Source of the DNA: Bacilli bacterium
Lineage (GTDB): Bacteria; Bacillota_I; Bacilli_A; RF39; UBA660
Assembly: GCA_017404385.1 (NCBI GenBank)
Contig: JAFRCK010000028.1
Location: 1 to 37,581 of the forward strand
Length of the DNA: 37,581 nucleotides
Direction of reading: 5' to 3'
Shown: positions 1 to 37,581 of the stretch, piece after piece
Position numbering within the stretch: position 1 is the first letter of the stretch
Layout of the letters: each line of letters opens with the position of its first letter
Made by a program: the position numbers and the translations under genes
Notes under the pieces: generated by a model
What the model was told of the DNA's origin: nothing
Database searches by the model: none
The model's input: only the letters and a program-made list of their open reading frames with translations

Positions 1-83
1 ATAAAAATGGATTCAAAGACCCTTGGTATAATCTGACTTGACTCTTAAAATCGATTACCTAAAAGTAGGTAAAAAATATTATA

Positions 84-118
84 TAGTAAATTAATTTTTA
101 AATCACATTAATTTACTA
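84..118. promoter_or_regulatory. 12-bp perfect inverted repeat ahead of the PreA-like gene
   Basis: TAGTAAATTAAT at 84-95 is matched by its exact reverse complement ATTAATTTACTA at 107-118, with an 11-nt spacer. It ends 16 nt before the TATAAT at 135-140, so it covers the place where a -35 box would be, and no good -35 hexamer is visible there. This is a plausible operator for a dimeric regulator. It is all A/T-rich, so chance cannot be excluded. The rest of 1-160 holds no gene that I can see. Confidence 0.35.
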
Positions 119-130
119 AGTCCATTATAC

Positions 131-140
131 GTGGTATAAT
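131..140 (+). promoter_or_regulatory. Promoter -10 box for the PreA-like gene
   Basis: GTGGTATAAT is an extended -10 element (TGG then TATAAT at 135-140). It is followed by a purine-rich ribosome binding site at about 148-154 and the ATG at 161, giving a very short leader. Confidence 0.55.
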
Positions 141-160
141 TAAAATAGAAGAGGTAATAT

Positions 161-1645
161 ATGAATGAAGAAAAACTAAAAGTTATAAAAGAAGAATTAG
201 ATTATAATATGGAAGTTCATAAATGTTTATTATGTCATAATGCAACATGTAATAAGGCATATAAGAATATTGAACCGGAGAGAATTATACGAGCAATAAA
301 ATTAGATAATGAAAAAGGTGCACGTTCTTTAATAAATGATAATTGTTTTGAAAAAGAAGAAAGTAATACTTGTCCTTTAAATATAGATATAGATTTTATA
401 TTAAAGAAACTACTTGAAAAAGAAGAAGTAAAAGACTTAGATGTTGATATAAGTACTGATATATGCGGAGTAAAATTAGAAAATCCATTTATACTATCTT
501 CATCAATTGTAGGTAGTACTTATGATCAAATAAAAAGAGCTTTTGATCAAGGATGGGCTGGAGTATCAGTTAAAACAATTAGTATGATGAATATAGAAGA
601 ATCTTCTCCTAGATTATCTGCATTAAAAGACTATGATGAATCATTTATAGGTTTTAAAAATATAGAACAATTATCTGAATATACAGTTGAAGAAAATATG
701 AAGATGATTAAAAGATTAAAAGAAGAATATCCATCTAAAGTTATAATCGCATCAATTATGGGAAGAGACATAGAAGAATGGGGTTATTTAGCAAGAGAAG
801 TAACTAAAGCAGGTGCAGATTTAATAGAACTTAATTTCTCTTGTCCGAATATGAAACATAAAGGAACAGGTTCTGCGATAGGTCAAACACCAATCTTAGT
901 AGAAAAATTTACTAAAGCAGTAAAAGATAATACTAATTTACCAGTACTTGCTAAAATGACACCAAATATTACTGATATGTGTGTTCCAGCTATATCAGCA
1001 AAACAAGGAGGAGCAGATGGTATATCTGCGATTAATACTATAAAAAGTATTACTGGTATAAATAATTTAGTACCAGAACCAGATGTTAATGGCAAATCAT
1101 CTTTAGGAGGATATTCAGGAAAAGCTGTTAAACCAATTGCTTTAAGATTTATAGGTGAAATGGCTAATAATCCTGAATTAAAAGATATATCTTTAAGTGG
1201 AATAGGTGGAATATATACTTGGAAAGACGCAGTTGAATTTATGCTTCTTGGTTGTTCATCAGTTCAATTAACAACAGCGGTACTTGAATATGGATATAGA
1301 GTAGTAGATGATTTAATACTAGGCCTTAAAATATATATGAAAGAAAATAATTATAATAAAGTAAGTGATTTTGTTGGATTATCAAAATCTAATTTAATTA
1401 ATAATGATTTACTTGATAAAGATACAATTGAATTTCCAAGATTTAATTATGATAAATGTATAGGATGTGGAAGATGTTTTATTTCATGTATGGATGGTGG
1501 TCATAGTGCCATTAAATTTGATGAAAATAGAAGACCTATACTTGATCCAACTAAATGTGTAGGATGTCATTTATGTAAATTAGTTTGTCCGATAAAAGCA
1601 ATAAGTAAATCACCAAATAGAATAAGAAAACAAGATAGCAAATAA
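161..1645 (+). CDS. preA: PreA-like NAD-dependent dihydropyrimidine dehydrogenase / dihydroorotate dehydrogenase-family protein with iron-sulfur domains
   Basis: This 494-aa protein has three parts. The N-terminal ~70 residues are cysteine-rich (CLLCHNATC at 22-30, further Cys near 62 and 71), like the iron-sulfur N-terminus of GltD/PreT-type proteins. The middle (~95-415) is a dihydroorotate-dehydrogenase-type TIM barrel, with ELNFSCPN, a nucleophile-loop region and the phosphate-binding SLSGIGGIYTW stretch. The C-terminus has two 4Fe-4S ferredoxin motifs, CIGCGRCFISC and CVGCHLCKLVC. The family reduces pyrimidine bases with electrons from NAD(P)H through a PreT partner. PreA itself is about 410 aa, so the N-terminal Cys cluster is extra. 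No preT gene is visible nearby. Substrate is inferred from family only; another flavin-dependent enoyl reductase role is possible. Confidence 0.8.
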   Translation: MNEEKLKVIKEELDYNMEVHKCLLCHNATCNKAYKNIEPERIIRAIKLDNEKGARSLINDNCFEKEESNTCPLNIDIDFILKKLLEKEEVKDLDVDISTDICGVKLENPFILSSSIVGSTYDQIKRAFDQGWAGVSVKTISMMNIEESSPRLSALKDYDESFIGFKNIEQLSEYTVEENMKMIKRLKEEYPSKVIIASIMGRDIEEWGYLAREVTKAGADLIELNFSCPNMKHKGTGSAIGQTPILVEKFTKAVKDNTNLPVLAKMTPNITDMCVPAISAKQGGADGISAINTIKSITGINNLVPEPDVNGKSSLGGYSGKAVKPIALRFIGEMANNPELKDISLSGIGGIYTWKDAVEFMLLGCSSVQLTTAVLEYGYRVVDDLILGLKIYMKENNYNKVSDFVGLSKSNLINNDLLDKDTIEFPRFNYDKCIGCGRCFISCMDGGHSAIKFDENRRPILDPTKCVGCHLCKLVCPIKAISKSPNRIRKQDSK

Positions 1646-1724
1646 CAATAAGAACAACTATTATTTATTGCTTTAGAGTGATGAAAAAAATGAATATAGC
1701 TTATAAAAAAATATAAATTATTCT

Positions 1725-1757
1725 TAAAAAAAAGTAGAAAAAAACTACTTTTTTTAT
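1725..1757 (+). terminator. Rho-independent terminator after the PreA-like gene
   Basis: AAAAAGTAG (1729-1737) and its complement CTACTTTTT (1745 onward) form a stem around an A-rich loop and run into a T tract. Confidence 0.65.
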
Positions 1758-1768
1758 TTATTATATGT

Positions 1769-1774
1769 TATACT
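1769..1774 (+). promoter_or_regulatory. -10 box for the GGDEF gene
   Basis: TGTTATACT is an extended -10 (TATACT at 1769-1774). It overlaps an upstream in-frame ATG at 1765, which argues that translation starts at 1807. Confidence 0.4.
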
Positions 1775-1806
1775 TAATAAGTGTTTTTTTAAAGAAAGGA
1801 GTTTAT

Positions 1807-2805
1807 ATGAGTGAAAAGGAACTAAGATCTTTAAAAGATGATGAATACTTTTTATTTTATGCAATGATGGTTAATTCTTTAAGAACAGATGATGTTTTTA
1901 GTGGAATAGATAAATCATTATTCTTATTAAAAGAGTATTTACATTCAGAAAATATATCAATATATAAAAAGACAGATGGTTTTTATAATCATTATGTAAG
2001 TGATACATCAATGAATTATCTTAATAAAAATATAACTAGTATAGTAAATGAAGTATCTACTTTATTAGAAAAAAAAGAAATGTATAATATAGATTTAAAT
2101 CTATCAGAAACAATAAAAAATATGATGCTTATTCATTTATCCACAGTAGATAATAGTTACATTCTATCTATTAACAACTGTTCAGATTCTAGAATGAATT
2201 CAAATTTTTGGTATAGATTAAAAGATACAATGCAAGTGATACTAAAAAGAACAGAATCTTATGAAAAAAATATGAGAGCTATAGGAACAGACTTATTAAC
2301 TGGTTTAGATAATAGAAACTCATATGAATTAAGAATGGAAAAAATAAATGAAACAGATACTGATTTAGTATATGGATTGTTTGATTTATTTAGATTAAAA
2401 TATATAAATGATAATTTTAGTCATGCGACAGGTGATATTTATATAAAAGAAGTTGCTAATATATTAAATAGATATTGGCCTAAACAAAAAATAGAAATAG
2501 TAGATGATGAAGAACAAATCATACCTACTGGTCATTCTATTTATCGTGTAGGTGGAGATGAATTTGTTTTGATAACAACTAAAGAATACTTAGAATTAGT
2601 AAAAATGAAAGCAAGTTTAGCTACTGAAGAAACTAAAATGTTAGATTTAGGAATAGGAAAAAGTATACCAATTGGTTTAAATTTTGGTATTGTTGAACAT
2701 CTTCCAGGTGAAAAGATGAAAGAAACATTCATGAAAGCAGATGCTTTAATGTCTGAAGATAAAAGAAAAATGTATAAACAATATAAACTTGAAAGAAGAA
2801 AATAA
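1807..2805 (+). CDS. GGDEF-domain protein (putative diguanylate cyclase) with N-terminal sensor region
   Basis: This 332-aa protein has an N-terminal part (~1-155) that looks like a soluble GAF-type sensor. A C-terminal GGDEF domain follows (from about DLLTGLDNRNSYELR, ~162-325). The signature RVGGDEF is intact at about residue 250, so cyclase activity is possible. The usual D-x-D-x-F-K segment reads FDLFRLKYIND, so the second acidic position is Phe. The substrate-contacting IND and the later GD are present. No transmembrane segment is visible. I chose ATG 1807 because AAAGGAG lies 5 nt upstream; an upstream in-frame ATG at 1765 lies in the likely promoter. The product would be cyclic di-GMP if active; a degenerate receptor is the alternative. 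Confidence 0.8.
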   Translation: MSEKELRSLKDDEYFLFYAMMVNSLRTDDVFSGIDKSLFLLKEYLHSENISIYKKTDGFYNHYVSDTSMNYLNKNITSIVNEVSTLLEKKEMYNIDLNLSETIKNMMLIHLSTVDNSYILSINNCSDSRMNSNFWYRLKDTMQVILKRTESYEKNMRAIGTDLLTGLDNRNSYELRMEKINETDTDLVYGLFDLFRLKYINDNFSHATGDIYIKEVANILNRYWPKQKIEIVDDEEQIIPTGHSIYRVGGDEFVLITTKEYLELVKMKASLATEETKMLDLGIGKSIPIGLNFGIVEHLPGEKMKETFMKADALMSEDKRKMYKQYKLERRK

Positions 2806-2866
2806 AAAAACTAGTCTTTTTTTAAAGTGTCCAAAATGGGGTTCACTTCATAAACTAGTTTTTTTA
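2805..2866. terminator. Bidirectional terminator between convergent genes, with an embedded IS-end-like sequence
   Basis: AAAAAACTAGT (about 2805-2815) pairs with ACTAGTTTTTT (about 2854-2864). The A and T tails serve both strands, as suits two genes that converge here. The loop holds a second dyad (AAGTG...CACTT, about 2825-2849) around GTGTCCAAAATGGGGTT, which resembles an insertion-sequence terminal repeat. Confidence 0.7.
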
Positions 2867-3253
2867 ATTATTTTGTTTTCTAACTGAATATACAAAGTAT
2901 ACCATTAGTAAGCTTAGTGCTAAACTTATTATGTTAGTTGCATTAACAGCATTTATTAATGTGTAAATACTTCCAATAGCTGATAGTATTAAGAATATTA
3001 ATATAAGAGTACCCTTGCTCTTATTATTCGCAACATTTCTTAATCCCATACCAATTAAGAAATATAGAATAGCTGCAACACTCATAACTGTACCAAAGAA
3101 TATTTTTGGATCTAAATCTTTAATATCAACATTTATAGATTCTTTAATATTATTTAAATAATCAGGTGATGTAAATGCTAGAACTGCGCATATTGCAATA
3201 AATATAGCTAATAAAATATAGATCCAACCGAATACTTTTAAAACTCCTCTCAT
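2864..3253 (-). CDS. Small multi-pass membrane protein, unknown function
   Basis: This 129-aa protein has about four hydrophobic segments (near residues 8-28, 50-70, 80-98 and 105-123) and a short polar stretch rich in Asp/Lys between the first two. I do not recognise a named family. It is a single gene on the minus strand, divergent from the SDR gene and convergent with the GGDEF gene. AGGAGG lies just upstream of its ATG. Confidence 0.6.
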   Translation of the reverse strand: MRGVLKVFGWIYILLAIFIAICAVLAFTSPDYLNNIKESINVDIKDLDPKIFFGTVMSVAAILYFLIGMGLRNVANNKSKGTLILIFLILSAIGSIYTLINAVNATNIISLALSLLMVYFVYSVRKQNN

Positions 3254-3268
3254 AGATATACCTCCTCT

Positions 3269-3304
3269 AGTATAATTATACTAAATCTTATATGGTATAG
3301 TCAA
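3269..3304 (-). promoter_or_regulatory. Promoter of the minus-strand membrane protein, overlapping a 16-bp palindrome
   Basis: Read on the minus strand, TTGACT (3304-3299) is followed after 18 nt by TATAAT (3280-3275). The -10 lies inside TAGTATAATTATACTA (3269-3284), a perfect palindrome that could be an operator or simply AT-rich chance. Confidence 0.6.
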
Positions 3305-3314
3305 ATATATGTGT

Positions 3315-3320
3315 TATAAT
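3315..3320 (+). promoter_or_regulatory. -10 box for the SDR gene
   Basis: TGTTATAAT gives TATAAT at 3315-3320, with GAGGTGAT at about 3328-3335 and ATG at 3339. An upstream in-frame ATG at 3309 would overlap this promoter and is not the likely start. Confidence 0.5.
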
Positions 3321-3338
3321 TATTTTAGAGGTGATTGT

Positions 3339-4118
3339 ATGAAATTAGAAAACAAAGTAGCTGTAGTAACAGGTGGAGCAATGGGTAATGGACTAGGAAT
3401 AGTAAAAACATTTTTAAAGTATGGAGCAAAAGTAGTAATATTTGATTATTCTGATGAGGTTGAAAAAACTGTTTCTGAATTAAATAATCCAAGTGTTACG
3501 GGATATAAAGTAGATATTCGTGATAAAGATAAGGTCAATGAGTGTGTTAATAAAGTAGTAGAGCAATATGGTAATATAGATATACTTGTTAATAATGCAG
3601 GGGTATGTAAGTTAGTTAAGTTTGAAGATATGGATGATACTGATAGAGATTATCATTTTGATATCAATATTATAGGGACATGGAATATGACTAAGGCATG
3701 TTTACCTTATATGAAGAATAGAAAAGGTTCTATTGTTAATTTATCTAGTGTAACTGGCCCTATGGTCGCAGATAGTGGTGAAGTAGCATACGCAACTACT
3801 AAATCAGCTATACTTGGTTTTACTAAATCTTTAGCTGCTGAATTAGTAGAAGATGATATAAGAGTAAATGCTATTATGCCAGGATATATTAGAACACCTA
3901 TGGTAGATAATATGGCTAAGATATCAGTACCAGAAGATCCAGAATCAGTTATAAGTGGAATAGCTAATGCAATTCCTATGAAGAGAATGGGTAAAATAGA
4001 AGAAATAGGTGAACTAGCTGCTTTTCTAGCTTCAGAAGAATCTAGTTATATAACAGCTCAAGGTATTGTAATAGATGGTGGTAGTACATTACCTGAGACT
4101 ATGACCATGGGTGTATAA
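3339..4118 (+). CDS. Short-chain dehydrogenase/reductase (SDR) family oxidoreductase
   Basis: This 259-aa protein is a classical SDR. The Rossmann glycine motif TGGAMGNGLG is at 11-20, NNAG at 85-88, the catalytic Ser in NLSSVTG at 136-137, and the YATTK catalytic Tyr151/Lys155 pair follows. The PGYIRTPM segment and the C-terminal IDGGS are also typical. These enzymes use NAD(P)H to interconvert alcohols and ketones; the substrate cannot be read from sequence. It is followed without a gap by a small membrane protein gene, so the two are probably cotranscribed. Confidence 0.9.
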   Translation: MKLENKVAVVTGGAMGNGLGIVKTFLKYGAKVVIFDYSDEVEKTVSELNNPSVTGYKVDIRDKDKVNECVNKVVEQYGNIDILVNNAGVCKLVKFEDMDDTDRDYHFDINIIGTWNMTKACLPYMKNRKGSIVNLSSVTGPMVADSGEVAYATTKSAILGFTKSLAAELVEDDIRVNAIMPGYIRTPMVDNMAKISVPEDPESVISGIANAIPMKRMGKIEEIGELAAFLASEESSYITAQGIVIDGGSTLPETMTMGV

Positions 4119-4391
4119 ATGGATTATTTATTATATTTTCTTGTTGATTTAATATTAGATGAAGGTGTAGGTGCTACTAAAAATAAAAAGTTACCTAAAG
4201 GGGTAAGATACTTTTTATTTGCTTTAATATTAATTCTCTATTTAGGAATAATAGGTGTTTTTACCGTAATAGGTATATCCTTGTTAAAGGAAAGTTTAGT
4301 TGAAGGTATTTTAACTCTAGCATTTTCATTATGTATATTTATAGTTTGTATTTTAAGATTTAAAGCGGTATATAAAAAGAAAAACAAGTAG
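4119..4391 (+). CDS. Small membrane protein, unknown function
   Basis: This 90-aa protein starts immediately after the SDR stop codon, which suggests translational coupling. Two strong hydrophobic segments lie at about 29-52 and 57-78, separated by a Lys/Glu-containing turn. The N-terminus is amphipathic and the tail basic (KKKNK). I recognise no family. Confidence 0.6.
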   Translation: MDYLLYFLVDLILDEGVGATKNKKLPKGVRYFLFALILILYLGIIGVFTVIGISLLKESLVEGILTLAFSLCIFIVCILRFKAVYKKKNK

Positions 4392-4416
4392 ATTCTCGGT
4401 TTTTTTATATTTATGG

Positions 4417-4422
4417 TATAAT
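4417..4422 (+). promoter_or_regulatory. -10 box for guaD
   Basis: ATGGTATAAT is an extended -10 with TATAAT at 4417-4422, followed by AGAGGAGA and ATG at 4443. Confidence 0.5.
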
Positions 4423-4442
4423 TACATTAGAGGAGACTTATT

Positions 4443-4910
4443 ATGAATGAATTTATGAAAGTTGCTAAAGAACTGTCAGATGAAAATTTAAAAACTAATG
4501 TAGGTGGACCTTTTGGTGCTTGTATAGTTAAGGATGGGAAAATAATAGGTAAAGGATCTAATCATGTTCTTATGAATAATGATCCAACTGCGCATGCTGA
4601 AATAATGGCTATTAGAGATGCATGTAAGAATCTAAATTCATATGACTTAAGTGATTGTGAACTATATACTAGTTGTTATCCATGCCCTATGTGCCTATCT
4701 GCTATTATTTGGTCTAATATTAAAAAAGTTTATTATGGTAACACTAAAGAAGATGCAGAAAACATAGGATTTAGAGATAACTTTATATATGAGTATATTA
4801 AAAATGATTGTAGTAATAAATCTATATTAGATTTAGAAAGTATGGAAAGAGAAGAAACTATAAAGACTTTTAATGAATATATAAATAAGAATGATAAAAC
4901 AATTTATTAG
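4443..4910 (+). CDS. guaD: Guanine deaminase / nucleoside deaminase
   Basis: This 155-aa protein is a cytidine-deaminase-fold enzyme. The zinc site reads HAE at 51-53 and PCPMC with Cys81 and Cys84; Glu53 is the proton shuttle. GGPFGACIVKDG and NDPTAHAE closely match the Bacillus GuaD family, which hydrolyses guanine to xanthine and ammonia for purine salvage. The C-terminal segment with FIY resembles the GuaD swapped tail. A tRNA adenosine deaminase is less likely because of these GuaD-type features and the C-terminus. Confidence 0.85.
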   Translation: MNEFMKVAKELSDENLKTNVGGPFGACIVKDGKIIGKGSNHVLMNNDPTAHAEIMAIRDACKNLNSYDLSDCELYTSCYPCPMCLSAIIWSNIKKVYYGNTKEDAENIGFRDNFIYEYIKNDCSNKSILDLESMEREETIKTFNEYINKNDKTIY

Positions 4911-4925
4911 AAAGGAGATATAAAT

Positions 4926-5150
4926 ATGAAATATGAAAAAGGAAGTATTAAACATCTAGTTTTATCAATAGTAACAACTGATATTTTTGGTTTGATTGTT
5001 TTTCCATTATTTGATTGGATATTTTCTTTATTTAGTAAAAATTCATTTAAATATACTATAAGAGAACATATTATTTCACCATTAATACTTTGTACAATAG
5101 TCGCAATTGTTTGTTGGTTTGTTGATAAAAGAAAAGAAAAAAAGAAATAG
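4926..5150 (+). CDS. Small two-helix membrane protein, unknown function
   Basis: This 74-aa protein has two hydrophobic segments (about 10-34 and 48-66) and a strongly basic end (DKRKEKKK). The AGAAAGGAGATA ribosome binding site lies just after the guaD stop, so it is probably cotranscribed with guaD. No family is recognised. Confidence 0.55.
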   Translation: MKYEKGSIKHLVLSIVTTDIFGLIVFPLFDWIFSLFSKNSFKYTIREHIISPLILCTIVAIVCWFVDKRKEKKK

Positions 5151-5167
5151 AATTCTATTTCTTTTTT
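5141..5167 (+). terminator. Palindromic rho-independent terminator
   Basis: AAGAAATAGAATTCTATTTCTT at about 5142-5163 is a near-continuous palindrome that overlaps the stop codon and runs into TTTTT. Confidence 0.6.
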
Positions 5168-5244
5168 ACATTATAATTGTAAAATTAATTATTTTTATTT
5201 ACTTGAATATTTTATATTATTATAATTTAAATAGGAGGATTTTT

Positions 5245-5634
5245 ATGAATGATAATAGAATTTTAAGTGAACAAAAATATCAAAGAGCAAGAAAAATACT
5301 TATTGTATTAGGAATTGTTTCATTAGTTGTAGGAATAACATTATTAGTTTTAGCTATAACAATGAATGTTCCATCCATGAGTGATGATAATTGGTTTGGT
5401 TCGTCTACTTCAAGAATATTTATGTTTATGGGTGCATTCTTATTTGGATTAATGTTACCACTTGTATTCTTTAGTTTAGCTTTTGCTAGAAATATGGCTG
5501 CGTTCCAAGCTCAATCATCAGTACCAGTATTTAAAGAAGTAGCAGAAGATGTAGCACCTGCTGCAGGGAAAGTTGCTAAAGAAGTAGCAAAAGGTGTTAA
5601 AGAAGGAATTGATGAAGCAAAAAAAGAAGAATAA
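5245..5634 (+). CDS. Small membrane protein with charged C-terminal helix
   Basis: This 129-aa protein has two hydrophobic segments (about 20-40 and 58-82). Its C-terminal tail (~95-129) is rich in Lys, Glu, Ala and Val and looks like an amphipathic helix. The start is ATG 5245, where AGGAGG sits 8 nt upstream; the frame is open further upstream, but that stretch crosses the preceding terminator. A terminator follows directly. Function is unknown. Confidence 0.6.
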   Translation: MNDNRILSEQKYQRARKILIVLGIVSLVVGITLLVLAITMNVPSMSDDNWFGSSTSRIFMFMGAFLFGLMLPLVFFSLAFARNMAAFQAQSSVPVFKEVAEDVAPAAGKVAKEVAKGVKEGIDEAKKEE

Positions 5635-5647
5635 TCTTCTTTTTTTT
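5622..5647 (+). terminator. Rho-independent terminator
   Basis: AAGAAGA (5624-5630) and TCTTCTT (5635-5641) enclose ATAA and run into a T tract, overlapping the stop codon. Confidence 0.6.
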
Positions 5648-5672
5648 GTGCATACTATTATTGGAGGCACAT

Positions 5673-6110
5673 ATGAATGAGAAAATAGAAATTTATAAAC
5701 ATATATATCAAGATAGTGAAATGTCGATTAGTTCTTTGGAAGAATTAAAAAAGGATCTTAAAAATAAAGATAATAAAATCAAAGGAACTTTAGATGAAAT
5801 AATAAAGGGTTTTCTTAAATATGAGAAGGAATCTAAAAAAGAATTAAAAAAAATGGATAGTGTTCCTGAAGAAGAAGGAATGATTGCTAAAATGATGGCC
5901 AATATGGGAATAAAGAAAGAAGTAAGTTCAGATAATAGTGATTCCCATATCGCTGAAGTGATCTTACAAGGTATATCTATGGGGAGTATTAATATGGAAA
6001 AAAAGATAGATAATTATAAAGATAAATTAGATCATAGTGACTTAAAATATGCACAAAAGTTTTTAGATTATGAAAAAGACTGTATAGAAAAAATAAAAGA
6101 GTATTTATAA
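5673..6110 (+). CDS. Helical, charged cytosolic protein, unknown function
   Basis: This 145-aa protein is almost entirely predicted helix, rich in Lys, Glu and Asp, with no signal or membrane segment. A Met/Gly-rich stretch (MIAKMMANMGIKK) sits near its middle. Start ATG 5673 is preceded by TTGGAGGCAC. It could be a small helical-bundle protein, but I cannot name a family. A terminator overlaps its end. Confidence 0.55.
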   Translation: MNEKIEIYKHIYQDSEMSISSLEELKKDLKNKDNKIKGTLDEIIKGFLKYEKESKKELKKMDSVPEEEGMIAKMMANMGIKKEVSSDNSDSHIAEVILQGISMGSINMEKKIDNYKDKLDHSDLKYAQKFLDYEKDCIEKIKEYL

Positions 6111-6124
6111 AACTCTTTTTTTAT
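6095..6124 (+). terminator. Rho-independent terminator
   Basis: AAAAGAGT (6095-6102) pairs with AACTCTTTT (6111-6119) across a short A/T loop and is followed by a T tract. Confidence 0.6.
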
Positions 6125-6126
6125 TG

Positions 6127-6132
6127 TATAAT
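6127..6132 (+). promoter_or_regulatory. -10 box for pyk
   Basis: TTGTATAAT gives TATAAT at 6127-6132, only 16 nt before the ATG at 6149, so the leader would be about 10 nt and contain little more than GGGTGA. Confidence 0.45.
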
Positions 6133-6148
6133 TACAATGGGTGATAGA

Positions 6149-7561
6149 ATGAAGAAAACAAAAATAATATGTAGTATAGGTCCATCTAGTCAAAATCCAG
6201 ATATAATGGAAGAAATGGTTAATGTAGGTATGAATGTTGCGAGAATTAATTTTTCTCATGCAACATATGATAATGCTTCTGAAATAATAAATTCTGTTAT
6301 TGCAGTTAGAAAAAGAACTGGTAAAAATATAGGTTTATTATTTGATACAAAAGGACCAGAATTTAGAAATGATGAAGTTGTTGAAAATGGAATAGATTTA
6401 GTTGAAGGCAATACTATTAGAGTAGTTAAAGAACATGTAATAGGTAATAATGATAGATTTTCCGTTAATCATCCAGAAGCACTAGATTCTATCAAAGAAG
6501 GAGATTGTATTTTATTAGAAAATGGTTTGATGAAAATAGAAGTTATATCTAAAGAAGATGATGGAATTACTTGTAAAGTAATATCTGGTGGTAATTTAGG
6601 CTCAAAGAAGAGTTTAAATGTACCAGGGGTTCATTTAAAAGTACCATTTATGAGTGATAAGGATAGAGAAGATATAATTTTTGCTTGTAAAAATGATGGA
6701 GATTTTTTAGCGGCTTCGTTTGTATCTTGTAAAGAAGATGTTCTTGAAATAAAGAAGATAATTGAAGAACAAGGAACTGAAATGAAAATAATATCTAAAA
6801 TAGAAAATACTACTGCGATTAAAAATATTGATGAAATAATAGAAGAATCTGATGGAATTATGGTAGCAAGAGGAGATCTAGGTGTTGAAGCTTCTATGGA
6901 AGATTTACCTCATTATCAAAAAGAGATCATTAAGAAATGTAGAGAACATTCTAAATTTGTAATAGTTGCGACTGAAATGCTTGAATCTATGAAAGAAAAT
7001 CTAAGACCAACAAGAGCTGAAGTATCAGATGTAGCTAATGCTATGTTAGATGGTACGGATGCTGTTATGTTATCTGGTGAAACTACTGTAGGTAAATATC
7101 CAATTGAAGTAGTTAAGATTATGGCTGATATATGTGAAAAACAAGAAATGTATGCAGTATTTGATAGAAATTATAATTTCCATAGAAAAAACAATATAGT
7201 TGAAACAGTTGCTACTTCCGCAGTACTTGCTGCTGATGATTTAGATGCTAAATTAATTATAACTGGTACTTTATCAGGATATACAGCTAGAAAATTAAGT
7301 AATATGAAACCAGAAAGTATAATATTTGCTACTTGTCATGAAGAAAAGGTTGCTAGAATGCTTAGTTTAAATTATGGTGTTGAAACAGAAGTTATAGACT
7401 TTTATAAAAATACAGATGATATGATTAATAACTCTATTAATATCGCAAAAGAAAAGTTTAAATTAAAAGAAAATGACTTAGTAGTTGTAACTGGTGGATT
7501 TACTGAAAATATGTATGAAAAACATACTACTAATCTTATGAAAATAGTAAAGATAAAATAG
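6149..7561 (+). CDS. pyk: Pyruvate kinase
   Basis: This 470-aa enzyme converts phosphoenolpyruvate and ADP to pyruvate and ATP, the last step of glycolysis. Visible landmarks are the N-terminal KTKIICSIGPSS, MNVARINFSHA, DTKGPEFR, the B domain (~70-165), the active-site ISKIEN and MVARGDLGVE segments, and ATEMLESM ... PTRAEVSDVANA with the K+/substrate loop. The C-terminal domain ends at the usual place, without the extra PEP-utilizer domain of Bacillus Pyk. GGGTGA immediately upstream favours ATG 6149 over the in-frame ATG at 6137. Confidence 0.97.
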   Translation: MKKTKIICSIGPSSQNPDIMEEMVNVGMNVARINFSHATYDNASEIINSVIAVRKRTGKNIGLLFDTKGPEFRNDEVVENGIDLVEGNTIRVVKEHVIGNNDRFSVNHPEALDSIKEGDCILLENGLMKIEVISKEDDGITCKVISGGNLGSKKSLNVPGVHLKVPFMSDKDREDIIFACKNDGDFLAASFVSCKEDVLEIKKIIEEQGTEMKIISKIENTTAIKNIDEIIEESDGIMVARGDLGVEASMEDLPHYQKEIIKKCREHSKFVIVATEMLESMKENLRPTRAEVSDVANAMLDGTDAVMLSGETTVGKYPIEVVKIMADICEKQEMYAVFDRNYNFHRKNNIVETVATSAVLAADDLDAKLIITGTLSGYTARKLSNMKPESIIFATCHEEKVARMLSLNYGVETEVIDFYKNTDDMINNSINIAKEKFKLKENDLVVVTGGFTENMYEKHTTNLMKIVKIK

Positions 7562-7569
7562 GTGTGAAA

Positions 7570-8007
7570 ATGAATAAGAAAATAAAAATTTATCATATTA
7601 TTATGATTATTATAAACTTCATATTACTTGGTTATATTGCCATATTAAATGTTAGCTTTGATGATGAAATATCTAGAGTGATAAATCATATGGCTAGAAA
7701 TCTTTTTCTTAGTTTATTTACTGGTACAATAATATGGGTAGCAATGGGAATAGTTTTTAGTTTTATACAAATAAAGCGTTCAGTAAAACTTAGTACAGAA
7801 TTAATATTTTATTTTATTGGTATAGCTATGATACCAATATCTGTTGTCTTATCCTACTTTTTTGCAGCAGTTTTAGGAGTAGAAGGAAAAGCTAAAATAG
7901 CTATAAGTTTAACTGTTCCATATATAATATCATTTGGTGTATTCACTATTAAAGTAATAGTAGATTCTATAATATATAAAAAGATAAATAAGGCTAATAA
8001 TGATTAG
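7570..8007 (+). CDS. Four-helix membrane protein, unknown function
   Basis: This 145-aa protein has four hydrophobic segments (about 8-28, 44-68, 76-100 and 110-132). Its ribosome binding site AGGTG begins within the pyk stop codon, so it is cotranscribed with pyk. ATG 7570 is preferred over the GTG at 7564, which forms part of that ribosome binding site. No family recognised. Confidence 0.55.
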   Translation: MNKKIKIYHIIMIIINFILLGYIAILNVSFDDEISRVINHMARNLFLSLFTGTIIWVAMGIVFSFIQIKRSVKLSTELIFYFIGIAMIPISVVLSYFFAAVLGVEGKAKIAISLTVPYIISFGVFTIKVIVDSIIYKKINKANND

Positions 8008-8017
8008 TCTTTTTTTA
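7990..8017 (+). terminator. Rho-independent terminator
   Basis: AAGGCTAAT (7990-7998) pairs with ATTAGTCTT (8003-8011), one G-U pair included, followed by T residues. Confidence 0.65.
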
Positions 8018-8075
8018 TCAAATTTGCATTTTTCTATTATATTTGTTATAATTATTGTGCTTGGGAGAGAGATTT

Positions 8076-8669
8076 ATGAAAATAAACAATGTTGAACTCA
8101 CTATAAGTGCAGTAAGACAAAGTCAATATCCAGGGGATAATAAACCAGAATTTCTATTAGTAGGTAGAAGTAATGTTGGTAAAAGTAGTTTTATTAATTC
8201 GATAATAGAAAGAAAGAACTTAGCTAGAATAAGTTCTACACCAGGTAAAACTCAAACATTAAATTTCTATTTCGTTAATGAAGAATTCTATTTAGTAGAT
8301 GTTCCAGGGTATGGTTATGCATCAGTTAGTAAAGAAGTGCAAGCTAAATTTGGTATGATGATTGAAGAATACCTAGAAAATAGAGAAGATTTAAAAAGAG
8401 TATATATGCTTGTAGATTTTAGAATAAAACCTACACAAGATGATTTATTAATGTATAACTTTTTAAAATATCATAATTTACCAGTTACTATAGTTGCGAC
8501 TAAAGTAGATAAGGTTAGTAAAAATGATAGAGAAAAACAGGTTAATTTAATAAAAGAAGAACTACAAATTGTAGAAGGAGATAATTTAGTATTATTCTCT
8601 AATAAAACTAAACTAGGTAAAGCTGATATTCAAAAAGAGATAGAGACTATAGTTTACGGAAAAGAATAA
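8076..8669 (+). CDS. engB: Ribosome biogenesis GTPase EngB (YsxC/YihA)
   Basis: This 197-aa protein is a single-domain TRAFAC GTPase needed for large-subunit assembly. The P-loop GRSNVGKSS is at 30-38, switch I lies around ISSTPGKTQT, the Walker B/G3 motif is DVPGYGYA, and the specificity motif is TKVDKV. Length matches the family. ATG 8076 follows GGGAGAGAG; the upstream in-frame ATG at 8055 has no good binding site. It sits two genes downstream of pyk and ahead of der, another 50S-assembly GTPase. Confidence 0.95.
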   Translation: MKINNVELTISAVRQSQYPGDNKPEFLLVGRSNVGKSSFINSIIERKNLARISSTPGKTQTLNFYFVNEEFYLVDVPGYGYASVSKEVQAKFGMMIEEYLENREDLKRVYMLVDFRIKPTQDDLLMYNFLKYHNLPVTIVATKVDKVSKNDREKQVNLIKEELQIVEGDNLVLFSNKTKLGKADIQKEIETIVYGKE

Positions 8670-8688
8670 TAATTCTTTTCTTTTTTTA
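8659..8688 (+). terminator. Rho-independent terminator after engB
   Basis: GAAAAGAAT (8659-8667) and ATTCTTTTC (8672-8680) form a perfect 9-bp stem with a 4-nt loop, followed by TTTTTTT; it overlaps the engB stop. Confidence 0.7.
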
Positions 8689-8731
8689 TACTTTTTGGTA
8701 TAATCTTTAAAGAAAAAAAGAGGTGATTTAT

Positions 8732-10045
8732 ATGAAACTTCCAACAGTTGCGTTAGTAGGTAGACCTAATGTAGGTAAATCTAGTATTTTTAATCGTATT
8801 GTAGGTAGAAAAATATCTATTATTGAAGATACCCCTGGTGTTACTAGAGATAGAATTTATCAAACTGTTACTTATAAAGATTTAAGATTTAATCTTATAG
8901 ATACAGGTGGTATAGATTTATCTGAAGATAAGTTTAATGAAGATATTAAAATGCAAGCTGAAATAGCTATGGATGAAGCTGATGTAATAGTATTTGTTGT
9001 AGATGGAATTGAAGGAATTAATTCTAATGATTTAGTTGTTAGGGACTTATTATATAAATCAAAGAAAAAGATAATTGTTGCGATTAATAAAGTTGATAGT
9101 AATAAATCTAAAGATAATAAATATGATTTTTATGAATTGGGATTTGATAATTATATTGAAATAAGTGCGGAACATGGTACTGGGTTTGAAAAATTATTAA
9201 ATGAAATAACTAAAGATTTTCCTAAACAAGAACCAGAAATTGATGATGGTAGAATAAAGTTTAGTGTTATAGGAAGACCTAATGTAGGAAAGAGTTCTCT
9301 TGTTAACGCTATTTTAAGAGAAGAAAGAGTTCTTGTTAGTGATGAATCAGGTACTACAAGAGATTCAATTGATACTATATTTAAATATGATAAAGAAGAA
9401 TATGTTGTTATAGATACTGCTGGGTTAAGAAAAAAGGGTAAAATATATGAGTCAGTTGAGAAATATAGTTTAATTAGAACTATGAAATCAATTGAAAGAA
9501 GTGATGTATGTGTTATTGTTATTAATGCTGCTGAGGGTGTTATAGAACATGATAAACATATTGCTTCATATGCACTTGAAGCTGGTAAACCAATAGTATT
9601 AGTTGTTAATAAATGGGATCTAGTTACTGATAAAGATATGAAAACATATACAGAAGAGTTAAGAGGAGAGTTTCAATTTTTATCATATGTACCAATTGTT
9701 TTCTTAAGTGCTTTAACTGGTAATAGAATTCATTTATTAATGCCAGAAATAATAAAAGTATATAATAATTCTAGAAAGACTATTAAAACTAGTATTATAA
9801 ATAATGTAATTAGAGATGCATATGATTTAAATCCAGCTCCTTCATATAAAGGAAAGAGATTAAAGATTTATTATGTTGTTCAAGTTGGAGTTGCGCCTAT
9901 TAGATTTAATTTATTTGTTAATGATAAAGGATTAGTTCATTTCTCTTATTTAAGATATTTAGAAAATAAAATTAGAGAAAATATAGATTTAGAAGGTACT
10001 CCAATTGAACTTAATTTTAAAAATAAAAATGAGAAGGATATTTAA
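8732..10045 (+). CDS. der: Ribosome assembly GTPase Der (EngA)
   Basis: This 437-aa protein has the tandem G-domain arrangement unique to Der. Each domain has a GRPNVGKSS P-loop (about residues 10 and 181), a DTxG motif (DTGGID, DTAGLR) and an NKxD motif (NKVD, NKWD). The C-terminal ~90 residues form the KH-like domain. Der acts in 50S assembly. ATG 8732 is chosen because GAGGTG lies 6-11 nt upstream; a GTG start at 8723 overlaps that site. In Bacillus, der also lies upstream of spoIVA and hbs, so synteny is conserved here apart from missing gpsA. Confidence 0.97.
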   Translation: MKLPTVALVGRPNVGKSSIFNRIVGRKISIIEDTPGVTRDRIYQTVTYKDLRFNLIDTGGIDLSEDKFNEDIKMQAEIAMDEADVIVFVVDGIEGINSNDLVVRDLLYKSKKKIIVAINKVDSNKSKDNKYDFYELGFDNYIEISAEHGTGFEKLLNEITKDFPKQEPEIDDGRIKFSVIGRPNVGKSSLVNAILREERVLVSDESGTTRDSIDTIFKYDKEEYVVIDTAGLRKKGKIYESVEKYSLIRTMKSIERSDVCVIVINAAEGVIEHDKHIASYALEAGKPIVLVVNKWDLVTDKDMKTYTEELRGEFQFLSYVPIVFLSALTGNRIHLLMPEIIKVYNNSRKTIKTSIINNVIRDAYDLNPAPSYKGKRLKIYYVVQVGVAPIRFNLFVNDKGLVHFSYLRYLENKIRENIDLEGTPIELNFKNKNEKDI

Positions 10046-10058
10046 TCCTTCTTTTTTT
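10032..10058 (+). terminator. Rho-independent terminator after der
   Basis: AGAAGGAT (10032-10039) pairs with ATCCTTCT (10045-10052) and is followed by a T tract; it separates der from the sporulation genes. Confidence 0.75.
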
Positions 10059-10061
10059 GTA

Positions 10062-10088
10062 ACTAAATTAGGTAAATGACATATATTA
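10062..10088 (+). promoter_or_regulatory. Possible sigma-K-type promoter of the SpoVIF-like gene
   Basis: AC (10062-10063), 16 nt, then CATATATTA (10080-10088) fits the mother-cell sigma-K pattern AC-16/17-CATAnnnTA. No TATAAT box is present here, unlike most neighbouring genes. The motif is short and AT-rich, so this is only suggestive. Confidence 0.4.
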
Positions 10089-10104
10089 CTTTAGAGGTGA
10101 ATAT

Positions 10105-10347
10105 ATGAAACTTACTGATAGTTTTTTTAATAAAGTAGAAAAGAAGACTAATGTTAATAAAACATCTATTATGTCTTTAGCTAAAAAACTACAAGGTGAT
10201 AATATGAAAAATGAGGATACTTTAAGAGAAGTAATAAAAGAATTAAGTGAAATGACTGGAAAAGAGGTTAGTAAAGAACAAGAAGATAAAATTGTTAATG
10301 CTGTTGTAAATGATAAAATACCAGATAACTTAGATAAAATGATTTAA
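10105..10347 (+). CDS. spoVIF: SpoVIF-like sporulation protein
   Basis: This 80-aa protein matches the overall pattern of the small stage VI sporulation protein F family: DSFFNKVEKKTNV, a middle LAKKLQGDNMKNEDTLREVI, and an end KEQEDKIVNAVVNDKIP. In Bacillus the homologue is made in the mother cell and affects coat assembly and spore properties. AGAGGTGA precedes the ATG. It lies next to spoIVA and is isolated from der by a terminator, consistent with a sporulation unit. The assignment is from recalled family pattern. Confidence 0.7.
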   Translation: MKLTDSFFNKVEKKTNVNKTSIMSLAKKLQGDNMKNEDTLREVIKELSEMTGKEVSKEQEDKIVNAVVNDKIPDNLDKMI

Positions 10348-10352
10348 TAGTA

Positions 10353-10376
10353 ATATTTTTAAATTTTATTCATAGG
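10353..10376 (+). promoter_or_regulatory. Possible sigma-E-type promoter of spoIVA
   Basis: ATATTT (10353-10358) and CATAGG (10371-10376) are 12 nt apart. This resembles the sigma-E mother-cell promoter (ATATTT ... CATACA), though the spacing is about one nt short and the -10 has one mismatch. spoIVA is under sigma-E in Bacillus, and no TATAAT is seen here. Confidence 0.35.
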
Positions 10377-10401
10377 TTTTACTATAGAAAGTAGGGATTA
10401 T

Positions 10402-10806
10402 ATGGATAAAATAGATATTATTAAAAGTATAGGAGCCAGAACAAATGGTGATATATATTTAGGTGTAGTAGGTGCTGTTCGTACAGGTAAATCAACTTTT
10501 ATAAAAAAGTTTATAGAGAATTTAGTTGTTCCTAATATAACTGATGAATATGAAAAGAAAAGATGTTTAGATGAAATACCACAAACATCTGGTGGAAAAA
10601 CTATTATGACAATTGAACCTAAGTTTGTACCTAGTACAGCTGCTAAAATAAAAGTAGATGATTTTACTTGTAATATAAGATTAGTTGATTCTGTTGGTTA
10701 TATTATTCCACAGGCAAAAGGTTTTGAAGATGAGATGGGAGAACCAAGAATGGTTAAGACTCCTTGGTTCAATATGCGTTTGAGATACCCCTTGAAAAGG
10801 CAATAA
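10402..10806 (+). CDS. spoIVA: spoIVA, 5' part (gene interrupted by an integrated element)
   Basis: Codons 1-122 (10402-10767) encode the N-terminus of SpoIVA, the ATPase that polymerises on the forespore outer membrane as the base of the coat. The P-loop GAVRTGKS is at 24-31 and the LVDSVGY motif at 94-100. After Trp122, within the conserved TPWYEE motif, the sequence changes to 12 unrelated residues (FNMRLRYPLKRQ) and a stop, because element DNA begins. The rest of SpoIVA resumes at 18926. Splicing the two at the shared TGGT gives a 489-aa protein, close to the ~492 aa of Bacillus SpoIVA. As it stands, the 134-aa fragment cannot contain the full ATPase or the coat-assembly domains. Confidence 0.95.
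   Translation: MDKIDIIKSIGARTNGDIYLGVVGAVRTGKSTFIKKFIENLVVPNITDEYEKKRCLDEIPQTSGGKTIMTIEPKFVPSTAAKIKVDDFTCNIRLVDSVGYIIPQAKGFEDEMGEPRMVKTPWFNMRLRYPLKRQ
10765..10793. mobile_element. Left attachment junction (attL) of the spoIVA element
   Basis: TGGT (10765-10768) is the only sequence shared with the right junction. The spoIVA reading frame matches SpoIVA up to TGG and then departs. The arm GAGATACCC at 10782-10790 is the exact reverse complement of GGGTATCTC at the right end (18899-18907). Confidence 0.85.
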
Positions 10807-10883
10807 ATTACTAATAGTTATAAATATTAGAAGATACTAAAATTATATTAAGAATAAAATATAATTTAATAATAAAAAAAAGG

Positions 10884-10916
10884 AATTTATACTTCTACAT
10901 AGTATAAATTTTTTTT
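10884..10916 (+). terminator. Rho-independent terminator just inside the left end of the element
   Basis: AATTTATACT (10884-10893) and AGTATAAATT (10901-10910) form a perfect 10-bp stem with a 7-nt loop followed by TTTTTT. It would stop transcription entering from the spoIVA promoter before abiEi. Confidence 0.75.
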
Positions 10917-10927
10917 AAACTAAAAAG

Positions 10928-10945
10928 TCATTATTTAAATAATGA
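10928..10945. repeat. 18-bp perfect palindrome
   Basis: TCATTATTTAAATAATGA reads the same on both strands. It lies between the terminator and the abiE promoter, about 45 bp upstream of the -35 box, and could be a protein-binding site; no function is established. Confidence 0.4.
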
Positions 10946-10991
10946 TTATAACTATATTTACATTTATTATAATTATATTTTTGAAAAATGC

Positions 10992-11025
10992 TTGAATTTC
11001 TCCAGCAAATACCATATAATGGTAT
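10992..11025 (+). promoter_or_regulatory. abiE promoter with inverted-repeat operator
   Basis: TTGAAT (10992-10997), 17 nt, TATAAT (11015-11020) is a good vegetative promoter. The -10 is embedded in ATACCAT (11009-11015), ATA, ATGGTAT (11019-11025), a perfect inverted repeat. AbiEi antitoxins are known to repress their own promoter through inverted repeats, so this is the likely AbiEi operator. Confidence 0.7.
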
Positions 11026-11039
11026 TGAGAGGTGAAATT

Positions 11040-11630
11040 ATGATAATAACTAATAATATAGCTAAAAATAATTTAGATAATTATTCAAATAAAAATAATA
11101 AAATTAGTAGAGATATAAAAAATGGTAAATTATTTAGAATTGTTACTGGATTATATGAAACAAATCCAAATACACCAGGATATTTACTTGCAGGAAGTAT
11201 CTATGGACCATCATATATTTCTTTTGAATATGCATTATCTTATTACGGATTAATACCAGAGCGAGTAAATGTAATTACTTGTGCAACTTTTAATAAAAAA
11301 AAGAAAAAGAAATATAATACAAACTTTGGAACTTTTACTTATCGTGATATTCCAGAACAAGTTTATCCTGAAGAAATTCTCTTAAAAGAAGAATCTAATT
11401 ATTCATATCAAATAGCAACTCCAGAAAAAGCATTATGTGATAAATTATATACAATAAAACCATTAAGTAATTATTCTGATTTAGAAAACATGCTATTTAA
11501 TGATTTAAGAATTGATAAAGATGAATTTAATAAATTAGATTTTAATAATATTATTAAACTAAGTGATTTATATCATTCTACTAATGTTAGTTTACTAGGA
11601 AAATACTTAAGGAGGAATTTAAATGAATAA
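11040..11630 (+). CDS. abiEi: AbiEi-family antitoxin / transcriptional repressor
   Basis: This 196-aa protein has an N-terminal winged-helix segment (KISRDIKNGKLFRIVTGLYE, ~20-40) typical of AbiEi antitoxins, followed by the C-terminal antitoxin domain (~50-196, including ISFEYALSYYGLIPE and TPEKALCDKLY). In type IV toxin-antitoxin systems AbiEi represses the operon and counteracts AbiEii without direct protein binding. ATG 11040 follows GAGAGGTGA; an open upstream stretch overlaps the promoter. It overlaps abiEii by 8 nt. Carried near the left end, it probably helps keep the element in the cell line. Confidence 0.88.
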   Translation: MIITNNIAKNNLDNYSNKNNKISRDIKNGKLFRIVTGLYETNPNTPGYLLAGSIYGPSYISFEYALSYYGLIPERVNVITCATFNKKKKKKYNTNFGTFTYRDIPEQVYPEEILLKEESNYSYQIATPEKALCDKLYTIKPLSNYSDLENMLFNDLRIDKDEFNKLDFNNIIKLSDLYHSTNVSLLGKYLRRNLNE

Positions 11631-12483
11631 TATCATAGAACAAATGTTATCAAAATATGAAATAAAAAATATAAATGATGAAATAAATGCATTAAAAGAA
11701 ATAATACAAGAAATTGTATTATCTGGTTTATCTAGAGGTAATTTCTTTAACGAAGCGGCTTTTTATGGTGGAACAGCACTTAGAATTTTTTATAAACTAG
11801 ATAGATTTTCTGAAGATTTAGACTTTGCGTTATTAAAACCTAATAAGGATTTTGATTTAACTAAATATTTTGAATGCATAGATAAAGAATTAAAAGCATA
11901 TGGATTAAATTTAGAAATTAATACAAAAGAAAAATCTATTGATTCTAATATTACATCTGCATTTTTAAAAGGAGATACTTTAGAACATATATTAAAATTC
12001 TTTCCCAATGAAGAAAATCATGAATATGATCATTTATTAAAAAATATAAAAATAAAATTTGAAGTAGACATTAATCCACCAAGTGGAGCAACATATGATG
12101 ATGAATATAAATTATTACCAAGTCCACATCAAATAAAACTTTATGATAAAGAATCGTTGTTTGCAGGAAAAATACATGCTATATTATGTAGAAACTGGAA
12201 AACAAGAGTAAAAGGAAGAGATTTATATGATTACGTTTTCTTTTTAGCAAATAATACAAAAGTTAATTTAGATTTAGTTAAAAACAAATTAATAGATTCA
12301 AATTATATTAATTCAAATGATGAATTTAATTTAAAAACATTAAAAGAATTATTAAAAAAGAAATTTGATGAAATAGATTATATAGAAGCAAAAGAAGATG
12401 TAATTCCATTTATAAAAAATGTAGATAGTTTAGAAATATGGAACAAAGATTTTTTTATATCAATTACTGATAAAATGGACTAG
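11623..12483 (+). CDS. abiEii: AbiEii-family nucleotidyltransferase toxin
   Basis: This 286-aa protein shows the nucleotidyltransferase signature: GGTALR at 49-54 and SEDLDF at 63-68, with Asp65 and Asp67 as metal ligands. The conserved KGRDLYD motif lies further along (~193-199). AbiEii/MenT-type toxins are GTP- or CTP-using nucleotidyltransferases; characterised relatives modify tRNA or otherwise arrest growth, and the pair can give phage abortive infection. An AAGGAGGAATTTAA ribosome binding site lies inside abiEi. All catalytic motifs look intact, so the toxin is probably active. Confidence 0.9.
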   Translation: MNNIIEQMLSKYEIKNINDEINALKEIIQEIVLSGLSRGNFFNEAAFYGGTALRIFYKLDRFSEDLDFALLKPNKDFDLTKYFECIDKELKAYGLNLEINTKEKSIDSNITSAFLKGDTLEHILKFFPNEENHEYDHLLKNIKIKFEVDINPPSGATYDDEYKLLPSPHQIKLYDKESLFAGKIHAILCRNWKTRVKGRDLYDYVFFLANNTKVNLDLVKNKLIDSNYINSNDEFNLKTLKELLKKKFDEIDYIEAKEDVIPFIKNVDSLEIWNKDFFISITDKMD

Positions 12484-12491
12484 CAAGCACT

Positions 12492-12527
12492 GAATTTGTA
12501 CTCCCGGGCAAGTACAAATTCTTTTAT
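12492..12527 (+). terminator. Rho-independent terminator after abiEii
   Basis: GAATTTGTACT (12492-12502) and AGTACAAATTC (12511-12521) form a perfect 11-bp stem around CCCGGGCA and run into TTTTATT. Confidence 0.8.
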
Positions 12528-12639
12528 TATGGGTAATTCCCCAATCCCCCTTTAACAAAATTCATAGCGTCACCAATTTTATTCTCACATTTTTGTTATA
12601 AAAACTGACAAAATGCTACTCAATATGATATTTTTTTGA

Positions 12640-12645
12640 TATAAT
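12640..12645 (+). promoter_or_regulatory. -10 box for the surface-protein gene
   Basis: TTTGATATAAT places TATAAT at 12640-12645, about 35 nt before the ATG at 12680, with AAGGAG at 12663-12668. No convincing -35 box is seen at 17 nt. Confidence 0.4.
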
Positions 12646-12679
12646 TGTAAATAATAATATAATAAGGAGTTTAGGTAGT

Positions 12680-15421
12680 ATGAATAAAAGTAGAAAAATA
12701 ATAGTATTATTAATAACAATAATATTTTCAATGATAAATATGGGAGTAGTAAAAGCTGATACTAAGAATATAGAAGTAGATAGTATTAGTGTTAAAGAAA
12801 AATCAGGAACAATTACAGTAGTTGATCCTGTTTTGTCGTCTAATGAAGTAACAAGTAATATTACATTTAACAAGAAAGATGACTTTGTAACATTTGAATT
12901 AAAAATAAAAAATAATGAAAATGATAAATATAAAATTGTTTCTATTAAAGATAATAATACTAATAATAATTTAAATATAGAATATTCCTATAGCGAAGAC
13001 TTTATAAATAAAAATGAAATAGGTACGGTAACAATAAAGTTAACATATAAAAATAAATTAGTTAATGTAGAAAAAATAGATTTAAATAATTTATCTATCA
13101 CAATTACTTTAGAAAATGAAGATAAAGAGCAAGAAGAGATAATAATTAATCCAATAACAGGTGATAATATATTAAAATTCTTAGTTTTATTGATAATTGC
13201 AATAACAGGTTTAATTTTTGTTAGAAAGAAAGTAAAGTATAAAGGATTTAAACTTGGTAGTTTCTTAATCTTGATTTCTATAATTATATTGCCATTTTCT
13301 ATATTAGCAAGTGAAAAATATGAAATTAAATTGAAGTTTACTGATATTGTTATTAAAGGTGAATTTGAAAAATTAAATGTTACATTTAATTTAAATAATG
13401 GTGAAGAACCAGTTATAAAGGAAGTTACATATAATGAAAAGATTGGAACATTACCACCTTCACCAAGTAAAGATGGTTACACATTTGATAAATGGTTAGA
13501 TGAAAATGAAATTGAGGTAACAGAGGACACAATTATTACTAAATCAATAACTGCAAATGCTACATATAATATAATAAAATATACTATTACATTTGATAGT
13601 AATGGTGGAAACATTATAGAAGATAAAATTATTAATTATGGTGATTCACTTGGAGAACTTGAAGAACCAGTTAATGGAGATAAAAGATTTCTTGGATGGT
13701 ATACTAATTTAACTGATGGAATAAAGGTTGATGAAAATTATATCCCTGAATCTGATTTAACATTATATGCAAAATATAAAGATTTAATATGTAAAAAAGC
13801 AACTGAAATTCATACTGCAACATGTTCAAATAGCGGCTCTTGTTATAAAGTAGGCTACAAAGATGGTGGAGAAAAAGGAATTACAACAATAACATTTGGA
13901 ACAATACCTCATGCAAATTTAACTGCTGGAAATGCATATGACTGTGATGTAAATGGTGATGGAACATACGATTCAGATAAAGAAAGATTTTATTATTTAA
14001 GAACAAAAGGTGATAATGCAGTATTAATATCTAATTATAATTATGAAGGCGAAGCAGGACAAATTATAGATAATAATTATGTGTATAGTGAAGCTATTAC
14101 ATTATTACCTACTAAAGACGATTGGGAAAATGTTGAAGTGACATTTAATAATAGGCTTGATTCTTCTGATACAACAACTTATGCAGCAAGATTTATTAAT
14201 TTTGATGATTTAGAAGCTGCAACTGGCAAAAGTGATTTTTCAGCAGTTGGTAGTTTAGATGATTATACTTATTTACAAGAAAATACAAGATTTATTTCAA
14301 ATAATATTGGAAGGTCTGGTATATGGCTAGAACATGTAGTAGAAGATGGTGTTAACAAACTATATAGAATTCATTTTGGAGGAAAAGAAAGATTTGTTAT
14401 AGACGTTGAAAGCAGTTCAAAAAATGTGGCAAGGCCAGTAATAGAAGTACCTATGAATTATATGGAAACAACTGATGATAGTGCAATTACATATACTATT
14501 ACATTTGAAACAAATGGTGGAACAGAAATCAGTCCTATTGAGATAGAAGAAACTGATTCTATTAAAGCGTTCCCTGTAACTGCGAGAAAAGGTTATAATT
14601 TTATAGGATGGTATTATGATGAAGAATTAACAAATGAAGTAAGTGAATCTGATACATTTACTGAAGACGCTACTATATATGCTAAATGGGAAGTAGTTGC
14701 TGCAGTATCTGTTAATGGAACACAGTATAATTCAATAACTACAGCACTTGCTGATACAACTTCTGGTGTTGAAACAACAATAGTATTATTAAAAGATATT
14801 GAAGAAAATATCACGATTAGCAATAATAAAATAATTGTACTAGATTTAAATGACTTTACTCTAAAAAATAAAAACGATGCAGCTATAATTAATAATAATG
14901 TAAATTTAAAGGTTATTAATGGCAATGTTATAACAAATTCATCTTCTAATGGAGCAGTAAATAATAATGCAACTGGTACATTGGAGCTAGTAGATGTAAC
15001 TGTTACATCTACTGGAGGTAAACAAGCATTATATAATAAGGGTGGTACTGTTACTATAACAGGAAATTCTTATTTAAGTAATACAGTAAATAATAGAGCA
15101 GCAGTTCATAATTTAGAAAATGGAACAATGAATATAAAGAGTGGCACTATTGTTGCTGCAGGATATCACGCAGTTTATAATGAATCTGGAATATTAAATA
15201 TTGGTGAAAAAGATGGAACTATTGATAATAGTACACCAGTATTTGAAGGAGAAAAGTCTGGCTTATCAATTGCGAGTGGGCAATCATTTAATTTCTATGA
15301 TGGAATTATTAAAGGTAAAACAAATGCAATTGATCAACCATCATTATTAGATGATAAAGAAGATGGTGCATCGCTTCTTACAGGGACTGATGGTGAGTAT
15401 AAAACTGCTTATATGGAATAA
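12680..15421 (+). CDS. Large surface-anchored protein with InlB/Listeria-Bacteroides-type repeats
   Basis: This 913-aa protein begins with a signal peptide (1-26, ending VVKA). An extracellular beta-rich segment follows (~27-155). Then comes NPITGDN at 157-163, directly ahead of a hydrophobic stretch (164-181) and RKK, the layout of a sortase sorting signal but in the interior. A second hydrophobic segment (192-210) ends FSILASE. Beyond it are InlB B-like repeats (about 233-300, 301-368 and 613-675) with the hallmark TFDSNGG ... FLGWY ... LYAKY pattern. A unique domain with DVNGDGTYDSD (possible calcium loop) lies between. The last ~220 residues are Asn/Thr-rich with repeated short strands, like a beta-helix. 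No C-terminal LPxTG is seen. Likely role: adhesion or host-surface interaction (inference). Confidence 0.75.
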   Translation: MNKSRKIIVLLITIIFSMINMGVVKADTKNIEVDSISVKEKSGTITVVDPVLSSNEVTSNITFNKKDDFVTFELKIKNNENDKYKIVSIKDNNTNNNLNIEYSYSEDFINKNEIGTVTIKLTYKNKLVNVEKIDLNNLSITITLENEDKEQEEIIINPITGDNILKFLVLLIIAITGLIFVRKKVKYKGFKLGSFLILISIIILPFSILASEKYEIKLKFTDIVIKGEFEKLNVTFNLNNGEEPVIKEVTYNEKIGTLPPSPSKDGYTFDKWLDENEIEVTEDTIITKSITANATYNIIKYTITFDSNGGNIIEDKIINYGDSLGELEEPVNGDKRFLGWYTNLTDGIKVDENYIPESDLTLYAKYKDLICKKATEIHTATCSNSGSCYKVGYKDGGEKGITTITFGTIPHANLTAGNAYDCDVNGDGTYDSDKERFYYLRTKGDNAVLISNYNYEGEAGQIIDNNYVYSEAITLLPTKDDWENVEVTFNNRLDSSDTTTYAARFINFDDLEAATGKSDFSAVGSLDDYTYLQENTRFISNNIGRSGIWLEHVVEDGVNKLYRIHFGGKERFVIDVESSSKNVARPVIEVPMNYMETTDDSAITYTITFETNGGTEISPIEIEETDSIKAFPVTARKGYNFIGWYYDEELTNEVSESDTFTEDATIYAKWEVVAAVSVNGTQYNSITTALADTTSGVETTIVLLKDIEENITISNNKIIVLDLNDFTLKNKNDAAIINNNVNLKVINGNVITNSSSNGAVNNNATGTLELVDVTVTSTGGKQALYNKGGTVTITGNSYLSNTVNNRAAVHNLENGTMNIKSGTIVAAGYHAVYNESGILNIGEKDGTIDNSTPVFEGEKSGLSIASGQSFNFYDGIIKGKTNAIDQPSLLDDKEDGASLLTGTDGEYKTAYME

Positions 15422-15450
15422 AAATTGAGTATTTATGCTCAATTTTTTTA
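15420..15450 (+). terminator. Rho-independent terminator after the surface-protein gene
   Basis: AAAATTGAG (15421-15429) pairs with CTCAATTTT (15438-15446), followed by further T residues. Confidence 0.7.
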
Positions 15451-15485
15451 TTGTTTATAAATTTTTTAATTTTTTGTAAACTTGT

Positions 15486-15491
15486 TATAAT
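15486..15491 (+). promoter_or_regulatory. -10 box for the 282-aa element protein
   Basis: CTTGTTATAAT puts TATAAT at 15486-15491 with an extended-type TG upstream; the ATG at 15522 follows AGGGTGG. Confidence 0.45.
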
Positions 15492-15521
15492 AATGTCACT
15501 ATTTTTTAAAAGGGTGGTTTA

Positions 15522-16370
15522 ATGGATGCAATTATTAGAAATATTCAAGAAGAAATAAATTCAGAAAGATATAAAAAAGTTTCTGAAATAGTATCTCTTT
15601 ATGAAAATAGGGAAAATATTGAAATAGAAGAACATTTAATAAATATAATTGAAGGATTTGATTATAGCAACGCTAGTGATAACGATATTAAGCATAAAAT
15701 AAATATGTATAATGACTTTTTTTCTTCACTTAAAACCAATGTTATTGAAAGTAATATAGTTTTAAAAAATATCGTAAGCTTAAACTCTTTGATTGCTTCC
15801 CAATTAAAAAACTTATTAATTGAATTAAATATTAAGGTAACAAGCTTTAAAGAACAAAATGAGTTTTATCATAATTATTCTATAGATTTTAATTTGCCTG
15901 AAAACTATATTTTCAAAGTACAAAGGCCTATTGAGATAATTAAGAATATTGAAATTAATGGAGAAGAAAAATATATACAAATATTACCTAGAAAAGAAAG
16001 AAAAATATATGATGAATATAATGAATTTGCAAATAAATTAGGGAATATAGAAAATTTTATTCTATTTGTTAAAATAAACTATGTTACTTTACCTCTTAAG
16101 TTAAAATGTACAGGTATAGATTTAGGTAGTAATAATAATCTATTAATTAGTTTTTATCATGATTTTGATAAAGTAAATAATGATGAAGAAGTATCTGATA
16201 CATTAGGTTATGATAATAAGAAATATTATCAATATAAAGAAAGTGGTTTTATAAAGTTAGGAATTCAGCTTAAAGTAGGAGATGCTAAAAGAAATAAGAC
16301 TGTGGATGGCACTATTATTAAAGATATAGTTTTAGCTTCAGAAAATGATCAAGTTTTAAATATAAGATAG
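15522..16370 (+). CDS. Element-encoded protein of unknown function
   Basis: This 282-aa protein has no signal peptide or membrane segment. The N-terminal ~125 residues look helical (IQEEINSERYKKVSEIVSLYE and onward). The C-terminal ~150 residues look beta-rich, with many short hydrophobic strands and Asn/Asp turns. I recognise no family or catalytic motif. It has its own promoter and terminator inside the element, so it is an independent cargo gene. Element maintenance, defence or regulation are all possible. Confidence 0.5.
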   Translation: MDAIIRNIQEEINSERYKKVSEIVSLYENRENIEIEEHLINIIEGFDYSNASDNDIKHKINMYNDFFSSLKTNVIESNIVLKNIVSLNSLIASQLKNLLIELNIKVTSFKEQNEFYHNYSIDFNLPENYIFKVQRPIEIIKNIEINGEEKYIQILPRKERKIYDEYNEFANKLGNIENFILFVKINYVTLPLKLKCTGIDLGSNNNLLISFYHDFDKVNNDEEVSDTLGYDNKKYYQYKESGFIKLGIQLKVGDAKRNKTVDGTIIKDIVLASENDQVLNIR

Positions 16371-16427
16371 TAAATTCCTAGAAAAATTACTAAAAAAAGG
16401 AAGAAAAAATAATAATTAAATAATAAG

Positions 16428-16456
16428 AAATCCTCTAAAAATTAGAGGATTTTTTC
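16428..16456 (+). terminator. Rho-independent terminator
   Basis: TCCTCTAA (16431-16438) and TTAGAGGA (16442-16449) form an 8-bp stem, extended by A-T pairs, followed by TTTTTT. Confidence 0.75.
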
Positions 16457-16492
16457 CTATGGTCCAAATATCCTACCTTTGAGATAATTATA

Positions 16493-16514
16493 TTGAACAA
16501 AGCGCTAAGTTCAA
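16493..16514. promoter_or_regulatory. 22-bp operator-like dyad before the HTH gene
   Basis: TTGAAC (16493-16498) and GTTCAA (16509-16514) flank a central AGCGCT palindrome (16501-16506), with AA on each inner side. The whole 22-bp block is symmetric except for those AA spacers. It ends 15 nt before the HTH start codon. The GC-containing core is unusual in this AT-rich region. Confidence 0.5.
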
Positions 16515-16529
16515 AAGAAAGTGGGATAT

Positions 16530-17036
16530 ATGGAAGATAGTATTGTGATATATGCAGTCATACCTAAGGAAATATATACTACAAAATTGTTAACTAGTGG
16601 TGAAAAATTAATTGCGGAAAGAATTACGTCTTTATGTAAGAAAGAAGGATATTGTTGGATAACTAATAAAGCACTAGGAGATATGTATGGAATAAGAGAA
16701 GATAAAATATCTAAATATATAAGAAATTTAAAAAATTATGGATTTATAAAATGTATATATAGAAAGAATGATCAATATAAATCTAATAGAGTTATATATT
16801 TAACCAATTATATATGGGATAAATATACTGGTGATAGTAGATTATATGAACAAGAGTCTATTGGTTATTTAAAAGGACATAGTAATAAATATAATATTAA
16901 TTATAGTAATAAGTATAATATTCCAACTAAGAAAAATTTAATAGAACCAGAATGGTTAGGAAAAAATATAGAAGATACTAAAGCGTCTAAGGAAGAACAA
17001 GAAGAAATGGAAAACTTACTAAAAGATTATAAATAA
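16530..17036 (+). CDS. Helix-turn-helix DNA-binding protein (replication-initiator/phage-type)
   Basis: This 168-aa protein has an N-terminal winged helix-turn-helix (~10-90): TSGEKLIAERITSLCKKEGY, then ITNKALGDMYGIREDKISKYIRNLKNYGFI as the recognition module. This is the layout of HTH proteins at the start of phage and plasmid replication initiators. The middle is Asn/Tyr-rich linker. The acidic C-terminus (EPEWLGKNIEDTKASKEEQEE) resembles the end of such phage proteins. AAGTGGGA precedes ATG 16530. It heads the group leading to the recombinase, so it may regulate excision or help replicate the circular form; both are inferences. Confidence 0.65.
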   Translation: MEDSIVIYAVIPKEIYTTKLLTSGEKLIAERITSLCKKEGYCWITNKALGDMYGIREDKISKYIRNLKNYGFIKCIYRKNDQYKSNRVIYLTNYIWDKYTGDSRLYEQESIGYLKGHSNKYNINYSNKYNIPTKKNLIEPEWLGKNIEDTKASKEEQEEMENLLKDYK

Positions 17037-17050
17037 AGGGGGGTAAAAAA

Positions 17051-17131
17051 ATGTCTAATATAATAAGATTAGTAATTAATAATAATATTTCTCATATTCT
17101 TAATAAGAATAGGAGAAATGCTTATGTATAA
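17051..17131 (+). CDS. 26-aa micro-ORF in the recombinase operon
   Basis: ATG 17051 follows a strong AAAGGGGGGT site and is in frame for 26 codons before TAA at 17129-17131. The peptide contains IIRLVINNNISHILNKN and ends RRNAYV. Its end overlaps the start of the next ORF at 17124, suggesting translational coupling. Too small to assign. It could be a recombination-directionality peptide or just a coupling leader. Confidence 0.4.
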   Translation: MSNIIRLVINNNISHILNKNRRNAYV

Positions 17132-17306
17132 AACAATAGAAATATTTGAAGGAGAATTAGATCTAAAAGAAATACTAAAAAGTTCTTTTTATAACTACTA
17201 TAAAAAAAGAATAAATGAGTTGCAAAAAGTAGATAATAAAGATAAAATAAATATGACTATTAGTAATATATTGTCAAATAATAAGGAAGGAGTTTGTAAT
17301 GTATAA
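17124..17306 (+). CDS. 60-aa small protein directly upstream of the recombinase
   Basis: This short charged, helical protein (FYNYYKKRINELQKVDNKDK in the middle) ends with GVCNV and overlaps the recombinase start by 8 nt, so the two are translationally coupled. ATG 17124 is chosen because AGGAG at 17111-17115 is too close to the alternative ATG at 17118. Its position and size make it the best candidate recombination directionality factor, but there is no recognisable motif. Confidence 0.5.
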   Translation: MYKTIEIFEGELDLKEILKSSFYNYYKKRINELQKVDNKDKINMTISNILSNNKEGVCNV

Positions 17307-18879
17307 TAGATACTTTTTTGATGATATGAATTACTATATAGCATTATATATAAGGTTATCTAGAGAGGATGGAGATGATTTAGAAAGTGAAAGTATTACT
17401 AATCAAAGATCTTTATTATTAAATTTTTTAGATTCTCATAAATTAAAGCCTGTGGAAATATATATTGATGATGGATTTAGTGGTGGAAATTTTGAAAGAC
17501 CAGCTTTTAAAAGGATGTTAACTGATTTAGAAAATAAAAAAATAAATTGTGTTATTACTAAAGATTTATCAAGACTAGGACGTGATTTTATAGAAACTGG
17601 GAGATATGTTGAAAGATATTTCCCAGAAAATCGCATTAGATATATAGCATTAAATGATGATATTGATACTTTTAATGAACATTGTGGTGGAAGTGATATG
17701 ATGCCATTTAAATTAGGTATGAATGATATGTATGCTAAAGATATATCTAAAAAAGTAAGAGCAACTCTTTATAATATGAAAAGAGATGGTAAGTTTTGTG
17801 GAAGTCATCCTTCATATGGATATTTAAGAGATCCTGAGGATAAACATCATTTAATTCCTGATCCAGAAACAGCACCAATAGTTAAAAAAATATTTGAATT
17901 ATATTTAGATGGTTATGGTATTAGTAAAATAGCGGATATAATGAAAAAAGAAGGTTATATAACACCAATTGTTAGAAAGTTAAGGGAAGAAAGTGTTCCA
18001 AAGAAATATCATCCTGAAATATGGAAACCTGCTACTGTGAATAATATATTAAGAAATAGAACTTACACTGGTTGTACTATTCAACATACTTCACAAAATG
18101 TTAACTATAAAAGTAAGATAAGAAGAAAAGTACCTAAATCAGAATGGATGATAAAAGAAAATACTCATGAAGCTCTTATAGATAAAGATACATTTGATAT
18201 AGTTCAATGTATGAGAAATAAATCTAATAATTATGATGAGAATAGAAGAAATGTAGATTATGCTTTAAGTGGTTTAGTTTATTGTAAGGACTGCGGACAG
18301 AGAATGTCTATCAATTATGATAAATATAGAGATAGAACTTTTATGAATTGTACTACCTATAGAAGAATGAGTAAATATAATATTTGTTTTTCTCACTATG
18401 TTAATTATAAGAAATTAGAAAAAACTATAAACGATAGTATTAGAAAACTTGCAAATAAATATAAGAAAGATGAAAAAGAATTTGAAAGTTTAATTAAAAA
18501 TCAATATATAGATCCAAAAGAAGAATTAAGAATAAAGATTAATAGTTTAAAAAAAGAATTATCTTCACTAGAAAATAAACAAGATACTTTATACGATGAT
18601 AGGTTTAATGGAATTATTACTGTGGAAACTTATCAAAGATTATATAATGCTACTGAAAATAAAATAGGCACAGTAAAAATGAATATAAGAGAATTAGGAA
18701 ATAAACTTAAAAATATAAAAGATGATGATTCTCTTGTATTAAATAATAAAAAAATTATAGAGGATTTTTTAAGTATAAAAGAGCCTACAAAGGAAATGTT
18801 ACATAAGATTATAGATAAGATATATATTAATAAAGATAAAGAAGTAGAAGTGCACTATAAAGTATGTAACAATCAGTAG
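17299..18879 (+). CDS. Large serine recombinase (site-specific, SpoIVCA/TnpX-like)
   Basis: This 526-aa protein has the complete large-serine-recombinase layout. The N-terminal resolvase domain carries the nucleophile Ser21 in YIRLSRED, with IDDGFSGGNFERPAF and ITKDLSRLGRD as active-site arginine motifs. A recombinase DNA-binding domain follows (~170-300, including GYRTY-like NNILRNRTYTG). A zinc ribbon has CKDC, then single Cys residues near NCTTY and NICFSH. A coiled coil (~390-470) and C-terminal tail complete it. It cuts attachment sites with a 2-bp stagger and joins them, integrating or excising the element. AAGGAAGGAG gives strong translation. Its stop is 43 bp from the right TGGT, typical for an integrase beside its own att site. 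No terminator separates it from the spoIVA 3' part. Confidence 0.96.
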   Translation: MYNRYFFDDMNYYIALYIRLSREDGDDLESESITNQRSLLLNFLDSHKLKPVEIYIDDGFSGGNFERPAFKRMLTDLENKKINCVITKDLSRLGRDFIETGRYVERYFPENRIRYIALNDDIDTFNEHCGGSDMMPFKLGMNDMYAKDISKKVRATLYNMKRDGKFCGSHPSYGYLRDPEDKHHLIPDPETAPIVKKIFELYLDGYGISKIADIMKKEGYITPIVRKLREESVPKKYHPEIWKPATVNNILRNRTYTGCTIQHTSQNVNYKSKIRRKVPKSEWMIKENTHEALIDKDTFDIVQCMRNKSNNYDENRRNVDYALSGLVYCKDCGQRMSINYDKYRDRTFMNCTTYRRMSKYNICFSHYVNYKKLEKTINDSIRKLANKYKKDEKEFESLIKNQYIDPKEELRIKINSLKKELSSLENKQDTLYDDRFNGIITVETYQRLYNATENKIGTVKMNIRELGNKLKNIKDDDSLVLNNKKIIEDFLSIKEPTKEMLHKIIDKIYINKDKEVEVHYKVCNNQ

Positions 18880-18896
18880 GAATTATTTTTAAAAGT

Positions 18897-18926
18897 AAGG
18901 GTATCTCTATTTGGGTACGTGGTGGT
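18897..18926. mobile_element. Right attachment junction (attR) of the spoIVA element
   Basis: The TGGT at 18923-18926 marks return to the spoIVA frame (TGG TAT GAA = W-Y-E). AAGGGTATCTC at 18897-18907 is the other arm; its GGGTATCTC is the reverse complement of GAGATACCC near the left end. In the predicted circle the arms are symmetric about the base step 10765/10766 of the core. Confidence 0.85.
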
Positions 18927-20029
18927 ATGAAGAAGAAATACCTTTTATTGAAGCAGCTGAAATAGGTACTGAAAAAGTAATTAGAGATCATTCTACAATA
19001 GGTATAGTAGTAACAACAGATGGATCTATTGGTGATATACCAAGAAGTGGTTATTTAGATGCTGAAACAAATGTAATTAGTGAATTAAAAGAAATAGGTA
19101 AACCATTTATAGTACTTCTTAATTCTACTCATCCAACAGATACAGATACAATTAATCTATCTGAAAAAATGAGGAATGAATATGGGGTCCCAGTTTTACC
19201 TATATCAGTAGAGAATATGAATGAAAAGGATATATATGGAATATTAAAAGAAGCTTTATATGAATTTCCAGTTCTTAGTATTAAAGTTAAAATACCAGAT
19301 TGGATTGGTTCATTAAAAAGTAATCATCCTATAAAAAAGATATATACTGATCAAATAAAAGAAAGTATTATTGAAGTAGATAAACTAAGAGATGTTGAAA
19401 CAATAAATAATCATTTTACTGAATGTGATCAAATAGAAAAGGCATATGTTTCAAATGTTGATTCATCTACTGGTATAGTAACTATTACTTTAACTGCTCC
19501 TAATAATTTATATGATGAAGTATTAAAAGAAGTAATAGGTACCAATATAAATAGTAGAGCTAAACTTCTTAGTATATTCCAAGACTATAATGAAACTAAA
19601 GAAGAATTTGAAGAATACAAAAATGCATTAAAGATGGTTAAATCTACAGGTTATGGTATAGCTATGCCAACTTTAAAAGATATGAAATTAGATAAACCAG
19701 AAATAATTAAACAAAATGGTAGATATGGAGTTAAATTAAAAGCTGTTGCTTCTTCAGTTCATATGATTAAAGTGGATGTAGAAAGTACTTTTGAACCAAT
19801 TATAGGTTCTGAAATACAATGTAAAGAATTAATAGATTATCTTGGTAAAGATAATAATGAAGATATTTGGCAAAGTGAAATATTTGGTAGAAGTTTAGAC
19901 TCAATAGTACAAGAAGGAATACAAGCTAAACTATCTTTAATGCCTGATAATTTAAGATTTAAATTACAAAATACACTATCAAAAGTTGTAAATAAAGGGT
20001 CAAATAATCTAATAGCTATAGTATTATAG
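18911..20029 (+). CDS. spoIVA: spoIVA, 3' part (gene interrupted by an integrated element)
   Basis: From TAT at 18926, 367 codons encode the rest of SpoIVA, starting YEEEIPFIEAAEIGTEKVI. The remainder of the ATPase fold follows (STIGIVVTTDGSIGDI; the NST region at FIVLLNSTHP). Then come the middle domain and the C-terminal SpoVM/membrane-interacting region, ending NLIAIVL as in Bacillus. The residues before Tyr (TTG 18911 onward) belong to the element. A weak AAGGG before that TTG could allow some translation, but the fragment lacks the P-loop. No frameshift or internal stop is present over 367 codons, so the sequence looks under selection. This favours regulated excision over an old dead insertion. 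Confidence 0.95.
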   Translation: MGTWWYEEEIPFIEAAEIGTEKVIRDHSTIGIVVTTDGSIGDIPRSGYLDAETNVISELKEIGKPFIVLLNSTHPTDTDTINLSEKMRNEYGVPVLPISVENMNEKDIYGILKEALYEFPVLSIKVKIPDWIGSLKSNHPIKKIYTDQIKESIIEVDKLRDVETINNHFTECDQIEKAYVSNVDSSTGIVTITLTAPNNLYDEVLKEVIGTNINSRAKLLSIFQDYNETKEEFEEYKNALKMVKSTGYGIAMPTLKDMKLDKPEIIKQNGRYGVKLKAVASSVHMIKVDVESTFEPIIGSEIQCKELIDYLGKDNNEDIWQSEIFGRSLDSIVQEGIQAKLSLMPDNLRFKLQNTLSKVVNKGSNNLIAIVL

Positions 20030-20038
20030 CTATTTTTT
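20011..20038 (+). terminator. Rho-independent terminator at the end of spoIVA
   Basis: AATAGCTATA (20011-20020) and TATAGCTATT (20025-20034) form a 10-bp stem with a 4-nt loop followed by T residues; it overlaps the stop codon. Confidence 0.75.
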
Positions 20039-20059
20039 GTCAATTTTTATTAAAAAGTA

Positions 20060-20088
20060 TTGATTTTATAACGAAAAAATGGTATCTT
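20060..20088 (+). promoter_or_regulatory. Promoter of the HU gene
   Basis: TTGATT (20060-20065), 17 nt, TATCTT (20083-20088) with TGG just before it. The leader of about 50 nt is longer than for neighbouring genes. Confidence 0.5.
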
Positions 20089-20141
20089 TAATTTGTAAGT
20101 ATAGAGACGCTTACATAGAATGTCGAACGGAGGTAATTAAA

Positions 20142-20417
20142 ATGACAAAACAAGAATTTATCGATGCAATTGCAGCTAAAAGTGGATTAACTAAAGCTGA
20201 TTCTTCAAGAGCTTTAGAAGCATTCATTGCTACTGTAACAGATACTTTAAAGAAAGGTGATAAAGTTACTTTAACTGGATTCGGAGTATTCAGCGTATCA
20301 AAAAGAGCAGCTAGAAGTGGAAGAAATCCAAGAACTGGAGAAGTAGTTAAAATCGCTGCTAGTAAATCTGTTAAATTTAAAACAGGTTCTAAATTAAAAG
20401 AAGCAGTTAATAAGTAA
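20142..20417 (+). CDS. hup: HU-family nucleoid protein
   Basis: This 91-aa protein is a standard HU: MTKQEFIDAIAAKSGL, DTLKKGDKVTLTGFGVFSV, the DNA-binding arm RAARSGRNPRTGE, and the C-terminal FKTGSKLKEAVN. It bends and compacts DNA as a dimer. CGGAGGTAATTAAA sets the ATG at 20142; an upstream in-frame ATG at 20079 lies inside the promoter. spoIVA followed by the HU gene (hbs) is the Bacillus order. Confidence 0.96.
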   Translation: MTKQEFIDAIAAKSGLTKADSSRALEAFIATVTDTLKKGDKVTLTGFGVFSVSKRAARSGRNPRTGEVVKIAASKSVKFKTGSKLKEAVNK

Positions 20418-20420
20418 TAA

Positions 20421-20449
20421 AAAAACCATTATTTATAATGGTTTTTCTT
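20421..20449 (+). terminator. Rho-independent terminator after the HU gene
   Basis: AAAAACCATTA (20421-20431) and TAATGGTTTTT (20436-20446) form an 11-bp stem with a 4-nt loop. Confidence 0.75.
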
Positions 20450-20465
20450 TTGTTTTAAAACATGA

Positions 20466-20471
20466 TATAAT
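20466..20471 (+). promoter_or_regulatory. -10 box for cca
   Basis: CATGATATAAT gives TATAAT at 20466-20471, followed by AGAGGTGATGGT and ATG at 20487. Confidence 0.5.
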
Positions 20472-20486
20472 TAAAGAGGTGATGGT

Positions 20487-21581
20487 ATGTTTGAAAACGC
20501 TATTGAAGTATTAAAACTTATTGAAAAAAAAGGATTCAAGGCATATATAGTGGGTGGTTATGTTAGAGATATTTATTTATCTAATACATCTACTGATATA
20601 GATATATGTACTAGTGCTAAACCTAAAGATTTAGTTAAAATCTTTAAAAAGAAAGTTATAATTGATGAAAAATATGGATCAGTTAAGTTAGAATACAAAA
20701 ATAGTTGTTTTGATATTACCACATTTAGAAAAGATATTAAGTATAAAGATAATAGAAGACCTTCAGAAATAGAATATGTAGATTTATTAGAGGAAGATCT
20801 TAAAAGAAGAGATTTTACTATTAATACTTTATGTATGGATAGTAATGGTAATATAATTGATTTATTTAACGCTAAAAAAGACATAATGTCTAAGACTATT
20901 AAAACAGTTGGTGATGCGAACGAAAAATTATCTGAAGATAGTCTTAGAATATTAAGAGCGGTTAGATTTGCTTGTACTCTTAATTTTAAATTAGATAAAG
21001 ATGTTGAAAAAGCTATTAAAAAGAATATTAAGTCATTAGATAATTTATCTTTTCATAGAAAAAAGTCTGAATTAAATCATATTTTTAGATCTAATAATTA
21101 TGAATATGGAATTAAATTATTAAATAAATTTAAATTAGATAAACATTTAGAAATATCTAGTTTAAATAAAATTAAAAAAACATCTGATGTACTAGGTATG
21201 TGGGCACAAATCAAATATTCAGATAGTTATCCATTTAGTAAATTAGAAAAAGAATCAATTAATTCTATTAGAGAAATACTTTTATATGGTAAAATAGATA
21301 ATTATGTACTTTACAAGTATGGTAATTGTATTCCTTTAACCGCAGGTGAAATACTTGGTATAGATAAAAAAGAAATACTTGAAAAATATGATGCTTTATC
21401 TATATATTCCAAAGACGATATAAAAATAAATATATTAGAAATATCTAATATATTGGGTATAGAACCATCTAAGAAGGCTAGAGATATTTTATACGATATT
21501 GAGATGAAAATAGTATCTGATGAACTAAATAATACAGTTGATGATATAGAAAAATATATAATTAAAAAGTATAAGAGGTGA
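20487..21581 (+). CDS. cca: tRNA nucleotidyltransferase (CCA-adding enzyme)
   Basis: This 364-aa class II nucleotidyltransferase adds or repairs the 3' CCA of tRNA. Visible motifs are AYIVGGYVRD (~19-28), the catalytic TDIDICTSA (DxD), the RRDFTINTLCMD segment (RRD motif), and LSEDSLRILRAVRFACTL. The helical neck and body follow. It is a little shorter than the Bacillus enzyme and has no HD phosphohydrolase domain. Its TGA stop sits inside the next gene's ribosome binding site (GAGGTGAT), coupling it to dnaD. Confidence 0.95.
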   Translation: MFENAIEVLKLIEKKGFKAYIVGGYVRDIYLSNTSTDIDICTSAKPKDLVKIFKKKVIIDEKYGSVKLEYKNSCFDITTFRKDIKYKDNRRPSEIEYVDLLEEDLKRRDFTINTLCMDSNGNIIDLFNAKKDIMSKTIKTVGDANEKLSEDSLRILRAVRFACTLNFKLDKDVEKAIKKNIKSLDNLSFHRKKSELNHIFRSNNYEYGIKLLNKFKLDKHLEISSLNKIKKTSDVLGMWAQIKYSDSYPFSKLEKESINSIREILLYGKIDNYVLYKYGNCIPLTAGEILGIDKKEILEKYDALSIYSKDDIKINILEISNILGIEPSKKARDILYDIEMKIVSDELNNTVDDIEKYIIKKYKR

Positions 21582-21585
21582 TATT

Positions 21586-22182
21586 ATGAGGAATGATATT
21601 CTTAATGATGTTATTAAAGTTAATAGTAACTTAATAATACCAAGTGTAGTAGTCAAGAATTTTAGTAAATTAAATTTAGAAGCACAAGAATTTTTATTAA
21701 TGATGTATTTTATTAATCAAAAAGATAATGTCACTTTAGATGTACCTAGAATAGCTAGTGATTTAAATATGGAAAGTTCATTAATATTTGAACTAATAAA
21801 TAAATTGAATGAAAAAAACTTTATTTCTATAGAAATGCAAAAGACTAATGGTGTTATCGAAGAATATATATCAACAGATTTATTTTATAATAAATTAACT
21901 TCAATTGCTTTAGATAAAAAGAAAGAAGATAACGATAATGATATATATTCATTATTTGAAAAGGAATTTGGAAGACAACTAAGTCCTACTGAATGTGAAA
22001 ATATTGATAGATGGATTGAAAATGATATAGATTTAGAACTAATTAAAGAAGCTTTAAAAGAATCTATACTAAATGGTGTTAGAAATATGAGATATATAGA
22101 TAAGATTCTTTATAGTTGGACTTCTTCTGGATATAAAACAGTTGAAGATATTAAAAGAAAAAAAAGAAGAAGAAACTATTGA
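21586..22182 (+). CDS. dnaD: DnaD-like replication initiation protein (probable C-terminal frameshift at an A8 tract)
   Basis: This 198-aa protein matches DnaD. The N-terminal winged-helix (~1-100) has LNLEAQEFLLMMYFINQ. The DnaD C-terminal domain (~120-190) has LFEKEFGRQLSPTECENIDRW and MRYIDKILYSW, the conserved YxxxIxxxW element. DnaD loads the helicase with DnaB and DnaI at the origin. The frame ends abnormally (KRKKRRRNY, stop at 22180-22182) right after an eight-A run at 22158-22165. One A fewer would continue as KRKKEEETIEKLYDYDWLNE to a stop at 22214-22216, like the YNWLEQ end of Bacillus DnaD. The terminator begins right there, so this is the likely true end. Confidence 0.88.
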   Translation: MRNDILNDVIKVNSNLIIPSVVVKNFSKLNLEAQEFLLMMYFINQKDNVTLDVPRIASDLNMESSLIFELINKLNEKNFISIEMQKTNGVIEEYISTDLFYNKLTSIALDKKKEDNDNDIYSLFEKEFGRQLSPTECENIDRWIENDIDLELIKEALKESILNGVRNMRYIDKILYSWTSSGYKTVEDIKRKKRRRNY

Positions 22183-22216
22183 AAAATTATATGATTATGA
22201 TTGGTTAAATGAATAA
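22158..22216 (+). other. A8 tract and out-of-frame dnaD 3' tail
   Basis: Eight consecutive A residues (22158-22165) precede GAAGAAGAAAC. In the other frame 22166-22216 encodes EEETIEKLYDYDWLNE and a TAA stop, matching the conserved DnaD tail. This is either a sequence error, a real indel, or a slippage site. Confidence 0.7.
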
Positions 22217-22238
22217 AAGATATTTATATCTTTTTTTA
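22215..22238 (+). terminator. Rho-independent terminator after dnaD
   Basis: AAAGATA (22217-22223) and TATCTTT around 22226-22232 pair closely and run into a T tract. It starts at the restored dnaD stop. Confidence 0.6.
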
Positions 22239-22297
22239 TTTGCTTTTTTATAATTATTTGTTAAAATATTAATTACAAATTAATTGGAGATGGTTAT

Positions 22298-23929
22298 ATG
22301 AATAGAAATGAACAAGAACAAATAAGACATGAAGAATTTATAAAAGCACTTAATGGAGCAACTAATATTAGTGAATTACCAAAGAAGATAAATCCATCAA
22401 CTATTTTAACTACTTTAACTAGTTTAGTTTCCTCTAAAGGAAAAGGAACAGAAAAAGATAAGTTACAAGAAATAGTAAAAAAACTTACAAGTAGTTTTGA
22501 TTATTTTTTTAGTGATGAATTTATAAATGATTTAAAATTAGTATATTGTTCTAATACAACTGATGAAACTATAGAGAAAAAAAGAATTGGAGTAACAACT
22601 AGTAGAAGATTGTTAAATCTAGTTTCTGAATATCATAGTTGGAATAATAAATATTTAGAATTATTATATAAACAAACAACTAAAAAACATGAAGAAGTAA
22701 TGAAAAAAATAGATAGAGCATATGAAATAGAAGATTTACCAAAGGTTAGCACTGCATCTATTAATAAACAAATATCTATAATATTATATGAACTATTTAA
22801 TAAAGAACAATTAAAAGTAGATTCTACAGGTAAGATTTCAAAACTATTAGTTAATGGTGTTTCATATGATGATTCAAGAATGAGAATAAGTATAAAATAT
22901 ATTTGTAATAAAAATAAAATGATTGAGCCATATAATTCATTAGAGTTAGATGAAAAAGTAGAATATGTTAAAAGTGTATTAAGTTCTAATTATGTATTAG
23001 AATACTTGGTTCAAGAAGTAATTGCTAAAGAAAAAAGAGTTTTATATATTTATAAAGTTGAACATGAAGATATTATGGATCAAATTAATTCAGCAACTAG
23101 AATAAGAGAATTACCAAATAATATTTCTTTATCAAAAATAACTGGTTATTTATCAGGAAATTCATTAATTGTTCCAAAAGGACCTGTAGTTTCTAGTACA
23201 GATTTTATTAAAATTGCTAATTTGTTAATAGAAGGTAAAAAGTTTTCAGATGATGAAATAAAAAAAGAATTAGGTAAAATAGTTGTTAAATACTATTCTG
23301 ATGAAAAAGTTCAATTTCCATATAATTTATTATATAAAAAATTATCTTCTTTACCTAAATTAGAATATTTTGTAGAAGAAGTAAAAGAATATACAAAAAG
23401 ACAAAATGAATTTATCAAAAGGGGATCAAGTGATGTTAATGTTTATATGATTCCAAATGATCATTCACCACTTGAAGGTGGTAAATTCTATAATATTTAT
23501 ATTAGTAGCGCTGTTGATTTAAATCTAGAGGAAATATTACCATTAAATTTAGATGAAATAGTTCCACCTAATATGGATGTGGATGCGATTGAGTGGTATG
23601 TAAGAAATCATGAAAAAGGTGATAAAACATTTAAGGCTGCTGGTGGAATAATATTAAATAAAGATGAATCAATTGGAAGCGTTAATGTATTTAAACCAGC
23701 TGATGGTAAAGTAGGAATTACTCCAGAAGAAAAGAAAAACTATCAACAACTAGAAGACTTAAGTAAAAAATTAAAAGAAATAACAGACAAGAGTAAAAAA
23801 GCTAAAGAGGAGTACTTAAAGTCACAGGCATCAATTGATGAAGAAATAACTTCAATTCAAACAGAAATAACTAGTTTAATTGAAGATAATGAAAAAAAGA
23901 AAAAAGTATTAAAAAATACTAGTAATTAA
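22298..23929 (+). CDS. Three-repeat protein with C-terminal coiled coil, unknown function
   Basis: This 543-aa soluble protein contains three divergent ~120-residue repeats. Each opens with the same pattern: HEEFIKALNGATNISELPKK (11-30), HEEVMKKIDRAYEIEDLPKV (131-150) and HEDIMDQINSATRIRELPNN (256-275), so H-E-(E/D)-x4-I-x2-A-x2-I-x-(E/D)-L-P. The third ends near 380. A separate region follows (~380-465), containing DVNVYMIPNDHSPLEGG. A coiled coil with Lys/Glu heptads occupies ~475-540. No signal or membrane segment. I recognise no family; the repeats suggest a scaffold or binding protein. GGAGATGG precedes the ATG. Confidence 0.7.
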   Translation: MNRNEQEQIRHEEFIKALNGATNISELPKKINPSTILTTLTSLVSSKGKGTEKDKLQEIVKKLTSSFDYFFSDEFINDLKLVYCSNTTDETIEKKRIGVTTSRRLLNLVSEYHSWNNKYLELLYKQTTKKHEEVMKKIDRAYEIEDLPKVSTASINKQISIILYELFNKEQLKVDSTGKISKLLVNGVSYDDSRMRISIKYICNKNKMIEPYNSLELDEKVEYVKSVLSSNYVLEYLVQEVIAKEKRVLYIYKVEHEDIMDQINSATRIRELPNNISLSKITGYLSGNSLIVPKGPVVSSTDFIKIANLLIEGKKFSDDEIKKELGKIVVKYYSDEKVQFPYNLLYKKLSSLPKLEYFVEEVKEYTKRQNEFIKRGSSDVNVYMIPNDHSPLEGGKFYNIYISSAVDLNLEEILPLNLDEIVPPNMDVDAIEWYVRNHEKGDKTFKAAGGIILNKDESIGSVNVFKPADGKVGITPEEKKNYQQLEDLSKKLKEITDKSKKAKEEYLKSQASIDEEITSIQTEITSLIEDNEKKKKVLKNTSN

Positions 23930-23948
23930 ACTAGTATTTTTTTTATTC
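23911..23948. terminator. Bidirectional terminator between convergent genes
   Basis: AAAAAATACTAGT (23911-23923) pairs with ACTAGTATTTTTT (from 23930) across AATTAA. A and T tails serve both the + strand repeat protein and the minus-strand DUF308 gene. Confidence 0.75.
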
Positions 23949-24500
23949 AAATATTCTTGCGATTGATTTAATATTCTTTTTAAATATTAATACATCAACT
24001 ATATCACATATTCCATATATAAGAGCTAGACCACCCATAACTTTAGTAACAGTTATAGATGCAACATCTGGATTAAATATCATACATAGACCAGCTATTA
24101 TTGTTAATATTGATAATACATATGTAATTAACCAATTTGAATTATGCGCATCTTTCAATGCTAGAGACATTCTTAATTTAAATGTTGAACTTAGTATTAA
24201 CCATATTCCAAATATTAAAGGTATTAATACTGTTAAATAATCTTTATTAGTTATAATAATTATTCCAAATATTATTGATAATAAACCAGATGTAAATCCA
24301 TCAAAGAAATAAAATACTTTAAATTTTTTATAATCATCAATAAGATTAGCTACTCCGTGTAAAATAAGTACTATTCCAATTATATATGAAATAGTTTCTA
24401 ATGATTTAATAGTATTAAACATTAGTAATAAACCAATTATGCATATTACAACAGATGTTAATAATGAAATGTTCATTAATTTATTGAACTTCCCTCTCAT
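23943..24500 (-). CDS. DUF308 / HdeD-like membrane protein
   Basis: This 185-aa protein has six hydrophobic segments in three similar pairs, each with the pattern of a short G-I/L-rich helix then a hairpin (IVLILHGVANLI, LIFGIWLILSSTF, MGGLALIYGICDIVDVLIF). This is characteristic of DUF308/HdeD-like proteins, whose Enterobacterial member is linked to acid stress. Function here is unknown. A TATAAT box on the minus strand (24518-24513) and GAGGTGAT precede its ATG. Confidence 0.75.
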   Translation of the reverse strand: MRGKFNKLMNISLLTSVVICIIGLLLMFNTIKSLETISYIIGIVLILHGVANLIDDYKKFKVFYFFDGFTSGLLSIIFGIIIITNKDYLTVLIPLIFGIWLILSSTFKLRMSLALKDAHNSNWLITYVLSILTIIAGLCMIFNPDVASITVTKVMGGLALIYGICDIVDVLIFKKNIKSIARIFE

Positions 24501-24594
24501 ATAATCACCTCTATTATAACTAATTTTATTATTTTTTTAAATAAAAGTCAATTGTTTAAGGGAATATGAGTGTTAAGTGGAGAATATAATATAT

Positions 24595-26061
24595 ATGGAT
24601 AATAAATACATAAATAAATTAGATTATAATAATATAAAACATAATTATAAAAGAAAACTATTATTAAAGTATAAAATATATAAACATAATAAATCTTTTT
24701 TAAATGAAAAAGTGAATAAAGATTATATTATTAATAATATTAAATTAGATATTCACCAAAAAGAAGCTATATATACTAATGAGGATTCGCTTCTTATTCT
24801 TGCTGGAGCTGGTTCCGGTAAAACCATGACAATACAAGGAAAGATTAAATACATAGTAGAAGAACTTGGTATTAAGGAGAGAGAAATTTTATGTATATCA
24901 TTTACAAATAAAACTGTTTTGGAGTTGAAAAATAAAATTAATTTTAATATTGATATATTTACTTTTCACAAATTAGCTTTAGAAATAATAGGCGATTATA
25001 ATAAAAACTATACTTTAGAAAGTTCTGATTATCTAAACTATGTGATTAATGAAATTTTTTTATCTATTTGTAATAATATTTCTGATAAGACATTAAATAG
25101 TCTAAATAATGAGATATCTAGTTTTATAAATTTGTTTAAAAATAATAATTATGATTTGAAATTTTTAGATAAACTAATTAGTAAAAATAAAAGTAAAATA
25201 TTAAAAGTAATAAAAAATATATATTTACTATATCAAGAAGAATTAAATAGTACTTTATCTATTGATTTAAATGACGTTATTAATTTGGCTATTAGTCTTA
25301 TAAAAAAATATGGATTTAAAAGGTATTATAAATATATTATTATTGATGAATATCAAGATATTTCATTAAATAGATTTAATCTCATAAAAGAAATTAAAAA
25401 ATCATGTAATAGTTATATATTCGCAGTGGGTGATGATTTTCAATCTATTTATAAATTCACTGGTTCTAAGATTAATTATATTATAAGTTTTAAAAAATAT
25501 TTTAAGAATTCAAAGATATTAAGATTAAGAAATACATATAGAAATTCTAATGAATTAATAAAACTTGCGACTAATTTTATTATGAAAAATAAAAATCAAT
25601 TAAGAAAAAAATTATGTTCTAACAAATCTTTATTAAAACCAGTAAAAATAATCTATTACACTAAAAATATGGATATAAAAGTAAATAAAGTACTAGAAAC
25701 ATTAAATGATAATTATTTGATTTTAGGTAGAAATACTTTTGATATAAATTTGCTTGATAAAAGTAATGAATATAAGTACATGACTATGCATAAATCTAAA
25801 GGTTTAGAAGTAGATAATGTATTAATTATTAATCTAACTAGTAATTATAACGGATTTCCCAGTAAAGAAAGAAAAAGTGTTACTAATTTAATTTTGAAAA
25901 AAGATAAATATCAGTTTGAGGAAGAAAGAAGATTATTTTATGTAGCTTTAACTAGAACAAGAAATTATGTATATTTATTTGTGGATAAGGATAATCCTTC
26001 AATTTTTATAAAAGAACTGTTATATAGGGGTAAGAAATATATCGAAATATTGAATATATAA
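24595..26061 (+). CDS. Small UvrD/Rep-type superfamily 1 DNA helicase
   Basis: This 488-aa protein keeps all SF1A helicase motifs in order: Walker A AGAGSGKT, motif Ia SFTNKT, Walker B IIIDEYQD, motif III GDDFQSIYKFTGS, motif IV NTYRNS, motif V MTMHKSKGLE and motif VI YVALTRTR. It is much shorter than UvrD/PcrA (~700 aa) and lacks room for full 1B/2B domains, resembling helicase IV-like proteins. Repair or replication-restart is likely. ATG 24595 lies 12 nt after GGAG, slightly far; a GTG at 24577 in the same frame is an alternative but has no ribosome binding site. The dapF ribosome binding site lies right after its stop. Confidence 0.88.
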   Translation: MDNKYINKLDYNNIKHNYKRKLLLKYKIYKHNKSFLNEKVNKDYIINNIKLDIHQKEAIYTNEDSLLILAGAGSGKTMTIQGKIKYIVEELGIKEREILCISFTNKTVLELKNKINFNIDIFTFHKLALEIIGDYNKNYTLESSDYLNYVINEIFLSICNNISDKTLNSLNNEISSFINLFKNNNYDLKFLDKLISKNKSKILKVIKNIYLLYQEELNSTLSIDLNDVINLAISLIKKYGFKRYYKYIIIDEYQDISLNRFNLIKEIKKSCNSYIFAVGDDFQSIYKFTGSKINYIISFKKYFKNSKILRLRNTYRNSNELIKLATNFIMKNKNQLRKKLCSNKSLLKPVKIIYYTKNMDIKVNKVLETLNDNYLILGRNTFDINLLDKSNEYKYMTMHKSKGLEVDNVLIINLTSNYNGFPSKERKSVTNLILKKDKYQFEEERRLFYVALTRTRNYVYLFVDKDNPSIFIKELLYRGKKYIEILNI

Positions 26062-26097
26062 ATGCCTATTTCATATATTTTAATGAAGGAGGATATT

Positions 26098-26910
26098 ATG
26101 ACATTTACAAAAATGCATAGTTTGGGAAATGATTATGTCTATATTGATTTATTTAATAATAAATTATCGTTTAAGGAACAAATATCAAGATTAAGTCAGG
26201 TACTTAGTAATAGAAATTATGGAGTAGGATCTGATGGAATTATTTTAATAAGTAAAAGTGATAAAGCAGATTTTAAGTTTCAAATATATAATAGTGATGG
26301 TTCTGAGGCAAGTATGTGTGGAAATGGAATAAGATGCGCTGGAGCTTATGTATATCGGAAAGGCTTAACCAAAAAGACAAATATTAGTTTTGAAACAAAG
26401 TCTGGTATTAGAAAGGTTAGACTTATTTTTCAAAATAATAAAATAGATTCAGTGACTGCGGATTTAGGTGAACCAGCAATTAATCTAAGAAGAGTTAATG
26501 TAGATAACCAGTTTATTTTTACACCAGTTTATGTAGGAAATACTCATGGTGTTACGGTAGTTAAGTCAGTTGATAATATAGATGTTAACGCTCTTGGTGA
26601 AGTGATTGAAAAGAAAATACCTAATTCTAATTTGGAGTTTATTGAGTTAATGGATTCTAATAATATTAAGATGAGAGTTTATGAAAGAGGAAGTAAAGAA
26701 ACACTTGCTTGTGGAACAGGGGCGGCTGCTTCTGTAGTATATACATATTTAAGTGGTTTAACTGGAAGAAAAGTTAATGTTAAATTATTGGGTGGTGAAT
26801 TAGAGGTTAATTATAGTAGTGAAGATAATCATGTATATATTTCTTCACCAGTTGAGGAAGTATTTAATGGTGAAATGGATGATAGAAAAGTATTAAAACT
26901 AGTTAAATAA
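26098..26910 (+). CDS. dapF: Diaminopimelate epimerase
   Basis: This 270-aa enzyme interconverts LL- and meso-diaminopimelate for lysine and peptidoglycan synthesis. The two catalytic cysteines are in MCGNGIRC (Cys74) and ACGTGAAA (Cys205). The N-terminal FTKMHSLGNDY and the GNTHGVTVV segment are typical. AAGGAGG sets ATG 26098; upstream in-frame starts at 26062 and 26083 lack a site. Its presence indicates that the organism makes meso-DAP and has a cell wall, unlike true Mollicutes. Confidence 0.96.
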   Translation: MTFTKMHSLGNDYVYIDLFNNKLSFKEQISRLSQVLSNRNYGVGSDGIILISKSDKADFKFQIYNSDGSEASMCGNGIRCAGAYVYRKGLTKKTNISFETKSGIRKVRLIFQNNKIDSVTADLGEPAINLRRVNVDNQFIFTPVYVGNTHGVTVVKSVDNIDVNALGEVIEKKIPNSNLEFIELMDSNNIKMRVYERGSKETLACGTGAAASVVYTYLSGLTGRKVNVKLLGGELEVNYSSEDNHVYISSPVEEVFNGEMDDRKVLKLVK

Positions 26911-26925
26911 TTATCTTATTTTTGA

Positions 26926-26931
26926 TATAAT
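26926..26931 (+). promoter_or_regulatory. -10 box for addBA
   Basis: TTTGATATAAT gives TATAAT at 26926-26931, 15 nt before the ATG at 26947, which is preceded by TGGTGG. Confidence 0.45.
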
Positions 26932-26946
26932 TAATATGGTGGTATT

Positions 26947-29265
26947 ATGACGATACATGACAACTCTATATACATAGTTCCTAATAATATAAAGATAGAT
27001 TTATTACTTGATTTAAGTAAGGAAAAAAAACTTAAAAACATCAAGTTTTTTTCTCTTGAAGAAATAGTTAATAGTTATTCATCTTATGATGAAGAAGCTT
27101 TGTATTATTTAATGAAGAAGTATGGATATAAATATAAAAACGCTAAAATAATACTAAATAATATTAGATATGTTGAAGATAAAGAGTATGATAATGAAAA
27201 GATAAATAATCTTGTTAAAATAAAAAATGAATTAAAAGATTATCATGTTTTTGATAAAGAATTATTTGATGTTTTAAAGAAAAACAATGTATATGTATAT
27301 GGATATGATTATATAGATTCATATAGTAAAAGAATACTTGATATGATATCTGCCAAGATTATAGAAAAAGAAAAAAGTGATTATAAACATACTATATATG
27401 GTTTTGATACTATGTTTGATGAAGTTAGTTTTATCGCATCCAAGGTAAGAGATTTAATAAATGATGGAATAGATATTAATAAAATAAAGCTAGTTAATTA
27501 TAGTGAAGAATACTTTTTTTTAATAAAAACTATATTTGATATGCATGGAATTAATATCAATTTAAAAAGTGATTCTATTTATTCAACTAATATTTGTCAA
27601 CAATTTTTAAAAACTAATAGTTTTGAAGATATTAATCTAAAAATGATAGAGAATATTGATGTATATAACAAAATAGTATCTGTTATAAATAAGTATAATT
27701 TTATAGAAGAAGAATCTATTAAAAAAGAAATATATATAAATGAATTTAAAAATATAAAAATAAATAAAAAATATAATGATTCAGTTGAATTAAAAAATCT
27801 AGTTGATATTAAAGAAGATGAATATGCCTTTTTAATAGGATTTAATGAAGGATCAGTGCCTATTTTATATAAAGACGAAGACTATCTTAGTGATAGAGAA
27901 AAAGAGATATTAGGTTTAGATAAGTCATATGAAATAAGTTCTATTGTAAGAAATAATACTATTAAAAATATTAAATCTATTAAAAATTTAATAATTAGTT
28001 ATAAATTAAAAAGTAGCTTTAATGAATATGGTAAATCTAATTTAATAGATGATTTAGATTTTGAAGAAGTATCTGATTTTAAATATAATTATAGTTATTC
28101 AAATAGTTTTAATAATTTATTACTAGGACTAGATTTAGATAATTATGTTAAATATTTAGATTATAATGATGAATTAGAACTATTATTTAATAATTATAAA
28201 ACTAATAGTTATAATGTGTTTGATAATAGTTATAAAAAGATATCTAAAGATAAATTATATAAATTTTTAAATAATAAGATAACTTTATCTTATTCAAGTA
28301 TAGATAATTATTATAAATGTAAATTTAGATATTATTTAAATAATATATTAAAAATAGATAAGTATGAAGAAACGTTTGCTACTTTTATAGGTAGTTTGTT
28401 TCATTATGTCTTATCACTTGCTTTTGAAGATAATTTTGACTTTGAAAAAGCATATTCTGAATATTTAATAGATAAAGAATTAACTATTAAAGAAAAGTTC
28501 TTTGTTGATAAATTAAAATCAGATTTATTATTTATAATTGATTCAATTAAAAAACAGTATTCTCATTCTAATTTTAAAAGTGCTTTATATGAAAATAAGT
28601 TTTCTATTAACAAAGATTCTAATATAAAAGTAGATTTTATTGGTTTTATAGATAAACTTCTATATAAAGAACATAATGGTAAAACATTACTTGTTATTAT
28701 TGATTATAAGACAGGTAATCAAGAATTAAAATTAAATAACTCTATTTATGGTCTTAATTTACAATTACCAGTTTATTTATATTTATCAAAAAATGGTGAA
28801 ATAAAAAATGCTGAAGTAATAGGAATGTATCTTCAAAAAATACTTAATAATGAAATAACAAGAGATTATAAAAAGACTTATGAAAAACAAAAAGAAGATT
28901 TATTAAAATTAAATGGATATTCTTTAAATAAAGAAGAATATATTAATGAATTTGATGATACATATCAAAATAGTGAAGTAATTAAGTCTCTTGGAACAAC
29001 TAAAGATGGATTTAAAAAGACAGCTAAGATACTTACTAAAGAACAAATGGATGAATTATATGAATTAGTTGATAAAAAGATAGATGAAGCAAGAGATGGC
29101 ATTTTAAATGCTGATTTTGATATTGATCCAAAAAGAATTGGTTTTGATAATGTTTCTTGTGAATATTGTAAGTTTAAAGATATATGTTTTATGAAAGAAG
29201 AAAATGTTAAGATTCTTGAAGAAGTAAAAGATTTAAACTTTTTAGGAGGTGATTTAAATGCCTAA
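26947..29265 (+). CDS. addB: AddB-like subunit of the AddAB helicase-nuclease (short form)
   Basis: This 772-aa protein carries the AddB C-terminal half. The PD-(D/E)xK nuclease has VDFIGFIDK, then LVIIDYKTGNQ and QLPVYLYL. The four iron-sulfur cysteines are in YYKCKFRYYL before the nuclease and CEYCKFKDIC near the end. It overlaps addA by 8 nt. Bacillus AddB is ~1166 aa and has a Walker A motif at its N-terminus. Here the N-terminus is short and no GxxxxGK[ST] is visible, so the helicase-like half is reduced to a structural or Chi-scanning part. It acts with AddA in double-strand-break resection before RecA. Confidence 0.88.
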   Translation: MTIHDNSIYIVPNNIKIDLLLDLSKEKKLKNIKFFSLEEIVNSYSSYDEEALYYLMKKYGYKYKNAKIILNNIRYVEDKEYDNEKINNLVKIKNELKDYHVFDKELFDVLKKNNVYVYGYDYIDSYSKRILDMISAKIIEKEKSDYKHTIYGFDTMFDEVSFIASKVRDLINDGIDINKIKLVNYSEEYFFLIKTIFDMHGININLKSDSIYSTNICQQFLKTNSFEDINLKMIENIDVYNKIVSVINKYNFIEEESIKKEIYINEFKNIKINKKYNDSVELKNLVDIKEDEYAFLIGFNEGSVPILYKDEDYLSDREKEILGLDKSYEISSIVRNNTIKNIKSIKNLIISYKLKSSFNEYGKSNLIDDLDFEEVSDFKYNYSYSNSFNNLLLGLDLDNYVKYLDYNDELELLFNNYKTNSYNVFDNSYKKISKDKLYKFLNNKITLSYSSIDNYYKCKFRYYLNNILKIDKYEETFATFIGSLFHYVLSLAFEDNFDFEKAYSEYLIDKELTIKEKFFVDKLKSDLLFIIDSIKKQYSHSNFKSALYENKFSINKDSNIKVDFIGFIDKLLYKEHNGKTLLVIIDYKTGNQELKLNNSIYGLNLQLPVYLYLSKNGEIKNAEVIGMYLQKILNNEITRDYKKTYEKQKEDLLKLNGYSLNKEEYINEFDDTYQNSEVIKSLGTTKDGFKKTAKILTKEQMDELYELVDKKIDEARDGILNADFDIDPKRIGFDNVSCEYCKFKDICFMKEENVKILEEVKDLNFLGGDLNA

Positions 29266-32200
29266 TTGGACTAAAGAACAAAGACAAGCAATAGATTTAG
29301 ATCACTCTAATATAATAGTATCCGCAGGTGCTGGTTCTGGTAAAACTGAAGTTTTATCTGAAAGAGTAATAAGAAAACTTAAAGATGGGGTACATATTAA
29401 TGAACTTCTTATATTGACCTTCACTAATGCAGCTGCTAGGGGAATGAAGAATAGAATCAGAAAGAAGATAAAGAAGGAAGACCTCAATGAAGAGTTAAAG
29501 TATATTGATACGGCATATATTACTACTTTTGATAGTTATGCACTTTCATTGTTAAAAAGATATCATTATATATTAAATATTAGTAAAGATTTGAAAATAG
29601 CTGATAGTGATATAATTCAGTATAATAAACAATTAATAATAGATAGTTTATTTGATAAATATTATGAATCTAATAACAAAGAATTTATTAAATTAGTTAG
29701 TGATTTTTGTACTAAAGATGATAAAGATTTAAAGAATTATATTCTAAATATATCTAATAAGTTAGATCTTAAATTAGATTTAGATGAATATTTAGATAAC
29801 TATATTGATTGTTATTATAATGATGTTTATTTAGATAAAGTAGTAGGTATATTTATAGATAGTCTTAAAAATAAAATAGAAGTTATTAAAACGCTTATAG
29901 ATAATTTATCTTATTATGTAGATAGAGATTTTATTGATAAGATGAATGAATCAGTTTTTAATTTAATAAATAGTAAAACATATGATGATATTAAGTCTAA
30001 TACTAATATCAAATTACCAGTACTTAGAACTGAATATGAAGAAGCTAAAACATATAAAGAATCTATAAAAAAAGAAATAGATAAAATTAAAGAACTATGT
30101 ATATATGAAGATATAGATTCTATTAAAAAAGATATATTAAAAACTAAAGATTATGTTTTAGGAATAATAAATATTATTAAAGATCTTAATAAAGAGTTAA
30201 ATGAGTTTAAGAAAGAAAATGATTTATATGAATTTAATGATATAGCTAAATTATCTATTAAGATTTTAAAAGAAAATAAGTCTATTAGAGAAGAGATAAA
30301 GAATAGTTTAAATGAAATAATGATAGATGAATATCAGGATACTAATGATATACAAGAAGCATTTATTTCATTAATATCAGATAATAATGTATATATGGTT
30401 GGTGATATAAAACAATCTATTTATAGATTTAGAAATGCTAATCCATATATATTTAAGAATAAATATGATAATTATAAAGATAACAATGGTGGTATAAAAA
30501 TAGATTTAAAAGATAATTTTAGATCAAGGGAAGAAACAGTCAATAATATTAATAAGTTATTTGATTTAGTTATGGATGATGTAATTGGTGGTGCTGATTA
30601 TAAATTTTCTCATGAAATGGTATTTGGTAATAAAGCATATAATAATGAAGGAAAGGTTGATCAAAATAATAACTTTGAAATATATGACTATAATTATGAT
30701 AGAGAATCTGGTTTTACTAAAGAAGAATATGAAATTTTTATTATTGCGAATGATATAAAGAATAAAATTAATAATAAATATAAGATATATGATAAAGATC
30801 TAGGTAAAGTAAGAGATTGTACTTATGATGATTTTGTTATTTTACTTGATAGATCTAATCAGTTTTCATTATATAAAAAGATATTTGAATATAATAATAT
30901 TCCATTATCTATATTAAAAGATGAAAAATTAAATGATGAAGTTATACTTTTATTAATTAAAAACGTATTTATATCAGTTGTAAAAATTCATAATAATGAA
31001 TTAGATAATGATTTTAAACATGCATTTGTTTCTATACTAAGATCATTTATATTTGAATATACTGATGAAGAAATATTTGATTTATTCTTAAATAATAGTT
31101 TTAGAAAAAATGAAGTATTTAATGATCTTAGGATTATTAATATAGATTCAATGACACCTAAAGATTTAATAAATTATTTAATAGATAAATTTAATATAAT
31201 AGAATCACTTATAAAAATAGGTAATATAGAGAATTCATTAGTAACAATAGAGTACTTATATAATTATTTAGATACTAAAGAAGAACTAGGATTTACTATT
31301 AATGACTTTGCATTATATTTAACAGATATTTTAGATAAGAAGTATGAAATAAAATATAGTAATAATAAAACAAAAGATAATTCTGTTAAGATTATGACTA
31401 TTCATAAATCAAAGGGATTAGAATATAGTATTTGTTATTATGCAGGCCTTTATAGTAAGTTTAATTTGAGTGATATAAAAGATAGATTTATATATGATAA
31501 TAAATATGGAATAATAACACCATTCTTTGAAGAAGGAATAAATGAAACTATATATAAGTATCTTGTTAAAGAAGATACTATTAAAGAAGAAATATCAGAG
31601 AAGATTAGACTTCTTTATGTAGCTCTTACAAGAGCAAAAGAAAAAATGATATTAGTTGCGGATTTAGATAAGGAAGTATATAGTAGTAAAGATGAAAATG
31701 GTGTTATAGATAGAATTACTAGATTAAGTTATAATTCATTTTTAGATATATTATTATCTGTTCAAAAAGAGTTAAAAGAATATATTACTGAAATAAAAGA
31801 AGTATCTATGACTAAGGATTATGAAAAGAATAGAAAACTAGATTTTAATAAAGTGATAAAAGAAAATAGTTCTAAATTAAATGTTAAGAATAGGTCTATT
31901 GATAAAGTAATTATTGAAGAAAAGAAGTTTTCTAAAAGTCATAATAAATTATTAACAATTGAAGAAACAAGCAACATGAAATATGGTACAAAAGTACATC
32001 ATATTTTAGAGTTAGATGATTTTAGTAATCCAGTTCACGATGAATCAATTAAGTTCTTAAATAGGTATAATAATAAACCAGAAAAGGTATATAAAGAATA
32101 TGAATTTGTATATGAAGAAAATAATACTATTAATCATGGAATTATCGATTTAATGTTTGAATATGATGATTTTATTGATATAATAGATTATAAGCTTAGT

Positions 32201-32332
32201 GAAATAGAAGATGAAGCATATAATAAACAATTATTAGGTTATAAAACATATATTGAATCTAAAACAAATAAGAAAGTAAATACATATTTGTATTCAATTA
32301 TGAAAGATGAATTAAAGAAAATAGATTTATAG
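29258..32332 (+). CDS. addA: AddA subunit of the AddAB helicase-nuclease
   Basis: This 1024-aa protein is the motor and nuclease of AddAB. It has the Q-motif TKEQRQAID, Walker A SAGAGSGKT, LTFTNAAA, Walker B IMIDEYQDTN, GDIKQSIYRFRNA, DNFRSR, MTIHKSKGLEY and YVALTRAKEK. The C-terminal PD-(D/E)xK nuclease has HGIIDLMFEYDD and IDIIDYKLSE, then QLLGYKTYI. It is ~200 aa shorter than Bacillus AddA. GGAGGTGATTTAA within addB sets the start; translation is coupled. Confidence 0.95.
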   Translation: MPNWTKEQRQAIDLDHSNIIVSAGAGSGKTEVLSERVIRKLKDGVHINELLILTFTNAAARGMKNRIRKKIKKEDLNEELKYIDTAYITTFDSYALSLLKRYHYILNISKDLKIADSDIIQYNKQLIIDSLFDKYYESNNKEFIKLVSDFCTKDDKDLKNYILNISNKLDLKLDLDEYLDNYIDCYYNDVYLDKVVGIFIDSLKNKIEVIKTLIDNLSYYVDRDFIDKMNESVFNLINSKTYDDIKSNTNIKLPVLRTEYEEAKTYKESIKKEIDKIKELCIYEDIDSIKKDILKTKDYVLGIINIIKDLNKELNEFKKENDLYEFNDIAKLSIKILKENKSIREEIKNSLNEIMIDEYQDTNDIQEAFISLISDNNVYMVGDIKQSIYRFRNANPYIFKNKYDNYKDNNGGIKIDLKDNFRSREETVNNINKLFDLVMDDVIGGADYKFSHEMVFGNKAYNNEGKVDQNNNFEIYDYNYDRESGFTKEEYEIFIIANDIKNKINNKYKIYDKDLGKVRDCTYDDFVILLDRSNQFSLYKKIFEYNNIPLSILKDEKLNDEVILLLIKNVFISVVKIHNNELDNDFKHAFVSILRSFIFEYTDEEIFDLFLNNSFRKNEVFNDLRIINIDSMTPKDLINYLIDKFNIIESLIKIGNIENSLVTIEYLYNYLDTKEELGFTINDFALYLTDILDKKYEIKYSNNKTKDNSVKIMTIHKSKGLEYSICYYAGLYSKFNLSDIKDRFIYDNKYGIITPFFEEGINETIYKYLVKEDTIKEEISEKIRLLYVALTRAKEKMILVADLDKEVYSSKDENGVIDRITRLSYNSFLDILLSVQKELKEYITEIKEVSMTKDYEKNRKLDFNKVIKENSSKLNVKNRSIDKVIIEEKKFSKSHNKLLTIEETSNMKYGTKVHHILELDDFSNPVHDESIKFLNRYNNKPEKVYKEYEFVYEENNTINHGIIDLMFEYDDFIDIIDYKLSEIEDEAYNKQLLGYKTYIESKTNKKVNTYLYSIMKDELKKIDL

Positions 32333-32341
32333 GAGGTATAT

Positions 32342-33475
32342 ATGGCTGAGAAGAAAAAAGTTGAAGAAACTGAAAAAGTAGAAGAAAAAAAGCCAAGAGT
32401 AAAAAAGAATACTACCGCTATAGATAGTAGGTGTCCATCTTGTGGATCTAAATTAACTTTTAGTCCTAAAAAGAATAAATGGACTTGTAAATATTGTAAT
32501 AGTGAATTTACTATAGAAGAACTTTCTACTAAGTATAAATCAGCTGCTTCTAAAGAAAAGAATAAACATGAAGATTTAGAAGAAGATGAAGGTAATTATT
32601 TTGAGTATAATTGTCCAGATTGTGGAGCAATTATAGTAGCCGATGAGCAAACAAGTGCGACATTCTGTGTATATTGTGGTAATACAGCAATTTTAAAAAA
32701 TAAATTAGCAGGTAAATTTCATCCTAAGTATATTATTCCATTTAAAACAGAAGTAGAAGAAGCAAAAAAGGCTTTTAAGAATATTTCTAGAGGAAGAATG
32801 TTTGTTCCTAAAGGATTTAATAATGAAGAAAATATTGAAAAAATAAGAGGTATTTATATACCATTTTGGTTATATAACATTATGTATACCGCAACTATTG
32901 ATGCTAAAGGCGATGATGTAACTCATTGGAGAGTTGGAAGAACACATTATACTAAAACTGATACATATGATATGCATAGAAAAGGTAATATGATTTTTGA
33001 AAAGGTACCAGTTGATGGTAGTACTAGATTTGATAACGATTTAATGAATTCAATTGAACCATTTGATTATAAAGATCTAGTTGAATATAATCATGCTTAT
33101 TTATCAGGATTTTTAGCTGAAAAATATGATGTTGATGAACAAGATAGTTATGATGATGCAAAAAGAAGAGTAGAAAACTCTGGAGAAAGAGAAATTCTTA
33201 ATACATGCCATCATGGTGCTCCAAGGGTATATAATAAAGATATAAATAATGTTGTTAAGGATTTTTATTATGTATTACTACCAGTATATATGGTTAATGT
33301 TAAATATATGGGTAAGTATTATACATTTGCTATGAATGGTCAAACTGGTAAGTTTGTTGGAAACATACCTTTAAATAAGAAAAAAGTATTTTTGGTAACA
33401 TTATTATCTTTATTAGTTTGTTTTGGGTTAGCTTTCTTAATAATGTGTATAGCATTTGTAATAGGAGGTAAATAA
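32342..33475 (+). CDS. Membrane-anchored double zinc-ribbon protein
   Basis: This 377-aa protein has two TFIIB/TFIIS-like zinc ribbons: CPSCGSKL ... CKYCNSEF (~31-57) and CPDCGAII ... CVYCGNTA (~91-116). A mixed domain of ~200 residues follows (KYIIPFKTEVEEAKKAF; PKGFNNEENIEKIRGIYIPFWLYN). The end is hydrophobic (about 350-374), so the bulk faces the cytosol. Proteins of this layout are usually hypothetical and sit next to TPM-domain genes, as here: the next ORF starts one base after the stop. Function unknown; the pair may act together at the membrane. Confidence 0.72.
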   Translation: MAEKKKVEETEKVEEKKPRVKKNTTAIDSRCPSCGSKLTFSPKKNKWTCKYCNSEFTIEELSTKYKSAASKEKNKHEDLEEDEGNYFEYNCPDCGAIIVADEQTSATFCVYCGNTAILKNKLAGKFHPKYIIPFKTEVEEAKKAFKNISRGRMFVPKGFNNEENIEKIRGIYIPFWLYNIMYTATIDAKGDDVTHWRVGRTHYTKTDTYDMHRKGNMIFEKVPVDGSTRFDNDLMNSIEPFDYKDLVEYNHAYLSGFLAEKYDVDEQDSYDDAKRRVENSGEREILNTCHHGAPRVYNKDINNVVKDFYYVLLPVYMVNVKYMGKYYTFAMNGQTGKFVGNIPLNKKKVFLVTLLSLLVCFGLAFLIMCIAFVIGGK

Positions 33476-33476
33476 T

Positions 33477-34409
33477 ATGAAGAAGATTAAGTATTTATTA
33501 ATTTTAATGATATTATTACTTCCAATAGGAGTTAGTGCTAGCGCTAACACTAAAGAAAGAACTAGTGAGAATAATTATGGCGTTAGTAAAAAATGGGATA
33601 TGGATGATAAAAAATGGGAATATGCCAAGAGTACACCATATGTAGATGCAAGTGAAAAAATATATGATTTTTCTGATATTCTAACAGATCAAGAAGAACA
33701 GGAATTGTATAATAGAATTAAACCACTTATAGATGAATATAAAATGGAAATAATAATATTAACATATGATTATCCATATACAGAAGATAGTCAAAATTCA
33801 TATTTTGTATCTGATTTCTATGATTTTAATGATTTTGGGTTAGACTTTGAACATTATAGTGGGGTAGTATTCTTTAGAAATACATATGCGGTTGATAGAT
33901 ATTTTGATATGTTATCATTTGGTGATGCACAATTAACTTATTATGATACAAGAATGTCTAATATATTAGATAGTGTTTATCCATATATATCAAATAATAG
34001 ATATTTAGAAGGATTTAATAAATGGATTGACTATATAGAACAATACCATACTTCAAATGATAATATTTCTCAAGATTATTATGTAGATGATATGGGTTAT
34101 TTAAAAAAGAAGTTTAATCCAGTAAAATATATCCCAGGATGTGCAATATTCTCAATAATAGTAACTTTAATATTTATTGTAGTTAATGTTAAAAAGAATA
34201 AAATGGTTAGAACTGCCACTCAAGCTTCACAGTATTTAAATCAAGAATCATTTAAAATACTAGAACAAAGTGATAAATTAATTCATTCTCATGTTACATC
34301 ATGGACTGAATCAGATACTTCAAGTTCAGGTGGTGGAGGTGGAGGACATTCATCATTTAGTGGACATTCTGGTGGAGGTTTCTCATCAGGTGGAGGAAGA
34401 CACGGTTAG
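33477..34409 (+). CDS. TPM-domain membrane protein with Gly/Ser/His-rich tail (YgcG-like)
   Basis: This 310-aa protein has a signal peptide (1-~24, ending GVSAS) and a TPM domain (~50-200; YDFSDILTDQEEQELYNRI is its usual start). A transmembrane segment lies at ~219-238, followed by a cytosolic part ending in a Gly/Ser/His-rich tail (SSGGGGGGHSSFSG and onward). TPM domains include thylakoid Psb32-like and YgcG proteins; some have phosphatase-like folds, but function in bacteria is unclear. It is coupled to the zinc-ribbon gene. Confidence 0.82.
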   Translation: MKKIKYLLILMILLLPIGVSASANTKERTSENNYGVSKKWDMDDKKWEYAKSTPYVDASEKIYDFSDILTDQEEQELYNRIKPLIDEYKMEIIILTYDYPYTEDSQNSYFVSDFYDFNDFGLDFEHYSGVVFFRNTYAVDRYFDMLSFGDAQLTYYDTRMSNILDSVYPYISNNRYLEGFNKWIDYIEQYHTSNDNISQDYYVDDMGYLKKKFNPVKYIPGCAIFSIIVTLIFIVVNVKKNKMVRTATQASQYLNQESFKILEQSDKLIHSHVTSWTESDTSSSGGGGGGHSSFSGHSGGGFSSGGGRHG

Positions 34410-34413
34410 GATA

Positions 34414-34442
34414 TTGACATATAACTTAATTTGGTATAAAAT
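34414..34442 (+). promoter_or_regulatory. Promoter of the T-box-CYTH-gltX operon
   Basis: TTGACA (34414-34419) is followed by TATAAAAT (34435-34442); taking TAAAAT (34437-34442) as the -10 gives the ideal 17-nt spacer. Confidence 0.65.
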
Positions 34443-34454
34443 CTTAATAAATTG

Positions 34455-34650
34455 AGTGAAAGAAGAGTAAAATAATTAAATTATTATAGAGAGTCTATGT
34501 ATGGTGAAAATAGATATAATTGTTATTTGAAGAAACTTTCATATATCAATAATCGTTAATTACGTTATAATTAAAAGAGCATAGAGTTTCTATGAAGTAA
34601 GGTGGTACCGCTAGAGATAGTCCTTACATCATAGGGACTTTTTTTATTCT
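34455..34650 (+). promoter_or_regulatory. T-box riboswitch, predicted tRNA-Glu specific
   Basis: The leader holds the canonical T-box AAGGTGGTACCGC at 34599-34611. A stem I region contains AGAGAG and GGTGAAAATAGA, and GAAGAAAC at 34529-34536 contains GAA (glutamate) as the specifier in either register. The terminator hairpin AGTCCTTA ... GGGACT with a T tract (about 34619-34648) follows. Uncharged tRNA-Glu would stabilise the antiterminator and let RNA polymerase reach the CYTH gene and gltX. The Glu call agrees with the downstream enzyme. Confidence 0.92.
34619..34648 (+). terminator. Regulated terminator of the T-box
   Basis: AGTCC (34619-34623) pairs with GGGACT (about 34634-34639) and runs into TTTTTTT; it competes with the antiterminator formed around the T-box sequence. 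Confidence 0.8.
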
Positions 34651-34662
34651 AAGGAGGGGTAT

Positions 34663-35205
34663 ATGCATACAGAAATAGAAGAGAGAATCTTAGAGATAGA
34701 TAAAGATAAGATGATTAAAAAACTAGAAAAACTTGGAGCAAAAAAGGTGGGTGAATGGATACAAAGAAGATATACATACGACTTTGTACCTAAAAGATAT
34801 GGTGAGTGGATAAGACTTAGAACTAATGGTGAAGAAACAACAATAACTTATAAAAAAGTAGAATCTAGTAAAATAGATGGAACAAAAGAATTAGAAATAG
34901 TAGTATCTAGTTTTGAAGATGCAAATGAAATGCTAAAACTTTTAGGATATAATCCAAAAAATTATCAAGAAAATAAAAGAATAAGATATTATTTAAATGA
35001 TGTAGAAATTGATATTGATACTTGGCCAATGATTCCAACATATATGGAATTAGAAGCAAGTTCTATAGATAAAATTAAAGAATTAGAAGATCTACTAGAA
35101 GTAGATAAAAGTAAAATAACAACTCTATATTGTGACGATATAGCAAAAGAGATTTATGGAATAGATATAAATAGTTTTAAAGAATTAAAATTTAAGGAGG
35201 AATAA
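34663..35205 (+). CDS. CYTH-domain protein
   Basis: This 180-aa protein starts with the CYTH signature EIEERIL (ExExR/K) and continues with RRYTYDFVPKRYGEWIRLRT, TITYKKV, KELEIVV, KRIRYYLNDVEIDIDTWP and MELEASS. These alternating acidic/basic strands line the triphosphate tunnel of the fold. CYTH enzymes include inorganic triphosphatases, thiamine triphosphatase and class IV adenylyl cyclases; the reaction here cannot be chosen from sequence. AAGGAGGGG precedes the ATG. It is the first gene of the T-box operon, two nt ahead of gltX, so it responds to glutamate-tRNA charging. Confidence 0.85.
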   Translation: MHTEIEERILEIDKDKMIKKLEKLGAKKVGEWIQRRYTYDFVPKRYGEWIRLRTNGEETTITYKKVESSKIDGTKELEIVVSSFEDANEMLKLLGYNPKNYQENKRIRYYLNDVEIDIDTWPMIPTYMELEASSIDKIKELEDLLEVDKSKITTLYCDDIAKEIYGIDINSFKELKFKEE

Positions 35206-35207
35206 AT

Positions 35208-36866
35208 ATGACTAATAAAGAATATGCTGATTTACTTTTACCAGGGGTAGAACATACATGGGAAGAATATGAAAAAATGTATCCAGAAAGAGATTTGCCT
35301 GAAGGAGCAATGGTAACTAGATATGCACCAAGTCCAACAGGTTTTGTACATATTGGAGCTTTACTTGTATCATTTTTAAATGGAAGATTCTCTTCTCAAA
35401 CAAATGGAGTTTGTTATTTAAGAATAGAAGATACAGATCAAGAAAGAAGTGTAGAAAATGGTATTTTATCAATTATTAACAGTTTAAACTCATTTGGTGT
35501 TTCATTTGATGAGGGACCTATTTCAGAAACTGAAGAACAAGGTAAATATGGTCCATATATTCAAACTAAAAGAGCGGATATTTATAGGGCATATGCAAAA
35601 AGACTTATAGAAGAAGATAAAGCTTATGCTTCATTCTTATCTAAAGAAGAATTAGATGAAATAAGAGAACAACAAATGAAATCTAAACAAAGAATAGGTA
35701 TATATGGTAGATACGCTAAAGATAGAAATCTATCTAAAGAAGAAGTATTTGATAGAATCAATAAAGGAGAAAAGTTTATAATTAGAATTAAATCTCCTGG
35801 TAGTTTCTTTAATAAGATAAAAGTAAATGATTTAATAAAAGGGACAATGGAAGTACCAGAAAATGATATTGATGAAGTAATTATAAAAAGTGATGGAATT
35901 CCAACATATCATTTTGCATCTGTAATAGATGATCATTTAATGCATACAACACATGTTATAAGAGGAGATGAATGGTTATCATCTTTACCTAAGCATATTC
36001 AATTATATGAAATGTTAGGATTTAAAGCACCAAAGTTTGCTCACATAGCTCCTTTAACTAAAAATGATAACGGTCAAATAAGAAAACTAAGTAAAAGAAA
36101 AGATCCAGAAGCTGCAGTTGATTATTTTACTGAAGATGGAGTACCAAAGGAAGCAATAATGCTTTATTTAGCTACAGTTGCTAATTCTAATTTTGAAGGT
36201 TGGCTTGATCAAAATCCTAATGGAAAAATTGAAGATTTTAAATTTGATTTTAAGAAATGTTCTTCATCTTCCGGTACATTATTTGATTTACCAAAGTTAT
36301 ATAATATATCTAAAAACTATATAAGTAGATTAACTAAAGAAGAAGTATATGATAGAACATTAGAATATGCATCTAAATATGATTCTGAATTTAAAGAAAT
36401 ATTAGAAAAATATCCAGAATATTCAAAAGATATATTTAATATAGAAAGAGAACAAAAAAAACCAAGAAAAGATTATGAAAAGTTTTCGGATGTTAAAAGA
36501 CAAGTTTGGTATATGTTTGATGAATTATTTGATAAATATAAAGACGAATATGGTTATGATTATCAAAGTATTACTGATAAAGAAGAAATTAAGAATATTA
36601 TAAATACATATGTAGATAAATATTATGATGAAAATGATGATAAAGATACTTGGTTTAATAAGATAAAAGAATTAAGTGAAGAATTAGGTTATGCTTCTAA
36701 TATGAAAGATTATAAAGAGAATCCAGATAACTATAAAGGTTCAGTTGCGGATATATCAACAGTAATAAGAGTAAGTGTTACTACAAGAAGTCAAACACCT
36801 GATTTATATGATATTTTACGTTTACTTGGTATAGATAAAATAAAAGAAAGATTTAATTTATTATAA
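35208..36866 (+). CDS. gltX: Glutamyl-tRNA synthetase
   Basis: This 552-aa class I synthetase charges tRNA-Glu. The HIGH-type motif is APSPTGFVHIG (~44-54) and the KMSKS-type motif is KLSKRKDPEA. RIEDTDQERS is also diagnostic of GluRS/GlnRS. The extra N-terminal ~40 residues (YADLLLPGVEHTWEEYEKMYPERDLPEG) and the long C-terminal helical part make it a longer form than Bacillus GltX (~480 aa). AAGGAGGAATAA sets the start. It lies under the Glu T-box with the CYTH gene. Confidence 0.96.
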   Translation: MTNKEYADLLLPGVEHTWEEYEKMYPERDLPEGAMVTRYAPSPTGFVHIGALLVSFLNGRFSSQTNGVCYLRIEDTDQERSVENGILSIINSLNSFGVSFDEGPISETEEQGKYGPYIQTKRADIYRAYAKRLIEEDKAYASFLSKEELDEIREQQMKSKQRIGIYGRYAKDRNLSKEEVFDRINKGEKFIIRIKSPGSFFNKIKVNDLIKGTMEVPENDIDEVIIKSDGIPTYHFASVIDDHLMHTTHVIRGDEWLSSLPKHIQLYEMLGFKAPKFAHIAPLTKNDNGQIRKLSKRKDPEAAVDYFTEDGVPKEAIMLYLATVANSNFEGWLDQNPNGKIEDFKFDFKKCSSSSGTLFDLPKLYNISKNYISRLTKEEVYDRTLEYASKYDSEFKEILEKYPEYSKDIFNIEREQKKPRKDYEKFSDVKRQVWYMFDELFDKYKDEYGYDYQSITDKEEIKNIINTYVDKYYDENDDKDTWFNKIKELSEELGYASNMKDYKENPDNYKGSVADISTVIRVSVTTRSQTPDLYDILRLLGIDKIKERFNLL

Positions 36867-36878
36867 TTAAATCTTTTT
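36847..36878 (+). terminator. Rho-independent terminator after gltX
   Basis: AAAGATTTAATT (36847-36858) and AATTAAATCTTT (36865-36876) form a 12-bp stem with a 6-nt loop; T residues follow. Confidence 0.75.
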
Positions 36879-36883
36879 TATGT

Positions 36884-36889
36884 TATAAT
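36884..36889 (+). promoter_or_regulatory. -10 box for the Nudix gene
   Basis: TGTTATAAT gives TATAAT at 36884-36889, followed by AGAGGGTGATAGG and ATG at 36909. Confidence 0.5.
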
Positions 36890-36908
36890 TATTCTAGAGG
36901 GTGATAGG

Positions 36909-37436
36909 ATGAGAGAAATAGTATTTAATAAGTCTAAATTAAAAGAAGATGAAATAACTGAGGTATTAGAAAAATCTAGAATAGTACTTAGAAATAGTAA
37001 TGATGAAATAGTTCTTACTAGATTTGGTAGAGTTTATTTTTTACCTGGTGGAAAAATAGAAGCTGGTGAAAGTCCAGTTGATACTATTAAAAGAGAAGTA
37101 ATGGAAGAAACTAATATAAATATATTATTAGATGATATAGAACCATTTGTTGTAGTAAAGAATTATTTGAGAGACTATGAAACTCATGAAGGTACAATTG
37201 TTAACAGATTGTTAATAACATATTATTTTACTGGTTTTACTACAGATGAAAATATTGAGTACTTTAATCTTACAAAAGTAGAAAAAGAGGATAATTTAAG
37301 AGGTTTCTTTATTGATTTAGAAGAAGGAATAGAATTATTATCTGACTATAATAAAGATGATCCAAGAGCAACTTATTTAGCAAAAGAAACACTTAAAGTA
37401 CTTGAGGAATATAGTAACAAAGAAGAAGAGGAATAG
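36909..37436 (+). CDS. Nudix hydrolase
   Basis: This 175-aa protein has a complete Nudix box around residues 47-69: GGKIEAGE, then REVMEETNI, fitting Gx5Ex7REUxEExGU apart from the terminal G. The family hydrolyses nucleoside diphosphates linked to another group; substrate not determinable. The first ~25 residues and the acidic C-terminal ~30 are extensions. AGAGGGTGA precedes the ATG. No terminator is seen before the IS that follows, so its transcripts may read into the IS. Confidence 0.9.
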   Translation: MREIVFNKSKLKEDEITEVLEKSRIVLRNSNDEIVLTRFGRVYFLPGGKIEAGESPVDTIKREVMEETNINILLDDIEPFVVVKNYLRDYETHEGTIVNRLLITYYFTGFTTDENIEYFNLTKVEKEDNLRGFFIDLEEGIELLSDYNKDDPRATYLAKETLKVLEEYSNKEEEE

Positions 37437-37478
37437 TATTTATAAATTGAAAAGTTAAGTGTCCAAAAAGGACATAAA

Positions 37479-37554
37479 AAAAGACACATAGAATTACCTA
37501 TGATACAATGTAAGTGACGAAACTTATATTGGAGGTAATAAATATGTGTCTTTT
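37479..37554 (+). promoter_or_regulatory. 12-bp inverted repeat enclosing the transposase start codon
   Basis: AAAAGACACATA (37479-37490) and TATGTGTCTTTT (37543-37554) are exact reverse complements. The right arm contains the ATG at 37544. The internal promoter lies between the arms, so only transcripts entering from outside contain both and can fold over the start codon. Confidence 0.7.
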
Positions 37555-37581
37555 AAATTATAACAAAAAATCAAAAAAATA
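37544..37581 (+). CDS. Partial transposase, N-terminus only
   Basis: The frame reads MCLLNYNKKSKK and then leaves the window. The short basic beginning after a strong GGAGGTAATAAAT site fits an IS transposase, possibly IS30-type, but 12 residues are too few to prove a family. Confidence 0.4.
   Translation, partial: MCLLNYNKKSKK

Follow-up and report, generated by a model that had tools for sequence, protein, structure and literature searches.

Is a sporulation gene that lies in two parts a broken gene, or one that is put back together when a spore is made? This question is raised by the spoIVA locus of an uncultured Bacilli bacterium, where, in the window (the whole stretch of 37,581 nucleotides analysed here), residues 1-122 and 123-489 are encoded 8,158 bp apart. 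Since spoIVA is described as being under sigma-E control in the available text of two reports (PMC7911427, PMC5607322), the element interrupts a mother-cell sporulation gene, and both gene parts are open. The gene parts and the presumptive recombination sites are:

10402..10767, + strand: 5′ part of spoIVA, codons 1-122, Walker A included (PF09547 positions 1-127, E 3.2e-54)
10765..10768, + strand: left core TGGT (attL core), from the sequence
10768..18925, + strand: intervening element, 8,158 bp
10784..10789, + strand: attL left arm GATACC, 16 nt past the W codon, from the sequence
18900..18905, + strand: attR right arm GGTATC, 17 nt ahead of the W codon, from the sequence
18923..18926, + strand: right core TGGT (attR core), from the sequence
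18926..20029, + strand: 3′ part of spoIVA, codons 123-489 and stop (PF09547 positions 120-237, PF20438, PF20439)

At the left junction, the W122 codon occupies 10765-10767, past which the frame of the N half adds 12 element-coded residues before a stop at 10804-10806, giving 134 aa. On the right side, a W codon at 18923-18925 is followed by Y123 from 18926, and the spoIVA stop lies at 20027-20029. The Pfam SpoIVA_ATPase match is shared between the left piece (positions 1-127) and the right piece (120-237), while the SpoIVA_middle and SpoIVA_C domains are both on the right piece. Because the ATPase domain is cut, it is unlikely that the two pieces act as separate proteins. The short direct repeat TGGT is found at both junctions, and recombination there restores the frame, as can be seen by comparison with P0121, a public uninterrupted SpoIVA of 489 aa that is identical to the window's halves at 122/122 and 367/367 residues. 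P0121 is present on 3 contigs, the longest of 20,731 bp, and its source may be an element-free strain rather than an excised copy. The preliminary description, which proposed that spoIVA is split by a serine-recombinase element and would be restored exactly in frame by joining at TGGT, is thus borne out on the first point and, given that the predicted 489-aa protein exists, supported on the second. It had also named a second intact spoIVA as evidence against its reading; none was found in this 93.5%-complete genome (43 contigs). Among relatives, seven further interrupted proteins have a 122-aa N part identical to that of six intact proteins, with two of the seven differing in tail on the same N part. 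One interrupted N part, P0018, is annotated 'hypothetical protein'.

The preliminary description had suggested comparing spoIVA in related genomes, and here at least 22 of the 386 family genomes sampled (this one included) proved to have codon 122 occupied, as verified by the arms; 52 genomes were selected by hand from the 386, and sequence stretches were examined for about 40. Because 22 family genomes share both the codon and the arms, the split is far beyond chance. A mobile element family uses this one spoIVA codon in 19 genera of the family sample, a wider picture than the one first drawn. The site pattern is GGTATC-N17-TGG-N16/17-GATACC, a TGG core with inverted arms: the attL arm GATACC stands at 16-17 nt in 22/23 attL (the remaining contig ends at TGG), and the attR arm GGTATC has the same spacing in 22/23 attR (the remaining contig begins 3 nt before the junction). 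Element sizes range from 3.5 to 13.9 kb in the seven measured.

Within the window's element, the genes ahead of the recombination module are:

11037..11630, + strand: AbiEi-like antitoxin (PADLOC AbiEi, 223 bits; NF047376, 30 bits, under the cut-off of 150)
11623..12483, + strand: AbiEii nucleotidyltransferase of a type IV toxin-antitoxin system (PF08843, E 1.6e-28; PADLOC AbiEii, 347 bits)
12680..15421, + strand: surface protein with Listeria-Bacteroides repeats (PF09479, E 1.8e-41)
15522..16370, + strand: 282-aa protein, unmatched in Pfam, NCBIfam, PHROGs and PADLOC
16521..17036, + strand: 171-aa protein, weakly replication-initiation-like (phrog_270, 44.6 bits; no Pfam or NCBIfam match)

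The only PHROG matches in this element are to the recombinase and to the weak replication-initiation-like protein, and searches of its ORFs with Pfam, NCBIfam and PHROGs yielded no phage structural genes, so that a prophage reading was rejected. No relaxase, the mark of an integrative mobilizable element, was found in it with Pfam or NCBIfam; among relatives' elements, Mob_Pre is present in 3/82 cargo ORFs. An SCCmec-type (Ccr) reading was also rejected, the CcrB match scoring 114 bits where the curated cut-off asks for 900. In relatives' elements, the Big_2 domain occurs in 3 members, and three members match 'major tail protein' PHROGs (top 25 of 168 PHROGs), matches that we presume to reflect Ig-like surface domains.

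The right end of the element carries the recombination module, whose predicted promoter is listed together with that of spoIVA:

10371..10381, + strand: -10-like site of the spoIVA promoter, CATAGGTTTTA, score 15.6, second of 75,162 window positions
17093..17100, + strand: predicted mother-cell-type -10 of the excision operon, CATATTCT, score 11.6, by motif
17124..17306, + strand: 60-aa small ORF, candidate recombination directionality factor, conserved by position and size, no PHROG
17299..18879, + strand: large serine recombinase (LSR), 526 aa (PF00239, PF07508, PF13408; phrog_95 integrase, 340.6 bits)

The Resolvase, Recombinase and Zn_ribbon_recom domains identify the enzyme as a large serine recombinase, and its gene ends 46 nt short of Y123. 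In a survey in which the best three candidates per genome were scored, all 18 full-length LSRs with at least 57% identity among the matches listed (the window's own included) lie beside a spoIVA C half, the other full-length LSRs among these matches having at most 45% identity. Viral contigs searched with the LSR gave nine relatives of 31-45% identity, and those searched with the spoIVA N part gave one distant match. The small ORF overlaps the LSR gene in an operon-like arrangement and has a homologue ahead of 17/18 W122 LSRs by search pattern, with the 18th (L160) also showing one; the 60-aa protein is probably the directionality factor.

The operon promoter resembles that of spoIVA. A motif was trained on 93 spoIVA promoters from loci with an uninterrupted codon 122, leaving out the window's own (of 100 upstream regions used as input, 93 had CATA in range and 7 did not). 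With this motif, the CATATTCT site ranks first among the element's 16,240 positions and third among the window's 75,162, the best of which precedes dapF (16.7, from dapF's likely start at 26098). Scores of at least 8 are reached by 14/16 distinct small-ORF/LSR operons versus 0/67 other element ORFs, a count that overstates independence because the elements are related to each other. The operon site holds rank 1 in 11/18 elements and rank 4 or better in 17/18, L134 ranking 15. Among host ORFs of at least 100 aa taken from the first ATG, 1/28 (spoIVA) scores at least 8. The motif is not exclusive to the codon-122 family, since 7/27 LSRs outside codon 122 score at least 12 within 330 nt upstream (L136, with short upstream sequence, was left out of this set). 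In most operons, the -35 half agrees poorly with the sigma-E consensus. The motif by itself does not establish the sigma factor involved; the spoIVA-like operon promoter is probably recognised by RNA polymerase carrying sigma-E (or sigma-K).

We therefore favor, with a probability of roughly 0.7, a mobile serine-recombinase island at spoIVA codon 122, for which we predict excision in the sporulating mother cell, restoring the 489 codons, and retention in the forespore. Sigma-E would activate the excision operon together with spoIVA, and a complete SpoIVA message would thus arise only after excision; the LSR and the small protein would excise the element in the mother cell, rebuilding the 489-codon gene, whereas in the forespore the element would stay in place and be inherited by the spore. 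Loss of the element in the mother cell would cost nothing, because this cell dies, and the rearrangement would have to come early, because spoIVA belongs to the early sigma-E genes and encodes the protein on which the coat is built. Apart from the predicted promoter and the candidate directionality factor, the case for mother-cell excision draws on kept sigma factors and unrelaxed selection. Two sigma-E/sigma-K-like genes are retained in 13/13 split genomes tested, while G006, of the same genus and without a spoIVA match, has neither; an apparently split sigma gene in G169 was rejected as a 77-nt assembly overlap at an ordinary contig end. The C-half dN/dS is 0.046-0.076 in three same-genus split pairs and 0.093 in one intact pair, although unrelaxed selection on C halves would also be expected from recent insertion.

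The strongest competitor, which we consider unlikely, is an ordinary mobile element with spoIVA as its attachment site, in which carriers are asporogenous, occupied and empty strains coexist, and there is no developmental excision. That the elements are mobile follows from their 2-kb right ends, which are identical in three genera whose spoIVA halves are 70-75% similar. A sequence-pattern search of 338 family genomes and viral contigs found no excised circle junction (a single match, in G248, reads as coding sequence and was taken as chance), and 45/386 family genomes, some of them incomplete, have no SpoIVA match, so that loss of sporulation seems to be tolerated in the family. A second, unrelated LSR family also inserts in spoIVA, at codon ~400 (as in L072); its members were rejected as the same system on account of 25% identity and lower motif scores (1.5-9.9 at five loci). 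Against an ordinary element stand the spoIVA-type promoter on the excision operon and on none of the 67 other element ORFs, the conserved small ORF, the retained sporulation sigma genes and the state of the gene itself: decayed spoIVA in relatives, which the preliminary description would have counted against excision, was seen in 0/23 halves, with 22/23 C halves running uninterrupted to the usual end and the 23rd cut by a second element. Control of excision by stress or growth phase, rather than by a mother-cell sigma factor, is improbable to a much greater degree; by the available text, DNA damage is a further trigger of SP-beta excision (PMC4191935) and yin excision in C. botulinum is growth-phase-dependent (PMC10747680), but the operon promoter motif matches that of spoIVA. 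An assembly chimera or binning artefact can be set aside, for although the genome is fragmented and codon 122 is the exact end point of several contigs from relatives, the window, five other genomes and L046 each have both halves and the element on a single contig and share one arm geometry.

Outside codon 122, related LSRs split a LysM-amidase gene and a Ca-ATPase gene. It is tentatively suggested that, in this family, related elements with an LSR and a small ORF have become specialists for genes linked to sporulation (spoIVA at codon 122, LysM-amidase, Ca2+-ATPase), each turned on by a mother-cell promoter, making rearrangement of the mother-cell chromosome at one or more loci routine at the onset of sporulation and sigma-E-driven excision followed by spoIVA a delay timer. 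If mother-cell excision is correct, many uncultured Bacilli need DNA rearrangement, as a regular step, to form spores; their genomes would be misread as having a broken spoIVA, and spore-forming capacity would be under-called from metagenome-assembled genomes. The system also offers a compact recombination module, consisting of an LSR, a small protein, a ~48-bp site and a conserved target.

How does this element compare with known intervening elements? Like skin, SP-beta and gin, it combines a split mother-cell gene, a frame-restoring direct repeat and an element-encoded recombinase. The sporulation rearrangement targets named in the available text of the literature searched are sigK, spsM, spoVFB, spoVR, gerE and yabG; an interrupted spoIVA was not found there, which supports the earlier suggestion of an undescribed target, and the yin paper, whose introduction names sigK, spsM, spoVFB and gerE, does not contain 'spoIVA' in its available text (PMC10747680). 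Skin in sigK of B. subtilis and C. difficile likewise uses an LSR, with excision in C. difficile governed by synthesis of the directionality factor, but its target is the late sigma factor and not, like SpoIVA, a structural ATPase produced under sigma-E control (PMC5025042). Yin, an intervening element in the sporulation gene yabG of C. botulinum, is prophage-like and has another target, its integrated and excised forms occurring side by side in one culture (PMC10747680). Gin in gerE of Bacillus cereus is also non-phage and pairs a serine recombinase with an added factor, GirX; it differs in its 28.6 kb, three recombinases and target, and its sporulation excision is shown experimentally, whereas that of the spoIVA element is predicted (PMC5595907). 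The parallel with SP-beta in spsM of Bacillus subtilis, with its LSR sprA and 58-aa directionality factor sprB, includes an LSR with a ~60-aa accessory protein, a sporulation gene restored in frame (as predicted for spoIVA) and a mother-cell promoter for the accessory gene, with a perfect -10 and an imperfect -35 near the start codon, as predicted here (PMC4191935). However, SP-beta is a phage whose sprA is expressed in vegetative cells (PMC4191935), whereas the window's element has no recognised phage structural gene, overlaps its small ORF with its LSR gene and, unlike SP-beta in spsM, targets an early sigma-E gene.

The spoIVA gene in the window is interrupted directly after its Trp122 codon by an element carrying a large serine recombinase (LSR), leaving two pieces:

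10402-10767, spoIVA 5′ piece, codons 1-122
18926-20026, spoIVA 3′ piece, codons 123-489; stop codon 20027-20029

These pieces are separated by 8,158 bp with TGGT at either end and match complementary parts of SpoIVA models in a profile search, which bears out the preliminary description of a gene split by an 8.16-kb LSR element. spoVIF lies upstream and an HU-like gene downstream. An intact second spoIVA, raised there as a finding that would speak against developmental excision, was looked for and not found in the source genome (1.30 Mb in 43 contigs, 93.5% completeness). The element encodes an AbiEi/AbiEii-like pair (type IV toxin-antitoxin), a repeat surface protein of 913 aa, one unknown protein, one weakly replication-initiation-like protein, and an operon in which a 60-aa small ORF overlaps the following 526-aa LSR by 8 nt, with the LSR gene ending 46 nt from codon 123. 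Searches with Pfam and NCBIfam, and with PHROGs for phage genes, recognised neither a phage structural gene nor a relaxase in the element. In related elements, 3 of 82 cargo ORFs match a Mob_Pre relaxase. Element lengths, the window's included, where one contig holds both ends, are 3,507, 3,607, 5,196, 8,158, 11,102, 13,449 and 13,866 bp.

Joining the halves had been expected to restore the gene exactly in frame, and this is matched by an uninterrupted public protein, P0121 (489 aa; on three contigs, the longest 20,731 bp), which agrees with the window's halves at every residue (122/122 and 367/367) and has W122/Y123 where they join. Because its sources read '-', the mark of the window's own proteins, an excised copy and an empty strain both fit P0121 and cannot be told apart. 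Among the proteins listed as homologues in two protein searches, the interrupted P0002, P0003, P0006, P0007, P0010, P0011 and P0020 have 122-aa N parts identical to those of 6 intact proteins, and P0003 and P0007 share the N part of P0205 but continue into different tails.

Occupancy of codon 122 extends well beyond the window. The 134-aa truncated product retrieved 3,053 homologues, and 82 of the best 120 depart from SpoIVA directly after the Trp with a foreign tail, as called by script, a few of which may be native. SpoIVA is matched in 341 of 386 sampled family genomes; 52 suspicious genomes were re-examined, with stretches obtained from about 40, and the split was verified by element arms in 22 of the 386 (the window's included), spanning 19 genera. 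In G013, G151, G200 and G300, contigs (L172, L158, L152 and L175) start or stop at codon 122 or no more than 3 nt from it, the pattern that a fork in the assembly graph would give if occupied and empty alleles coexist. Among named loci, the best 80 from over 591 candidates include 7 with the split (L030, L034, L035, L046, L074, L096 and L098); the named relatives go under Bacilli, Tenericutes, Erysipelotrichaceae and similar labels, most being metagenome assemblies and several bearing the names of gut isolates. The split was found in none of the 74 other-family genomes with a SpoIVA match in a class-wide sample of 395, where 2 matches are very weak and 3 partial or frame-broken.

The preliminary description had named decayed spoIVA fragments in relatives carrying the element as a finding against developmental excision, and had taken the intact downstream half of 367 codons to argue against an old dead insertion. 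This half proves open to its normal end in 22 of 23 cases, the exception, L136, being cut by a second element. Three split pairs from the same genus give C-half dN/dS values of 0.046, 0.060 and 0.076, two cross-genus pairs 0.100 and 0.113, and one intact pair 0.093. Split spoIVA is thus not decaying, as judged from sequence, although a recent insertion would look alike. Two sigma-E/sigma-K-like genes are kept in 13/13 split genomes tested, one of them broken in G169 by an ordinary contig end. On the other side, spoIVA loss seems tolerated in the family, because 45 of 386 genomes, some incomplete, have no match; G006, of the same genus, yielded neither a spoIVA match nor a sigma-E/sigma-K-like gene, and here sporulation has apparently been lost within the genus.

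GATACC lies 16-17 nt past the W codon at the left junction (attL) and GGTATC 17 nt ahead of it at the right junction (attR), each in 22 of 23 cases, the miss being a contig end at the codon. The circle junction would accordingly read GGTATC-N17-TGG-N16/17-GATACC, with inverted arms flanking a TGG core, the form expected of a serine-integrase attP. A pattern search of 338 family genomes and viral contigs found no such excised junction, its one match, in G248, looking like chance coding sequence, which counts against developmental excision. All 18 full-length family LSRs with at least 57% identity to the window's (own included) sit at a spoIVA C half, and the next full-length LSRs among the matches listed have at most 45% identity. 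A partial LSR in G019 (65% over 306 aa) lies on a 4.1-kb contig (L171, G019:C24) that ends within it and is 98.5% identical to the element of G384; spoIVA of G019 is intact, which points to both states being present or else to contamination. Over the 2,000 nt leftward of the right junction, G062, G277 and G099, from three genera, are 100.0% identical, with spoIVA C halves 70-75% identical, and these identical right ends show that the element family is mobile.

Control of excision is predicted from a promoter motif and the small ORF. A pattern search found the ORF family MYxxxEFY...LKxxLKSCIYxYY ahead of 17 of the 18 LSRs whose right end can be read, and inspection reveals it at the 18th, L160. 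The motif was built, leaving out this window, from promoters of spoIVA uninterrupted at codon 122; of 100 upstream regions, 93 had CATA in range. Its −10 part, CATATAnTTA, resembles the sigma-E/sigma-K −10, CATACAnT. The top three sites over the whole window, both strands, are:

26072, + strand, best site, ahead of dapF, score 16.7
10371, second site, spoIVA's own, score 15.6
17093, third site, the operon's, score 11.6

Within 10-60 nt upstream of the small ORF, the highest-scoring site takes first place among all positions (both strands) in 11 of 18 elements and is among the top four in 17; at L134 the corresponding site ranks 15. Scores of at least 8 are reached by 14 of 16 distinct operons vs 0 of 67 other element ORFs, the operons belonging to related elements and so not being independent cases. 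spoIVA is the only one of 28 host ORFs in the window, read from the first ATG, to reach 8; dapF scores 16.7 if read from its likely start at 26098, 26 nt past the site, and diaminopimelate epimerase is possibly expressed in the mother cell. The motif is not specific to the codon-122 family, since 7 of 27 LSRs outside it carry a site scoring at least 12 within 330 nt upstream. Excision in the mother cell, under a promoter type shared with spoIVA, is predicted; in both B. subtilis and C. difficile, sigma-E controls spoIVA (PMC7911427, PMC5607322).

The motif's occurrence outside the codon-122 family offers a lead: LSRs of this wider kind split two other genes, which may be linked to sporulation. 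A LysM/Amidase_3 gene is seen with both halves in G026 (L232/L212) and with right halves in G046 and G314; for a P-type Ca2+-ATPase gene, G078 has both halves (L233/L221), and G283 and G320 have right halves. The cores are in frame in the G026 and G078 pairs, and a literature search for YloB turned up one review. At the LysM/Amidase_3 loci (L232/L212, L213, L215) the LSR is 42-43% related, the small ORF is similar and the motif scores 10.2-14.4; the ATPase loci (L233/L221, L216, L227) are split in similar manner after VAVP, and the G078 insert carries, by eye, an ABC-transporter-like operon. A short ORF (~34-47 aa; F-x-x-NGKxLQxIIExFL, by eye) precedes many wider-family LSRs (L192-L211), not just those in spoIVA, and the small-ORF module may predate the spoIVA clade. 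A second spoIVA site lies near codon 400 (APSIH|MIRV, core CATAT), seen from the right at L072, L136, L137, L162, L163 and L164 and from the left at L165, L167, L168 and L187. Its elements measure 7.1-7.6 kb (L072, L136, L137); their LSR is unrelated to the window's (~25% identity), and their motif scores run from 1.5 to 9.9. In G354 both spoIVA sites are occupied.

Elements in, or excised from, sigK, spsM, spoVFB, spoVR, gerE and yabG are already published (PMC5025042, PMC4191935, PMC5595907, PMC10747680), and PMC5025042, in its passages on spoIVA, names the gene solely as a sigma-E target. A literature search on titles and abstract starts, with most subscription journals and preprints outside its coverage, retrieved no interrupted spoIVA, in keeping with the earlier suggestion of an undescribed target but short of proof. 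A −35 half that matches the sigma-E consensus poorly, as in most of the operons here, has its counterpart in the sprB promoter of SP-beta, where a poor −35 accompanies a perfect −10 (PMC4191935). Set against these systems, what we regard as new is spoIVA as the target, acting early in the programme, compact elements, the window's own without recognised phage structural genes, and the use of one codon across the family.
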